51,767 nt of DNA from the NCBI GenBank assembly GCA_026400835.1, contig JAPLOA010000073.1, forward strand, positions 1 through 51,767, written 5' to 3'. The notes below the pieces were generated by a model. That model was not told the DNA's origin. It searched no databases and saw only the letters and a list, made by a program, of their open reading frames with translations. Position numbers and translations under genes: made by a program. Below, piece after piece: positions 1 through 51,767 of this stretch (position 1 is its first letter; each line of letters begins with the position of its first letter). Origin of the DNA: Planctomycetales bacterium. GTDB lineage: Bacteria; Planctomycetota; Planctomycetia; Planctomycetales; Planctomycetaceae.

Positions 1-6
1 GACTGC

Positions 7-1062
7 TCATCGTGCCACCCCCTGCAGATAACGCTCTGCAGCATCACGTTGAGTCGCCGCTGTGTAACCAGACTGGAACAACCAAAAACGCCACTTGCCG
101 AAAGCTGCTCCTGGCTCATCCGGCTTTCTGTATTCTTCTACCGGCAGTCCTGCGTTTTCGCTAAACACGTACAACATCCCGTTGCCGTTATGGTCAAGCG
201 TTGCTGATATGCCGTGATCTTTTCCCGGTCGTGTCCAGAATTTCTCCTGACCATGCCAACCGAAGTCGCGGAGTAAGTCAGGCCACGGGGTGCTTTCAAT
301 ATGTGCTTCGGCCTGCGTTACGCTGCCACCGTTCCCCGCCACTGGCCGCTGCGTATAAACACGAGGCGGAGGTGGATCAGGTTTTCGATCAGGATCAAAG
401 TCGCCCATGATGCCGAGAACATCAGGAACATTGGTCGGCAGGTACAACATCAGATCAATGGATTCCTGAGCATCCAGCCATGCAGCATCGCCCCAGAATT
501 GCGACACATGCGGCCGCTTGTGATGGTGTCCGGGAAGACGTACACCGTTGCCCCATGACTTTGCTGATCTCTGCTTCGGATTCGTCTCAATGTCGTCAGT
601 GGGATAATCACTGCGCAGAAACTTGGCGAAACGATAGGCCGCGTCAATTGATACCGATGGATCGAACAGCACCCACAAGTGCAGTCCGCCTTGACCATCG
701 GAATCTTCCAGGGCACAGATAACACCCAGCTCCGTCAACGTGTTGAGGATGCCGGTCGCAATGTTCAGGTTCCGTTGAGCAACATTGGGATCAGAGTCGT
801 GATTGTCGAAGTCGAGGCACACCCACTTACAATGCCCGTCCGCGTTGTGACTGTAGACCACTGTTGGTGCCAGTCGCTGACAATTGCTTCGCAGTTGACT
901 GGCCACGTCGCCCGGAGAGGCACACCATCCTTTGTGCGTCCAGTATGTCGCCTGATCAGTCCGATTCACCATCCGGCGAATCTGCCAATCAGCGATATGT
1001 TTGGCGTTCTGCTGCCAATGCGTTTTTGCAATTGAATGACTTTGGTCTTCATGTAAAATCAT
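7..1062 (-). CDS. Archaeo-eukaryotic-type primase-polymerase (PrimPol-like) of an integrated element
   Basis: A 351-aa protein that looks like a small AEP-superfamily primase/polymerase, the type carried by phages and integrative elements to prime their own replication. Visible marks are the acidic motif CLDFDNHD (first catalytic Asp pair, about residue 90), the motif DSDGQGGLHLWVLFD (about residues 127-141; AEP proteins carry a similar S-x-G-x-H-x-W block) and GNGVRLPGHHHKR (about residues 176-188), all typical of element-borne primases. No helicase domain is fused, so a helicase would have to be separate. The frame stays open upstream to 1299, but that stretch overlaps the neighbouring gene and lacks family features; the ATG at 1060-1062 starts just before conserved-looking sequence, with only a weak GGA ribosome site. 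The TGA stop lies at 7-9, so the C-terminus is complete. Family placement is confident; the exact role is inferred. Confidence 0.72.
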   Translation of the reverse strand: MILHEDQSHSIAKTHWQQNAKHIADWQIRRMVNRTDQATYWTHKGWCASPGDVASQLRSNCQRLAPTVVYSHNADGHCKWVCLDFDNHDSDPNVAQRNLNIATGILNTLTELGVICALEDSDGQGGLHLWVLFDPSVSIDAAYRFAKFLRSDYPTDDIETNPKQRSAKSWGNGVRLPGHHHKRPHVSQFWGDAAWLDAQESIDLMLYLPTNVPDVLGIMGDFDPDRKPDPPPPRVYTQRPVAGNGGSVTQAEAHIESTPWPDLLRDFGWHGQEKFWTRPGKDHGISATLDHNGNGMLYVFSENAGLPVEEYRKPDEPGAAFGKWRFWLFQSGYTAATQRDAAERYLQGVAR

Positions 1063-1127
1063 CTGTGTGTCCGTTCGTTGAAAGCTGCCCTGCCAGGCAG
1101 TTGAATTGAAAATGTTGTCGCAAGAAA

Positions 1128-1164
1128 GCCTGCTATTGGTTCCCACCGGTAGTGGGCTTTTTTT
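1128..1164 (+). terminator. Rho-independent-terminator-like hairpin between the two element genes
   Basis: On the plus strand GCCTGCTAT (1128-1136) pairs with GTAGTGGGC (1149-1157) using G-U wobbles, and a competing CCCAC/GTGGG hairpin (1142-1156) overlaps it; seven T residues follow. Both flanking genes run on the minus strand, so this terminator faces the wrong way for them. It either ends an unseen plus-strand transcript or marks a structured leader of the primase gene read from the minus strand. A second short hairpin, CTGCC/GGCAG (1085-1100), lies next to it. Confidence 0.45.
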
Positions 1165-2227
1165 ATTTTGCTTGAGTCCATTTTTTCTCACGCTTCCAGC
1201 CGAGTTTATCCATGAACCATTGGCACAACTGCTCTGCTGATTCGTGTTGCATTTTGTCGAAAAGCGACTGACAAAAGTCATCGAGATTCTCAGGGTCATC
1301 TGCTGAGGAATCTGCTTGGCCGAACAAGGCCACTGCCCCGTCTGTGTACGCCCTGTAGTCTGCAGGCTTCGACGTAAACGTCATCACCGGCGTAGTTCTT
1401 GTGGAGGCAGGCAGTGGTATGTCGTGCGTTTTTTCAGCCCGCGACCTAAACGTCATCTTAGGATCCGCTGGCTTCGCTGCCACGGGCTTCTCTGTCGCCT
1501 TCGCTGGCTTGACCGTCTCCACCGCAGCGTTCAACGTGATCTCGCCGCGCTCGACCGCTGCCACCGTTTCAGGCGTTGCTGTCTTACGGATCTTGCGAGC
1601 CTGCTTTACAGAATCCACGCTGACATTCAGCATCCCCGCTGCTTCTGCCTGCGTTGGCTGAGATAGCGGAATTCCGCTATCTGGTTTCTGGACGAATCGC
1701 GGGCGAATGCGTGCTCCGTGATGCAAAGACTTGAGTTGTTCCAGCGTCACATTGCTGACACCAAGCAAACGTACTCGACCGCTGTCGTGAATTTCCTCCA
1801 TGGCACGCCAGGCCGCCCAATCGTCTGGCGCAAGACCGATTCGCTGAGTGGGGCCGTGCAGCACGTAGGAATCGATGAACTCAGTGCCCAGATGTTCGAG
1901 CGACGAGGCAAACGATTGTTCCACCTGTGTTGCGATCGAGGCGGCGGGATCATATGGCAGACGATGATCCTGGCCGCTCCGGAAGGTGAACTTTGTTTGC
2001 AGGAACAGATCCTGACGGGTGACCAGTCGACTCGCAATCGCGGCCTTGATGGCTTCCCCGACCGCTGCTTCGTAATAGTGGCGTCGCTGATTGGCCGTGT
2101 CGATTCCACGAAACCCCTGTCGCAGTGCCAACTCAGTCAGGCGCTGCGTCTCATTCTCTTTCCACGCGGTTCCGTAGAGGAATCGAGGCGATGGAATATC
2201 GGCGCAGTCAGGTTTTTGAAGTGTCAT
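1163..2227 (-). CDS. Chimeric frame: N-terminal half of an aldo/keto reductase joined to an element-derived ParB-like C-terminal domain
   Basis: Residues 1-180 are the first half of an aldo/keto reductase: a start like other members, GIDTANQRRHYYEAAVGEAI (residues 41-60) with the catalytic Asp/Tyr region, Lys79 in LFLQTKF, and LHGP with catalytic His124. The barrel stops abruptly after RPRFVQ (Gln180), where family members normally continue into the second half of the barrel. From Lys181 the protein is of another kind: a helix-turn-helix-like segment SQPTQAEAAGMLNVSVDSVK (residues 189-208) followed by RKIRKTATPETVAAVERGEI, a pattern common in phage and plasmid ParB-like or regulator proteins, then a Lys/Ala/Pro-rich linker and an acidic tail. 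The reductase cannot form a full barrel, so the product is probably non-functional as an enzyme. The likely cause is integration of an element, or a deletion, at about 1687/1688. The true 3' half of the reductase is not in the window. Confidence 0.75.
   Translation of the reverse strand: MTLQKPDCADIPSPRFLYGTAWKENETQRLTELALRQGFRGIDTANQRRHYYEAAVGEAIKAAIASRLVTRQDLFLQTKFTFRSGQDHRLPYDPAASIATQVEQSFASSLEHLGTEFIDSYVLHGPTQRIGLAPDDWAAWRAMEEIHDSGRVRLLGVSNVTLEQLKSLHHGARIRPRFVQKPDSGIPLSQPTQAEAAGMLNVSVDSVKQARKIRKTATPETVAAVERGEITLNAAVETVKPAKATEKPVAAKPADPKMTFRSRAEKTHDIPLPASTRTTPVMTFTSKPADYRAYTDGAVALFGQADSSADDPENLDDFCQSLFDKMQHESAEQLCQWFMDKLGWKREKKWTQAK
1663..1680. repeat. 18-bp perfect palindrome beside the chimera junction
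   Basis: ATAGCGGAATTCCGCTAT is a perfect palindrome with an EcoRI core, seven bases on the element side of the point where aldo/keto reductase coding sequence ends. It is inside the chimeric coding sequence. It could be part of an attachment site or a dimeric protein's binding site; neither can be shown from the sequence alone. Confidence 0.5.
1681..1694. other. Inferred junction between host aldo/keto reductase and integrated element
   Basis: The codon for Gln180 (1688-1690, minus strand) is the last that fits the aldo/keto reductase family; the next codon (1685-1687) begins unrelated sequence resembling mobile-element DNA-binding proteins. The break is placed by protein homology only, so the exact base is uncertain by several nucleotides. 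Confidence 0.55.
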
Positions 2228-2597
2228 GTCGTTTCCGAATTCCAGTGTCCACTCAGTGTAACTTCAGAGGGCAAGAACTTCTTGAAAGCAACCAGACTCG
2301 TCTGGACAAGGACTTTGCATCGTAGTCACATCGAGGTCGAGCAACCATCAACAGTGTTCCAGACGTCGCTGACCGGTGCAGTCGCGGATTTCAGTAGGTC
2401 CTGCCTGCCGGGCAGGACTTCGCGGCTTGCCGCGACGTGTGTGCATTTGAACTATCGAAAGTCGGCAGCGATTTCTCTCGTCACGTTGCTCAGTCACATC
2501 TTCGTTTGCCCCCAGTGGTTCGCCTTGCGGCGAAAATCCTTTCCGGCAGAAAGGATCTACATTGCGGGCATCGTCGGACAAGAATGTCCAACATACC
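2228..2597. other. Intergenic region with clustered hairpins
   Basis: No credible gene. Besides the 69-nt repeat at 2377-2445 it holds a chain of small inverted repeats: GGTTCGCC/GGCGAA near 2518-2534, ATCCTTTC/GAAAGGAT near 2536-2556, and GGACA/TGTCC near 2576-2589. It separates tgt from the reductase 5' half. Confidence 0.5.
2377..2445 (-). repeat. 69-nt dispersed palindromic repeat, copy 1
   Basis: Read on the minus strand this begins TGCACACA and ends CGACTGCA, and contains two hairpins, GTCGCGGC/GCCGCGA and GTCCTGCC/GGCAGGAC. A second copy with 63 of 69 identical bases lies at 47499-47567 on the plus strand. This resembles a REP or MITE-like intergenic repeat. Confidence 0.8.
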
Positions 2598-3716
2598 TCA
2601 AACCGCAGATCCCCAGCGAGCCAGCAATGCGGCTCGATGTTCCGCCAGGTTTCCGGCGACGATAGCTTTTCTCAGCCCACGAACCAGTCGCTGGTAAAAA
2701 GCGACATTGTGTAACGACAAGAGAATCGGCCCGAGCATTTCTTTCGCCACGAACAGATGCCGCAGGTACGCTCGTGAGAACCGAGTACATGCAGTGCAAT
2801 CGCACTCGGCATCCAGAGGACTCTCATCCCTCTGATGAACCGCGTTTCGCAGCCGAACCGGTCCCGTGCTGGTGAAGGCCATCGCGTTGCGACCGTTGCG
2901 AGTCGGCATGACACAATCAAACATGTCGATGCCACGCGTGACGGCTTCAACGATATCTTCAGGCCGACCGACTCCCATCAAGTAACGAGGCTTGTTCGCC
3001 GGCAAAATCGGAACCGTACAGTCGAGCGTCTGATACATCAGTTCAGGGGCTTCACCAACACTGAGCCCACCGACCGCATAGCCTGGGAAATCTATTGGCA
3101 GAAGTGCTTCGGCCGATCTTTGACGCATGGCGGGATGAATTCCGCCCTGCACAATTCCGAACAGAGCCTGGTCCGATCGTTTTTGAGCATCCCGGCATCG
3201 CCATGCCCAGCGAGTTGTCCGATCCACGGCGACTCGAATCTTCTCGATCGATTCGCCTGATGGAGGACACTCATCCAGGCACATCATCACGTCTGCACCC
3301 AGTTGCTCCTGAATCTCGATAGCTCGTTCTGGTGAGAGTTCCAGAGTGCTGCCATCGATATGCGATTTGAAGACGACTTTCTCATCCGTCATCTTCCGCA
3401 TCTGAGCCAGGCTGAAGACCTGAAATCCTCCACTGTCGGTCAGGATCGGTCCCTGCCAGTCCATGAAGCGATGCAGGCCACCCATCTCGGCAACGATTTC
3501 CGAACCGGGGCGCAGGGCAAGATGATACGTGTTGGCCAGCACCATCTGGGCACCGGCTTCACGCAACTGAGCAGGCAGCAGTCCTTTGACTGTCGCAAGA
3601 GTACCCACTGGCATGAACGCCGGTGTATCGACAACTCCGTGCGGCGTCACCCATCGCCCAGCGCGGCCGGACGTGGTGGGATCGGTCGCATCGAGATGGA
3701 ATTCAAAGGCTGACAT
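2598..3716 (-). CDS. tgt: Queuine tRNA-ribosyltransferase (tRNA-guanine transglycosylase)
   Basis: This cytoplasmic enzyme swaps guanine-34 for preQ1 in the anticodon of GUN tRNAs during queuosine synthesis. The 372-aa protein has the usual family length. [13 protein letters not shown] (residues 91-103) carries the substrate-binding Asp94; GIVQGG (residues 187-192) and [17 protein letters not shown] (from residue 261) carry the nucleophile Asp264; the zinc site is Cys305-x-Cys307-x2-Cys310 with a following His. The frame extends 56 codons upstream, but that part has no family similarity and overlaps the upstream gene; the ATG at 3714-3716 matches the usual start. It lies 22 bases after the stop of the SEC-C/TPR gene on the same strand, so the two are probably cotranscribed. 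No other queuosine gene is nearby. Confidence 0.95.
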
Positions 3717-3738
3717 CTTTTCTGGGCTACAATCTGAC

Positions 3739-5895
3739 TTACTGTCCTGGCAACCAGAGCTGTCCGCCGCCTGTCGCCGGTGCATTCTCTGCGCCCGGAG
3801 TCCACAGGCCGCCCGATGATGAACCGACCGCGTACAGTCCGCCTTCAAGTTCTGAAGCGAGTTCAGGACAGCCTGCATTCTCAAGCTGCTCGATAATCAC
3901 GTTTTCGATCTCCGGGATCTTATGCAAATATCGATCGCGGAATTTGTGCAGCAGCGGCTTCAGCTGTGGATCGGTCGGATCTTCCAGGCGGAACGCGAGT
4001 TCGCGAATGTCGAGTTCCAGATGAACTCGGAACGCATCGCCGCCCGGCTCGATTGCCTGACGAGCATTCTCCAGGCAGGTGAAGGTGAAATCATCGCTTT
4101 CTTCGACGCGAGCAATCGCAGCTCGCATCAACCATGCGCGACGAGCACCAAATTCCTTGAGAGCTGCAGGCCGGCGGAGGATTTCATCAAGACCGTTGCG
4201 AACTTCGTTGCGGAGGCCCAGCACAGAACATCGATTTGTAAACTCGGACAATTGATTGTCCGCCAGCCTGGCCACATCCAGACGTTCGTACTGCATCGCC
4301 GGAATAGCTGCCATGGCGGCATTCGCCGGGATCTCTTTCGACTGGCGAGCAGGCAGAGTCAATCGCTGACGCAGTGCCCTGAGATCCGGGGCCTGATCGT
4401 AATTGGCAGCAACCGACAGCATCACAAGCAGACTGGCTCCCAGCTTCGTTTTGAGCGATTCCTCTTTCGAAGCTTCCAAAGCCGACTTGCCTCCCAACGT
4501 GGCGAGCGGCAGGTTTAGCCAGGCTTCGATGGCCTGTGGTTCCACGGAGCGAATGAGAGACTTGAAACGCTTCTGAGTCAAACCGGTCGGACAATAGTAG
4601 CGACGATCGAACGGGCGAGCTTCCGCACGCTCATAATCCGTCACGGACTTTTTCTCTTCATCCGCTGATGTCAGGATCAGGTCTCCGGCGATTCCACGAA
4701 GTTTGACAATCGCGTTATCGATCTGATTTTCTGTCGCCGTGACGACCAGAAACGGATCAGTGATCGAAGCGGCAGCGGCTTCATCCGCATCAAGGATATC
4801 GTAGAGATCCAGATCTGCGATGGATTCCGGCAGTTTCGAAGCATCTGTTACTTCTTCTGCAGTCACGACGCTGGATAGCAGAACCATCATCGCGGCATGG
4901 CCCGTGCCATTGGGGTGATGGCAGTGCTCATGGTCGTGAGTATCATTGCGTTTGAAGACAGGGTCGCTTTCGAGACGCGTCAGGAATTCTGACATCGATC
5001 GGACATTTAGCCGCACTGCGACAGTGCTGTATCGCTCGGTCGAGAGTGTGATATCAATCTGCTGAGCAAGAGCTTCGGCTTCGATGGCCTGATCATAATC
5101 GTGCAGCAGTGTTGCGGCATGGTGCAACGACGCGGCGGCTTCGGCAATGCGACCGTCCCACGCCTGGCAAAGTCCCATGTTGTACCAGATCGCACCTTCG
5201 GTTGGATATGAGTCCGCAAGGCGGTTGTAGAGAATTGCGGCCGGTTCCCAGCAGCCAAGTACGCTCAGCTTGCGTGCTCGCATATCCTGCTGAGTGGCTT
5301 CTTCGCTGCAGGTGATCGGCAGGAGCTGATAAGCACTGCGGAAATGGAACGGTAGTGATGATTCTGACTCAAAGCTGACCAGTTGGAGCACGAGCTGTTT
5401 CTGACGCTCACCGGTTGACATGCGGACGGCCAGAGCCAGGTGCTCACGAGCCGACAGCAGACAACCAGCCTTTGCCATGCCCGAGGCGATCATCGCGGCG
5501 AGATAGGCAATTCCCAAAGGCTGAGTCTTAGAGCACAACTGGAACGTGCGGTGGAGAATTCGGCGAGAGGCTTCGAATCCATCTTCTTTGAGGCTGATTT
5601 CGGCGAGAGACAGCAGGATGCCTGGATGATCCGGATGACTCTTCAGGAAATCCGCAGCGACTTTGCGAGCTTCTGCGGTTTGGCCCATTTCGTAAAGAGT
5701 TGATGTCAGTTCTCGAGCAACGACATCCTTGTCAGGATTCTTCTTCAGGAGATCGCTGAATATTTTAGCTGCGGCCTCAGGCTGGTTATCACGAATACGG
5801 AAGGCCCTCTGAAGATCCGGCAGGATTTCTCCGCAGCAGAATTTCAGCTTCTTACCACTGCCACAAGGGCACATTGAGTACGGGTCGTTGGCCAT
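3739..5895 (-). CDS. SEC-C zinc-motif protein with TPR repeats
   Basis: A 718-aa protein with no signal peptide. It opens with a SEC-C zinc motif, Cys9-x-Cys11-x8-Cys20-Cys21 within [13 protein letters not shown], the same metal-binding tail that SecA uses to contact SecB and ribosomes. TPR-type helical repeats follow (about residues 35-290). A His-rich patch, HDHEHCHH (residues 320-327), is flanked by further His and could bind metal. The second half (about 340-690) is helical with no recognised domain. The start is at ATG 5893-5895 immediately before the zinc motif. It is upstream of tgt with a 22-base gap. SEC-C plus TPR suggests a cytosolic adaptor near the translocation or translation machinery, but that is inference; proteins of this architecture are mostly uncharacterised. 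Confidence 0.85.
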
Positions 5896-6018
5896 TCAGG
5901 CACCTGTTTCAAAGTTGGACGAATGAAGTTGAATACGGTCGAACAACTGCCCCGAACATTCAGGCCCGGCGGCAGATTTGTTCACCGATGTTGTGTTTTC
6001 TGGTGTTTTCGCCACGCA

Positions 6019-6088
6019 AACATCCCGCGCAGCGAAGAAGGTTTTGCCCCGGAATTTCCAGTGGCAAAGCCTTTGGCCGCGGGATGTT
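6019..6088. repeat. 70-nt imperfect inverted repeat
   Basis: AACATCCCGCG (6019-6029) pairs with CGCGGGATGTT (6078-6088), and the inner arms AAGGTTTTGCC and GGCAAAGCCTT pair with one wobble around a 14-base loop. It fits an intergenic palindromic element rather than a terminator, because no T-run follows. Confidence 0.65.
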
Positions 6089-6295
6089 AACAGATTCTCT
6101 CATTCCTGGCAGTCTGACCGGAATCAATCATTTTCCCAAGCCCAACTTACCCATCACCGTAGCGTGGGCTTCAGCCCACCCGCACTTTCGAACAGTAGCG
6201 AATGTTTGTGCCCCACGCGGCAAACTACCTCGCAACACCACATAAATCAGCTTTTTTTTGCGTCGACAGCACGCCGTAGCGGGCTGTTTAAGCGT

Positions 6296-6356
6296 TTTCG
6301 TTTAGCGGCAAGCCAGTCGCACGCGAAATCGGCGACCACTGGCTTGATAGCCGCCC
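6296..6356. repeat. Degenerate CGTTTA-family palindromic repeat
   Basis: TCGTTTAGCGGCAAGCCAGT faces ACTGGCTTGATAGCCGC, an imperfect version of the CGTTTAGCGGCAAGCCG...CGGCTTGCCGTTAAACG elements found intact at 32097-32162 and 43928-43993. Confidence 0.55.
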
Positions 6357-6666
6357 ATCATTTGCAGGGAATCTCAGCCGCATCGCCGGACAGCTTGCGC
6401 TGTGCCGCTACAACGACCTACATCGCCTCCCTCACCACCATTCGCACCAAATCCGACCTGCCGTTGCGGCGGGAATGCGATTTGCACTCCGCGGCTGCCA
6501 AAAGAGGTTGACGGTCGCGGCAGAGTTATCCGGAGCAGGGCTCAGTGTCGCTGCCTTGTTCATCATCAGTCGCCAGAAAGTCAATCTCGCGCCATCTGTG
6601 GCTGCAGAGAAACCCGGCAAAACACACAAACCTGCTCATCATCCGTTTTTCGTTTTGGGGACGTTC

Positions 6667-8580
6667 ATGACCACGCAAGCTGAGAAGCAACAGTATTCGT
6701 TTCAGGCAGAGATCAGTCAGCTTCTGCAATTGTTGTCTCATTCGCTCTATCAGAATCGTGAGATCACAATCCGAGAACTTGTCTCCAACGCTTCCGACGC
6801 GCTGGACAAATTTCGCTATGTCAGCCTGACCGGCGGTCAGAAACAGGATGCGGATGATCTGAGGATTACGATTGATCCCGACAAAGAATCCCGGGTTCTG
6901 AACATTCGTGACAACGGTGTCGGGATGACTCGCGAAGAACTGGTGAACAACCTTGGTACGATCGCTCGCAGCGGTTCGCTGGAGTTCCTGAAGAAGGCCC
7001 AGAAAGCTGGTGACAAAGATAAGGGTGTTGATCTGTCATTGATTGGTCAGTTCGGTGTTGGGTTCTATTCGGCCTTTATGCTGGCTGATCGTGTCGAAGT
7101 GGTGACCCGCAGCTACACCGAAGAGAATGGCTGGCGATGGGAGTCAACTGGCGACGGCAACTATACCATCAGCGAATTGACCGAACCCGTCGAACGTGGC
7201 ACAAGCATTCGCCTGCACTTGAAGGACGGGCTTGATGAATTCACCGAGCCGGTGCGACTGAAGTACATCCTGCGAAAGTACTCGACATTCGTGCCGCATT
7301 CAATTTATCTTGAAGCGGAGCATATCAATAACCAGCCGCCGATTTGGGTTGAGCCGAAGAATACGGTCACGGAAGAGCAGTACCTTAACTTCTTCGAGTA
7401 CCTGACTCACTACCCCGGCCAGAAACCTTTGTGGCATCTGCACCTGTCAGCAGATTCACCGTTTCAGTTTTATAGTATTCTGTACTGCCCTGACGCGAAC
7501 CTTGAAAAGATGGGCTTCGGCCGTTCAGATCATGGTCTGCATCTTTGTGCCAAGCGTATTCTGGTTCAGAACGACAACCGTGACCTTCTGCCGGATTACC
7601 TGCGATTCCTGCGAGGAATTGTGGATTCAGCCGACCTGCCGCTGAACGTGTCTCGCGAAGCTTTGCAGGACAATACCGTCTTCCGCAAGATGCAGAAGGT
7701 GATTACGAAGAAGGTTCTTGATCATCTCGATTCATTCTCGGAGGAGAACAAAGAATCTTATTTCAAGTTCTATAAGGAGTTTGGCTCGACTCTTCGTGAA
7801 GGCATTACGTCAGACTTTGATAATCGCGATCGTCTGGCCAAGCTTGTGCGATTCGGTTCGACTCATTCGATGGGCACCAGCGAATTGATCTCTCTGTCCG
7901 ACTACTGCAGTCGGCTTCAGGAAGGTCAGGAGCAGATCTACTTTGCGTGTGGAACTGATCCGGATGCTGTGCTGCGAGATCCAAACCTGGAAGTCTTCCG
8001 CTCACGCAATCTGGAAGTGTTGATCCTGACGGATCCAGCCGATGAATTTATCCTGTCGCATCTGCGTGAATTCGACAAGAAGGAAATCGTCTCTGTCGAC
8101 TCAGCCGATCTCAAGCTGCCACCAAAGGCTGATGATCCCGCGAAGTCTGAAGAAGAAAAGGCGGAAGCCGAAAAAGCTGCTCAGAGCGTTCCGGAAAACT
8201 TTGACACCGTGCTTAGTCTGATCAAAGAAGCTCTCGGCGATCAGGTTCAGGAAGTTCGTCGCTCGGAACGATTGACCGAATCGGCTTGCTGTCTCGTGAA
8301 CGCACAAGGTTCCATGAGCACCACTCTGCAGAAGGTTCTGCGGATGAACACGCCGGACTTTGAAATGCAGAAGATGATTCTGGAGTTGAACCCGAATGCG
8401 GAACTGGTGAAACGACTGGCGGAGCTGGCATCGAACTCCGACAATCATCGCTTCATTCAGGACTGCGGTCAGCAGCTGCACGCCAATGCTATGATCATGG
8501 CCGGTCTCGCCCCCAACGGCAACGAAATGGCTGCCAGGTTGCAAAGCTTCATGCTCGAACTGGCGAGCGTGAAGAAGTAG
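6667..8580 (+). CDS. htpG: Molecular chaperone HtpG (Hsp90)
   Basis: The bacterial Hsp90 homologue, an ATP-dependent cytosolic chaperone dimer. The 637-aa protein is of normal family length. The GHKL ATPase domain shows LISNAS-like LVSNASDALDKFR, DNGVGMTREEL, and GQFGVGFYSAFML; the middle domain has the conserved Arg segment (LPLNVSREALQDN); the C-terminal domain includes a Glu/Lys/Ala-rich stretch (SEEEKAEAEKAA) before the dimerisation region. An upstream in-frame ATG at 6475 would add 64 aa without similarity; the ATG at 6667 is preceded by GGGGA (6656-6660) and begins at the family's normal N-terminus, so it is preferred. The next gene starts one base after its stop, implying a shared transcript. 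Confidence 0.96.
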   Translation: MTTQAEKQQYSFQAEISQLLQLLSHSLYQNREITIRELVSNASDALDKFRYVSLTGGQKQDADDLRITIDPDKESRVLNIRDNGVGMTREELVNNLGTIARSGSLEFLKKAQKAGDKDKGVDLSLIGQFGVGFYSAFMLADRVEVVTRSYTEENGWRWESTGDGNYTISELTEPVERGTSIRLHLKDGLDEFTEPVRLKYILRKYSTFVPHSIYLEAEHINNQPPIWVEPKNTVTEEQYLNFFEYLTHYPGQKPLWHLHLSADSPFQFYSILYCPDANLEKMGFGRSDHGLHLCAKRILVQNDNRDLLPDYLRFLRGIVDSADLPLNVSREALQDNTVFRKMQKVITKKVLDHLDSFSEENKESYFKFYKEFGSTLREGITSDFDNRDRLAKLVRFGSTHSMGTSELISLSDYCSRLQEGQEQIYFACGTDPDAVLRDPNLEVFRSRNLEVLILTDPADEFILSHLREFDKKEIVSVDSADLKLPPKADDPAKSEEEKAEAEKAAQSVPENFDTVLSLIKEALGDQVQEVRRSERLTESACCLVNAQGSMSTTLQKVLRMNTPDFEMQKMILELNPNAELVKRLAELASNSDNHRFIQDCGQQLHANAMIMAGLAPNGNEMAARLQSFMLELASVKK

Positions 8581-8581
8581 C

Positions 8582-11548
8582 ATGCTTAGTCCCGCTGAAT
8601 CTGTGGGTTTGTTTGGGTCGACTCTCGACAATCGCGTGCGCAAGGCGGCGCAGCGGGTTGGTGATGGTGCGTTGGCTCGCATTTCGGAACGGCTGCGGAC
8701 CGATGCGATGGCGAATGCTGTCTGCTACGAACGCGATGGTGTCGAAGAACCTGTTCGCATCATGTTGCGTCCGCTGCTGGCGATGCCGGAACAGCTCAGC
8801 TATGTGGATCATGTCTGCCTGAAGCTTTCCGAAGCATTGAAGCGTTTGCCGGATCTGTATCTGAAAGACGAACAGGTCCGGCAAATTCTGGCGATCACTC
8901 CCGAAGAGGAACATTGGCTGCGCGATACCTGGACTCCTCAGCATCAGCAGCATAACCCGATCTATGGTCGCCTTGATGCGGTCTGCGATTTTACATCCGC
9001 AGGCTGGCAGGAATCGCTGCTGTTTCTTGAGCCCAATCTTTCCGGCGTGGGAGGCATTCATTACGCCCCGCTGGCCGAGCAGCTTGTCATGCATGATGTC
9101 GTGCCGACTCTATTGGCGCAAGATCCGGAACTGGATATCGAGTTACCTCGTGACCAGCGAGAATTATTCCTGCAGGTGCTGATTGATCATGCTCGCGCGA
9201 TCGGTCGAAACAGCTGTCGCCTGTGTCTTGTGGAGCCGAAGTATGCTCAGGACGGGCCAAACGAGCAGTCTATTCTGAGGCAGCATCTTTCGGAGCTCCA
9301 TGGACTGACGATCGTTCATGCAGACCCGCGTGAACTGCGCGTTGAGGGCGATGAGGTTTACTACGAAGATGTCCAGATCGACGTCGCCTATCGTGACTAT
9401 GAAATGCGAGATCTGGTGGCACTGGAACAGGAGATCGGGAAGCCTCTGGAAGCCATGCGTTTGCTGTTTCGGCAGAACCGAGTTGTCTCGTCGATGGTCG
9501 GAGATTTCGATCATAAGAGCTGCTGGGAATTGATGACAGATGAATCCATCGCATCGCGATTATTCACGGCCGAAGAACGACGTCTGTTCAGGCGGCATGT
9601 CCTTTGGACTCGAATCATCGGTGATCGCCGCACGACGCTTCCGCACGGCAAGGAAGGACACTTGCTGGACTTTGCGAAGAAGAATCGTGAACGTCTGGTG
9701 ATGAAGCCGAATCGCGGTTACGGTGGCAAAGGTGTTACGCTGGGAGCCGCTACGGACCCGGCAGAATGGGATCGTCTGATCGATGACGCGGCGACATTCT
9801 ATACTGATCCGGAACAGTCGTGGGTGCTGCAGTCGGTCGCTCGCCTGCCGGTCCATGAGTTCCCGATCGTCGGCCCCAACGGCACTGTGTTTGAAGAGCC
9901 GTTCTATTCGGTCATGGGATTTGCCTCAACAGAGAACGGCCTGGGAATACTCTGCCGAGTCTCCCAAAAGCAGGTCGTTAACGTCGCACAGCACGGCGGG
10001 CTGGCGGCGGTGTTGATCGCTCGTCCTCCGCGAGAACTTAAAATGCCGCGCCGAACTCCGGTGCGCACGGAAGGTGCCGAACAGACACTTCGCGCGAAGA
10101 TCTCGGAGTTGTTACATCTGGATCAGACGATCGGCCTGATGGGCTGGGACGAAGAAACCAAGATGCCGTCCATGGGGCGTGTGCAGCGCGGCGAGCAGCT
10201 GGCGACTCTGGAAGGACTTCGTCACTCAATGCTTACGGCCGACAGTCTGGGCGATCTGGTCGAAGAAGTTGCTCAGCAACGAGAGGGCGATGATCGCTGG
10301 TCGCGAGAACTGGCGTTGATTCGGCGACTGCGACGTCAGGCCTTGTCGCTTCCGGAGGATCTGGTGCGAGATCTCGCGAAGGCAAAATCTCGCTCGCTGG
10401 GCGCATGGGAAGACGCCTACGCACAGGCCGACTTTTCTTTATTCGCGCCGTCATTTGAGAAGCTGCTGACTCTGGTCCGGGAGCGAGCGGTCACGTTGTC
10501 TCGAGGCGGTGACCCGTATGATGCAATGCTGGAGGAACATGAACCCGGTATGAGCCGTTCGCGTCTCGAGCCCGTGCTGGCTGATCTGAAACTGAAGCTT
10601 GTTCCACTGGTGGAGAAATGGTCGTCGGAAACGGCAAATGATCACAGCCTGTTAGACGGAAGAGTATTTGCCGAAGCCGGCCAGTGGGATCTATGCCGTC
10701 GAATCCTTACCGCGATTGGATTCGATTTCGAACGCGGGCGAATGGATCGATCAACTCATCCATTTACATCGCAGATGGGCATTCACGATGTGCGCCTGAC
10801 CGTTCGACTGCGGGAGTCCGATCTTCCCAGCGCCGTATTGACTGCGCTGCATGAAGGTGGTCATGGGCTTTATGATCAGGGCTTCATGCCAACAGACCGC
10901 GATTCATTTCTGGGGGAAGCGCCCAGCATGGGATTGCATGAATCGCAATCTCGGCTCTGGGAAAATCATGTGGGGCGAAGTCGAGCGTTCTGGGATCGAT
11001 GGTTTCCGACCATCGAGGCCATCTTTCCGGATGCATCCGCTGGTCTGACTGGTGAAACATTCTTCCGAGTCGTGAATGCCGTGCGTCGCGAGTCGGTCCG
11101 AGTGAACTCCGATGAAGTCTCCTATCATCTGCATATCTTGCTGCGTTACGAACTGGAGTTGGCACTGATATCAGGCGATCTCAGTGTGTCAGATTTGCCT
11201 GCGGCGTGGAACGAACGTAGTCGAGCTCTACTGGGAATCCTGCCTGAGAACGATCGCGAAGGAGTGCTTCAGGATTCTCACTGGGCCGCCGGGATGTTCG
11301 GCTATTTCCCGTCGTATACGATAGGAAGTTTGTATGCCGCTCAATTGACGGAGGCCTATCAATCGTCGCACGGAATGACGGGTGATCTGGATGGCGGTGA
11401 GTTTCAGCATCTCCTGGCCTGGCTCAGAAGTCAGGTCCATCAAACAGGACATCGCATGGCCGCTGAAGACATTCTTCGTAAAGTCACCGGGTCCGGTCTG
11501 GATGCCAGCGCCTTCTTCCGTCACATCGAACGCAATCGTCAGCGATAG
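8582..11548 (+). CDS. Fusion of circularly permuted ATP-grasp ligase-like domain with M32 metallocarboxypeptidase
   Basis: A 988-aa two-part protein. Residues 1 to about 485 resemble the circularly permuted ATP-grasp/glutathionylspermidine-synthase-like family: FLEPNLSGVGG (about 154-164), and the nucleotide-binding stretch VMKPNRGYGGKG (residues 373-384) followed by WVLQSVARLPVHEFP. Residues from about 500 are a complete peptidase family M32 domain (thermostable carboxypeptidase Taq type): an N-terminal LMGWDEETKMP, the zinc motif HEGGH (His757, Glu758, His761), ESQSRLWENHVG with the third zinc ligand Glu, and late conserved SYTIGSLYAAQL. Each half is about full family length. The gene begins one base after htpG's stop. 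The predicted activities are peptide or amide bond formation and carboxypeptidase cleavage; a substrate cannot be named. Assignment of the M32 half is confident, the ATP-grasp half moderately so. Confidence 0.85.
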   Translation: MLSPAESVGLFGSTLDNRVRKAAQRVGDGALARISERLRTDAMANAVCYERDGVEEPVRIMLRPLLAMPEQLSYVDHVCLKLSEALKRLPDLYLKDEQVRQILAITPEEEHWLRDTWTPQHQQHNPIYGRLDAVCDFTSAGWQESLLFLEPNLSGVGGIHYAPLAEQLVMHDVVPTLLAQDPELDIELPRDQRELFLQVLIDHARAIGRNSCRLCLVEPKYAQDGPNEQSILRQHLSELHGLTIVHADPRELRVEGDEVYYEDVQIDVAYRDYEMRDLVALEQEIGKPLEAMRLLFRQNRVVSSMVGDFDHKSCWELMTDESIASRLFTAEERRLFRRHVLWTRIIGDRRTTLPHGKEGHLLDFAKKNRERLVMKPNRGYGGKGVTLGAATDPAEWDRLIDDAATFYTDPEQSWVLQSVARLPVHEFPIVGPNGTVFEEPFYSVMGFASTENGLGILCRVSQKQVVNVAQHGGLAAVLIARPPRELKMPRRTPVRTEGAEQTLRAKISELLHLDQTIGLMGWDEETKMPSMGRVQRGEQLATLEGLRHSMLTADSLGDLVEEVAQQREGDDRWSRELALIRRLRRQALSLPEDLVRDLAKAKSRSLGAWEDAYAQADFSLFAPSFEKLLTLVRERAVTLSRGGDPYDAMLEEHEPGMSRSRLEPVLADLKLKLVPLVEKWSSETANDHSLLDGRVFAEAGQWDLCRRILTAIGFDFERGRMDRSTHPFTSQMGIHDVRLTVRLRESDLPSAVLTALHEGGHGLYDQGFMPTDRDSFLGEAPSMGLHESQSRLWENHVGRSRAFWDRWFPTIEAIFPDASAGLTGETFFRVVNAVRRESVRVNSDEVSYHLHILLRYELELALISGDLSVSDLPAAWNERSRALLGILPENDREGVLQDSHWAAGMFGYFPSYTIGSLYAAQLTEAYQSSHGMTGDLDGGEFQHLLAWLRSQVHQTGHRMAAEDILRKVTGSGLDASAFFRHIERNRQR

Positions 11549-11589
11549 TTGCGTCGACTCAGATTGTGAGTGCGGTACAATAACGGAAA

Positions 11590-11642
11590 TCCCGTTGGCG
11601 GAGCGACAGGTGTACCGTACGTCCGTCGCTCCGCCGACGGGA
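11590..11642. repeat. 53-nt inverted repeat with an 18-bp stem
   Basis: TCCCGTTGGCGGAGCGAC (11590-11607) pairs with GTCGCTCCGCCGACGGGA (11625-11642) with one G-U pair, around a 17-base loop. It sits between the fusion gene and the SDR gene. It could end the upstream transcript but has no T-run, and resembles the other palindromic repeats of this genome. Confidence 0.65.
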
Positions 11643-11697
11643 ATGACTGCACGGCTCATACTCATCCCCTCAACAGACTTCAGAAAGACCAGCAATC

Positions 11698-12495
11698 TTG
11701 ACGACTCAACGACCAACAGGCCGAGTTCTCTACGACAACACCGGCCGAGTGATTCTGGTCAGCGGCGGAGCCATGGGGATTGGGCGAGCGATCTGCGAAG
11801 CCTGGCTCAAATCCGGCGCGAGCGTTGTCTGCATGGACGTCAACGACGAGGCTGCAGCCCAACTACCCGACGGTATCGAATTTGTCTACGGCGATACATC
11901 AAACGAAGACGATTGTCGCAACGCGGTCGCCTTTGCGGTGGAATCCCATGGGACCATTGATGTGCTGGTAAACAATGCGGCGATTCAGCCGAAAGCTTCC
12001 TATGTTCCTGTGCATGAGATGCCTAAGGAGCTTTGGGATCGCATGGTCGCTGTGAATTTTACGGGCTACACATTGCTGGCCAGGCATGCGATTCCAATCA
12101 TGCGAAAACAGCAGAGTGGGGTCATCGTGAATATAGCCAGTGGACAGGCTCACCGAACAGCGAGGCAGGTGCCGGCGTATGGCCCGATCAAAGCGGCCAA
12201 CCTGCATCAGACTCGACAATGGGGCGTTGAGTATGCGCGGGAAGGCATCCGAGTTGTTTCGGTTTCCCCGGGCTGTATCAACACACCGATGGTTCACGCG
12301 ACATTGGCCGAGCAGGGCGGAGAAGCTCAGGTTGCTAATCGTCATCCGCTGGGACGCATTGGCCAGCCGGAGGAAATCGCCGCTGCCGTGCTATGGCTTT
12401 CCAGCGACGACGCTGCGTTTATCACGGCAACCGATCTGGAGGTTGACGGTGGGCTGGGAGCCTTCGCAGCGTTCGCCGATCCTTATCCGATGTAG
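11698..12495 (+). CDS. SDR-family NAD(P)-dependent oxidoreductase
   Basis: A 265-aa classical short-chain dehydrogenase/reductase. The Rossmann motif is SGGAMGIGR (residues 22-30), an Asp at 47 after beta-2 points to NAD(H) preference, NNAA is at 92-95, the catalytic Ser148, Tyr161 and Lys165 (YGPIK) are in place, and the SPGCINTPM loop follows. The C-terminal LEVDGGLGAF matches the family end. The start shown is a TTG at 11698; no better ATG precedes the Rossmann motif, since the first in-frame Met is inside it. Substrate is unknown. It converges with the TPR lipoprotein gene 24 bases downstream. Confidence 0.88.
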   Translation: MTTQRPTGRVLYDNTGRVILVSGGAMGIGRAICEAWLKSGASVVCMDVNDEAAAQLPDGIEFVYGDTSNEDDCRNAVAFAVESHGTIDVLVNNAAIQPKASYVPVHEMPKELWDRMVAVNFTGYTLLARHAIPIMRKQQSGVIVNIASGQAHRTARQVPAYGPIKAANLHQTRQWGVEYAREGIRVVSVSPGCINTPMVHATLAEQGGEAQVANRHPLGRIGQPEEIAAAVLWLSSDDAAFITATDLEVDGGLGAFAAFADPYPM

Positions 12496-12519
12496 CAGAA
12501 AACATTCGTTCCTGTCGGG

Positions 12520-15500
12520 CTACTGTTTCTGGCTTGAGTTGTTTCGAACGGCTGTCGAGGTGCTGCGGCGGGTCAAACGGCGACTCTGGTATGTCTTCAC
12601 GAGTTGCTCAATTTCATGTCGCTGCTCCTCGGGAGCAACTTCCTGAGATTTCTGAGCCCAGTTAGCAGCCTGATCCATATCACCGGCCTCGGCGTAGGCG
12701 GCGGCCAGTGTGCTGAGGCAGGACCAGTCTTTGCTGCCAGTCAGCTCAACGGCTTTCTTCGCCATAAAGACGGCTCGCGTTGTATCACGAATGGCCGGAT
12801 CAGGATTCGTTGCCAGCAGCCACGCATAGTTATCCCATGCCCGAGCAAACCCGGGGCTGAGAGAGACTGCACGTTCATAGTCTGCGATGGCCTCTTCAAA
12901 CTTGCCAAGTTTGGCCTGAGCCGCCGCACGATTATTGTACGCTCGGAAGAGATTTGGCTGAAACTCCAGAGCCTTCGTCCACGACTCAACGGCTTTCTCC
13001 ATTTCATTTTTGTTGAAAAGCAGATTGCCGCGATTATACCAGGCTGCCGCATGAGCGGGTTCGAGATCCACTGCATGCTGATAGCATTCAAGGGCTTCAG
13101 ATGCCTTGCCCTGCCCTGCATTGATATTGCCCTTTACATACCACGCATCGGCATGTTTGTCGTCCAGTTCGAGAGCTTCGTCGAGGTCATATATCGCATG
13201 GTCGTCCTGTTGCAATTGGTGACGAGCCAGACCTCGACGATACAATACTTCGGCGGCTTCGGGTTTAGACTCCAGGACCTTTGAGAAATCCTCAATCGCT
13301 TTCTCGTATCGCCCTTCGCGATGCTGCAGCAGACCTCGGCGAATCAGAAGATCAGCGTTTTCAGGTTGTTGTGCCAGAAGAACAGACATGTCTTCAATCG
13401 CAACATTGAATTCTCCCTGCTGTTCGGCCAGCGATGCTCGCATCAGGCGTGCCTGTTCATGAGCTGGATCTGTTTCAAGCAGAGTGTCAAGTTCTTCGCG
13501 GGCTCGGAACTTCTGGTCCAGTTCTGTAAAGCAGCGACTTCTCATCCACTGCAATGTCGCCGTATCGATCGCACGAACAGCATCGCTGTCGAGGTCGTCG
13601 ATCGCGTCCTGATAACGTCCCAGATGAAACTGAGCAACTCCGCGTAAACGGCGTGCTTCAGCGTTGGTTGCGTCCAGTTCCAGCACAGCAGATGCGTCAC
13701 CAATCGCATTCATCCAGTCACGAAGATCTTCATAGACACCGGCTCGGGCCTGAATCGCGGCGACGTTTTCTGGTTCGGCATGAAGCAACGCAGACAGTTC
13801 TGCTTCTGCTTCATTCATTTTTCCGAGACGTGACATCGCCGTTGCTCGCAGCCAGCGAACTTCAGTATTTGAATCTTCATCGGAGAGCTGACTCAGAGCC
13901 TCGATCACACGTTCGTTGTTCTTTTCCGCGGCGGCAATTCCGGCACGCAGCACGGCGGCTGCTTTTGACGACGAATCGGCCTCAGCCAGCATTTCCAGGC
14001 CGGACCGAGCTCCTTCAAAGTTTCCCTGATCCATCTGCAGTTCGCTTCGCAATAAGACGAGTGACGCAGGCATTGATGAGGGAGACGTCTGTGCAATTCG
14101 GTCCAGTAGACTGACCGCTTCCGGAATCTGTTGGTACTTTCGCAGACGAGCGACAAGATCCTTAATCAGTGTTTCGTCGCCTGGCTGCAGTTCCGCAAGA
14201 TGCTGCAGGTCAGCGGTCGCCGCATCCGTTTCGCCAAGCTCATCAAACATCTCCGCACGCTGACGCAGCAACTCTGCGGGATTTGGGTTCAACTGCAACG
14301 CGGCCGTCAGGTCCGTGATCGCCAGTGAGTATTCTGACTGTTGGCCATAGATTTTTGCTCGCATCTGCAATCCATCCAGTGAGTCAGGATGGCCATTGAG
14401 AACTTCTGTAACATCCAGCATCGCTTTTTCCCAGCGTTGCGCGGCGATGTGGAGTTGTGCTCGGGCAAGCAGAGTTTGTTCTGACGAAGAGCCACGTAGA
14501 ATCGCCGAATCGTAATCTGCAAGAGCTTTCTCAGCTTTGCCCTGAGACGCATAGATCTCTGCTCGAAGCTGCAACGCCTCTCTGTGCTGTGGAGCGTTCT
14601 CCAGCAATGCAGAGACTTCCTTCAGAGCCTCTTCTGACTGCCCAACACCAAGAAATGCGCGAGCTTTCTCGATGGCCACTCGTTGCAATCGTTTCGAATC
14701 ACGCTCCTCGGAGTTGCCAGCCTTTGAGTCCGCGGGCTTCGTCGAAGAACTGGAGATCTGATGCAGATCGGCCAGAGCCCGGTCATGGTCGCCTCGTCGA
14801 GTTCGCAATCCAGCGCGGGCCAGCAGTGCGTCGGAATGATGTGAATCGAGCATCAAGGCCTGATCGAAATTTGCTTCCGCGCCGGCGTCGTTACCTGCCG
14901 CCGCAAAGGCTCGCCCTAACTCGTAAGGACAGTTTGCATCTTTGGTGCCGTATTGAACTGCTCGTGAGAGGTCGCTGATGGCATCTTCGGCACGGCCGAG
15001 TTTCATGAGCACTCGACCGCGTTCCAGCCATGGACGATAGTCAGCAGAAGTTAATCGACAGGCCACATTCAGATCCGCGAGTGCTCGATCGAAGTCTTCG
15101 TTTCTTTTCCAGCAGAGACCGCGCTGCAGCCATGCTTCGGAGTTTTCCCGATCAATACCGATGACATGGGTCAGGTCTGTGATTGCTTCATCAGGCTGTG
15201 TTTCCGCGATGGCCAGAGCATGCATCATTCTGGCGCGGATATGATCAGGATCCATCCGCAGAACGGTCTGGAGATCATCCAATGACTTCTCCGGTTCACC
15301 GAGTTTTGCGTAAGCGGTTGCTCGATCAAACCATGCGGCCGAGGTTCTGATTCCCTGCTGAATTGCTTCCGTGTATGACTTCACAGCCAATGCTGTTTCA
15401 CCGGAGGAATCCTGAGCAACTCCCAGCGCAAGCCATGCTTCATGCCATTCGGGTTTTAGTTTGACAGCAGCCGTCAGGTCCGCGATCGAGTCTTTCTCGT

Positions 15501-15747
15501 GCTTCAACGCCGCGTGACTGAGGCCGCGCAGATACCATGCTTCGCTCAGCGCCGGATCGAGCGCAATCGACCGGTTCAGAAGCTGAATGGCTTCCGCATG
15601 TCGCTGAGCTTCTCGATGCTTGAGCGCTGACTGGACCAGACCCCTGGCCTGCTTCTTCTGATCAGCGCAGCCGTTTAGAAAGATCATAAACAGAAAGGCA
15701 AGAAGGGCTAAAGCTGCCAGTGGCATTTTGCTCATTGGTCTTCTCAT
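12520..15747 (-). CDS. Very long TPR-repeat lipoprotein
   Basis: A 1075-aa protein made almost entirely of tetratricopeptide repeats, with many copies of the W-x-x-x-G and A-x-x-x-Y/F-x-x-A-I-x-D-x-x-x-A-I pattern from about residue 35 to the end. The N-terminus is a lipoprotein signal: basic MRRPMSK, a hydrophobic run and a lipobox LNGC with Cys27, so it should be membrane-anchored and face the periplasm. The ATG at 15745-15747 is preferred to the upstream one because GGGAG lies about nine bases before it and the shorter N-terminus is an ideal signal. TPR arrays are protein-binding scaffolds; no partner is evident. It converges with the SDR gene and shares no operon. Confidence 0.88.
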   Translation of the reverse strand: MRRPMSKMPLAALALLAFLFMIFLNGCADQKKQARGLVQSALKHREAQRHAEAIQLLNRSIALDPALSEAWYLRGLSHAALKHEKDSIADLTAAVKLKPEWHEAWLALGVAQDSSGETALAVKSYTEAIQQGIRTSAAWFDRATAYAKLGEPEKSLDDLQTVLRMDPDHIRARMMHALAIAETQPDEAITDLTHVIGIDRENSEAWLQRGLCWKRNEDFDRALADLNVACRLTSADYRPWLERGRVLMKLGRAEDAISDLSRAVQYGTKDANCPYELGRAFAAAGNDAGAEANFDQALMLDSHHSDALLARAGLRTRRGDHDRALADLHQISSSSTKPADSKAGNSEERDSKRLQRVAIEKARAFLGVGQSEEALKEVSALLENAPQHREALQLRAEIYASQGKAEKALADYDSAILRGSSSEQTLLARAQLHIAAQRWEKAMLDVTEVLNGHPDSLDGLQMRAKIYGQQSEYSLAITDLTAALQLNPNPAELLRQRAEMFDELGETDAATADLQHLAELQPGDETLIKDLVARLRKYQQIPEAVSLLDRIAQTSPSSMPASLVLLRSELQMDQGNFEGARSGLEMLAEADSSSKAAAVLRAGIAAAEKNNERVIEALSQLSDEDSNTEVRWLRATAMSRLGKMNEAEAELSALLHAEPENVAAIQARAGVYEDLRDWMNAIGDASAVLELDATNAEARRLRGVAQFHLGRYQDAIDDLDSDAVRAIDTATLQWMRSRCFTELDQKFRAREELDTLLETDPAHEQARLMRASLAEQQGEFNVAIEDMSVLLAQQPENADLLIRRGLLQHREGRYEKAIEDFSKVLESKPEAAEVLYRRGLARHQLQQDDHAIYDLDEALELDDKHADAWYVKGNINAGQGKASEALECYQHAVDLEPAHAAAWYNRGNLLFNKNEMEKAVESWTKALEFQPNLFRAYNNRAAAQAKLGKFEEAIADYERAVSLSPGFARAWDNYAWLLATNPDPAIRDTTRAVFMAKKAVELTGSKDWSCLSTLAAAYAEAGDMDQAANWAQKSQEVAPEEQRHEIEQLVKTYQSRRLTRRSTSTAVRNNSSQKQ

Positions 15748-16120
15748 AAGATGCTCCCAGGACACCACACTGACGTTGCAACCGCCCGTATCGTGAACAT
15801 CGTCGCTGGTGAAACGACACTCCTGTTCGATTCAATGGACAGAGTCAGTTTGATTCGGCAGCTTCACCGCGACCGTTACGGCTTTCCTGAATTACCTTGC
15901 GACTCGGGTTTCTACTGAGCGGATGTCTGCGACAGTCAGATTGCCCAGTTTTCGTGTTCGGAAAATCTGCTCAACTGGCGCGGCAGGGTTGAGAAGACGT
16001 TACTGGCCGAAGTGGCTTTCTGAAGTGTGTAGCGGCTAATGGTCGAAACTCAAGGAGCAGGATTTGCCGATTTGGTACTCCGAAAACCAAGAGCCAATTT
16101 TGAACGAGGCGGGGCGCGTC
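15748..16120. other. Intergenic region without recognised features
   Basis: Between the TPR lipoprotein and the small membrane ORF. No conserved frame, tRNA or strong hairpin was seen. The promoter of the minus-strand TPR gene should be here. Confidence 0.4.
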
Positions 16121-16324
16121 ATGATTCTTCTGAGCATTTTTACGGACGATCAAACCGCAATTCTTGGCTGCTTCGGAGCCATCGCTGTATGTGGGCTGAT
16201 TGCCGCCCTCAGCTTTCGACTTGGTCCAGCCGGTAAATCTCAGTCAACACAGCAGACCACGATTCGCATCACAAGGACGGCAGCTTCTGAGATTACGAAA
16301 TCTCAGGATCGACGTGCTGCCTAG
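16121..16324 (+). CDS. Small single-pass membrane protein, hypothetical
   Basis: A 67-aa frame beginning at ATG 16121 with a GGCGGGG-type ribosome site seven or more bases upstream. After about a dozen residues it has one hydrophobic segment (about residues 12-30, AILGCFGAIAVCGLIAALSF) and then a basic polar tail. No family is recognised. The frame is open further upstream to 16064, but the ATG with the ribosome site is more likely. It converges with the exbD-like gene. It could be a real small protein or chance. Confidence 0.4.
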   Translation: MILLSIFTDDQTAILGCFGAIAVCGLIAALSFRLGPAGKSQSTQQTTIRITRTAASEITKSQDRRAA

Positions 16325-16352
16325 TTGAAGTGGCCGCCACGGATTCGAAGTT

Positions 16353-16805
16353 TTACTTCGGTTGGTTGGCCACGGCGAACCGGATGCTTTGAATTCCGTT
16401 CGCGGCACAGTGTTCGACCAGCTTGCGAATTTCTGCAAACTGGGCGTCGCGATCAGACCTGATACGGACCTCGGGGCGAGCCATTTTTTGTCCAGTTGAA
16501 GCTGCGGAGGTCGCTGAAGCCTGCAGCTCCTGGATGCGTTGCATTACGGTCTCTTCAGAGACGAGATTCCCCGCGATGGACAGTTTCCCATCGCGTTCGA
16601 CTGTAATCGTCAGGCGATACTCTGACGAAGGGTCGTCCGGGTTTCCTCTTTGTGCATCCGGCAGCGCAACTTCCCGGGAGTGTTCACTGCGGACAAAATA
16701 GCTGGCGACCAGAAAGAAAATGATCAGCAGGAACACGACGTCGATCATCGGCGTGATGTTAAACCGAAAGGGAGTTCGCTGGCCTGAAGTATCGGGCAAT
16801 CGCAT
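16353..16805 (-). CDS. ExbD/TolR-family biopolymer transport protein
   Basis: A 150-aa protein with the ExbD/TolR layout: a short cytoplasmic start, one transmembrane helix with the functional Asp (Asp22 in ITPMIDVVFLLIIFFLVAS), and a periplasmic domain ending in a strand-helix-strand block (VRIRSDRDAQFAEIRKLVEH...IQSIRFAV). With ExbB/TolQ these use the proton gradient to energise outer-membrane processes. No ExbB/TolQ partner is within the window near it, which is unusual. The ATG at 16803-16805 with AAGGATGG upstream is preferred over a GTG at 16853. Confidence 0.88.
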   Translation of the reverse strand: MRLPDTSGQRTPFRFNITPMIDVVFLLIIFFLVASYFVRSEHSREVALPDAQRGNPDDPSSEYRLTITVERDGKLSIAGNLVSEETVMQRIQELQASATSAASTGQKMARPEVRIRSDRDAQFAEIRKLVEHCAANGIQSIRFAVANQPK

Positions 16806-16971
16806 TTGATTCCATCCTTGTTGCAGAAGGCCGAGACTCGCCAAAGTACTCACGATTCGTTAGCGGGAGACTGCCGGATTCTGAAGCTCATTCAGCCCAA
16901 ATGATTCATTCAGCGACTCTGATGATCGCTTTTCCGATCATCGTCCCCTGCCGGGCATGGAAATGCGAAAA

Positions 16972-17874
16972 TCAGCTATTGCGAGAACGCAGTTGTTGCT
17001 GCAATTGTTCAGCCATATCGTTCAGTTGAGCCTCATCGCTGCCAGCGAATTGCTCCGCAGTCGACAAAGGCAAACCAAGAAGTTCCTGCAGCAAAATGAT
17101 TCGCCCCATCAGCAAGCCACATGCCTTACCGCGTGCTTCTCCAATCTCTTCACCCTCAAGGCGTGCACGAAGAATTCGAGCGACTTCATCACGATGCAAC
17201 TTGAGTCGAGCGTTATAGAGCATGAGTTGTTCGGGGCTTTGCGAGATCATTTCGAGAACTCCGGCGGCTTCTGAAATTTCCAGGTCGGGAAACAACGTCC
17301 GGACGTCAGCAGAAGACATTTTATCTGCATTCTGCAGGAAGTAGGCCCAACGTTCCGCTGGCATCGCATGATACACATTCTCCGCTGTCGCCTGAAGACT
17401 ATTCAACTGCAAAAGATGAATTTGCAAATCGTCCGTCAGGATCAAGTCGGACGACAACTCCTTGAGCCGAAAATCGAGATGCAACGCCGACGAGTGGGGA
17501 AACATCGGTTCGGTCAGGACGCAGATGCTGATCGCAGGGCGAAGTTCGTAATATTGATTGCCCTCGTACAGTTGGCTGACATAGAGATTGGACACGTAAT
17601 AGGCCAGACGCTGCGCCATTCCGGCTGGTAGTGAAGTCTGCATTTCGATGTTCAGCAACCGCCCGTGTTCGTCCGTTGCAAGAATGTCGAGGATCGAAAG
17701 CTTGTCGTCTTCAGACTGCTTGCCCAAAAATGGATTCAGGATCTCGACATGAGTAATCCGGGGCTGATCCGTAAGAATCGAATTCAGAAAATGAATAGTG
17801 ATACCCGAGTGCTCAGGACTGCCCAACATCAGTTTAAATGCGTAGTCGACGAGGGGACTGATACCGATCGCCAT
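16972..17874 (-). CDS. Rpn-family recombination-promoting nuclease / putative transposase (PD-(D/E)XK)
   Basis: A 300-aa protein of the Rpn/YhgA-like family, which nicks DNA and promotes RecA-independent recombination. The start MAIGISPLVDYAFKLMLG is typical; the nuclease core shows Asp63 (LDILATDE) and the Glu77-x-Gln79 motif (LLNIEMQ), followed by RLAYYVSNLYVSQL. The C-terminus is coiled-coil-like and rich in Glu, Arg and Gln, and ends QLQQQLRSRNS. An open frame runs 63 codons upstream, but the ATG at 17872-17874 is preceded by GGAG (about 17883) and is the family start. One copy of the three-copy foldable element lies about 210 bases upstream in the same orientation. Confidence 0.9.
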   Translation of the reverse strand: MAIGISPLVDYAFKLMLGSPEHSGITIHFLNSILTDQPRITHVEILNPFLGKQSEDDKLSILDILATDEHGRLLNIEMQTSLPAGMAQRLAYYVSNLYVSQLYEGNQYYELRPAISICVLTEPMFPHSSALHLDFRLKELSSDLILTDDLQIHLLQLNSLQATAENVYHAMPAERWAYFLQNADKMSSADVRTLFPDLEISEAAGVLEMISQSPEQLMLYNARLKLHRDEVARILRARLEGEEIGEARGKACGLLMGRIILLQELLGLPLSTAEQFAGSDEAQLNDMAEQLQQQLRSRNS

Positions 17875-18203
17875 GTTTTTCTCTCCAGAGTTTGCAACAC
17901 GTCGAATTTCGAAGAATATCTGATTCCGGCGTGAAAGGAACGTCCGCAGGTGTACGGGATCGTTTCCCCTGCAGAAACATCGATTCGAACCGTTTGACTT
18001 CTTTGGTGATGTGATTAACGTGTCCGCTATGAATGGCTGCTGTTTCCTGACTGCGAGCGGCAACCTGCCACGTACAGGCTTATTCTCTGCACGGTGTGAA
18101 TTGAGGCCGGGTGTTCGCGGGATACCTGATAGACGTCAGGCTCAATTGTTCGCCGCGCTCAGAATAACCATTCTTTTCTTGACACACACTCCGGGAGATA
18201 ACC
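17875..18203. other. Divergent intergenic region with one copy of the three-copy foldable element
   Basis: Between the Rpn gene (minus) and the isomerase gene (plus). Apart from the foldable element at 18083-18164 nothing else is recognised. Confidence 0.5.
18083..18164 (-). ncRNA. Foldable ~85-nt element, copy C (candidate structured RNA or palindromic repeat)
   Basis: On the minus strand TTCTGAGCGCGG (18153-18164) faces CCGTGCAGAGAA (18083-18094), and an inner stem AATTGAGCC faces GGCCTCAATT. The loop contains CCCGCGAACACC. Here the outer stem extends by AATAA/TTATT beyond the span given. Related copies are at 20222-20306 and 22424-22508. It lies upstream of the Rpn gene in that gene's orientation. 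Confidence 0.55.
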
Positions 18204-19199
18204 ATGGGACGTCCTGTCACTCTGTTTACTGGTCAGTGGGCTGACCTGCCACTGGAAACACTCTGCAAGAAGGCTCGCGAATTTGGCTACGACGGACTGG
18301 AACTGGCCTGTTGGGGTGACCACTTTGAAGTGGATAAAGCCTTGTCTGACGACGCCTATTGTGCTCGCAAACGCGAGCTGCTGGAAAAGCATGATCTGAA
18401 GTTGTTCGCGATCTCCAATCATCTTGTTGGCCAGGCGGTTCTGGACAATATCGATGCGCGACACAAGTCGATTCTTCCGGACTATGTCTGGGGCGACGGA
18501 GATCCCGCCGGAGTGAATGCTCGCGCGATTGAAGAGATGAAGAACACAGCCCGCGCAGCGCAGAAGCTGGGTGTCAGCATTGTCAACGGGTTTACAGGGT
18601 CCAGCGTGTGGCACCTGATTTATGACTTCCCGCCGACACCAAAGTCGATGTACGACAAAGGCTTCCAATTGCTGGCCGAGCGATGGAATCCGATTCTGGA
18701 TGTGTTTCAGGACTGCGGAGTCAAGTTTGCTCTGGAAGTTCACCCAACAGAAATCGCGTTCGACATTTACACTGCAGAGCGAGCATTGCAGGCGTTGAAT
18801 CATCGCGAGGAATTCGGGTTCAACTTTGATCCAAGCCATTTGATTTGGCAGGGAATTGATCCAGTTGAGTTCATTCGATACTTCCCGGATCGAATTTATC
18901 ACGTACACATGAAAGATGCTTCGGTCACGCTGAATGGACGGACCGGAATTCTGGGCAGCCATATTTCCTTCGGGGATGCTCGTCGCGGCTGGGACTTCCG
19001 CAGCGTTGGTCGTGGTGGTGTTCGCTTTGAAGAAATCATTCGCGCGTTGAATGCGGCGAAGTACACTGGACCATTGTCTGTGGAGTGGGAAGACAGCGGC
19101 ATGGATCGCGAACATGGAGCCGCCGAAGCAGCTCAGTTCTGCAAGAACGTGGACTTCCAGCCGTCCAGCCGAGCCTTTGATGCGGCGTTTGGGGATTAG
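18204..19199 (+). CDS. Sugar phosphate isomerase/epimerase (xylose isomerase-like TIM barrel)
   Basis: A 331-aa protein of the AP-endonuclease-2/xylose isomerase-like TIM-barrel superfamily. Metal-binding motifs are visible: [11 protein letters not shown] (about residues 30-40), [11 protein letters not shown] with the conserved Glu, [11 protein letters not shown] with Asp and His, HVHMKDA, and [14 protein letters not shown] near the end. Planctomycetes have many such enzymes for sugar or inositol catabolism; the substrate is unknown. GGGAG lies just before the ATG at 18204. A strong hairpin terminator follows the gene, so it is a single-gene unit. Confidence 0.9.
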
Positions 19200-19223
19200 C
19201 CCTGAAGCATCAGTCGAAAAATC

Positions 19224-19258
19224 AAAACACCTCCGGGATTCCTCGGAGGTGTTTTCGT
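19224..19258 (+). terminator. Rho-independent terminator of the isomerase gene
   Basis: AAAACACCTCCG (19224-19235) and CGGAGGTGTTTT (19244-19255) form a perfect 12-bp stem with an 8-base loop, ending in a T-run, 25 bases after the stop codon. Confidence 0.88.
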
Positions 19259-19420
19259 TACAGGCCTTTGATTTTTTCTGTTCAAAGGGAAGAAATGCCA
19301 CGGGATCGATTGATGCGTTCAGAGGCGTGATTTGAAGACTTGAGCCAAAGTCAGAAAAAGGTTTCTGAAGAATTGTGGTGCGGAAGCAGGAAAGGCCATT
19401 CCTGCCAGCAAAAAAAGCTA

Positions 19421-19449
19421 TTGACCTGTTCTGCCGATTTCTTTTAACC
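19421..19449 (+). promoter_or_regulatory. Possible sigma-70-like promoter
   Basis: TTGACC at 19421-19426, a 17-base spacer, and TTAACC at 19444-19449. The -10 matches TATAAT poorly. It would serve the small lipoprotein gene at 19653. Confidence 0.25.
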
Positions 19450-19652
19450 TCCCACCCACTCGAACTGTGGTTCCTGCAGTTCAAATCTCCTCTCGTTCTC
19501 TCCTCTCGAATGTTCGCCGACTTCTTCTCTCTGATCTGAGGCTGGACCAGGAACTCCGCATTCCAATGTCTCAGGTTCGTTCTCATGAGGTTGCGACCGT
19601 TCACCATCCCGCCCTGTTGCTGAAATCTCAGTGACACCCCGGAGGCTCTCTG

Positions 19653-19943
19653 ATGTCTCGTTTCGCAAGCATTTGTGCTGGCCTGTTGATGGTCAGTTCT
19701 CTAAGCGGCTGTTGTCTGCTCGGTCACGGCTGTGGTGGTGGCGGCTACGCTCCTATGGGCGGTGGCTACGGTGGCGGCTGTTCGCCCTGTCAAAGCGGAG
19801 CCTGTGGAGCGATGGCTCCAGGTTATCCGTCCGCTTATAGTCCGGGCGTTCCGCAATCTGCTTACCTCGCGCCACAGGTTGCAGGCTACGCACCTCAGGC
19901 AAGTCAGCAGATGGTCATGATGGACACTCTGCCAACGTATTAA
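19653..19943 (+). CDS. Small Gly-rich lipoprotein, hypothetical
   Basis: A 96-aa protein with a lipoprotein signal (hydrophobic ICAGLLMVSSLSG, lipobox LSGC with Cys20) followed by a Cys- and Gly-rich segment (residues 20-55, including GHGCGGGG and GGGYGGGCSPC) and a Tyr/Pro/Ala/Gln-rich tail. It is preceded by a good GGAGG ribosome site at about 19640-19644. Likely an outer-membrane or surface lipoprotein. Small Gly/Cys-rich proteins of this kind are frequent in planctomycetes; function unknown. Confidence 0.75.
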   Translation: MSRFASICAGLLMVSSLSGCCLLGHGCGGGGYAPMGGGYGGGCSPCQSGACGAMAPGYPSAYSPGVPQSAYLAPQVAGYAPQASQQMVMMDTLPTY

Positions 19944-20163
19944 TCTGCCAACGATTCTGACGTTTGGATATCGGCAGCGAACGTACATGTTCGTGGTCAG
20001 TTGATCAATTCGTCATATCACGGTCCGCGTCTGCGTGTCAGGCGATTGACGGCCGCTGGCATCGCTCGTCGCGGGCGGGGTAATTACCTGCCAGCCGCGG
20101 GAGCAGGAACCATACAATTGGAAGCGCTGGGCGAAGCCCCTCCCTCTTCGTCCACTCTGTTCC

Positions 20164-20202
20164 AGTGCCGAGCGATTCGACATGTTTGAATCGCTCGGCA
20201 CT
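20164..20202. terminator. Strong hairpin, probable terminator
   Basis: AGTGCCGAGCGATTC and GAATCGCTCGGCACT form a perfect 15-bp stem with a 9-base loop, about 220 bases after the lipoprotein gene. The T-run after it is short, so it may act as a transcript end or be a palindromic repeat. Confidence 0.55.
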
Positions 20203-20221
20203 TTCCTGCGCCGACAGATTA

Positions 20222-20306
20222 TTCTGTGCGCGGCCACGATTGAGGCATTAGTCTGTATGATGGACCCCGCGAACACCTGGCCTCAGTTTATGCCGCGCGC
20301 GGAGTA
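20222..20306 (+). ncRNA. Foldable ~85-nt element, copy A (candidate structured RNA or palindromic repeat)
   Basis: TTCTGTGCGCGG (20222-20233) pairs with CCGCGCGCGGAG (20293-20304), all twelve positions when G-U is allowed. An inner stem ATTGAGGC (20239-20246) pairs with GCCTCAGT (20280-20287). The loop contains CCCGCGAACACC. It ends about 35 bases before the HicB-like gene and is oriented with it. Confidence 0.55.
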
Positions 20307-20340
20307 TTCTTTTCATGCTTGATGCTTGCAGAATGACGTC

Positions 20341-20652
20341 ATGACCTCGGAACAATTGCCTCAACTCAGTGAATCCTCGTGCGGATCCGGACTGTCATCG
20401 GTCCCGGTCTTCAACTGCATCGCCATTCTTTCTCCGATTTCCGGATCAACAAAACTTGCGGGTCGAATCGCAAATCTGGAGGGGATTTCTGCGGAAGGCA
20501 ATACAGAACGAGATGTCCTGATTCAGCTGACAAAGCGTTTCAAGTCGACCGTTCAGGAGTTTTCTCAGAAGCAGCAGTTGATTCCGTGGATCGATCCTCC
20601 GGAAGCTCCTCGCCCCGGAGAAATGCAGAGATTTATTCCGATCCATTTGTGA
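20341..20652 (+). CDS. Small HicB-like conserved hypothetical protein
   Basis: A 103-aa protein. Its core, GRIANLEGISAEGNTERDVLIQLTKRFKSTVQEF (split here: residues about 41-57 and 58-74), resembles the HicB antitoxin fold, a beta hairpin followed by a helix that follows a 'G-x-T-x-x-x-A' type turn; a distinctive end WIDPPEAPRPGEMQRFIPIHL follows. The ATG at 20341 is chosen over an upstream TTG at 20326. No HicA-type toxin is adjacent, so it is not clearly a toxin-antitoxin partner. It converges with the serine hydrolase gene. Reading as a real gene rests on its regular sequence and resemblance to a planctomycete family recalled from memory. Confidence 0.65.
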   Translation: MTSEQLPQLSESSCGSGLSSVPVFNCIAILSPISGSTKLAGRIANLEGISAEGNTERDVLIQLTKRFKSTVQEFSQKQQLIPWIDPPEAPRPGEMQRFIPIHL

Positions 20653-20694
20653 CCACCCGCGAATCAGCCTTCTGTTGGGTCAAGCCGAGTGAAG

Positions 20695-22326
20695 TTAATC
20701 AGCGGTTGGCGAACGTCGTGGATGAGATTCCGAAACTGCCTTATGTAAATCGTGGTCGACAGCATCCGTGCAGCGGTCGCCCTTCAGAGTTCGGTCGACG
20801 TTGAAGATGACGGCCCAGCTGTAGCCATCATGCCGACGAACCAGCAGAGAAGATGTGCCGGCAAGTGAACCCGTATGCCAGTAATTTCTCCGGTTGTCAT
20901 CACCGACAGTGCGAACATTCCAGCCAAGTCCGTACCAAACAGCGGCGGACGAGCGATCAGTGAATGAAGGCGACTCCAGCATTAGTCGACGTGACTCCTC
21001 TGAAAGCAAAGGCGATTTCTCCGAATCGATCGCGTCCACGAATTGCACCAGATCCTGAGCTGTTGAAGTCCATCCTCCGAATGAATCCATCACCTCCAGA
21101 TCCCACTGGCCGTATGTTGGGGCGACCATCTCGAAGGTTGCTCCCGTCTTTCTCGTGGCCAGTTCCCACACGGTGGGAGTCTGCGTGATCTTCTGTGTGT
21201 AATACCGCGTCTCATCAGCGGCGCGATCCGACAACCGGGTTTTCCCGAGTCTAGTCTGAGTCATCCCTGCGGCAGAGAGAATTCGTTCTGTTACGAATTG
21301 CTCGTAAGTCTGTCCGGAAGCCGCTTCGATGATTCGTCCGAGCATGCAGTAGCCAAGGTTGCTGTAGGCGTACCGAGAGCCAGGTTCGAAATCGAGCGGC
21401 CGCTTTAACTGATATTGCAGGATGTCATTGTTTCGAGCCAGCTTCTTGAGTTCCAATTGTTGCGTAACAGTAACCAGCTGGAAGACAGTGTCCTTCGATT
21501 TCTCCCGATCCCAGCCTGCGGAATGATTCAAGAGTTGTTCTACCGAAATTGTGGACCATCGAGGATCTGACTTGATGGCGACCTCCGCGTCGAACGAATA
21601 CGAAGGATGCTTTGCCAGAAGCGGGAGTACTTTCTCGTCCAGCTTGAGCTTTCCATCCTGAACCAGCAGCAGAATCGCCACGGCAGTAATGGGTTTTGAT
21701 ACGCTGGCGATTCGCATGTTGGCGGCTGCCGGCATCGCTGTCATTGTGTGAACCTCGGAGTATCCGAAGCCGCGAGCAAATAGTAGCTCACCGCGATAAG
21801 AGACAGCCAACGTTGCACCCGGAATGTTGTTCTCCTTCAGAGTGCGCCGCATGAGTTCGTTCAGGGGCTGGAGATCACGACCAACTTGTCCGGACTCGGG
21901 AATGTCACCTTCGGGCAGAGTCAGCTTTGCCGCCGCATCGGGATCCTGAACCCAAACGGCTGAATGGCGTCGCTTGCGGTTGATCGTGGCGGTCTCATGG
22001 ATTGTCATCGCAAAGCCATCGCCCTCGTACTTTTTGGAGCTTGTTTTGAAAGCCGCTTCGCTGATGTTGAACTCAATGACCCATGGCTTCTGCTGAGAAT
22101 TGTCGACGGATGTCACATTGTAGGCTGGTTTTCCCCCGATCACGTTAAACTTCAGCTCGGTGATGATCTTCCGAGCCTGGGCCAGTTCATCGACGTAGGA
22201 TCCCATCTGATCGTCCGGGATATCGGTTCGTATAACCTCATCGGCAAAACTCATCGCTCGCCCGAAGAAGCCAGACGCGAGAACCGCCACAAGGTATATG
22301 CAAAATCGTTTCATGTTCTGCGTCAT
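20695..22326 (-). CDS. Serine hydrolase of the class C beta-lactamase/esterase family, secreted
   Basis: A 543-aa exported protein. An N-terminal signal sequence (MKRFCIYLVAVLASGFFGRAMSFA) is followed by an extra domain of about 120 residues (30-150) not usual in the family. The catalytic domain carries Ser208-Val-Ser-Lys211 (SxxK), the Tyr-x-Asn element in RYAYSNLGY, and HTGSLAGT in place of the KTG box. Such enzymes are esterases, D-aminopeptidases or penicillin-binding-protein-like; beta-lactamase activity is not implied. The ATG at 22324-22326 is preceded by GGAGCC eight bases upstream and is preferred to a TTG further up. Confidence 0.88.
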   Translation of the reverse strand: MTQNMKRFCIYLVAVLASGFFGRAMSFADEVIRTDIPDDQMGSYVDELAQARKIITELKFNVIGGKPAYNVTSVDNSQQKPWVIEFNISEAAFKTSSKKYEGDGFAMTIHETATINRKRRHSAVWVQDPDAAAKLTLPEGDIPESGQVGRDLQPLNELMRRTLKENNIPGATLAVSYRGELLFARGFGYSEVHTMTAMPAAANMRIASVSKPITAVAILLLVQDGKLKLDEKVLPLLAKHPSYSFDAEVAIKSDPRWSTISVEQLLNHSAGWDREKSKDTVFQLVTVTQQLELKKLARNNDILQYQLKRPLDFEPGSRYAYSNLGYCMLGRIIEAASGQTYEQFVTERILSAAGMTQTRLGKTRLSDRAADETRYYTQKITQTPTVWELATRKTGATFEMVAPTYGQWDLEVMDSFGGWTSTAQDLVQFVDAIDSEKSPLLSEESRRLMLESPSFTDRSSAAVWYGLGWNVRTVGDDNRRNYWHTGSLAGTSSLLVRRHDGYSWAVIFNVDRTLKGDRCTDAVDHDLHKAVSESHPRRSPTAD

Positions 22327-22423
22327 TGAAGGCTCCGACAACTCGCTCAAAAGCAGCCTGCCGCAGGGTATCCGGAAGTTTTGGGTGAATCCACAGAGTG
22401 CGAGTAACCTCCGGGGGACTTGT

Positions 22424-22508
22424 TTCTGTGCGTGGCCACAATTGAGGCAATGATCTGTACGATGTATCCCGCGAACACCCCGACTCGGTTCAAACCGTGC
22501 AAGGAATA
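22424..22508 (+). ncRNA. Foldable ~85-nt element, copy B (candidate structured RNA or palindromic repeat)
   Basis: TTCTGTGCGTGG (22424-22435) pairs with CCGTGCAAGGAA (22495-22506) at eleven of twelve positions with wobbles, and ATTGAG (22441-22446) pairs with CTCGGT (22484-22489). About 48 of the first 56 bases match copy A. It is oriented toward yajC but ends over 370 bases before it. Confidence 0.55.
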
Positions 22509-22724
22509 ACTCAGCCCCGCCGGGTAAACTCAGATTCAGGGTGCCGAGGGGATTTGTGATTGTTTTCGAGTTGCGAAGGCAGGTTGGCCTCGCAGCCCAG
22601 CATCGCCATCGCGAATCGCGGAGTCTGTTCCCGGAATCCGAGCGAACTCGATCATTTCCGGCTTCAAAACCTTCAATTTGAACAGACTTGTTCCCCGGTT
22701 CCGGCAGGATAGAGGCACCGGACG

Positions 22725-22752
22725 TTGAACTGAGGGCGATTGCCCCTATGAT
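22725..22752 (+). promoter_or_regulatory. Sigma-70-like promoter upstream of yajC
   Basis: TTGAAC at 22725-22730, a 16-base spacer, and TATGAT at 22747-22752. It would give a leader of roughly 120 nt before yajC. Confidence 0.45.
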
Positions 22753-22879
22753 ACACGGTTTCTCCCGAAGTCTGCGGCCCGCTCGTGGTTGTGGCGCGGA
22801 TGGATTGAATTGTGCAGTCGAAATCGCCGAGGTCTGTTCCTCGGTCTCCGGTTGCTAAGCCTTCTTACAGGTGGTTGCC

Positions 22880-23326
22880 GTGTCCTGGTTTGAGCTTTAC
22901 GTGAAATTTTCTGAGCTCCTGTTCTGGATTCAGGACGGTACAGCGTCCTCACCGGCTGCTGGTGCTGCGCCTGCTGCTGGAGCGGCTCCCGCTGGCGGGG
23001 CTGCGGAGGCTGGTCGAGTGGCGGCGGACGCTCCGAATCCGATTGCTCAGTTTGCCCCAATCCTGATTATCGGGGTGTTTTTCTACTTTATTCTGCTTCG
23101 TCCGCAGCAAAAAGAGCAGCGACGACGACAGGACTTTCTCAACAACCTGAAGAAAAACGCCAAGGTTGTTACGACTGGCGGTCTGATTGGGACTGTTGTC
23201 GACATCTCGTCGGACGGCCGTCAGGTGACCCTTCGAGTCGACGATACGACGAGAGTTCGCTTTCTCCGGTCAGCGATTCAAGGCGAACTGGATGAAAAGG
23301 CGGAAACTCCCGCTGCTGCGACGTAG
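22880..23326 (+). CDS. yajC: Preprotein translocase subunit YajC
   Basis: A 148-aa single-pass inner-membrane protein of the SecDF-YajC accessory complex. The family core is clear: the membrane helix PILIIGVFFYFILLRPQQKEQ followed by RRQDFLNNLKKNAKVVTTGG and GTVVDI. It has an unusual N-terminal extension of about 55 residues with an Ala/Gly/Pro-rich stretch (PAAGAAPAAGAAPAGGAAEA), so it is longer than the usual ~110 aa. The GTG at 22880 with AGGTGG five bases upstream is preferred; an alternative GTG is at 22871. It precedes secDF on the same strand with a 247-base gap. Confidence 0.93.
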   Translation: MSWFELYVKFSELLFWIQDGTASSPAAGAAPAAGAAPAGGAAEAGRVAADAPNPIAQFAPILIIGVFFYFILLRPQQKEQRRRQDFLNNLKKNAKVVTTGGLIGTVVDISSDGRQVTLRVDDTTRVRFLRSAIQGELDEKAETPAAAT

Positions 23327-23573
23327 CCGGCATAAGTTCAGGAATGCCTCAGGCCAACGTTCACGTTTTTCTTCTCGCTCGCCATCTTCAGGGCGGGCGG
23401 AAGACAACTGTTTTCCGGTTTGTGGACCATCTCTGTGACTTGAATTGTGCTAAACAGTGACAATTCGATACATATACGCCACTTTCGGCTGATTTTTCTT
23501 TGCTCATTGCTCGGATTCGCCCGGTCAAAGCCGTGAATCCTGGTCCTTGCGAATTCCCCAGGAACCCACTCTG

Positions 23574-26500
23574 ATGTCTCAGTTGCTCCATGGATTGCTG
23601 AACCTCGCTCTTCAGGCACCCGATGCTGCTGCAGAAGTTGCCAATGCCGCGACGAAGGCGGCTGCGGAGACCGTTGAGGCGGCAACCGAAATTATCCCGG
23701 TCGCACAGGCTCCGGGAACAAGTCCGTTTGTGTTCACGCTGTTAACGCTGTTCATTCTTGTCCTGCCTTTCGTGTTGGCCTACGTTGTTGCGAAGGCTCT
23801 GAAGGTTCAGGAATGGACGGGTCGACTGGCTGTTGTCTTCTTTACTCTTGCTGTAGGGGCTTCCCCATTTCTGACTTCGTTGATGAAGGGTGAGCCGCTA
23901 GATAAGCGTTTCCGGCTTGGGATCGATCTCGCGGGTGGCACCAACATGGTGTTTCAGGTGAAGCCTGAAGGCAAGGAAGTCAACGATCAGGTCATGGATC
24001 GAATGGTGGGTGCCGTTAGCCAGCGAATCAATCGCAGTGGTACGGAAGAAGTGACTGTTCGTAAAGTGGGTCGTGACCGAATTGAAGTCATTGTTCCCGG
24101 CGAAGATCCGCAGACAGTTGATGAAATCAAACGCCAGATTACTCGTTTGGGAAGTCTCGAATTCTTCATCTGCGCGGACAGCACTGACCAGCAGCTTGTG
24201 CGAATGGCTAACGAACTGGACAAGTCACAGACCATTCTTGAGATGGATGGTGAGATCGTAGCCCGCTGGATCCCGGCCTTTGAAAAGAACGGTGCTCCGA
24301 AATTGCTTGATGAATCCGTGATTCGTCGCAGCGTCCAGAAGACTCGCGAAGTCAACGGCAAGATGGAGAACTATGAAACCGAAGAGTATCTTCTGTTGGT
24401 TGAACCTCCGGAAGAAAGTGTTACTGGTAAGTATCTTCGCTCGGCAACGCCGGACTTTGATCAGAACGGTGCAATCGTCGTCAGCTTTAACTTCGATCAG
24501 ACCGGTGGTTATCTGTTTGGTCAGTTGACGGGACGCAATGCTCCAAAGCCGGGCCTGCCTCCTCGCAAGCTGGCTATCGTGCTGGACAAGAAGGTTTTCA
24601 GTGCCCCGAACATTAATGAGCAGATTACCAATCGAGGTCAGATTTCCGGCGGTGCTGGCGGGTTTACGCGAGCGGAAGCGGAAGAACTTTCCAATGTTCT
24701 GAACGCCGGTGCTCTTGAAGTTCCGATTGACCCGAAGCCTCTGAGTGAAGCGACAGTCGACCCGACTCTGGGGGCTGACGTTCGTAATAAGGGTGTGAGT
24801 GCAACGCTGATCAGCGGTCTTGCGGTCGTCATCTTTATGTTGGCCTACTATCGATTCTCCGGCATTGTGGCCGTCGTGTCCCTGATGCTGAACCTGTTGC
24901 TGACCATCGCGGCGATGGTCGCGATTAATGCCACGTTCACTCTACCAGGTATCGCCGGTATCGTGCTGACAATCGGGATGGCCGTGGATGCTAACGTTCT
25001 GATCTACGAACGAATGCGAGAAGAAATCGCCAAGGGATGCAGTATTCGAATGGCGATTCAGAATGGTTTTGAAAAAGCCTTCCTCACGATTTTTGACGCG
25101 AATATTACCACGTTGCTGACAGCCGTAATTCTGTTTGCGATCGGAACGGACCAGATCAAGGGCTTTGCGGTCACTCTGTTCCTTGGTCTTGCGATCAGTA
25201 TGTACACCGTCCTGTTTGTGGGTCGGTTGATGTTTGATATCGCTGAAAAGCGACGCTGGTTGAAGAAGCTGAACATGAGCCAGTTGATCGGCGAAACTCG
25301 AATCGACTTCCTGAAGCATCAGGTGATGTGGTGTACAATCTCCCTTGTGATTATCGGCGTTGGTTTGATCGCCTTCTTCATTCGCGGCGAAAAGAACTAT
25401 GACATTGACTTTACCGGTGGAACGATGGTCTCTTTCCAGACCACTGAGCCGCAGAAGACAGTTGACGTTGCGGCAGCGCTAAAGGGTCAGTTTAAAGACG
25501 AATTCACTCTTGAGCGACTAACCCTGGGAGATGACAGCCAGGAGGGGATTGGTAACTACTTCCGACTGCGATCAACCGAAAAGGACGACCATTCACCAAG
25601 TGACACTGAGTCGGCTGGGCAGAAGTCGGCCGAACAGCGCGTTCGAGACATGGTCTACGAATCGTTCAAGGAAAATCCATCCATTAAATTGCGAATGGTC
25701 TCGCTGGAGTTCTCCGAAACTGCTCCTGTCGTCATCGCTGATGGTGATGAGTCGGCTGAGGCGATTTCTCGCATGCAATTCAAAGGTGGCTCTGCCTCTG
25801 ATCTTACTTTCTCTGAAGAGGTCGCGTCCGGCACCGTTAATGACATGCTGGCTGCTGCTTTGGGAGCCGTTAAGAAAGAGGACGGGAGCAGCAAGTATCA
25901 GGTCACCGAAGGTCTGTTCGGGATAGAGGGAACAGAAGGGTCCGGCACCTCCGTCGGCGAACGCAGTGTTCGTAAATTTAACAAGCTGACAGTGCGAGTT
26001 GCTCCGGAGATAGCTGCTGACGATCTGAAGTCGGCTCTGGGATCCATGCAGTCAACATTGGCCTCAACACCATTGTTTGATGAAGTGAATACCTTCGCCT
26101 CTGCGGTCGCCAGCGAAATGAAGGAAAGTGCGTTGATCGCGATTTTGCTGAGTATTGTAGCGATCTCAGCCTATATCTGGTTCCGATTCCAGAACGTTGT
26201 GTTTGGTCTGGCAGCCGTAGTGGCTCTGGTCCACGACGTGCTCGTCAGTCTCGGGTTTGTGGCTATGGCAAGCTGGGTGAGTGGAACTCCAATCGGCGAC
26301 CTGTTCCTGATCGACGACTTCCGCATCAATCTTCCAATGATTGCGGCGTTCCTGACGTTGGTAGGATACTCGTTGAATGACACGATCGTAATGTTTGACC
26401 GAATTCGCGAAGTTCGCGGTAAGAATCCGGCGATCACTGTTTCGATGGTCAATCTGGCACTGAATCAAACCCTGGGCCGAACGATTTTGACAGCAACCAC

Positions 26501-26669
26501 CGTGTTTATCGTGGTCTTTATTCTGTACGCGTTTGGGGGTGCAGGGGTCCATGGATTTGCGTGGTGTCTCCTGGTCGGATGTATCGCGGGGACCTATAGT
26601 TCGATTTACATCGCGAGTCCGATCCTGATCTGGGCCTTGAATCGCGTTCAGGGCACTGTGAAGGCATAA
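23574..26669 (+). CDS. secDF: Protein translocase subunit SecDF (fused SecD and SecF)
   Basis: A 1031-aa inner-membrane protein fusing SecD and SecF, RND-type proton-driven components that pull preproteins across the membrane. SecD marks: RLGIDLAGGTNMVFQV (about residue 113), the FTRAEAEELSNVLNAGALEVPI segment, and GMAVDANVLIYERMREE with the key Asp (about residue 468). SecF marks: NYDIDFTGGTMVSF (about 609), and VGYSLNDTIVMFDRIRE (about 932). Between SecF helices 1 and 2 the periplasmic segment is about 230 residues, well over twice the usual size, with charged low-complexity stretches. There is also an extra Ala-rich N-terminus before the first membrane segment. The ATG at 23574 follows AGGAAC; a TTG at 23547 is disfavoured. 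A terminator follows. Confidence 0.95.
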   Translation: MSQLLHGLLNLALQAPDAAAEVANAATKAAAETVEAATEIIPVAQAPGTSPFVFTLLTLFILVLPFVLAYVVAKALKVQEWTGRLAVVFFTLAVGASPFLTSLMKGEPLDKRFRLGIDLAGGTNMVFQVKPEGKEVNDQVMDRMVGAVSQRINRSGTEEVTVRKVGRDRIEVIVPGEDPQTVDEIKRQITRLGSLEFFICADSTDQQLVRMANELDKSQTILEMDGEIVARWIPAFEKNGAPKLLDESVIRRSVQKTREVNGKMENYETEEYLLLVEPPEESVTGKYLRSATPDFDQNGAIVVSFNFDQTGGYLFGQLTGRNAPKPGLPPRKLAIVLDKKVFSAPNINEQITNRGQISGGAGGFTRAEAEELSNVLNAGALEVPIDPKPLSEATVDPTLGADVRNKGVSATLISGLAVVIFMLAYYRFSGIVAVVSLMLNLLLTIAAMVAINATFTLPGIAGIVLTIGMAVDANVLIYERMREEIAKGCSIRMAIQNGFEKAFLTIFDANITTLLTAVILFAIGTDQIKGFAVTLFLGLAISMYTVLFVGRLMFDIAEKRRWLKKLNMSQLIGETRIDFLKHQVMWCTISLVIIGVGLIAFFIRGEKNYDIDFTGGTMVSFQTTEPQKTVDVAAALKGQFKDEFTLERLTLGDDSQEGIGNYFRLRSTEKDDHSPSDTESAGQKSAEQRVRDMVYESFKENPSIKLRMVSLEFSETAPVVIADGDESAEAISRMQFKGGSASDLTFSEEVASGTVNDMLAAALGAVKKEDGSSKYQVTEGLFGIEGTEGSGTSVGERSVRKFNKLTVRVAPEIAADDLKSALGSMQSTLASTPLFDEVNTFASAVASEMKESALIAILLSIVAISAYIWFRFQNVVFGLAAVVALVHDVLVSLGFVAMASWVSGTPIGDLFLIDDFRINLPMIAAFLTLVGYSLNDTIVMFDRIREVRGKNPAITVSMVNLALNQTLGRTILTATTVFIVVFILYAFGGAGVHGFAWCLLVGCIAGTYSSIYIASPILIWALNRVQGTVKA

Positions 26670-26797
26670 AGCGGTAATCGAAGAGTGGCGATTTCTTACA
26701 GGTTCGCCGCTCAGCCGATGCTAAGTAAGTCATGCTCCTTGCCGTTGAATTCTGTTCTTTCGGCAAAGTGTTGTGATGCAATTGTTAAGACTTAAAC

Positions 26798-26830
26798 GCC
26801 CGCTGACCTTTGGTCACCGGGCTTTCTTCC
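26798..26830 (+). terminator. Terminator after secDF
   Basis: GCCCGCTGACC (26798-26808) pairs with GGTCACCGGGC (26812-26822) with one mismatch, followed by a T-rich stretch. It lies about 130 bases after secDF and before speA. Confidence 0.78.
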
Positions 26831-26868
26831 TTTCTGGTCCCCCTCGCTGAAGCGGAGTTATTCCCGGA

Positions 26869-28794
26869 ATGATTGATCAATCCCCATTGCGCTGGAGTAC
26901 TGTTGACGCCGCTGAAATGTACGAGGTTCCTCGCTGGGGGAACGGTTATTTTTCAGTTGGCCCCAACGGGAACGTCCTCGTACATCCGGATCGCAATCCG
27001 GCTCGGTCCGTGGACCTGAAAGAATTGATCCAGCGACTTCAGATGCGAGGGCTGGATGTTCCGGTGCTGTTGCGTTTCAACGGAATCATTCGCGATCGCC
27101 TTGCTGTTCTGCACAAAGCGTTCGGCGATGCGATCAAGGAACACGGCTACAAAGGGAACTACGCCTGCGTTTACCCGATCAAGGTGAATCAGCAGCGAGA
27201 AGTCGTTGAGAAGGTCGTCGAGTACGGGCGTGAATTTGGATTCGGTCTCGAAGCGGGCAGCAAGCCGGAACTCCTGGCCGTTGTGGCGATGACCGAGGCT
27301 GAGACGCCAATTATCTGCAACGGTTTCAAGGATGCCGAGTTCATCGAAATGGCGTTGCTGGCTCAGAAGATTGGCCGGCACGTAATTCCGGTTGTAGAAA
27401 AATACACGGAACTGGAACTGATTCTGAAGTACGCAGAAAAACTCAATGTCCGACCTCAGATCGGAATGCGAGTGAAACTGGCGGCGCGAGGAGCAGGCCG
27501 TTGGCAATCCTCGGGCGGGTATCGTTCCAAGTTTGGTCTGAGAGCCAACGAAATTCTGATGGCTCTTGATGAACTCAAGAAGCGTGGGATGGAAGACTGC
27601 TTCACGTTGCTGCACTTCCATCTGGGCAGCCAGATCACGAATATCCGTCAGGTCAAAGCGGCCCTCAATGAAGCGGCTCGCGTCTATACCGAACTCGCCG
27701 GTCGCGGCGCCGGGCTGAAATACCTTGACGTGGGTGGTGGCCTCGGAGTTGACTACGACGGTTCCCAGACGAACTTTGAATCCAGCATGAACTATACGCT
27801 GGAGGAATATGCGCGCGACGTGGTTTACACGATTCAAACCGTGTGCGACGAAGCCAACGTGCCGCATCCGAACATCATCTCGGAAAGTGGTCGAGCGATC
27901 TCGGCGTTTCACAGCGTCCTGGTCTTCAGCGTTCTTGGTGTTTCACAGCAGGGGGAGAGCACTTCCGAAGCGGCACTGGCACCACCGGAAGATGCGGAGC
28001 AGGCTTTACACGACTTGTATCAGGGATACAAAGGCCTGACTCAGCGAAATATTCTGGAAACGTACCACGATGCTCAGACAGCCATCGATACCGTGATGAC
28101 GCTGTTCAACACGGGCTACGTCTCACTGGAACAACGTTGTCTGGCTGAAAACATTTACTTTGCACTGTGTCATAAGATTTGGCAACTTGCAGGCACGATG
28201 GAGTATGTTCCGGAAGAACTCGAACGGCTCGATAAAGTTCTCTCGGACAACTACTTTTGTAACTTCTCTCTGTTCCAGTCGTGTCCGGATTCATGGGCGA
28301 TCAAGCAGTTGTTCCCTGTGATGCCAATTCATCAACTGGATCAGCGTCCGACACGGCATGCTGTACTGAGCGACATCACATGCGACTCCGATGGGAAGAT
28401 TGATCAATTCATCGATCGTCGTGACGTGCGTCGAACTTTGATGCTGCATGAATTCGATGGAGCTCCCTACTATCTGGGCATCTTCCTGATCGGAGCTTAT
28501 CAGGAGATTCTTGGCGACCTCCATAATCTCTTTGGAGATACCAACGCAGTCCATGTGGATGTTTCTTCCACCGGCGAAGTCGTACTCGATACAATCATCA
28601 AGGGAGAGACGGTCGCGGAGGTTCTGGACTATGTGCAGTTCCGCGGTCGTGACCTGATCAATCGTCTTCAGGCTGCCGTCGAAGTCGCCGTTCGCGAAAA
28701 TCGAATCGACCACGTTCAGGCAGGCCAGTTCGTGAAGTTCTACGAAGAAGCGCTCAACGGTTATACCTATCTGGAAGAACCAGACGGAGAATAA
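26869..28794 (+). CDS. speA: Biosynthetic arginine decarboxylase
   Basis: A 641-aa PLP enzyme that decarboxylates arginine to agmatine, the first step of polyamine synthesis. The PLP lysine is Lys105 in VYPIKVNQQREVVE; conserved blocks include GLEAGSKPEL, RSKFGL (residues 223-228), LHFHLGSQITNIRQ, YLDVGGGLGVDYDGSQT, and SESGRAISAFHSVL. Length and order match bacterial SpeA. The ATG at 26869 fits the family start. No agmatine-processing gene follows; the YdeP-type gene starts 29 bases downstream, suggesting shared transcription. Confidence 0.96.
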   Translation: MIDQSPLRWSTVDAAEMYEVPRWGNGYFSVGPNGNVLVHPDRNPARSVDLKELIQRLQMRGLDVPVLLRFNGIIRDRLAVLHKAFGDAIKEHGYKGNYACVYPIKVNQQREVVEKVVEYGREFGFGLEAGSKPELLAVVAMTEAETPIICNGFKDAEFIEMALLAQKIGRHVIPVVEKYTELELILKYAEKLNVRPQIGMRVKLAARGAGRWQSSGGYRSKFGLRANEILMALDELKKRGMEDCFTLLHFHLGSQITNIRQVKAALNEAARVYTELAGRGAGLKYLDVGGGLGVDYDGSQTNFESSMNYTLEEYARDVVYTIQTVCDEANVPHPNIISESGRAISAFHSVLVFSVLGVSQQGESTSEAALAPPEDAEQALHDLYQGYKGLTQRNILETYHDAQTAIDTVMTLFNTGYVSLEQRCLAENIYFALCHKIWQLAGTMEYVPEELERLDKVLSDNYFCNFSLFQSCPDSWAIKQLFPVMPIHQLDQRPTRHAVLSDITCDSDGKIDQFIDRRDVRRTLMLHEFDGAPYYLGIFLIGAYQEILGDLHNLFGDTNAVHVDVSSTGEVVLDTIIKGETVAEVLDYVQFRGRDLINRLQAAVEVAVRENRIDHVQAGQFVKFYEEALNGYTYLEEPDGE

Positions 28795-28823
28795 TCGGTG
28801 TTGTTTTAGTCTACGGTGAGCCC

Positions 28824-31004
28824 ATGCAAAGACCTCGCAGCGGTGGTGGCTGGAAAGCCATTCGATACAGCCTTCAACTCGCACAACGAGTTGGCTGGTG
28901 GAACATGTGGAAAGCCATGCGTTCCAAAAACACCTGCAAGACCTGCGCGGTCGGCATGGGCGGACAGCTCGGCGGAATGGTCAACGAAGGTGGCCATTTC
29001 CCGGAAGTCTGTAAGAAGTCTTTCCAGGCGATGGCCTCCGACATGCAGGGCGCACTTCGGAAGGAATTCATCGAAGGCACCAGCCTGAATCATCTGCGGG
29101 CGATGACGCCTCGACAGCTGGAGACATCCGGTCGAATCAGCGAACCGCTCTACCTCGCCAAAGGTGCGACTGCGTATAAGGTCACGACGTGGGAACATGC
29201 GATCTCAACACTTGCAGAACGCATGAAGGCTGCTGGTCCGGAACGCAGCTTCTTTTATGCCAGCGGGCGAGCGTCCAACGAGGCCGGTTTTCTGTTCCAG
29301 ATGCTGGCTCGACTGTTCGGCACGAACTACGTCAATAACTGTTCGTACTACTGCCATCAGGCCAGCGGCGTCGGCCTGGGAATGTCGATCGGCACCGGTG
29401 CTGGCACGGTTCGCCTTGAAGATCTGGACAAGACCGATCTCTATCTATTGATCGGCGCGAATCCATCATCCAATCATCCACGTCTGATGCGATCGCTGAT
29501 GGAGATTCGTCGACGCGGTGGCAAAATCATCGTGATCAATCCGATGAAGGAACTGGGGCTGACCAGTTTCAGAGTTCCCAGCGACGTGCGCAGTTTGTTG
29601 TTCGGAACGGAGATCGCCAGTCAGTACGTCCAGCCGCATATCGGTGGCGACCTTGCTTTGCTGACCGGGATCGCGAAGGATGTTGTCGAACGATCAGGGC
29701 ATGACACAAAGTTTGTCGCCGAACATACCGAAGGATTCGAAGACTTCCTGAAGTCGGTGCAGTCCACGTCGTGGGATGCGATCGTCGCTCAGAGCGGTGT
29801 TGATCGAGAGACGATTCGAAAGATTGCCGATCAATACTGTCGGGCGAAGAATGTCGTCATTGGCTGGTGCATGGGCATTACGCATCATCTGCATGGCACT
29901 CGCAATGTCCATGCCATCGCCAATCTGGCACTCCTGCGCGGGATGGTTGGACGCACGAACGCCGGTCTGATGCCGATTCGCGGACATAGTAACGTACAGG
30001 GACTGGGAACCGTCGGTGTAACTCCGGCCTTGAAGCAGAACATGCTGGAGCGATTCGAAAAAACTCTGGGCATCGAAGCTCCGAGGTCGCCGGGCTACGA
30101 CACGATGGCTTGTATGGATGCCGCGTATCTCGGCAAAATGGATTTCACTCTGCAACTGGGCGGAAATCTTTATGGAAGCAATCCGAATGCTCGCCGAGCA
30201 TTCGATGCGATGCAGAAGATCAAAACGATCGTCTACATGTCGACCACGCTGAACACAGGTCATGCCTGGGGCACGGGTGAGGAGACATTTATTCTGCCTG
30301 TTCTGCCGCGTGACGAAGAGCCGCAAACGACGACTCAGGAATCGATGTTCAGCTATGTGCGTCTGAGTGATGGTGGTCCGTCGCGACATCAGAATGCTCG
30401 CAGCGAAGTCTCGATTCTTGCGGAAATCGGCCAGAAGATCTTTGCCGGAGACAGTCGTCTGGACTGGTCAAAGATGCAGAGCCATCAGGCCATTCGTGAA
30501 TTGATAGCAGACCTGATTCCCGGCTACGAAGATCTGAAATCGATTGGCGGAACAAAGACAGAATTCCACGTTCCAGGCCGAGCCGTCACGGGCTACAAAT
30601 TTCCAACTCCTTCCGGCAAGGCAAAGTTCATTCCCACGACGCTTCCGGAGAGCAATCTCACCGGCGGTCAGTTGCGGCTGATGACGATGCGTTCGGAAGG
30701 ACAATTCAACAGCGTCGTTTATGACGAAGAGGATCTCTATCGAGGTCAGGAGCGTCGTGATGTCGTGCTGATGAATCGTGATGATATCACTCGTATGGGA
30801 TTCAAGCCCGAACAGCGCATTCGGATCCGCAGTGAAGCGGGTGAGATGCGATACATCCTCGTTCGCGAGTTCGACATCCGGGCCGGCAATGTGGCGATGT
30901 ATTATCCTGAATCGAATGTATTGGTTCCATCAGCAGTCGATCCGCTGTCAAAGACGCCCGCCTTTAAGTCTATTGCTGTGACGCTGGACGCGGAGCCTGA
31001 TTGA
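28824..31004 (+). CDS. FdhF/YdeP-family molybdopterin oxidoreductase
   Basis: A 726-aa member of the molybdopterin oxidoreductase family related to E. coli YdeP and formate dehydrogenase alpha subunits. The Mo-cofactor domains show FYASGRASNEAGFLFQ, LFGTNYVNNCSYYCHQASGV, LIGANPSSNHPRLMRSLMEIRRRGGKIIVINP, and GRTNAGLMPIRGHSNVQG. The C-terminal substrate-binding part has RSEGQFNSVVYDEEDLYRG. In place of a full four-cysteine Fe-S site it has Cys38-x2-Cys41 and Cys63, as in YdeP-like proteins. No electron-transfer subunit is nearby. The physiological substrate of this family is unclear; YdeP itself is linked to acid resistance. It follows speA closely and precedes the MDR gene by 39 bases. Confidence 0.9.
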   Translation: MQRPRSGGGWKAIRYSLQLAQRVGWWNMWKAMRSKNTCKTCAVGMGGQLGGMVNEGGHFPEVCKKSFQAMASDMQGALRKEFIEGTSLNHLRAMTPRQLETSGRISEPLYLAKGATAYKVTTWEHAISTLAERMKAAGPERSFFYASGRASNEAGFLFQMLARLFGTNYVNNCSYYCHQASGVGLGMSIGTGAGTVRLEDLDKTDLYLLIGANPSSNHPRLMRSLMEIRRRGGKIIVINPMKELGLTSFRVPSDVRSLLFGTEIASQYVQPHIGGDLALLTGIAKDVVERSGHDTKFVAEHTEGFEDFLKSVQSTSWDAIVAQSGVDRETIRKIADQYCRAKNVVIGWCMGITHHLHGTRNVHAIANLALLRGMVGRTNAGLMPIRGHSNVQGLGTVGVTPALKQNMLERFEKTLGIEAPRSPGYDTMACMDAAYLGKMDFTLQLGGNLYGSNPNARRAFDAMQKIKTIVYMSTTLNTGHAWGTGEETFILPVLPRDEEPQTTTQESMFSYVRLSDGGPSRHQNARSEVSILAEIGQKIFAGDSRLDWSKMQSHQAIRELIADLIPGYEDLKSIGGTKTEFHVPGRAVTGYKFPTPSGKAKFIPTTLPESNLTGGQLRLMTMRSEGQFNSVVYDEEDLYRGQERRDVVLMNRDDITRMGFKPEQRIRIRSEAGEMRYILVREFDIRAGNVAMYYPESNVLVPSAVDPLSKTPAFKSIAVTLDAEPD

Positions 31005-31043
31005 TCCTCGAACGTCTGCACAATTCACGAATTAAAGATCATC

Positions 31044-32048
31044 ATGAAAGCCGTTCGATTTGCAACTCCGGGGTCACCCTGTGAAGTCTTGACGACTGAA
31101 TCCATCGAGAAGCCTCGTCCGGCGTATGGTGAAGTACTGGTCCGCATGCTGGCGGCTCCGGTGAACCCATCGGACCTGATGTTTATTCGAGGACACTACA
31201 CGATCCCAGCGCAGTGTCCTGCAACACCGGGTTTTGAAGGTGTTGGTGTCGTGGAAGACTCGGGTGGTGGTCTGAAGGGCAAACTGTTCCGGGGAAAACG
31301 CGTTGTTGTTCTGAACAAAAAGGGCGGCAACTGGGCCGAATATGCTGTCGTTCCAGCCGGCCAGGTGATTCCCATCAGTGGCAGCTTGTCTCTGGAACAG
31401 GCGGCCACATTTTTTGTGAATCCGGCGACAGCCTGGGTGATGACTCGCGAGGTTCTGAAGGTCCCGCAGGGAGCGTGGCTGCTGCAGACCGCCGCTGGCT
31501 CCGCGTTGGGCCGGATGATTATCCGTCTTGGCAAACACTGTGGCTTTCGAACGCTGAACGTTGTTCGTCGCTTATCGACGGCCGAAGAACTACGTCGACT
31601 TGGGGCTGATCATGTGGAAGTCTTTGATGACTCAACAGATCCCGCCGCGCTGATGGATCGGATTCGAGCTGTCGTGGGGCCAGAAGGACTGAAGTATGCC
31701 GTCGACGCGGTCGGTGGTGAAACTGGCTCGGCCGTGATTCGCAGCCTGGGTCTGGATGGACGAATGCTGGCGTTTGGCACACTGAGCGGGCAGCCATTGC
31801 AGTTTTCTCCACGCACGCTGATGACAGTGGAAAGTCGCGTTGAAGGTTTCTGGCTGGGCAACTTTATGAACAAGACCGGCCTGTTGTTTAAACTCGGCCT
31901 CGTTCGAAAACTCACGAACCTGATTCAGTCCGGTGTGCTCAGTTCAGAAATCGCGCAAACGTTTTCACTGGATGATGTTCGCCAGGCAGTCAAATCGGCG
32001 GAAGATTCCTCGAAGCTCGGTAAGACACTGTTGAAGATCGCCGAATAA
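31044..32048 (+). CDS. Zinc-free MDR-family NAD(P)H quinone/enoyl reductase-like protein
   Basis: A 334-aa medium-chain dehydrogenase/reductase of the quinone oxidoreductase/trans-2-enoyl reductase group. It has the N-terminal GroES-like domain (PVNPSDLMFIRGHY, TPGFEGVGVVEDSG) and a Rossmann domain with AAGSALGRMIIRLGKHCG, and ends ...SSKLGKTLLKIAE as usual. No zinc-ligand pattern is seen. Substrate is unknown. It is the third gene of a tight run after speA and the YdeP-type oxidoreductase. Confidence 0.87.
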   Translation: MKAVRFATPGSPCEVLTTESIEKPRPAYGEVLVRMLAAPVNPSDLMFIRGHYTIPAQCPATPGFEGVGVVEDSGGGLKGKLFRGKRVVVLNKKGGNWAEYAVVPAGQVIPISGSLSLEQAATFFVNPATAWVMTREVLKVPQGAWLLQTAAGSALGRMIIRLGKHCGFRTLNVVRRLSTAEELRRLGADHVEVFDDSTDPAALMDRIRAVVGPEGLKYAVDAVGGETGSAVIRSLGLDGRMLAFGTLSGQPLQFSPRTLMTVESRVEGFWLGNFMNKTGLLFKLGLVRKLTNLIQSGVLSSEIAQTFSLDDVRQAVKSAEDSSKLGKTLLKIAE

Positions 32049-32096
32049 GCGGAAGGTTTTGATCCGTCTGTAATTTATTCACGCTGCCGAATCCAT

Positions 32097-32162
32097 CGTT
32101 TAGCGGCAAGCCGGAGGCGTCGGTGCAGACAAACGCAGTCGCCTTCGGCTTGCCGTTAAACG
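32097..32162. repeat. CGTTTA-family palindromic repeat
   Basis: CGTTTAGCGGCAAGCCGGAG (start of the left arm, 32097-32119) pairs with the right arm 32140-32162 (ends CGGCTTGCCGTTAAACG), a near-perfect 23-bp stem around a 20-base spacer. Other members are at 43928-43993 and, degenerate, 6296-6356. Confidence 0.82.
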
Positions 32163-32242
32163 ATTCAGGCCAAAACGTTGCTAATCTCCTTCGGTTCAAG
32201 AACAGGATTATTGAGAACCTTGAGCCTGCTCCGGCTTCACCA

Positions 32243-33919
32243 TCATTGCGGCCGATGCTTCACAACGTCGGCTTTGCTTTCGATCAGTCTTGCAACAGCC
32301 AGCAATGTCGCTTCATCATACAAACCCGATGTCAGCGTACAGCATAGCGGCCTTGGCTGAGGCTTCACGTCGGCCATCATGACGGGCAGTGTCATACAAG
32401 GATGGCCCGTCAGATTGGCGATGCCCAGATCGTCACCGCCGATGTAAAGATCGACCGACGTAAAGACTCGAGCCATCTGTTTCATCAGTTCAAATCTTGC
32501 GCGCGACGCCTGAAGGTAGTCGACGGCCGAAACAAAATGGGATGCGCGAAAGATATCGCCCCAGGAATTCAGTCCTTCAACGTTGTTCACTCGAGTCAAA
32601 GGCTGAAAGATGCAGGCCGCCTCAACATCCAGCATGCTGCTCAAAGGAGAATCCGGAATGCTGCGAGGCAGTTCAATCTCGACGATGGTAGCCCCCAGCT
32701 TTTTGAGAAGATCAAGAGCCAACTGATCGGGCGGTGACGTGTCACAATTGGTGACTCGACCAATTCGCAGTTTGGAAAGGTCCGCTTTGACCGGCCAGTG
32801 AAACCACCGATCGACTGTCGTCGGATCCGCGTCATCGCGGCCATGAATCGCCGCCAGAACGGTTCCGCAGTCATCGGCCGTGCGAGCCATCGGCCCAATT
32901 TTGTCCATGGTCCAGGATAACGCCATGCAACCCGCGCGGGAAACGCGGCCAAAGGTTGGACGCAGACCAACGACTCCGCAACGACGGCCGGGAGAAACAA
33001 TGCTGCCCAATGTTTCACTGCCGATTGCAAATGGCACCAGCCCCGCTGCAACCGCTGATGCAGACCCCGCCGACGATCCACTGGAACCTTGTTCCGGATT
33101 CCACGGATTCTTTGTTTGTCCATTAAACCACTTGTCGCCCATCGCCAACGCACCCAACGACAACTTAGCAACCAGTACAGCTCCCGCTTCATCAAGTCGT
33201 TGAGCAACACGGGCATCCGTTGCAAACTGCTGATCCCGAAAGTGCGGCGCGCCCCAGGTGGTGGGATAGCCAGCCACGGAAATCAGATCTTTGGCTCCCC
33301 ATGGTATTCCGTGCAGAGGGCCGCGATCATGTCCGGAAGCCAGTTCTTTGTCGGCTCGCTCTGCCTGCTTCAGGGCGAGATCAGTGGTCAGAGTAACCAC
33401 GCAATTGAGCGTTGCGTTTTTCTCCTCCAGAGTCTTCAGACAATGCTCAGTCAATTGCACAGACGTCGTTTGTTTTGCGCGCAGACGTCGACCCAGCTCA
33501 CGAACATTTTGAAACGAAAGATCACCGGAGATCTCAGGATCTGACTCAGATTGATTCGAGGGAAGAGTCTCGTCACCGGATTTCTGTAACCAGATCGGTC
33601 TCGCTGACGCACGCAGCTTGACAGCAGGATCGGCCATCTCAGGGTCGAACCGGAACGATGGCAATGAATCGTACTGAATCGGAATCTTCTGGATTTGCTC
33701 GGCATCGTCACGAACACCGTTTAGCCGCCCCGTCAATGCAGTTCGCTGCTCGTCGGTCAGCGTAATTCCGGCTACCCATTCGGCGTGCGTGATCTGCTCC
33801 AGAGTCAGCCCGGCCTGCTTCACAACCTCATCCGACAGAGCTCGCTGAAACGTAGCGGTACCGATACCAATCAGACTGAGTGTTTCCAGAACACGACGAC
33901 GATCAACTCGGGACATCAT
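32243..33919 (-). CDS. Amidase (amidase signature family)
   Basis: A 558-aa amidase-signature enzyme. The catalytic triad is visible: Lys210 in HGIPWGAKDL, the cis-Ser in GSSGSSAGSASA (residues 278-289), and the nucleophile Ser306 in GSETLGSIVSP. The first 130 residues are an extension beginning MMSRVDRRRVLETLSLIGIGTA, a Tat-like twin-Arg start, suggesting export. Such planctomycete amidases hydrolyse amides or esters of unknown identity; the gatCAB complex is unlikely because no gatB or gatC is near. The ATG at 33917-33919 or its neighbour at 33914-33916 follows GAGG; a TTG-type longer frame to 33991 is less likely. The 3' flank to the MDR gene is convergent. Confidence 0.88.
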   Translation of the reverse strand: MMSRVDRRRVLETLSLIGIGTATFQRALSDEVVKQAGLTLEQITHAEWVAGITLTDEQRTALTGRLNGVRDDAEQIQKIPIQYDSLPSFRFDPEMADPAVKLRASARPIWLQKSGDETLPSNQSESDPEISGDLSFQNVRELGRRLRAKQTTSVQLTEHCLKTLEEKNATLNCVVTLTTDLALKQAERADKELASGHDRGPLHGIPWGAKDLISVAGYPTTWGAPHFRDQQFATDARVAQRLDEAGAVLVAKLSLGALAMGDKWFNGQTKNPWNPEQGSSGSSAGSASAVAAGLVPFAIGSETLGSIVSPGRRCGVVGLRPTFGRVSRAGCMALSWTMDKIGPMARTADDCGTVLAAIHGRDDADPTTVDRWFHWPVKADLSKLRIGRVTNCDTSPPDQLALDLLKKLGATIVEIELPRSIPDSPLSSMLDVEAACIFQPLTRVNNVEGLNSWGDIFRASHFVSAVDYLQASRARFELMKQMARVFTSVDLYIGGDDLGIANLTGHPCMTLPVMMADVKPQPRPLCCTLTSGLYDEATLLAVARLIESKADVVKHRPQ

Positions 33920-34091
33920 CAAGCCTCGCTGTTGAAATTTCGATTGGATGCTGCTGAGGTGGCTTGTATCGTCGAGAAGTGTGTTTCGCAATTCGCACGG
34001 CGTCTCGCTCGTTTCCGGCCTGGCGGGCCGCTAGATTATTGACCCTGCGATATTCAAATTTTCCCGCCAGCGTAACCAACGGAGTTCAAAG

Positions 34092-35759
34092 ATGCGTCCC
34101 TTGCTGATGATGTTGACGTTTGCGTTGGCCCTACAGGCGAAAGTCGATGCCTTCCAGGATGTTGACCTCGGAACGGTGACAGAGAAACATCAGATGATCC
34201 CGATGCGAGATGGAAAGCATCTCTCGGCTTATCTCTACTTTCCGCAAGGTCAGGGGCCGTGGCCGGCGTTGTTTGAGCAGCGATATGCCGACATCAGCGG
34301 CGCGGGAACTCGGAAGGCAGCCGCAAAACTTGCAGAGGCTGGTTATGTTGTCGCGATGGTGAACTATCGCGGAACGCATAAATCCGAAGGCACATGGGTT
34401 GGATATCGAGCCCTCGGCTGGGGCGAACTGAAGGATGGATACGACGCCTGTGAATGGCTGGGAACTCAACCATGGAGCACCGGCAAGGTTGGAACGTTCG
34501 GCAGTTCTCAGGCCGGCTATGCACAGAACTTTCTTGCAGTCACTCAGCCGCCGCATCTGACGGCACAGTACATGGTCGATACAGGACTTAGTCTGTTTCA
34601 TGAAGGATATCGCATCGGTGGCACCAATCGTCCGGCTCGTTTTAAATCGCTGGGGGCGAACTGTCGCAATCCTGAAGACAACGATCGGTTGCTTCAGGAA
34701 TGGTTGACTCATCCGAACTTCGATGACTACTGGAAAGACGAAGACTGTTCGCTCCACTTCGCAAAGATGAACGTGCCATGTTTCACAATCGGAAGCTGGT
34801 ACGACTTTATGAATCAGGGATCTATCGCCAGTTTTCAGGGACGGCAGCATCACGGAGGCGAGAACTCGCGCGGCAAGCAGCAGTTGATCATCGGGCCATG
34901 GCTTCACGGACGTCTCAACAAGGGCTTCAAAGTTGCGGAACTCACCTACCCGGAAAATGCGGCATGGCCCGAACATGAGCACATGATTCGCTGGTTCGAT
35001 TACTGGTTGAAGGGCAAAGCCACCGGGGTCGACAAAGAACCGGCCGTGCGTTACTACGTCATGGGAGCTGTCGGAGAAGAAGGTGCTCCGGGCAATGTCT
35101 GGCGAACGGCCGATGACTTTCCTCCGGCAGCGAACAGCGTTTCGATGTTTCTGGCAGCCGACGGACTATTAACTCCAAAGGCTCCGACGAATGAAGCCGG
35201 CTCCACCAGCCTGATCAGCGATCCTCGTCATCCGATGGAGATCCCCGGCACATCATTCCCCGGGGCTGCGGACGCGAGTGCATTCGAGAGACAGGCTGAA
35301 GTGCGTACGTTTACGACGCCGATTATTGAATCGCCGCTCGAGTGGACCGGACGAATTCGAGCTGAACTGTTTATGTCATCAACCGCTCCGGACACGGATG
35401 TGATCGTTCGCGTCTCTGACGTCTATCCGGATGGCCGATCAATCCTGATCGTGGATTATCCACAGCGTCTGCGTTATCGCGACGGTTTTGATCACGAAGT
35501 GATGATGAAGCCCGGCGCAGTGGTGAAAGTCGCCTTTGATGTGGGTTGGATCAGCCAGATCTTCAACAAGGGACATCGAATTCGAGTTACCGTCGCCAGT
35601 ACCGGTGCGCCGCTCTATGAACCGAATCCTCAGAATGGCAAACCAGCGACGATTGAGTTTCCCGAGGATGCCGCCACAGCGACAAACACGATTCATCACA
35701 ACTCAGAATATCAGTCGCGAATTATAGCCCCTGTGTTGGCCGAACCTGCCGCCAGATAA
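34092..35759 (+). CDS. CocE/NonD-family (S15-type) alpha/beta hydrolase, secreted
   Basis: A 555-aa protein with a signal peptide (MRPLLMMLTFALALQAKVDA) and the X-Pro dipeptidyl-peptidase/cocaine esterase fold. The nucleophile is Ser139 in GTFGSSQAG, the oxyanion region is YADISGAGTR, and the catalytic His lies in GPWLHG (about residue 277). The C-terminal jelly-roll domain (about 390 onward) is present (ADASAFERQAEVRTFTTPI...GHRIRVTVAS). Predicted to cleave an ester or amide outside the cytoplasm. It precedes the isochorismatase/ThuA gene on the same strand with a 75-base gap. Confidence 0.9.
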   Translation: MRPLLMMLTFALALQAKVDAFQDVDLGTVTEKHQMIPMRDGKHLSAYLYFPQGQGPWPALFEQRYADISGAGTRKAAAKLAEAGYVVAMVNYRGTHKSEGTWVGYRALGWGELKDGYDACEWLGTQPWSTGKVGTFGSSQAGYAQNFLAVTQPPHLTAQYMVDTGLSLFHEGYRIGGTNRPARFKSLGANCRNPEDNDRLLQEWLTHPNFDDYWKDEDCSLHFAKMNVPCFTIGSWYDFMNQGSIASFQGRQHHGGENSRGKQQLIIGPWLHGRLNKGFKVAELTYPENAAWPEHEHMIRWFDYWLKGKATGVDKEPAVRYYVMGAVGEEGAPGNVWRTADDFPPAANSVSMFLAADGLLTPKAPTNEAGSTSLISDPRHPMEIPGTSFPGAADASAFERQAEVRTFTTPIIESPLEWTGRIRAELFMSSTAPDTDVIVRVSDVYPDGRSILIVDYPQRLRYRDGFDHEVMMKPGAVVKVAFDVGWISQIFNKGHRIRVTVASTGAPLYEPNPQNGKPATIEFPEDAATATNTIHHNSEYQSRIIAPVLAEPAAR

Positions 35760-35834
35760 TGCAGATCAGCGGCTTCTCAACCTTTCACTTCCGCACCTGA
35801 TGTTGCGCCTGCGAACTTCGTAAAGGACTGTCTG

Positions 35835-37382
35835 ATGTCGAGTGTTCTGCGATTTCTTTCGTTGATCTCAGTGACAATCTCAATGTCGACCGCTGTTGTT
35901 TCGGCGGAAGACAAGTTGATTCTCAACACGCGGTCTCGGACAGAAGTTGAACCGGGAACCAATCGCTGGCACTCGGTGACAAAGCCCATCGAATGGATGC
36001 CCTCACAGACCTGTATTGTGGTCTGTGATATGTGGGATGACCACTGGTGCAAACAGTCGGCCGCGCGAGTTGGTGAGATGGCTCCGCGAATGAATGAAGT
36101 GATCAAGGCGGCTCGCACGAAGGGCGTGTTTATCATTCACTGCCCGAGCGATACGATGGATTTCTACAAAGATACCCCGCAGCGCAGGATGGCTCAGGCG
36201 GCTCCCGTCGTGAAGACCGATATTCCGCTGGAACGCTGGGTCTATCTCGACAAAACTCGAGAGGGCGAGAAGCTTCCAATTGATGATTCCGATGGTGGCT
36301 GTGACTGTGATCCGCCGGTGAAAAACTATCGAGCGTGGAGCCGTCAGCATCCTGCGATCGAAATCGCTGACGGTGACGCGATCACCGAAAACGCGGAAGC
36401 GTTTTATTTAATGAAGCGGCGAGGAATTAAAAACGTGATCGTGATGGGAGTTCACACCAATATGTGTGTTCTCGGACGGCCGTTTTCAATTCGCCAGATG
36501 GTTCGACAGGGCCAGAACGTCGTGCTGATGCGAGACATGACGGACACCATGTACAACCCTGCGAAAGCTCCGTTTGTGTCTCACTTCACGGGAAATGATC
36601 TTATCGCTGAACACATCGAACAATACTGGTGCCCGACAGTGAACAGCACGGATCTTGTCGGCGGTGAGCCATTCCGGTTCAAGGACGATCAGCGGAAGCA
36701 TTTGGCCATTCTGATGTCTGAACCGGAGTACAAGACAGAGGCTTCACTGACGGAGTTTGCTCGCACTGAACTAGGCAAGGATTTCAAAGTCAGCCTTGTT
36801 TATGGCGATGCTCAGGATGGCAGTATTCTTCCCGGACTGGATGTGTTGAAGTCTGCGGATATTGCGTTGTTCAGCGTTCGACGACGAACGCTGTTGCCGG
36901 AACAAATGACGATTGTGCGTGAGTTCATCGCAGCCGGAAAACCTGTCGTGGGTATTCGCACGGCGAATCACTCGTTCTGTCTGCGAGACAAGCCGGCTCC
37001 GGAAGGTCGGACCGACTGGAAAGAATTTGACAAAGATGTGATCGGCGGCAGCTACACGAATCATCACGGCGCTGGACCGGAAACAACAATCACCGTTGCT
37101 GAAGGTGCGGCTGTGGACATGGGAATTCTGGCCGGAGTCAACCTGAAAGAGCTGATCGGCAAAGGTTCGCTGTATCAGGTCAGCCCGCTGCAATCGACGG
37201 CAATGCCACTGCTGATCGGTACGATGCCAGACAAGCCTTCTGAACCCATCGCGTGGCTGAACAAGCGAGCGGACGGCGGAACGACGTTCTACACCTCGTT
37301 GGGACATCTCGGCGATTTCCAGCAGCCTGTATTTCGACAACTGCTGAAGAACGCCTGCCTTGTGCTCAGCCAATCGCCATGA
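35835..37382 (+). CDS. Secreted fusion of isochorismatase-like hydrolase and ThuA-like domain
   Basis: A 515-aa protein with a signal peptide (hydrophobic FLSLISVTISMSTAVVSA). Residues about 50-270 are an isochorismatase/nicotinamidase-type cysteine hydrolase: Asp65 in VVCDMWDDHW and the catalytic Cys211 in MGVHTNMCVLGRPF. From about 285 a ThuA-like, glutamine-amidotransferase-fold domain follows, with KHLAILMSEPEY, PLLIGTMPD and the ending ...TTFYTSLGHLGDFQQP typical of ThuA proteins. The residue that would be the nucleophile in classic amidotransferases is not evident in ThuA domains, so this part is probably for sugar or ligand binding. Both domains are common in planctomycetes, but a single chain is unusual. 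Confidence 0.88.
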   Translation: MSSVLRFLSLISVTISMSTAVVSAEDKLILNTRSRTEVEPGTNRWHSVTKPIEWMPSQTCIVVCDMWDDHWCKQSAARVGEMAPRMNEVIKAARTKGVFIIHCPSDTMDFYKDTPQRRMAQAAPVVKTDIPLERWVYLDKTREGEKLPIDDSDGGCDCDPPVKNYRAWSRQHPAIEIADGDAITENAEAFYLMKRRGIKNVIVMGVHTNMCVLGRPFSIRQMVRQGQNVVLMRDMTDTMYNPAKAPFVSHFTGNDLIAEHIEQYWCPTVNSTDLVGGEPFRFKDDQRKHLAILMSEPEYKTEASLTEFARTELGKDFKVSLVYGDAQDGSILPGLDVLKSADIALFSVRRRTLLPEQMTIVREFIAAGKPVVGIRTANHSFCLRDKPAPEGRTDWKEFDKDVIGGSYTNHHGAGPETTITVAEGAAVDMGILAGVNLKELIGKGSLYQVSPLQSTAMPLLIGTMPDKPSEPIAWLNKRADGGTTFYTSLGHLGDFQQPVFRQLLKNACLVLSQSP

Positions 37383-37974
37383 TTGGGTCGCGTCAAAGGT
37401 AATAAATCAGTCGGAACTCGCCAGCGTCCGGTTATGCTCTGAAGTCCTGAACGCAGGGTTTGCGGAGGAACGCAGAGTAGGCACAATCAACAAAGATTCT
37501 GCGAATCTCCGCGACCTCTGCGTTCAAACATTGGGGTTCTCAGGCGACTATTCGCCGAATCTCATCAGAGATGTCTGCAATAGAATCGTAGTGACTGGTT
37601 TTGTTAGATCTTTGAAGTTATCTCATGAAGACCACGCTGCACATAATCAAACTCATTGAGAGTGGTTGATTCTGCGACAGATGATAGTTCCGGATCAGCC
37701 TTTATCGTGTTGGAAAGGACATTCGCAGCTCGGTGAGTTTGATGTGCATGGCCTGAATCGCGACAAACCAAATTGCACTATCGCACGCATTCAATTCGTG
37801 GTGAGCCTTGAAGCTCCCAACCGTCGCAGCAGGCGTACGGAAATTCGCGACGTTCCTCCCTTAAGTGCATTTGGCTGAGCGTTCACTTTTGATTCGCGTA
37901 GACACGCTGTAACATCCTTTGCGTGATTGCTTTGATGTCAAAGCTTTGGGGTCTCAGTTGGGGAGGTTATCGTT
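37383..37974. other. 592-nt intergenic region with an inverted repeat
   Basis: No gene is supported; short frames lack family features. It contains the 28-29-base inverted repeat at 37449-37525. The promoter of the Gfo/Idh/MocA gene must be in it; none is clear. Confidence 0.45.
37449..37525. repeat. Imperfect inverted repeat with GAACGCAG ends
   Basis: Left arm 37449-37476 and right arm 37497-37525 (ending CTCTGCGTTC) match when one is inverted, with GAACGCAG, GCGGAG and CGCAGA in common. It is another palindromic intergenic element. Confidence 0.6.
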
Positions 37975-39312
37975 ATGTCTCAGAAGAAGATTGCTCGCCG
38001 TGGATTCCTGGCTCAGTCCGCACTTGCTGCCTCGGCCGCCTTTGCAGCCCCGGCGATTGTGCGAGCCTCCACACTGGAGAAAGAGTTCCATGTTGCCGCG
38101 ATTGGCGTGAACGGGATGGGTTGGGCGGACCTGTCGAGTGTTGGCAAGCACACGAAAGTCAAATTCGTAGGCTTCTGTGATATCGATGCCGGTCGTTTCG
38201 ACAAGGTTGATGCGGAGTTCCCGGGGGTTCCTCACTTTGCAGACTATCGCAAGTGTTTGTCTGAACTGGGCGATAAGGTCGATGGTGTGATTGTTTCAAC
38301 TCCGGACCACATGCATGCTCCGATTGCCATGATGGCGATGAAAATGGGCAAGCATGTTTACTGTCAGAAGCCATTGACTCATACCGTGTGGGAAGCTCGC
38401 CAGATGCGTTTGATGGCCGAGAAGATGGGCATCACCACGCAAATGGGCAATCAGATTCATTCGGCTGCCGAGTATCGTCTGGGCGTTAAGCTGATCCAGA
38501 CAGGAGCCATTGGCAAAGTTAAAGAAGTTCATTCGTGGGTTGGCGTTTCGGGGCGGCAGTATAACAATCGCACGGATCGACCAGCTTCGTCTCCGGTACC
38601 GGCTGGCGTGGACTGGGATCTGTGGTTGGGTGCAGCGGCTGAACGACCATTTGCCGCTGATGTTTACCATCCATTCAAATGGCGTGACTGGCAGGATTTT
38701 GGCTCCGGCGGATTGGGCGACTTTGGCTGTCACGTTCTGGACCCGGTATTCACGGCTTTGGGAATCACAGCTCCAACTTCAATTCTGGCCGAGAACGCCG
38801 GAACAACATCAGAAGTCTGGCCGGGCCCGGAAACTCTTTACTATGAATTTCCAGGCAACGAACGTACGGCTGGTGCAACGATTAAAGTCACGTGGCGAGA
38901 TGGTGGTCTGAAGCCACCTCGCGATCTGGCACAATTGCCCGAGGGCGTCGAGTTGCCTGCAGCCGGTTCGATCTTTATCGGAGAAGGCGGCGTTATGGTA
39001 TTGCCTCATGTTGGCAAGCCAGGGCTGTATCCGCAGGATAAATTCTCCGGTTACAAGATGCCTGAAGTTACTGGCGCAAATCATTGGCATGATTGGGTTG
39101 ATGCGTCGATTGCTGGCACGAAAACCACTGACGGCTTTGATTATGCGGGGCCTCTGTCGGAAACAGTCCAGTTGGGCAACGTGGCGGCTCGGCTTCCGGG
39201 CCAGAAGCTGGATTGGGATTCTGCAGCGATGAAATTTACCAATGTTGAAGCTGCCAATAAAATGCTGACGAAGTCGTATCGCAAAGGTTTCGAAGTCGAA
39301 GCGGTCGGTTAA
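37975..39312 (+). CDS. Tat-exported Gfo/Idh/MocA-family oxidoreductase
   Basis: A 445-aa protein with a twin-arginine signal (Arg8-Arg9 in KIARRGFLAQSALAASAAFA, cleavage near APAIVRA). The N-terminal Rossmann part has HVAAIGVNGMGW; the catalytic EKP-like motif is in YCQKPLTHT; a conserved GGLGDFGCHVLDPVFTALG block follows and the C-terminal TWRDGG...GEGGVMVLPH region is typical. These are glucose-fructose oxidoreductase-like NAD(P)-dependent enzymes; exported ones are numerous in planctomycetes and act on unknown sugars. GGGAGG precedes the start. dapB follows 29 bases after it. Confidence 0.92.
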   Translation: MSQKKIARRGFLAQSALAASAAFAAPAIVRASTLEKEFHVAAIGVNGMGWADLSSVGKHTKVKFVGFCDIDAGRFDKVDAEFPGVPHFADYRKCLSELGDKVDGVIVSTPDHMHAPIAMMAMKMGKHVYCQKPLTHTVWEARQMRLMAEKMGITTQMGNQIHSAAEYRLGVKLIQTGAIGKVKEVHSWVGVSGRQYNNRTDRPASSPVPAGVDWDLWLGAAAERPFAADVYHPFKWRDWQDFGSGGLGDFGCHVLDPVFTALGITAPTSILAENAGTTSEVWPGPETLYYEFPGNERTAGATIKVTWRDGGLKPPRDLAQLPEGVELPAAGSIFIGEGGVMVLPHVGKPGLYPQDKFSGYKMPEVTGANHWHDWVDASIAGTKTTDGFDYAGPLSETVQLGNVAARLPGQKLDWDSAAMKFTNVEAANKMLTKSYRKGFEVEAVG

Positions 39313-39341
39313 AACTTCTTTCTTTATCAGGGTTCCTGTTC

Positions 39342-40136
39342 ATGGGTCTTCGAGTTGGTGTGAATGGTGCGGGTGGTCGCATGGGGCAGCGTGTTGTCGC
39401 GCTGACCATGATGGATTCTGAATTGACTTTGGCGGCGGCTTTGGAATGGTCTGGCAGCAATGTCATTGGACGTGATGCCGGAGAAGTCGCCGGGGCCGGA
39501 AAGTCCGGAGTTCCGATCACATCAGAATTGGGTGACCCTGTTGACGTTATCATCGACTTCTCGACACCAGCCGGTTTGGAAGCGATCGTCCGAACCTGCG
39601 AATCACGTCGAATTCCGCTTGTCGTCGCAACGACGGGGATCACCAAAGAGCAGCGCGAAATGGTCATGTCGGCTGCTCAAACGACACCGATCGTAATGGC
39701 TCCCAGCATGAGTATGGCGGTGAATGTCGTCATGAAACTCGTGTCGGAAGCGGCACGAGTACTGCGGAACAATGCCGATGGTGTGGATGTGGAAATCATC
39801 GAACGTCATCATCGCTTCAAGGAAGACGCGCCCAGCGGGACGGCTCTGCAGTTCGGTCGCATTGTTGCCGAGCAGATGGGGCAGGAGAATCATGTCCACG
39901 GTCGCGAAGGTCGAGTTGGCCAGAGGCCGCTGACTGAGATTGGATACCACGCTGTTCGCACGGGCGATAATGTTGGTGAGCATACGATCGTGTTTGGCAT
40001 GATGGGCGAAACGATCGATCTGACGGTTCGCGGACATACCCGAGACAGCTACGCCTACGGTGCCCTCGCCGCAGCCAAGTACGTTGTGCAAAAAGGGGCC
40101 GGGATGTATTCGATGGCAGATGTGCTGGGACTGTAA
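39342..40136 (+). CDS. dapB: 4-hydroxy-tetrahydrodipicolinate reductase
   Basis: A 264-aa cytoplasmic enzyme that reduces hydroxytetrahydrodipicolinate with NAD(P)H in lysine and diaminopimelate synthesis. The nucleotide motif VNGAGGRMGQ (residues 7-16) and the catalytic segment ERHHRFKEDAPSGTAL (His156, His157, Lys160, residues 154-169) match DapB. The length is normal. It starts 29 bases after the Gfo/Idh/MocA gene, likely cotranscribed, without other lysine genes nearby. Confidence 0.96.
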   Translation: MGLRVGVNGAGGRMGQRVVALTMMDSELTLAAALEWSGSNVIGRDAGEVAGAGKSGVPITSELGDPVDVIIDFSTPAGLEAIVRTCESRRIPLVVATTGITKEQREMVMSAAQTTPIVMAPSMSMAVNVVMKLVSEAARVLRNNADGVDVEIIERHHRFKEDAPSGTALQFGRIVAEQMGQENHVHGREGRVGQRPLTEIGYHAVRTGDNVGEHTIVFGMMGETIDLTVRGHTRDSYAYGALAAAKYVVQKGAGMYSMADVLGL

Positions 40137-40206
40137 AACCGGCGTTCCTGAAAGACGATTGTGTTTTCCTTTGGAGCGGGTTTCAGCCCGGAGGATGTTC
40201 GTGGAA

Positions 40207-40238
40207 CCGGCTTCAGATCGCTTGCCGACTGAAGCCGG
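40207..40238. repeat. Hairpin between convergent dapB and TPR genes
   Basis: CCGGCTTCAG (40207-40216) and CTGAAGCCGG (40229-40238) form a perfect 10-bp stem. It could stop both converging transcripts but has no T-run. The neighbouring GGAGCGGGTTTCAGCCCGGAG resembles other palindromes here. Confidence 0.5.
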
Positions 40239-40290
40239 GACTATGACCGAAATTATTGGATACGAGCCAATTCGTTTTACCGAAACCGTA

Positions 40291-42966
40291 TCAAAAATCT
40301 TCTTCGCCGTCGTCCTGATCATCGGAGAATTCGCCCAGCGCTTCTTCGTCATCGCCAACCGGATAGCGGGCTCCCTGCCAGACCGGGCCCGTTGAATCCG
40401 TATAGGTTTCTTCGCTCTCGAGAACTTCCTGGACAGTCGCTTCCAGCGAGCAACACAGTGCCTGGTAACGCAGCGCGGTTTCTCTTGCTTCGTCCTCCGT
40501 TTGAGCCAGGATCGCCCACTCTGTTACGTACTGCGTCCAGCCCTCCTGATCGTTGAGACGATCCGGATCGTCGTCCCACGATTCATCCAGTGGCTGATGT
40601 ACAAGACATCGATAAAGTCTGACGTTCTCCACCGGTTTGGCATCGCCGGATTCTCGCTGCCACTGAAACCAGACTTCCGGCATCAGGCCGGACCGCAGAA
40701 GTCTCGCTTCGATTCGAGCCACAAGAGGTTGATCTTTCATGACCTCGTCGGCCACCACGGCAAGTCGTTGCATCAATTCCATGACACCAGTCGACGACAG
40801 GAAATCAATTTCAGAGAACGGAGTGCTCATCGTAACATCAAGATGCGGCTGTGCTCCAGTCACATCATTGAGCCGAATTTTGGCCACGGCGCGCATGAGT
40901 TCAAGATGCCAGCCCGTGGATTCCGCCAGCTTCTCTTCGCGATCCAGTGACTCCAGCGACTTTGTGTATTCGCCCTGTTCGTAGTAGCAAACGCCACGAT
41001 AGTAGTTCGTCCAGAGATTGTCGCCGGCCAACTGTTCGAACTTGTCCAGATAGGTCAGTGTCGCGTCATATTGTTTCAGCCGGAACGCCAGCATCGCCGC
41101 ATCAAAAGCCACCTGAGCATCTTCGCTGCCTTCGCGCAGGCAGACATCAAGCACATTCAAAGCATCGCGAGGTCGGTCTGTGTTGTTGTAGAGATCGGCC
41201 AGTCTACGTACGATATTTCCGTCCGTGCGATCCAGCCGGAACGCGCGAGCAAAGCAGCGCTCGGCTTCTCCGTTGTTATCCTGATTTGCAAAATGGTTGC
41301 CGGCTCGCAGGAAGTTGCGAGCTTTCGTCGGATCAAGCTCCATCGACTTACGAAACAATTGCTCCGTGCGTTCCGGCGTGATTTTCTCGGCCATCGCTTC
41401 ATTACCCGTGCTGCGTAGTTCGTCGCCGAGAGTTCCCAGCAACGAAAGCACGACAGAGTTCTCGCGATGAGAGGCCGCCAGTGCGTTCGCCCATTTCCAG
41501 ACGTCTTCGCCATCCTGACCGGATCCAACCAGATATCCCATCAGATGCAGAACACCGGCGGTGTCGTCCTTGTGAGAAACCAGCGTCGAATCCAAAGCCA
41601 GAACATCGCCACGCAGCGAGTCGAACTTTTCGTCTGATGGATCCTGCATCAGGTCCGTCATGCGTTCGCGAAGCTCCGCAATCGTCGAAGCCAACGGTGA
41701 CGGCGGCTCAGCCGGAGTTTCTTCTGCCGACGTCATTTCACCAGCATTATCCGGACTTTCCTGTGAGCCGGTCGCAGATGGTGCCCCTGCAGCCGATAGC
41801 GCCCCCGAGGTGGTCGCGGTGTCTTTGAGATTGCGACGAGTTGCCGCGGCGCTCGCCAACGGTGATGGTTCATCGGCGTCCATCACATGTTCCAGTCGAC
41901 GCAACGTGAGGTAGTCGTTTGCCGTCCGTGCCCTTTGCTCCAATTGCTTCGCCAGAGCTTCCGCCTGCTTTCGCTGTCCCGCCAAACGCTTGAGAGCAAT
42001 CAGGCGGAGTCGAGTCTCAAACCAAAGATGAGTGCCGTTGCATTTCTGCAGACGCTGATCCCATTTGGTCAGTATCTGAGACGCCTCATCCCACTTTTGA
42101 TCTCGCGCCATCTGCAGCGCGGTGTTGAGATCCACAGCATTCTCGAACACCGGGCATTCTTCGGCCGACGGCATGTCCGCAAACGCCGGGTCTGTTGTCA
42201 TCAGAGGCTCCAGCCCGGCGGCAAGGCGAATAGAATCACGGACCAGCAGCGTACGAATCCGGCCTTCGAATTTCAGCGAGACAGCATCGCCGTTTGTAAA
42301 CTCCAGAGCCTTGTCGATCGTTACCAGAGCTTCGTCGAATCGCCCCTGCATCGCTTCCAGCCATGCCAGTTTTGTCGACGCCAGCCATCTTCGGTCACCT
42401 CGATCAGACCAGCCGCTTTCCTGTTCCATCACGAGGCGGCATTGATGTCCGGCGATGTCCGGATCGTCGGCCGCCAGATACACGTCACAGGCGTATTCGC
42501 GGAAACAACTCACGCATCCCGTCTTACCGGTGCGTCGACAGATCTGAATGCCGTCGGCAATGCAGGCATGCATGCCTTCAGAGTTATACCCGTCCAGCTG
42601 GCCTGTCGCTTCGGCCAGATTTTCGTACGCACAGGAACTCATGGAGTAAACAAGGTACTCATACTGGTCTCGCGGAAAGTCAGACTGAATCTGCCGCAAC
42701 TGTTCTTCATCTTCCAGTAGTGCGATAAGTTCCACCGCGCGTTCACGCATGGTTTGGAAATCGAGCAGGTATTGAGCCTGATCCATCTGAAAGAAAGTGC
42801 CCATGACGTAGGCCTGAGCACGATGTTCCGTGCGGCCTCGTCGACGCAATTCACCGTAAAGACGTGAGGAACTGGCAAAACGACATTGAGGAATCAGTTC
42901 GCCCGCTTTTTCCTGAAGGTCGCGAAGTTGTTGGTCAATTTCTGATTCGTTACCAGGAGCCGACAT
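40291..42966 (-). CDS. Large TPR-repeat protein, cytoplasmic
   Basis: An 891-aa protein without a signal peptide. The N-terminal part has Cys-rich spots (ICRRTGKTGCVSCFREYACD, about residues 140-160) but no recognised domain. A low-complexity Ser/Ala/Glu/Pro stretch (about 385-430) separates it from C-terminal TPR-like repeats (about 540-760). It ends in an acidic tail (DDQDDGEEDF). The ATG at 42964-42966 is preferred to a longer frame to 43014. Function unknown. It converges with dapB. Confidence 0.82.
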   Translation of the reverse strand: MSAPGNESEIDQQLRDLQEKAGELIPQCRFASSSRLYGELRRRGRTEHRAQAYVMGTFFQMDQAQYLLDFQTMRERAVELIALLEDEEQLRQIQSDFPRDQYEYLVYSMSSCAYENLAEATGQLDGYNSEGMHACIADGIQICRRTGKTGCVSCFREYACDVYLAADDPDIAGHQCRLVMEQESGWSDRGDRRWLASTKLAWLEAMQGRFDEALVTIDKALEFTNGDAVSLKFEGRIRTLLVRDSIRLAAGLEPLMTTDPAFADMPSAEECPVFENAVDLNTALQMARDQKWDEASQILTKWDQRLQKCNGTHLWFETRLRLIALKRLAGQRKQAEALAKQLEQRARTANDYLTLRRLEHVMDADEPSPLASAAATRRNLKDTATTSGALSAAGAPSATGSQESPDNAGEMTSAEETPAEPPSPLASTIAELRERMTDLMQDPSDEKFDSLRGDVLALDSTLVSHKDDTAGVLHLMGYLVGSGQDGEDVWKWANALAASHRENSVVLSLLGTLGDELRSTGNEAMAEKITPERTEQLFRKSMELDPTKARNFLRAGNHFANQDNNGEAERCFARAFRLDRTDGNIVRRLADLYNNTDRPRDALNVLDVCLREGSEDAQVAFDAAMLAFRLKQYDATLTYLDKFEQLAGDNLWTNYYRGVCYYEQGEYTKSLESLDREEKLAESTGWHLELMRAVAKIRLNDVTGAQPHLDVTMSTPFSEIDFLSSTGVMELMQRLAVVADEVMKDQPLVARIEARLLRSGLMPEVWFQWQRESGDAKPVENVRLYRCLVHQPLDESWDDDPDRLNDQEGWTQYVTEWAILAQTEDEARETALRYQALCCSLEATVQEVLESEETYTDSTGPVWQGARYPVGDDEEALGEFSDDQDDGEEDF

Positions 42967-43207
42967 GAACGATTTTCCGAATGAGACAGGGCCGCGGCTG
43001 AAGTACCGCCACACAGATCAGGACCAGGACAGTAGATTTGAAAGGGGACGAGATTATCGGTGATGTCAGGGGGCTCTGTACAGCGTCACGGAAGACGAAC
43101 GGGAACGGATGAACGTTCTGACCCAGGGCACGCTTGCGAATTCGCGGGCGTTGGTCACGATTCGCACTCCTGAAATTCTTTACTCTGTGACCTGTGGACG
43201 GACCATC

Positions 43208-43735
43208 ATGACGACATTAGCTGGACAAAAATTTCTCTGTTTTGTTGGCGACGACTACGAAGATCTGGAAGTTTGGTATCCCAGGCTACGTCTCATCGAA
43301 GCTGGAGCCGCGTTTCATCTGGCGGGACAGGAAGCCGGGAAGAAGTATGTTGGCAAGAACGGCTATCCCTGCGTCTCCGACATTCTGATCAAAGGCATTG
43401 ATGTGGCCGCCTATGATGGGCTCATCTGCGCGGGTGGCTGGATGCCGGACAAACTTCGCCGAGATCCGGAAGTATTGAGGATTACGCGTGAGTTCGCTCA
43501 CGCCGGAAAACTGGTCGCCGCTATTTGCCATGGTGGCTGGATGCCGATTTCGGCTGGCGTTTACAAAGGAGTCAAAGTCACGGGCTCGCCGGGAATCAAA
43601 GACGATCTGGTGAACGCCGGGGCGATCTTTGAAGACGCGTCTGTCGTCGTCGATCGCCATTTCGTCAGCAGCCGAAAGCCGGATGACTTGCCGGACTTCT
43701 GCAAAGCGATTCTGAAGGTCTGCGGTAAGGCTTGA
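43208..43735 (+). CDS. DJ-1/PfpI-family protein
   Basis: A 175-aa DJ-1/PfpI/ThiJ protein. Conserved features are DDYEDLEVWYPRLRLIEAG near the start with the Glu that pairs with the nucleophile, LICAGGWMPDKLRRDPEV, and the nucleophile elbow AAICHGGW with Cys about 109 followed by His. GVKVTGSPGIKDDLVNAGA completes the family pattern. Members act as glyoxalases, proteases or stress chaperones; this one is uncharacterised. The ATG at 43208 is used; the frame runs upstream to 43109 but without family similarity. Confidence 0.9.
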   Translation: MTTLAGQKFLCFVGDDYEDLEVWYPRLRLIEAGAAFHLAGQEAGKKYVGKNGYPCVSDILIKGIDVAAYDGLICAGGWMPDKLRRDPEVLRITREFAHAGKLVAAICHGGWMPISAGVYKGVKVTGSPGIKDDLVNAGAIFEDASVVVDRHFVSSRKPDDLPDFCKAILKVCGKA

Positions 43736-43756
43736 ATCACGCAAACGGTCTATGGA

Positions 43757-43892
43757 ACAGGCCCGAAATAAATCCCGGTTTTAACAGAGGCGAGAAATCA
43801 TAACCCGAAACGTCAGTGAGGGATTTCTCAACAAGACTCTGATCCCTCGTTTACGCCTCGGGTTGTGATTTAGGGAACTTATTTCGGGACTT
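43757..43892. mobile_element. 136-bp MITE-like palindromic element flanked by a 10-bp direct repeat
   Basis: Terminal arms (GCCCGAAATAAATCCC on the left; GGGAACTTATTTCGGGAC on the right) are inverted copies. Inner arms 43795-43823 and 43843-43871 are also inverted (CAACCCGA-type). The sequence GGTCTATGGA occurs perfectly on each side (43747-43756 and 43893-43902), looking like a target duplication. It has no gene, so it would need a transposase from elsewhere. Confidence 0.55.
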
Positions 43893-43927
43893 GGTCTATG
43901 GAGTTAGTCTGCCACCTTGCCTTCTTT

Positions 43928-43993
43928 CGTTTAACGGCAAGCCGTAGGCGTCGGCGAAATCGAGCAACTACGCCTGCGGCTTGCCGTTGAACG
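43928..43993. repeat. CGTTTA-family palindromic repeat
   Basis: CGTTTAACGGCAAGCCG begins the left arm (43928-43950) and CGGCTTGCCGTTGAACG ends the right arm (43971-43993), a 23-bp near-perfect stem with a 20-base spacer. It belongs with 32097-32162. Confidence 0.82.
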
Positions 43994-44041
43994 ATCAACT
44001 CCACGCGGAACAAATTGATCTCGACTGAAAGAAACACCACC

Positions 44042-45520
44042 ATGCGAGTTCCTGCTTTCCTGACGATGCTGCTGTTTCTTTCCGGGGCGGTCGTCTCTGC
44101 GAATGAGCCGCGGCCCAACGTGCTGTTTGTACTGTGTGATGATCTTCGCCCGGATGCTCTGGGCTGCTACGGATCAAAACATGTTCGCACGCCAAACATT
44201 GATCGACTGGCGCAACGAGGCGTGCGGTTTGCAAATGCCTTCTGTACGACGTCGTTGTGTTCGCCGAGTCGAGCCAGCATTTTGACCGGCTTGTATGCTC
44301 ATCGACACGGTGTGCGTGATAATTTCACGGAGCTGCCTCCCGAACTGCCGCATTGGCCCGGCCAGCTTCAGAAAGAAGGTTACTCAACCGCCTACATGGG
44401 CAAGTGGCATATGGGAGAAAACAACGACGAGCCGCGTCCCGGCTTCGACTGGTTTGTGACTCATAAAGGTCAGGGCAAGTATTTCGATACCGAGTGGAAC
44501 GTCAACGGTCAGCGCCGGGAGACTCCCAAAGGTTATTACACTCATGTCGTCACTGATTATGCGATTGACTGGTTGAAGCAGCAGAGTACGGAGAAGCCGT
44601 GGGCTCTGTGCATCGGCCAGAAAGCCCCGCATTCGTTTTACTTTCCGGAAGAGCAGTACGCTCATACGTTTGATGACGTCAAGGTGCCGTACCCAGCGAG
44701 TGCTTTTGAACTGAAAGATAATCCCGAGTGGATCAGTCAGCGACTCAGGACGTGGCACGGAATTTACGGACCGCTGTTTGAGTGGCGGAAAAAATTCCCT
44801 GACGATCGTCCTGACGCGGTCAAAGATTTTGAGAATATGGTTCACGCCTACTGGGGGACGGTACTGAGCGTTGACGACAGCGTCGGACGACTTGTGGAAC
44901 ATCTCGAGACAACTGACCAGTTGCAGAAAACGGTTATCGTATTCATGGGCGACAACGGTCTGCTGGAAGGTGAGCATGGCATGGTCGACAAACGGACGAT
45001 GCATGAGCCCAGCATTCACATTCCGATCATTGCCTGCGGTCCGGGGTTACCTCAGGGCAAAGTGGTTGCGTCGCAAACGCTGACCATGGACATTGCTCCA
45101 AGTCTGCTGCAACTTTGTGGTGCTCCATCACTGAATAAGATCCAGGGACGGTCATGGGTGCCGCTGGTGAATGATGGCGATCCCGATTGGCGCAAGGCGT
45201 GGTTTTATGAGTACAACTACGAGAAGCAGTTTCCCTACACGCCGAATGTGAGAGGTATCCGGACAGACGAATGGAAGTTCATCCGATATCCTCATGGTGA
45301 CGGTTCAAAAGATCGTCACAAGGCTGAGTTGTACAACCTGAAGGAAGATCATGAGGAGCGACACAATCTCGCGGGCCAGCCGGAAAATCTGAAGATTCAG
45401 GAGCAATTGGCTCAAGATCTGACAGAATTGCTGGCGGCCGAAGGACTGACTGCGGAGACCGATAAGATGCCCCTCGATCAGGGCATCAAGACAGAACTGC
45501 CGGATCAAAAGATTCGATGA
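44042..45520 (+). CDS. Sulfatase, secreted (type I, formylglycine-dependent)
   Basis: A 492-aa arylsulfatase-family enzyme with a signal peptide (FLTMLLFLSGAVVSA). The calcium-binding Asp-Asp is DD at residues 33-34, and the sulfatase signature CSPSRASILTG starts with Cys73, which is converted to formylglycine by a separate enzyme not in this window. Further metal and substrate motifs: GKWHMG (about 120), MGDNGLLEGEHG (about 310). Planctomycetes have many such enzymes for sulfated polysaccharides. An in-frame ATG 27 bases upstream gives no signal improvement, so the ATG at 44042 is used. It converges with the DUF1501 gene 19 bases downstream. Confidence 0.93.
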   Translation: MRVPAFLTMLLFLSGAVVSANEPRPNVLFVLCDDLRPDALGCYGSKHVRTPNIDRLAQRGVRFANAFCTTSLCSPSRASILTGLYAHRHGVRDNFTELPPELPHWPGQLQKEGYSTAYMGKWHMGENNDEPRPGFDWFVTHKGQGKYFDTEWNVNGQRRETPKGYYTHVVTDYAIDWLKQQSTEKPWALCIGQKAPHSFYFPEEQYAHTFDDVKVPYPASAFELKDNPEWISQRLRTWHGIYGPLFEWRKKFPDDRPDAVKDFENMVHAYWGTVLSVDDSVGRLVEHLETTDQLQKTVIVFMGDNGLLEGEHGMVDKRTMHEPSIHIPIIACGPGLPQGKVVASQTLTMDIAPSLLQLCGAPSLNKIQGRSWVPLVNDGDPDWRKAWFYEYNYEKQFPYTPNVRGIRTDEWKFIRYPHGDGSKDRHKAELYNLKEDHEERHNLAGQPENLKIQEQLAQDLTELLAAEGLTAETDKMPLDQGIKTELPDQKIR

Positions 45521-45539
45521 CGTTTTGTTGTTAACTCTA

Positions 45540-46913
45540 TCAGACAACTTCATGCAGCGGCTTGCTGCCGGGGTCGACGAGGTACTGCGGGACGCCCGAC
45601 AAGTCGAACACTCGCGTGTTCTGAGCATCAATGTCGGCACAGTGGTACAGAGTCGCGAAGATCTCCTGAAACGTCACGGGGCGTAGTTGAGGTTGTTCGC
45701 CGTAGCGGTTTGTAGAACCGACAGCCTGCCCGGTTCGCATTCCGCCGCCAGCCAGCACTGCGGTATTTGCCTGCGGCCAGTGATCGCGACTGTTATTCGT
45801 ATTGATCTTGGGAGTCCGTCCAAATTCGCCCCAGACGACAATCGAAACATCGCGATCCAGACCTCGTTCGTGCAGATCAGTCACCAGAGCGGCGAGGCCC
45901 TGATCGAGTCTTGGACATTCTTCGCGGCACTTCGGATAGTTCATGCCATCCGGACCATGCCAATCCCAGCGACTGAAGTTCAAAGACACAAACCGAGCCC
46001 CTGCTTCGACCAATCTTCGAGCCAGACAAAGGTTCTCCACCATCGGCGGCGCGCCGTCGCGTTGGAAGGCTTCACTGCTTTGACCGTAGCGAGCGACGAT
46101 GCGAGGATCCTCTTTTGTCAGATCCAGCGCATCGATCAGTTTAGACGTGGTCAGAATTCCCATGGCCTGTTGGGTATAGACATCCAGACTTTCCATCTGC
46201 CCTCGCTGATCGGCATCGCGACGGAAACGATCGAGCGATTTCATCAGCGAAGTGCGATCCTGAAGTTTGTCGAGCGTGATCCCGTTCAGCATCATGTTAT
46301 CGGGACGACTGCGAGCTTCTCGTCCAACGAGATTGAATGGCGAATGGGCTACTCCCAGAAAGCCGCCCGTTCCGGCTTCACCCCATGTTCGATTGCCGGT
46401 GTTGTACATCATCGCCACATTAGCCGGGATCGCGGGCGTCACCTGGCCCTTCATCTTCGAAACCCAGGCACCGCCGGAAGGCCAGCCACCGGGAGGCTGA
46501 CGAGCTCCTTTGCGACGGCCCGTCATGCACTGATAAGCATCGTGAGCACCATCGGAGTCAGCGAGTGATCGAACAAGCACGAACTTGTCCATCATCGCCG
46601 CCATCTTCGGAAACATCTCACTAACGAAGATGCCCGGAACCTTTGTTGCGATTGCGGAGAACTCACCGCGGATTTCGCGAGGAGCATCCGGCTTGGGATC
46701 CCACATATCCAGATGAGGTGGTCCGCCGGGCAGGTAAATATTGATGATCGCTTTGTGTGATCGCCCGGTGTTGGCTTCTTCTTCAGCCTGCAAGGTGTTT
46801 CTCAGACTGATGCCGCCCATGGCCATGCCGCCGATGGTTAAAAAATCGCGGCGGGAGGTCCCGTCACAAAAGCCACGGCGTGAGGAGTTCTTTCGCCCTA
46901 AGATCGTGAGCAT
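45540..46913 (-). CDS. DUF1501 domain-containing protein, Tat-exported
   Basis: A 457-aa DUF1501 protein. It carries a twin-arginine signal (TSRRDFLTIGGMAMGG, Arg21-Arg22) and the family core: IINIYLPGGPPHLDMWDPKP, RSLADSDGAHDAYQCMTGR, VVWGEFGRTPKIN and SRDHWPQANTAVLAGGGMRTG. DUF1501 proteins have an alkaline-phosphatase/sulfatase-like fold and usually pair with a DUF1549/DUF1553 cytochrome-like protein; no such partner is adjacent here. Function unknown. The ATG is at 46911-46913. Confidence 0.93.
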   Translation of the reverse strand: MLTILGRKNSSRRGFCDGTSRRDFLTIGGMAMGGISLRNTLQAEEEANTGRSHKAIINIYLPGGPPHLDMWDPKPDAPREIRGEFSAIATKVPGIFVSEMFPKMAAMMDKFVLVRSLADSDGAHDAYQCMTGRRKGARQPPGGWPSGGAWVSKMKGQVTPAIPANVAMMYNTGNRTWGEAGTGGFLGVAHSPFNLVGREARSRPDNMMLNGITLDKLQDRTSLMKSLDRFRRDADQRGQMESLDVYTQQAMGILTTSKLIDALDLTKEDPRIVARYGQSSEAFQRDGAPPMVENLCLARRLVEAGARFVSLNFSRWDWHGPDGMNYPKCREECPRLDQGLAALVTDLHERGLDRDVSIVVWGEFGRTPKINTNNSRDHWPQANTAVLAGGGMRTGQAVGSTNRYGEQPQLRPVTFQEIFATLYHCADIDAQNTRVFDLSGVPQYLVDPGSKPLHEVV

Positions 46914-47791
46914 GCGAAAAATCCTGGTTCAAGAGTGAGGCGGGGCGATCAAATTCGAGGCGGGAATTCAGGCGATGTCAGGACGTTAAAACCGGTTCGG
47001 ACAGCCTAAATCAAGGCACCAGCTTAACGAGGTCGACCGATGATGGTCAAGAACTGCAGGAAATACACGGGCCGGATCGCAAAATCCAGTGCCAAAAGGA
47101 CCGGCCGACGGGATTGATCCGGCTGGCTTCCGCGACAATTCGTTCATCCGAGAGCGAGACAGAAACGGGAAACAGCCATGGTTCAACGGCTGCTGCCGCC
47201 AGGCCGGTCGCCAGTTTCGGAATCTTCTTGAGTTTGTTTTTGATCATCGGTCGAGCTTTCTCTTCGGAGGACAGAAGTGTTTTCTGTCTCAGCGAGATTG
47301 GACTCGAAGTGTGACACAAAAATGGGAGCAAAACGGGCATGCTGCAGAGAACCTGTCAAGAATCCCACCTGCACCACGGGCGTAGTCGCGGCTGATTGTC
47401 AAAGCAGGTCCTCTCTGCTGGATAGGATTTCCTTATTGCCACGCGGTGAACCGTGTGTGCAACCGGCTGAGGATCGCAACTGGCTTTATCAATCCAGTTG
47501 CACACAGATCGCGGCAAGCCGCGAAGTCCTGCCCGGCAGGCAGGACCTACCGAAGTCGCCGACTGCATTCCTGCACGAACGACCCTCCCAACGCCAGTCG
47601 ACTTACTGGGGATTTTAGTATAAACTTCAATAACCCATTCAGCTTTGGGCACAAACTCAGCAGCCAGAGTGCTCTCCGTCATTTTTGTGAGACAAAGTTG
47701 AGGCGTAGCAGGCTCATCGGGAACGCAGCCCGGGGATACTGGGTTTGTATCGAAATGAGTTCAGGCAGGACACAGAACGACGAGAATCACG
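46914..47791. other. 878-nt divergent noncoding region with one dispersed repeat
   Basis: Short frames on both strands lack family features. The region contains the second copy of the 69-nt repeat (47499-47567). A minus-strand ORF (66 aa from about 47247) begins MIKNKLKK but has no recognised family or ribosome site, so it is not called. It could contain decayed coding sequence. Confidence 0.4.
47499..47567 (+). repeat. 69-nt dispersed palindromic repeat, copy 2
   Basis: 63 of 69 bases equal those of the minus-strand copy at 2377-2445, including the two hairpins GTCCTGCC/GGCAGGAC and the GCGGC/GCCGC stem. The ends are TGCA in both copies. Confidence 0.8.
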
Positions 47792-48217
47792 ATGGGACGG
47801 CGTGGTCACGGAAATCGAAACGATGCAGGCAGCCTTCTGGCATCGGTTTTCATTCTGGCACTTGGTGCGGGATGCAGCCTGTTTACAGTGGCCGCCATGT
47901 CCCCGTCTTCTCTGCCGACAGCCATGTGGACGGTCGGAGGAATTGTCGGCGCCTTTATGGTTTTTGTGATCCTGCAGCGATTCGGGAAAGTTCCCAACGC
48001 AGATATGGGATTTATCCTTTCCTCAAGACGCAACAAGCGAGACGATGGGCTCTCGGACTACGAACCTCGCAAAGCCGGAGATGCTCGACCCATAGTGTCG
48101 GGCACAAACCAACCAATCTCGGCGGCCGAAGTTCACGAGATCAAAGTCACCAGTGCTAATACGTGGGTTCCTGCAAATTCAGCCAGCGGCAGAAGGAAGC
48201 AGGAGAAACCCAGATAG
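47792..48217 (+). CDS. Small two-pass membrane protein, hypothetical
   Basis: A 141-aa protein with a basic start (MGRRGHGNRND), two hydrophobic helices (about residues 14-35, SLLASVFILALGAGCSLFTVAA; 44-62, AMWTVGGIVGAFMVFVIL) and a long charged cytoplasmic-type tail. No family is recognised. It precedes the Ser/Thr kinase by 36 bases, so the two may be linked in function. The ATG at 47792 is the first in the frame; the ribosome site is weak. Confidence 0.6.
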   Translation: MGRRGHGNRNDAGSLLASVFILALGAGCSLFTVAAMSPSSLPTAMWTVGGIVGAFMVFVILQRFGKVPNADMGFILSSRRNKRDDGLSDYEPRKAGDARPIVSGTNQPISAAEVHEIKVTSANTWVPANSASGRRKQEKPR

Positions 48218-48253
48218 GATGTTCTCCGGAATATCCCAGTGGAAAAGCTCTCC

Positions 48254-49612
48254 ATGAACGAAAAGGACTCTGACAGCGCGGAAGACACAAGCTTTCATTT
48301 ACTGGGGATTCCGTCGGGAGACGAGAGCCATGAACTGCGGTCGCGAGTTCCGTTCGAATTGCTGGCATCTCAGTTTGTCGAAGAGTTGAGAGCTGGAAAG
48401 AGTCCCTCAGTCGACTTGTATGCTCGTCGATTTCCTCCCCACGCCGAAAAGATCCGTGAAGTGTTTCCGGTCCTTGCGATGCTGGAGAATGCTCGCATCC
48501 AGAAGGAAGCTCAGTCGATTCGTCGCAATATGCCTGAGCGGTTTCCGTTTACGCGTCTGGGGAACTGCGAACTGTTGATGGAAGTTGGACGCGGGGGCAT
48601 GGGCGTCGTTTATCAGGGGCGAGATCTGCATTCCGGTCATCTTGTGGCGGTCAAGATTCTGCCCTGGCGAGTTTCCGTGGTACCAGAGTGGGTCGAGCGA
48701 TTCGAACGAGAAGCTCGCATCGCGGCCAAACTGAGACATCGCAATATCGTCCCCGTGTTTCGCTATGGCCAGGAGAACGGGTACTGTTACTTTGTCATGC
48801 AGTTCGTCAATGGCATTGGAATCGATCGAATTATCTCGCGACTGCAGGAAACGGATGGGATCGTTCCGCTCAGTGAAATTCGACGGCAGCAGGTTGATCG
48901 CCAGCCGCGACTGATCGTGGATGCCGAAGTTGTCTCACCAACCGATATTCAGGATTCAACTTCGGACACCGATCGCCGATTGACTCGAACATCATGGGCC
49001 AGTTTCGTCAAGGTCGGCATTCAGGCGACGCAGGCTTTGCGAGCTGCCCACGCGGCCGAGATTATGCATAACGACATCAAGCCTGGAAATATTCTGCTGG
49101 ATGCAGAAGGCCGAGTTTGGGTGTCGGATTTCGGATTGTCGCAGCCGCTGGCCGCTGTTGATCCCAATAGACCGGTAACAAAGATTGCAGGGTCTTCGGG
49201 TCGAGATCGATCTGTGGCGGGCACGCTGAAGTATATGGCTCCGGAACGTCTGATGGGGCAGCAGAGTACCGCATGTGATATTTACTCGCTGGGAGCGACG
49301 CTTTACGAACTCTGCCTGCAGCGTTCTGTCTTCGACCATTCCGACCGTGATGAATTGATCCGCCTGATTCTGGAAGCGGAGCCGGTTCGACCGCGAGACG
49401 TCTGCCGTGAAATCCCGAAAGGTCTGGAGACGATTATTCTGAATTGTATTGCTCGTCACCCCACGGACCGTTACGCCTCAGCCGATGCGTTGCTGGCCGA
49501 TCTATTGAAGCATGCGAAGGGGCAAAGTATCAGCTCAACCAGTCGCAGTTCGTTCTCGGGATTCTTTCGTGTGATCGGGAATAAATTACGAATACGACCG
49601 AAACTGGATTAG
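48254..49612 (+). CDS. Serine/threonine protein kinase
   Basis: A 452-aa cytosolic Hanks-type kinase with no transmembrane segment. Motifs: glycine loop GRGGMGVVYQG (residues 112-122), Lys134 in VAVKIL, Glu153 of helix C, catalytic loop HNDIKPGNILLD (His272, Asp274, Asn279), DFG at 292-294, and APERLM. The Arg of the usual HRD is Asn here, a non-RD type. A ~55-residue insertion (about 190-245) sits between the hinge and helix E. The first 100 residues resemble the N-terminus of other planctomycete kinases (about ELLASQFVEELRAGKSPSVDLYARRFP). The ATG at 48254 is used; a GTG at 48239 is also possible. Confidence 0.9.
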   Translation: MNEKDSDSAEDTSFHLLGIPSGDESHELRSRVPFELLASQFVEELRAGKSPSVDLYARRFPPHAEKIREVFPVLAMLENARIQKEAQSIRRNMPERFPFTRLGNCELLMEVGRGGMGVVYQGRDLHSGHLVAVKILPWRVSVVPEWVERFEREARIAAKLRHRNIVPVFRYGQENGYCYFVMQFVNGIGIDRIISRLQETDGIVPLSEIRRQQVDRQPRLIVDAEVVSPTDIQDSTSDTDRRLTRTSWASFVKVGIQATQALRAAHAAEIMHNDIKPGNILLDAEGRVWVSDFGLSQPLAAVDPNRPVTKIAGSSGRDRSVAGTLKYMAPERLMGQQSTACDIYSLGATLYELCLQRSVFDHSDRDELIRLILEAEPVRPRDVCREIPKGLETIILNCIARHPTDRYASADALLADLLKHAKGQSISSTSRSSFSGFFRVIGNKLRIRPKLD

Positions 49613-49806
49613 TGTTCCGTCCATCAAAATGAGACGGCCCTGCATCGGAAGAGGTTATCGTTTGCGGGACCGGTGCCCATGCGTTTGCGACCTGCGCACC
49701 GAATGGAATACAACTCAGGTGATGAGTACAGGTTAAACCTCCTGACCGCCAATGATTGTTCCGCAGTCTGTGATGTTTGTTGTTTGATGCAAGGGTTGAT
49801 GTTCTC

Positions 49807-50682
49807 ATGAGTGCTCGGATTATTGATGGCAAACTGATTGCCGAACAAACCCGCAGCGAAGTCGCTCAGGCGGTGCAGGCTTTTCGTGAACGCGCGGGCG
49901 TGACGCCGCATCTGGCCGCAGTGCTCGTTGGCAATGATCCGGCGAGTGAAGTCTATGTTCGCAATAAAGAACGCGCGTGTCAGAAGGCCGGACTGGCCAG
50001 TACTCTGCATCGCCTGTCCGGAACAACAACTCAGAACGAACTACTGGATCTCGTACAGCGGCTTAACTCCGATCCAACCGTGCACGGAATTCTGGTCCAG
50101 TTGCCTCTGCCAAAACATATCGACGCCACTTTCATTCTTGACGCGATTCATCCGACGAAAGACGTTGACGCATTCCATCCGGAGAATGTCGGCCTGATGC
50201 TTCAGGGGCGACCTCGATTTCTGCCGTGTACTCCCGCCGGCGTTATGCGTTTGCTGGAAGTGTCGGCGATCCCGACTTCCGGGCAACACGCCGTCGTGAT
50301 TGGTCGCAGTGACATCGTCGGCAAACCGATGGCCGCTCTGCTGCTTCAGAAAGGTGCTGACGCCACTGTCACTGTGTGTCACAGCCGAACAAAGGACATC
50401 GCCGAAGTCTGTCGCTCAGCCGACATCATCGTCGCCGCGCTTGGCATTCCGGAGTTCCTGCGCGGCTCGATGATTAAACCGGGGGCCGTTGTCATTGATG
50501 TGGGGATCAATCGCGTCGGTGAACGACTGGTCGGTGACGTGCATTACGAAGAAGCCAGCGCCGTGGCGTCGGCGATTACACCGGTGCCCGGTGGAGTTGG
50601 GCCGATGACAATCGCAATGCTGCTTGGCAATACGCTGAAAGCCGCCTCAATCCTCGTACCGAACAGTACTCCAGGCGTGTGA
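49807..50682 (+). CDS. folD: Methylenetetrahydrofolate dehydrogenase/cyclohydrolase
   Basis: A 291-aa cytoplasmic bifunctional enzyme that interconverts methylene-, methenyl- and formyl-tetrahydrofolate. The catalytic Lys54 is in [13 protein letters not shown], and the folate and nucleotide segments [51 protein letters not shown], and [14 protein letters not shown] are all present. The ATG at 49807 is the family start. Its 3' end overlaps the convergent phosphatase gene by 36 bases. Confidence 0.96.
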
Positions 50683-51582
50683 GAGTTTGCAAAGTTCGTC
50701 GATGACCGCAGTATCTTCACTGCAGGCCACAATTCCCGGATACCGCAGCATTCCCGCGCGAGTATCCATCCAGAGTTCTCGATAGTGGACCGGCTGGCGA
50801 TTGTGGACCCACACCGCATCACCGCCACGTACTCGAGCGATATGCATGGACACAGGGAAGTCATAGATATTTGGTGAATGGATCAGCGACCCGGCATATT
50901 CGCCAGTGGCCATCAGCGGATAAATACTGCCCTGCATCTCGTCGGACGTGCGGCCCTGCAATGATCGTCCATTGACCTGCAGTTGGTCTACTTCTCTGGC
51001 ACGCTGAGCATCCCGCTTCTGAAAGCCGATCAGATAGATTCCCGCTCCGAGCGATTCGCGTCGAGCGATCAGATCTGGCAAGTGATCGAGAACTTCGCGA
51101 GCCATCTTTGTGACATCATCCGGTCCGCAGACAATTCGCTCCGGAGTGACCTCAACCCATGTTCCTGTGGGGCCCATTTCCGGCGCGAAGACCAGTGAAT
51201 AATGCGGAGTCGATTCGTCATGAAGATGCACAATGATCGAATAGCCATTACCAGTCTTGTCCCGATACTGTTTTGTTCCGTCGATGGGATCGATGGCGAT
51301 CGCGAGCGGGCTGTCTTTTGAAAACAGAGCCATGTCGCCAGTCGTTTCTTCACCTTCGATACGACAGGTTCGCAGAATCGGATCCGCATCACGCAACGCT
51401 GCAACCAGCAGTTCCTGTACTGATAGATCAGCCAGTGTCAGTGCATCAGTGTTTGCGTTTCCGGATGACTTGCCATCGACGGCAATATTAAACTGACGTA
51501 ACCGCGCCGCAACAGCACCGCTCCAGCGAACAACGGGGGGAAGCGCAATCTGCAGCGCACGAATGATTTTCGGGATATCCAT
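50647..51582 (-). CDS. Inositol monophosphatase/CysQ-family phosphatase
   Basis: A 311-aa member of the lithium-sensitive inositol monophosphatase superfamily, close to 3'(2'),5'-bisphosphate nucleotidase. The metal-binding motifs are EGEET (residues 77-81) and DPIDGTKQY (residues 98-106), with [23 protein letters not shown] providing the C-terminal WDxxA-like segment in altered form (YDFPV). Likely cleaves a phosphate from an inositol or 3'-phosphoadenosine compound. The ATG at 51580-51582 is the family start. Confidence 0.85.
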
Positions 51583-51629
51583 GAGCTTTGTTTCTTGAGT
51601 CGTTAAACGAATAAATCAACCGGACCGCT

Positions 51630-51760
51630 AGTGCGTCTTCAACGCTTGAACTTCGGGTTCTGCACATCAGGCGCTGTGCGCTAGCCCACGGTTCAAAACC
51701 GGACGCTAGCGTGTTCCGGCAGATTCTGGAAACCCCAAATCTAAGCGTTGAAAAAGCACT
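51630..51760. repeat. Long-spaced inverted repeat at the window end
   Basis: AGTGCGTCTTCAACGCTT (51630-51647) and AAGCGTTGAAAAAGCACT (51743-51760) are inverted copies, 16 of 18, around 95 bases containing CGCTAGCCCACGG and GGACGCTAGCGTGTTCCGG segments that resemble each other. It looks like a palindromic repeat island; nothing else is seen to the window end. Confidence 0.5.
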
Positions 51761-51767
51761 AGCCGTT

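Follow-up and report, generated by a model that had tools for sequence, protein, structure and literature searches.

The window, a 51,767-nucleotide stretch of a Planctomycetales bacterium contig (JAPLOA010000073.1), carries three copies of a short repeat, which is very probably an orphan MITE-like element, comparable to RUP, Correia and ERIC and moved in trans by a transposase. It is a small non-coding mobile DNA (coding capacity being judged by length alone), which has spread about a hundred times in a small group of related planctomycete genomes and is now decaying. A regulatory RNA seems less fitting than a new family within a class of bacterial repeats that is already familiar. The copy number, the lineage-restricted expansion, the intergenic placement, the presence or absence at orthologous sites, the clean TA junctions and the divergence between orthologues are all observed. 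In the proposed mechanism, a unit of about 85 nt (TTCTGTGCGCGGC, the inner stem and conserved core, then GCCGYGCRAAGAA) would insert at a TA, which would then be found on both sides. The two-stem fold would correspond to two imperfect inverted arms of about 27 nt each, read by a transposase acting in trans, and the polymorphic sites would be insertions rather than losses. Any effect on neighbouring genes would be incidental, for example one exerted by a putative transcript hairpin as in Correia or ERIC.

The initial annotation had described three related two-stem copies, which are found again here at positions matching within 1–3 nt. Copy A (88 nt, minus strand, 18080–18167) scores 76.3 bits with a covariance model (E 1.5e-17), copy B (89 nt, plus strand, 20219–20307) has the top score of the three, 90.7 bits (E 8.5e-22), and copy C (89 nt, plus strand, 22421–22509) scores 79.1 bits (E 2.3e-18); each has orthologous copies in genomes G015 and G004. 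In copy B, the two halves of the outer stem are the left and right terminal inverted repeats (20219–20234 and 20292–20307, model positions 1–16 and 74–89), with a TA at 20220–20221 and 20305–20306, respectively, and the inner stem is built from 20238–20246 and 20280–20288 (model positions 20–28 and 62–70). Both stems and the common loop sequence are indeed carried by all three copies, the conserved core CCCGCGAACACC lying at 20266–20277 in B, at 22468–22479 in C (both plus strand) and on the minus strand in A (plus-strand positions 18110–18121). Copies B and C are 78% identical over 85 nt, and fold strength is uneven, with z values of −2.8 (A), −6.4 (B) and +0.8 (C). The example of compensatory change that had been given (GCGCGG/CCGCGC in A, GCGTGG/CCGTGC in B) was mislabelled: the facing segments of the outer stem are GCGCGG/CCGTGC in A, GCGCGG/CCGCGC in B and GCGTGG/CCGTGC in C, and these differences are not compensatory because only G–U wobbles result. 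Each copy does lie upstream of a gene read in the same direction, as had been stated, but A and C are also near called genes of opposite direction, which are closer (36 nt away versus 205 nt for A, 94 nt versus 361 nt for C). The gene downstream of B, labelled HicB-like by the annotation, corresponds to an ORF (20326–20652) without any Pfam match at E ≤ 0.001.

When copy B was used as a BLAST query, 40 places were retrieved in the window's genome (7.58 Mb), and the covariance model finds at least 91 at E ≤ 1e-5 on many contigs, a count for which the 150 best of 2146 candidates from a first look were scored; the resemblance of A, B and C is therefore not a matter of chance. Among the 59 genomes searched, the window's genome (G000) and those of two close species (G004 and G015) have at least 74 matches each, six of the other 15 congeners have 1–6 and nine have none, and no match was obtained in any of the 41 genomes outside the genus. 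The element was not found in plasmids, phages or viral contigs either. The suggestion of a family of small elements was right, the family being a high-copy, lineage-restricted, TA-flanked mobile repeat. Its alignable unit is 82–91 nt long, with an outer stem of 15 pairs and an inner stem of nine, in which 76.7 and 89.2% of the cells are paired, respectively (29 copies). Over 90 copies, the core and the inner stem rank with the best-conserved columns, 10 of the 12 core columns having 83–96% consensus and the remaining two 80 and 69%. The G+C content of 42–60%, unlike that of the AT-rich MITEs in the portions of the reviews cited, is a point against the MITE-like reading. An apical hairpin within the loop (model positions 27–46; 17–20 nt in 84 of the 90 copies) was discarded, its folding being no better than that of shuffles (mean −0.91 versus −0.88 kcal/mol, p = 0.25, with p ≤ 0.05 in 4 of 90 copies), and model R1 still contains it as five pairs.

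Comparison of related species revealed 10 sites which are filled in one and empty in another. Six of the 10 tested G015/G004 loci (five sites) are empty in G000, and an empty counterpart exists in G004 or G015 for five of the 14 tested G000 copies. Four of the 11 displayed empty/filled comparisons are clean, with a single TA in the empty site and TA-like dinucleotides at both ends of the filled one, namely L045/L316 (TTAA), L035/L299 (CTAA), L241/L264 (AATAG) and L044/L296 (ATAA), the right TA copy of the latter being now CA. Two more of the 11 are compatible with TA, and the TA is not readable in five, which speaks against the MITE-like reading. TA may also be read here as a tag, without duplication.

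The search for an autonomous parent among DDE_3, DDE_Tnp_1 and Y1 genes and left-end pattern matches yielded no transposase with matching ends, which is a further point against this reading. The element ends are absent beside five DDE_3 match rows (four with stops) and 16 DDE_Tnp_1 matches of G000, G004 and G015, as well as beside all 19 Y1 (Y1_Tnp) loci of G000, and TATACTCCGCGCGG ends with their surrounding 0.3–4.3 kb, where ORFs were listed by length only, gave no such transposase. According to the cited part of PMC2229807, the partners of such elements are mostly not known, so that an absent partner leaves the parent unnamed and does not refuse the class. End sequences usable for screening transposase loci are TTCTGTGCGCGG or TACTCCGCGCGG.

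The initial annotation had considered a cis-acting RNA and proposed placement relative to genes as a test. Among 90 copies, 83 overlap no called gene, three overlap one by 2–14 nt and four by 25 nt; their context classes fit the intergenic background (p = 0.17), and there is no orientation preference beyond it (tandem orientation 30 versus 21, p = 0.26). The copies thus follow ordinary intergenic space, which counts against a structured RNA acting in cis (leader, riboswitch or mRNA-stability element) and recurring in front of many genes. Such an RNA looks highly improbable, covariation being slight, orientation preference absent and Rfam negative, and it would also have to be reconciled with the lack of matches in the 41 genomes outside the genus. 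Copy B does fold well, and pairing over 29 copies reaches 77.5%, versus 36.5–44.3% with slid partners, but column shuffles already give 76.5% (35 of 500 being as high). The covariation score is equalled in 14 of 500 shuffles and doubly changed cells amount to 24 versus 18.0 (19 of 500 as high), whereas doubly changed pairs amount to 10 versus 9.9, RNAalifold gives zero consensus pairs, and none of the 30 top mutual-information pairs over 90 copies is a base pair. Covariation, which the annotation had proposed to test, is barely above column shuffles over 29 copies. The pairing cells are near independence, with a small Watson–Crick excess (G–U 285, A–C 160 and Watson–Crick 1400, for column-frequency expectations of 286.4, 155.2 and 1362.8). 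The described strand has four G–U versus one A–C among its consensus pairs, but once these five are left out G–U and A–C cells number 112 and 117; similarly, z is below −2 in 36 of 90 copies on this strand and 27 on the other (mononucleotide shuffles), but the described strand has the lower folding energy in just 28 of the 90 copies (mean −24.9 versus −26.9 kcal/mol). Between orthologues, the inner stem changes less (24/418, 31/422) than the apical loop (115/777), but the summed divergence of the element exceeds that of nearby non-coding DNA. A polarised test counted 57 pair-keeping changes, above an expectation of 45.7 (P = 0.0004; outer stem 37 versus 23.1; inner stem 20 versus 17.4, not significant). 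Selection on pairing was nevertheless set aside as an explanation because the polarisation scheme, in which paired–paired changes are given a random direction and every change involving an unpaired state is scored as a loss, inflates the excess. As the annotation had noted, no named RNA family is recognised: Rfam has no match at gathering score in the window, and the three weak matches at E ≤ 5 in 18000–22600 do not fall at the copies.

Divergence also bears on the quite improbable idea that selection retains some former mobile elements as host sites (protein-binding or nucleoid). The conserved core would be accounted for in this way, and the conservation of core and inner stem across copies is in favour. 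In sum, orthologous copies diverge more than nearby non-coding DNA, but pair by pair they do so in only 27 of 47. Their rate is about half that of fourfold sites, so that some constraint is possible, which is also a point against the MITE-like reading; but non-coding DNA overall is slower still, the core-bearing loop changes at least as fast (71/701) as the outer stem (66/752, 76/750), and conservation among paralogues is expected anyway because of descent from few sources. In some orthologous pairs, the elements are up to 20–25% divergent although their flanks are far less so (19.8 versus 1.3% for L049), and 11 of 47 are nearer a G000 paralogue than their G000 orthologue. Replacement or gene conversion between copies may be involved, but in eight of the 11 cases the nearest paralogue is either L031 or L033, two copies with high scores, as independent decay from a shared source would produce. 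It is also unlikely that the element is a REPIN-like or TIR-type repeat that travels as single-stranded hairpin DNA with the help of a Y1 (HUH) transposase, for instance a RAYT. The element is palindromic, intergenic and high copy, like the REP, REPIN and TIR repeats associated with RAYT or TIRYT, and in some species the long inverted repeats that flank Y1 genes make up repeat families (both from the cited part of PMC3733652); G000 has 19 Y1_Tnp matches, and TA at both ends is compatible with a single-strand mechanism without duplication. In contrast to RAYT-linked REP/REPIN, with their GTAG tag and repeat-flanked Y1 gene, no GTAG is seen at the consensus ends, none of the 19 G000 Y1 loci carries the element ends, and the Y1 loci of several congeners have their own, different inverted repeats, e.g., AAGGCCCGAAGGGCC.

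For the MITE-like reading, one of the closest parallels is RUP (about 107 bp, 108–110 copies, inverted ends, TA insertion and a tight fold including the ends, in the cited parts of PMC2229807 and PMC3049150), which the planctomycete element resembles by description. RUP is described there as AT-rich, with IS630-Spn1 as proposed partner, whereas our element is not AT-rich and no partner was found among DDE_3, DDE_Tnp_1 and Y1 loci. The cited parts of PMC10969869 and PMC2229807 describe two further families to which the element is comparable. Correia/NEMIS of Neisseria are small non-autonomous elements (more than 120 copies), mostly directly upstream of genes, whose transcripts fold into stem-loops; transcript effects are reported for them (promoters, IHF site, RNase III cleavage), whereas the present element is known from DNA sequence. 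ERIC, a 127-bp repeat present in tens to hundreds of copies, is alike by description in being mostly intergenic and multicopy but differs in length and phylum. In the portions of the literature covered, no description of a comparable planctomycete family was found.

What had looked like a promising new RNA becomes a MITE-like expansion in planctomycetes, measured through its empty sites, its junctions at TA, the divergence of orthologues and the existence of sister families. This calls for caution when intergenic DNA of planctomycetes is scanned for RNAs, and thanks to the closely related genomes it is practical to date insertions and to look for the mover. The sister families, in the congeners G001, G011 and G014, share the TA-flanked two-stem ends but have other interiors; they are 88–273 nt long, often 121–139, versus about 88 nt in G000, G004 and G015. 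The paired helices and small internal loop could form a genus-wide terminal recognition module, with swapped interiors giving rise to lineage-specific families and a single transposase lineage moving all of them, although we consider this rather unlikely. If the fold itself is read, one would be dealing with a mobile system that recognises hairpins and whose interiors can be exchanged. The proposed module consists of an outer stem of GCGCGG/CCGCGC type and an inner TGAG/CTCA stem.

The three sequences of the window, copy A (18080-18167, minus strand), copy B (20219-20307, plus strand) and copy C (22421-22509, plus strand), exist and are mutually related as the initial annotation had described, which was borne out by sequence comparison. 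A covariance model, R1, was derived from an alignment of 29 copies of the same genome (alignment A2; L014 and L020 were omitted out of 31). With this model, at least 91 places were found at E<=1e-5 in the 7.58 Mb and 112 contigs of that genome (G000), a lower bound since scoring was confined to the top 150 out of 2146 first-look candidates; the later tallies concern the 90 places with a full-length match, the partial 91st being excluded. The family consensus reads TTATTCTGTGCGCGGC-CAC-GATTGAGGC on the left, then a variable apical stretch, then ATCCCGCGAACACCCG-GCCTCAATT-YAY-RCCGYGCRAAGAATAA on the right. What was initially noted as two stems is the pair of inverted arms of a single short unit, which also has a one-sided conserved core. 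Two subfamilies are distinguished by model columns 71-82. A second palindrome, AGAAAAGGGGTCAGGAACCAATAG...GGTTCCTGACCCCTTTTCT, is nested within repeat copies of G000 and of the close species G004 (L275, 3855-4030; L278, 1-124; L279, 26-180).

The repeat looks restricted to one lineage. In a search of 59 genomes, with filters stricter than for G000 and the best 74 candidates per genome scored, at least 74 matches each were obtained in G000 and in two species close to it, G004 and G015. Fewer were found elsewhere in the genus (six in G011, two in G014, one each in G001, G008, G012 and G017), and five of the six in G011 and one of the two in G014 are, judged by their length, longer sister repeats. 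The same search gave no match in nine congeners, nor in any of the 41 genomes outside the genus; a laxer one (E<=0.1) gave matches in six of 15 congeners. An exact 20-mer spanning the core was retrieved from 27 stretches of the GTDB collection, 26 of them in planctomycete-labelled bins (one labelled Candidatus Kuenenia) and one in Ruegeria. No match to this 20-mer was seen in viral contigs, and none to the repeat consensus in plasmids and phages. The label Candidatus Kuenenia stuttgartiensis on L085, L086, L090 and other CAMAXD01 records looks wrong: these records show about 92% identity to the window over 5.6 kb and appear to belong to a congener of G000.

Comparison of filled and empty sites suggests that the repeat moves; what it records at each site is presence or absence. 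The sites of copies A, B and C are also filled in G015 and G004, and these copies are therefore older than the split. Other sites are polymorphic between the three species. Among 14 tested G000 copies, five have an empty counterpart in G004 and/or G015 (L035, L042, L044, L045 and L054), six are filled wherever both flanks were located, and three could not be called. The counterpart of L042 is empty in both species and that of L044 is filled in G015 and empty in G004; the call for L045 relies on a right flank aligned over just 20 nt. Conversely, ten G015/G004 loci had no full partner among the G000 copies. Six (five sites) align to an uninterrupted G000 stretch, two, representing a single site, lie opposite a gap of roughly 98 nt at a position with a weak R1 match in G000 (E 0.007), one was aligned by a single flank and one had no match at all.

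Junctions were inspected in 11 of these empty/filled comparisons. The empty and filled forms are TTAA and TTA-element-TAA at L045/L316, CTAA and CTA-element-TAG at L035/L299, ATAA and ATA-element-CAA at L044/L296, and AATAG and GTA-element-TAG at L241/L264. These four junctions are read as a single TA before insertion and TA-like dinucleotides flanking both sides after it. Two others (L239/L260 and L229/L263) are compatible with this pattern, and no TA pattern is legible at L042 (two comparisons), L054, L248 and L258. Over the 90 copies, TA flanks the left end in 47, the right end in 56 and both in 32.

Orthologous copies (22 G000-G015 and 25 G000-G004 pairs) differ by 6.6% and 12.5%, respectively, against 3.9% and 9.0% for non-coding DNA within 100 nt, 5.2% and 10.2% for all non-coding DNA of the loci, and 13.7% and 22.5% for fourfold sites. 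The element thus lacks protection relative to its surroundings, since it diverges more than the nearby non-coding DNA; like other intergenic DNA, it is slower than fourfold sites. Pair by pair, it exceeds non-coding DNA in 27 of 47 cases and fourfold sites in seven of 47. Its slowest part is the inner stem (24/418 and 31/422) and its fastest the apical loop (115/777). The copy at L049 (1501-1587) differs by 20% from its G015 orthologue, with clustered changes and flanks differing by about 1%.

Covariation of paired columns is in slight excess over column shuffles. Over the 29 copies, pairing reaches 77.5% versus 76.5% in shuffles (35/500 as high), doubly changed cells 24 versus 18.0 (19/500), doubly changed pairs 10 versus 9.9 and the covariation score 0.165 versus 0.147 (14/500), in a test where related sequences may beat shuffles likewise even without structure. 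Slid-partner controls pair in 36.5-44.3% of cells. RNAalifold predicted no consensus pair. Over the 90 copies, the 30 column pairs with the strongest mutual information include no base pair, and most of them touch subfamily columns. A polarised test of pair-keeping between orthologues pointed the opposite way, toward kept pairing, and was discounted; its polarisation inflates the excess of kept pairs. As for strand, the consensus read on the described strand has four G-U pairs against one A-C pair, which hints at that strand; outside these five pairs, G-U and A-C cells balance (112 versus 117, summed over 90 copies). The described strand folds at lower energy than the other in 28 of the 90 copies (means of -24.9 and -26.9 kcal/mol, respectively), and z<-2 is reached by 36 copies on it versus 27 on the other.

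Genes were predicted with our own simple codon-usage caller. The repeat mostly lies outside them: 83 of the 90 copies overlap no called gene, three overlap by 2-14 nt and four by 25 nt, against a coding share of 82% in 300 kb of two G000 contigs. Among the 84 copies with genes called on both sides (four with 25-nt overlaps and two with a missing neighbour were left out), 51 lie in tandem, 28 in divergent and five in convergent settings, versus expectations of 49.1, 24.3 and 10.6 based on the number of intergenic bases (p=0.17, or p=0.07 for the convergent class by itself). The position upstream of a same-direction gene, noted for the three window copies, is no general pattern, as 30 tandem elements are antiparallel to their genes and 21 parallel (p=0.26). 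The gene adjoining copy A (16972-18063, minus strand) belongs to the PDDEXK_2 family of Pfam, and its stretch has many diverged congener matches (about 64-85%).

The repeat ends were sought beside transposases with R1 and as 26-mers (at most 7 mismatches) or 14-mers (at most 2-4 mismatches). They were absent at all 19 Y1 matches of G000 (C24, C72:218127 and 17 others) and, in G000, G004 and G015, at 16 of 16 DDE_Tnp_1 matches and at five DDE_3 match rows. A lone 14-mer with 3 mismatches occurs at three Y1 loci (G003, G004, G015) and one DDE_3 locus.

Congeners poor in the G000-type family hold sister repeats of like plan, 128-141 nt long in G011, G014 and G001: TA-TACTCCGCGCGGC, a short gap, an inner arm of GASTGAG type and a longer interior, then CTCAWWTC and CCGCGCGGAGTA-TA. 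Counts of their 14-nt end, allowing up to 1 mismatch, are 94 in G001, 44 in G011, 27 in G014, four in G003, three in G000 and one in G005. In G001 and G014, 20 such places were retrieved and 13 of them gave paired elements of 88 to 273 nt, some perhaps paired by chance since up to 5 mismatches summed over both ends were permitted. In 20 longer stretches around further ends, no matching partner end enclosed an obvious transposase, ORFs being judged by length alone. Sister-repeat interiors vary widely in G001 (L331, L332, L339 and L342), some with apparent further palindromes or tandem AAATTTC-type units.

RUP, Correia/NEMIS and ERIC are described as small repeats with inverted termini that lie chiefly between genes; most of them have terminal TA, and their transcripts are able to fold and influence mRNAs (PMC2229807, PMC3049150, PMC10969869, PMC3733652). 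The present family is of similar length and copy number, and it also shares their inverted ends, TA and placement; it differs in not being AT-rich and in having no known partner, which according to PMC2229807 holds for most such repeats. It also lacks the GTAG tag carried by REPs. Freshwater planctomycete genomes are described in PMC6461901, the available part of which does not mention such repeats. Altogether, the repeat is well supported as a new MITE-like family of an ordinary kind, restricted to one lineage.

The window holds other inverted repeats. A REP-like palindrome, TCGTTTAACGGCAAGCCG...CGGCTTGCCGTTAAACGA, with 25-nt arms 92% complementary, is present in two copies 78% identical (32095-32164 and 43927-43995). 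Two 69-nt sequences separated by 45 kb (2377-2445 and 47499-47567) are mutually 91% complementary. Inverted repeats also lie at 11590-11642 (26-nt arms 85% complementary, 1-nt spacer) and at the contig end, 51624-51766 (36-nt arms 81% complementary). Immediately upstream of copy B, a perfect 15-bp inverted repeat (20164-20202, AGTGCCGAGCGATTC...GAATCGCTCGGCACT) shows few changes in G015 and G004.
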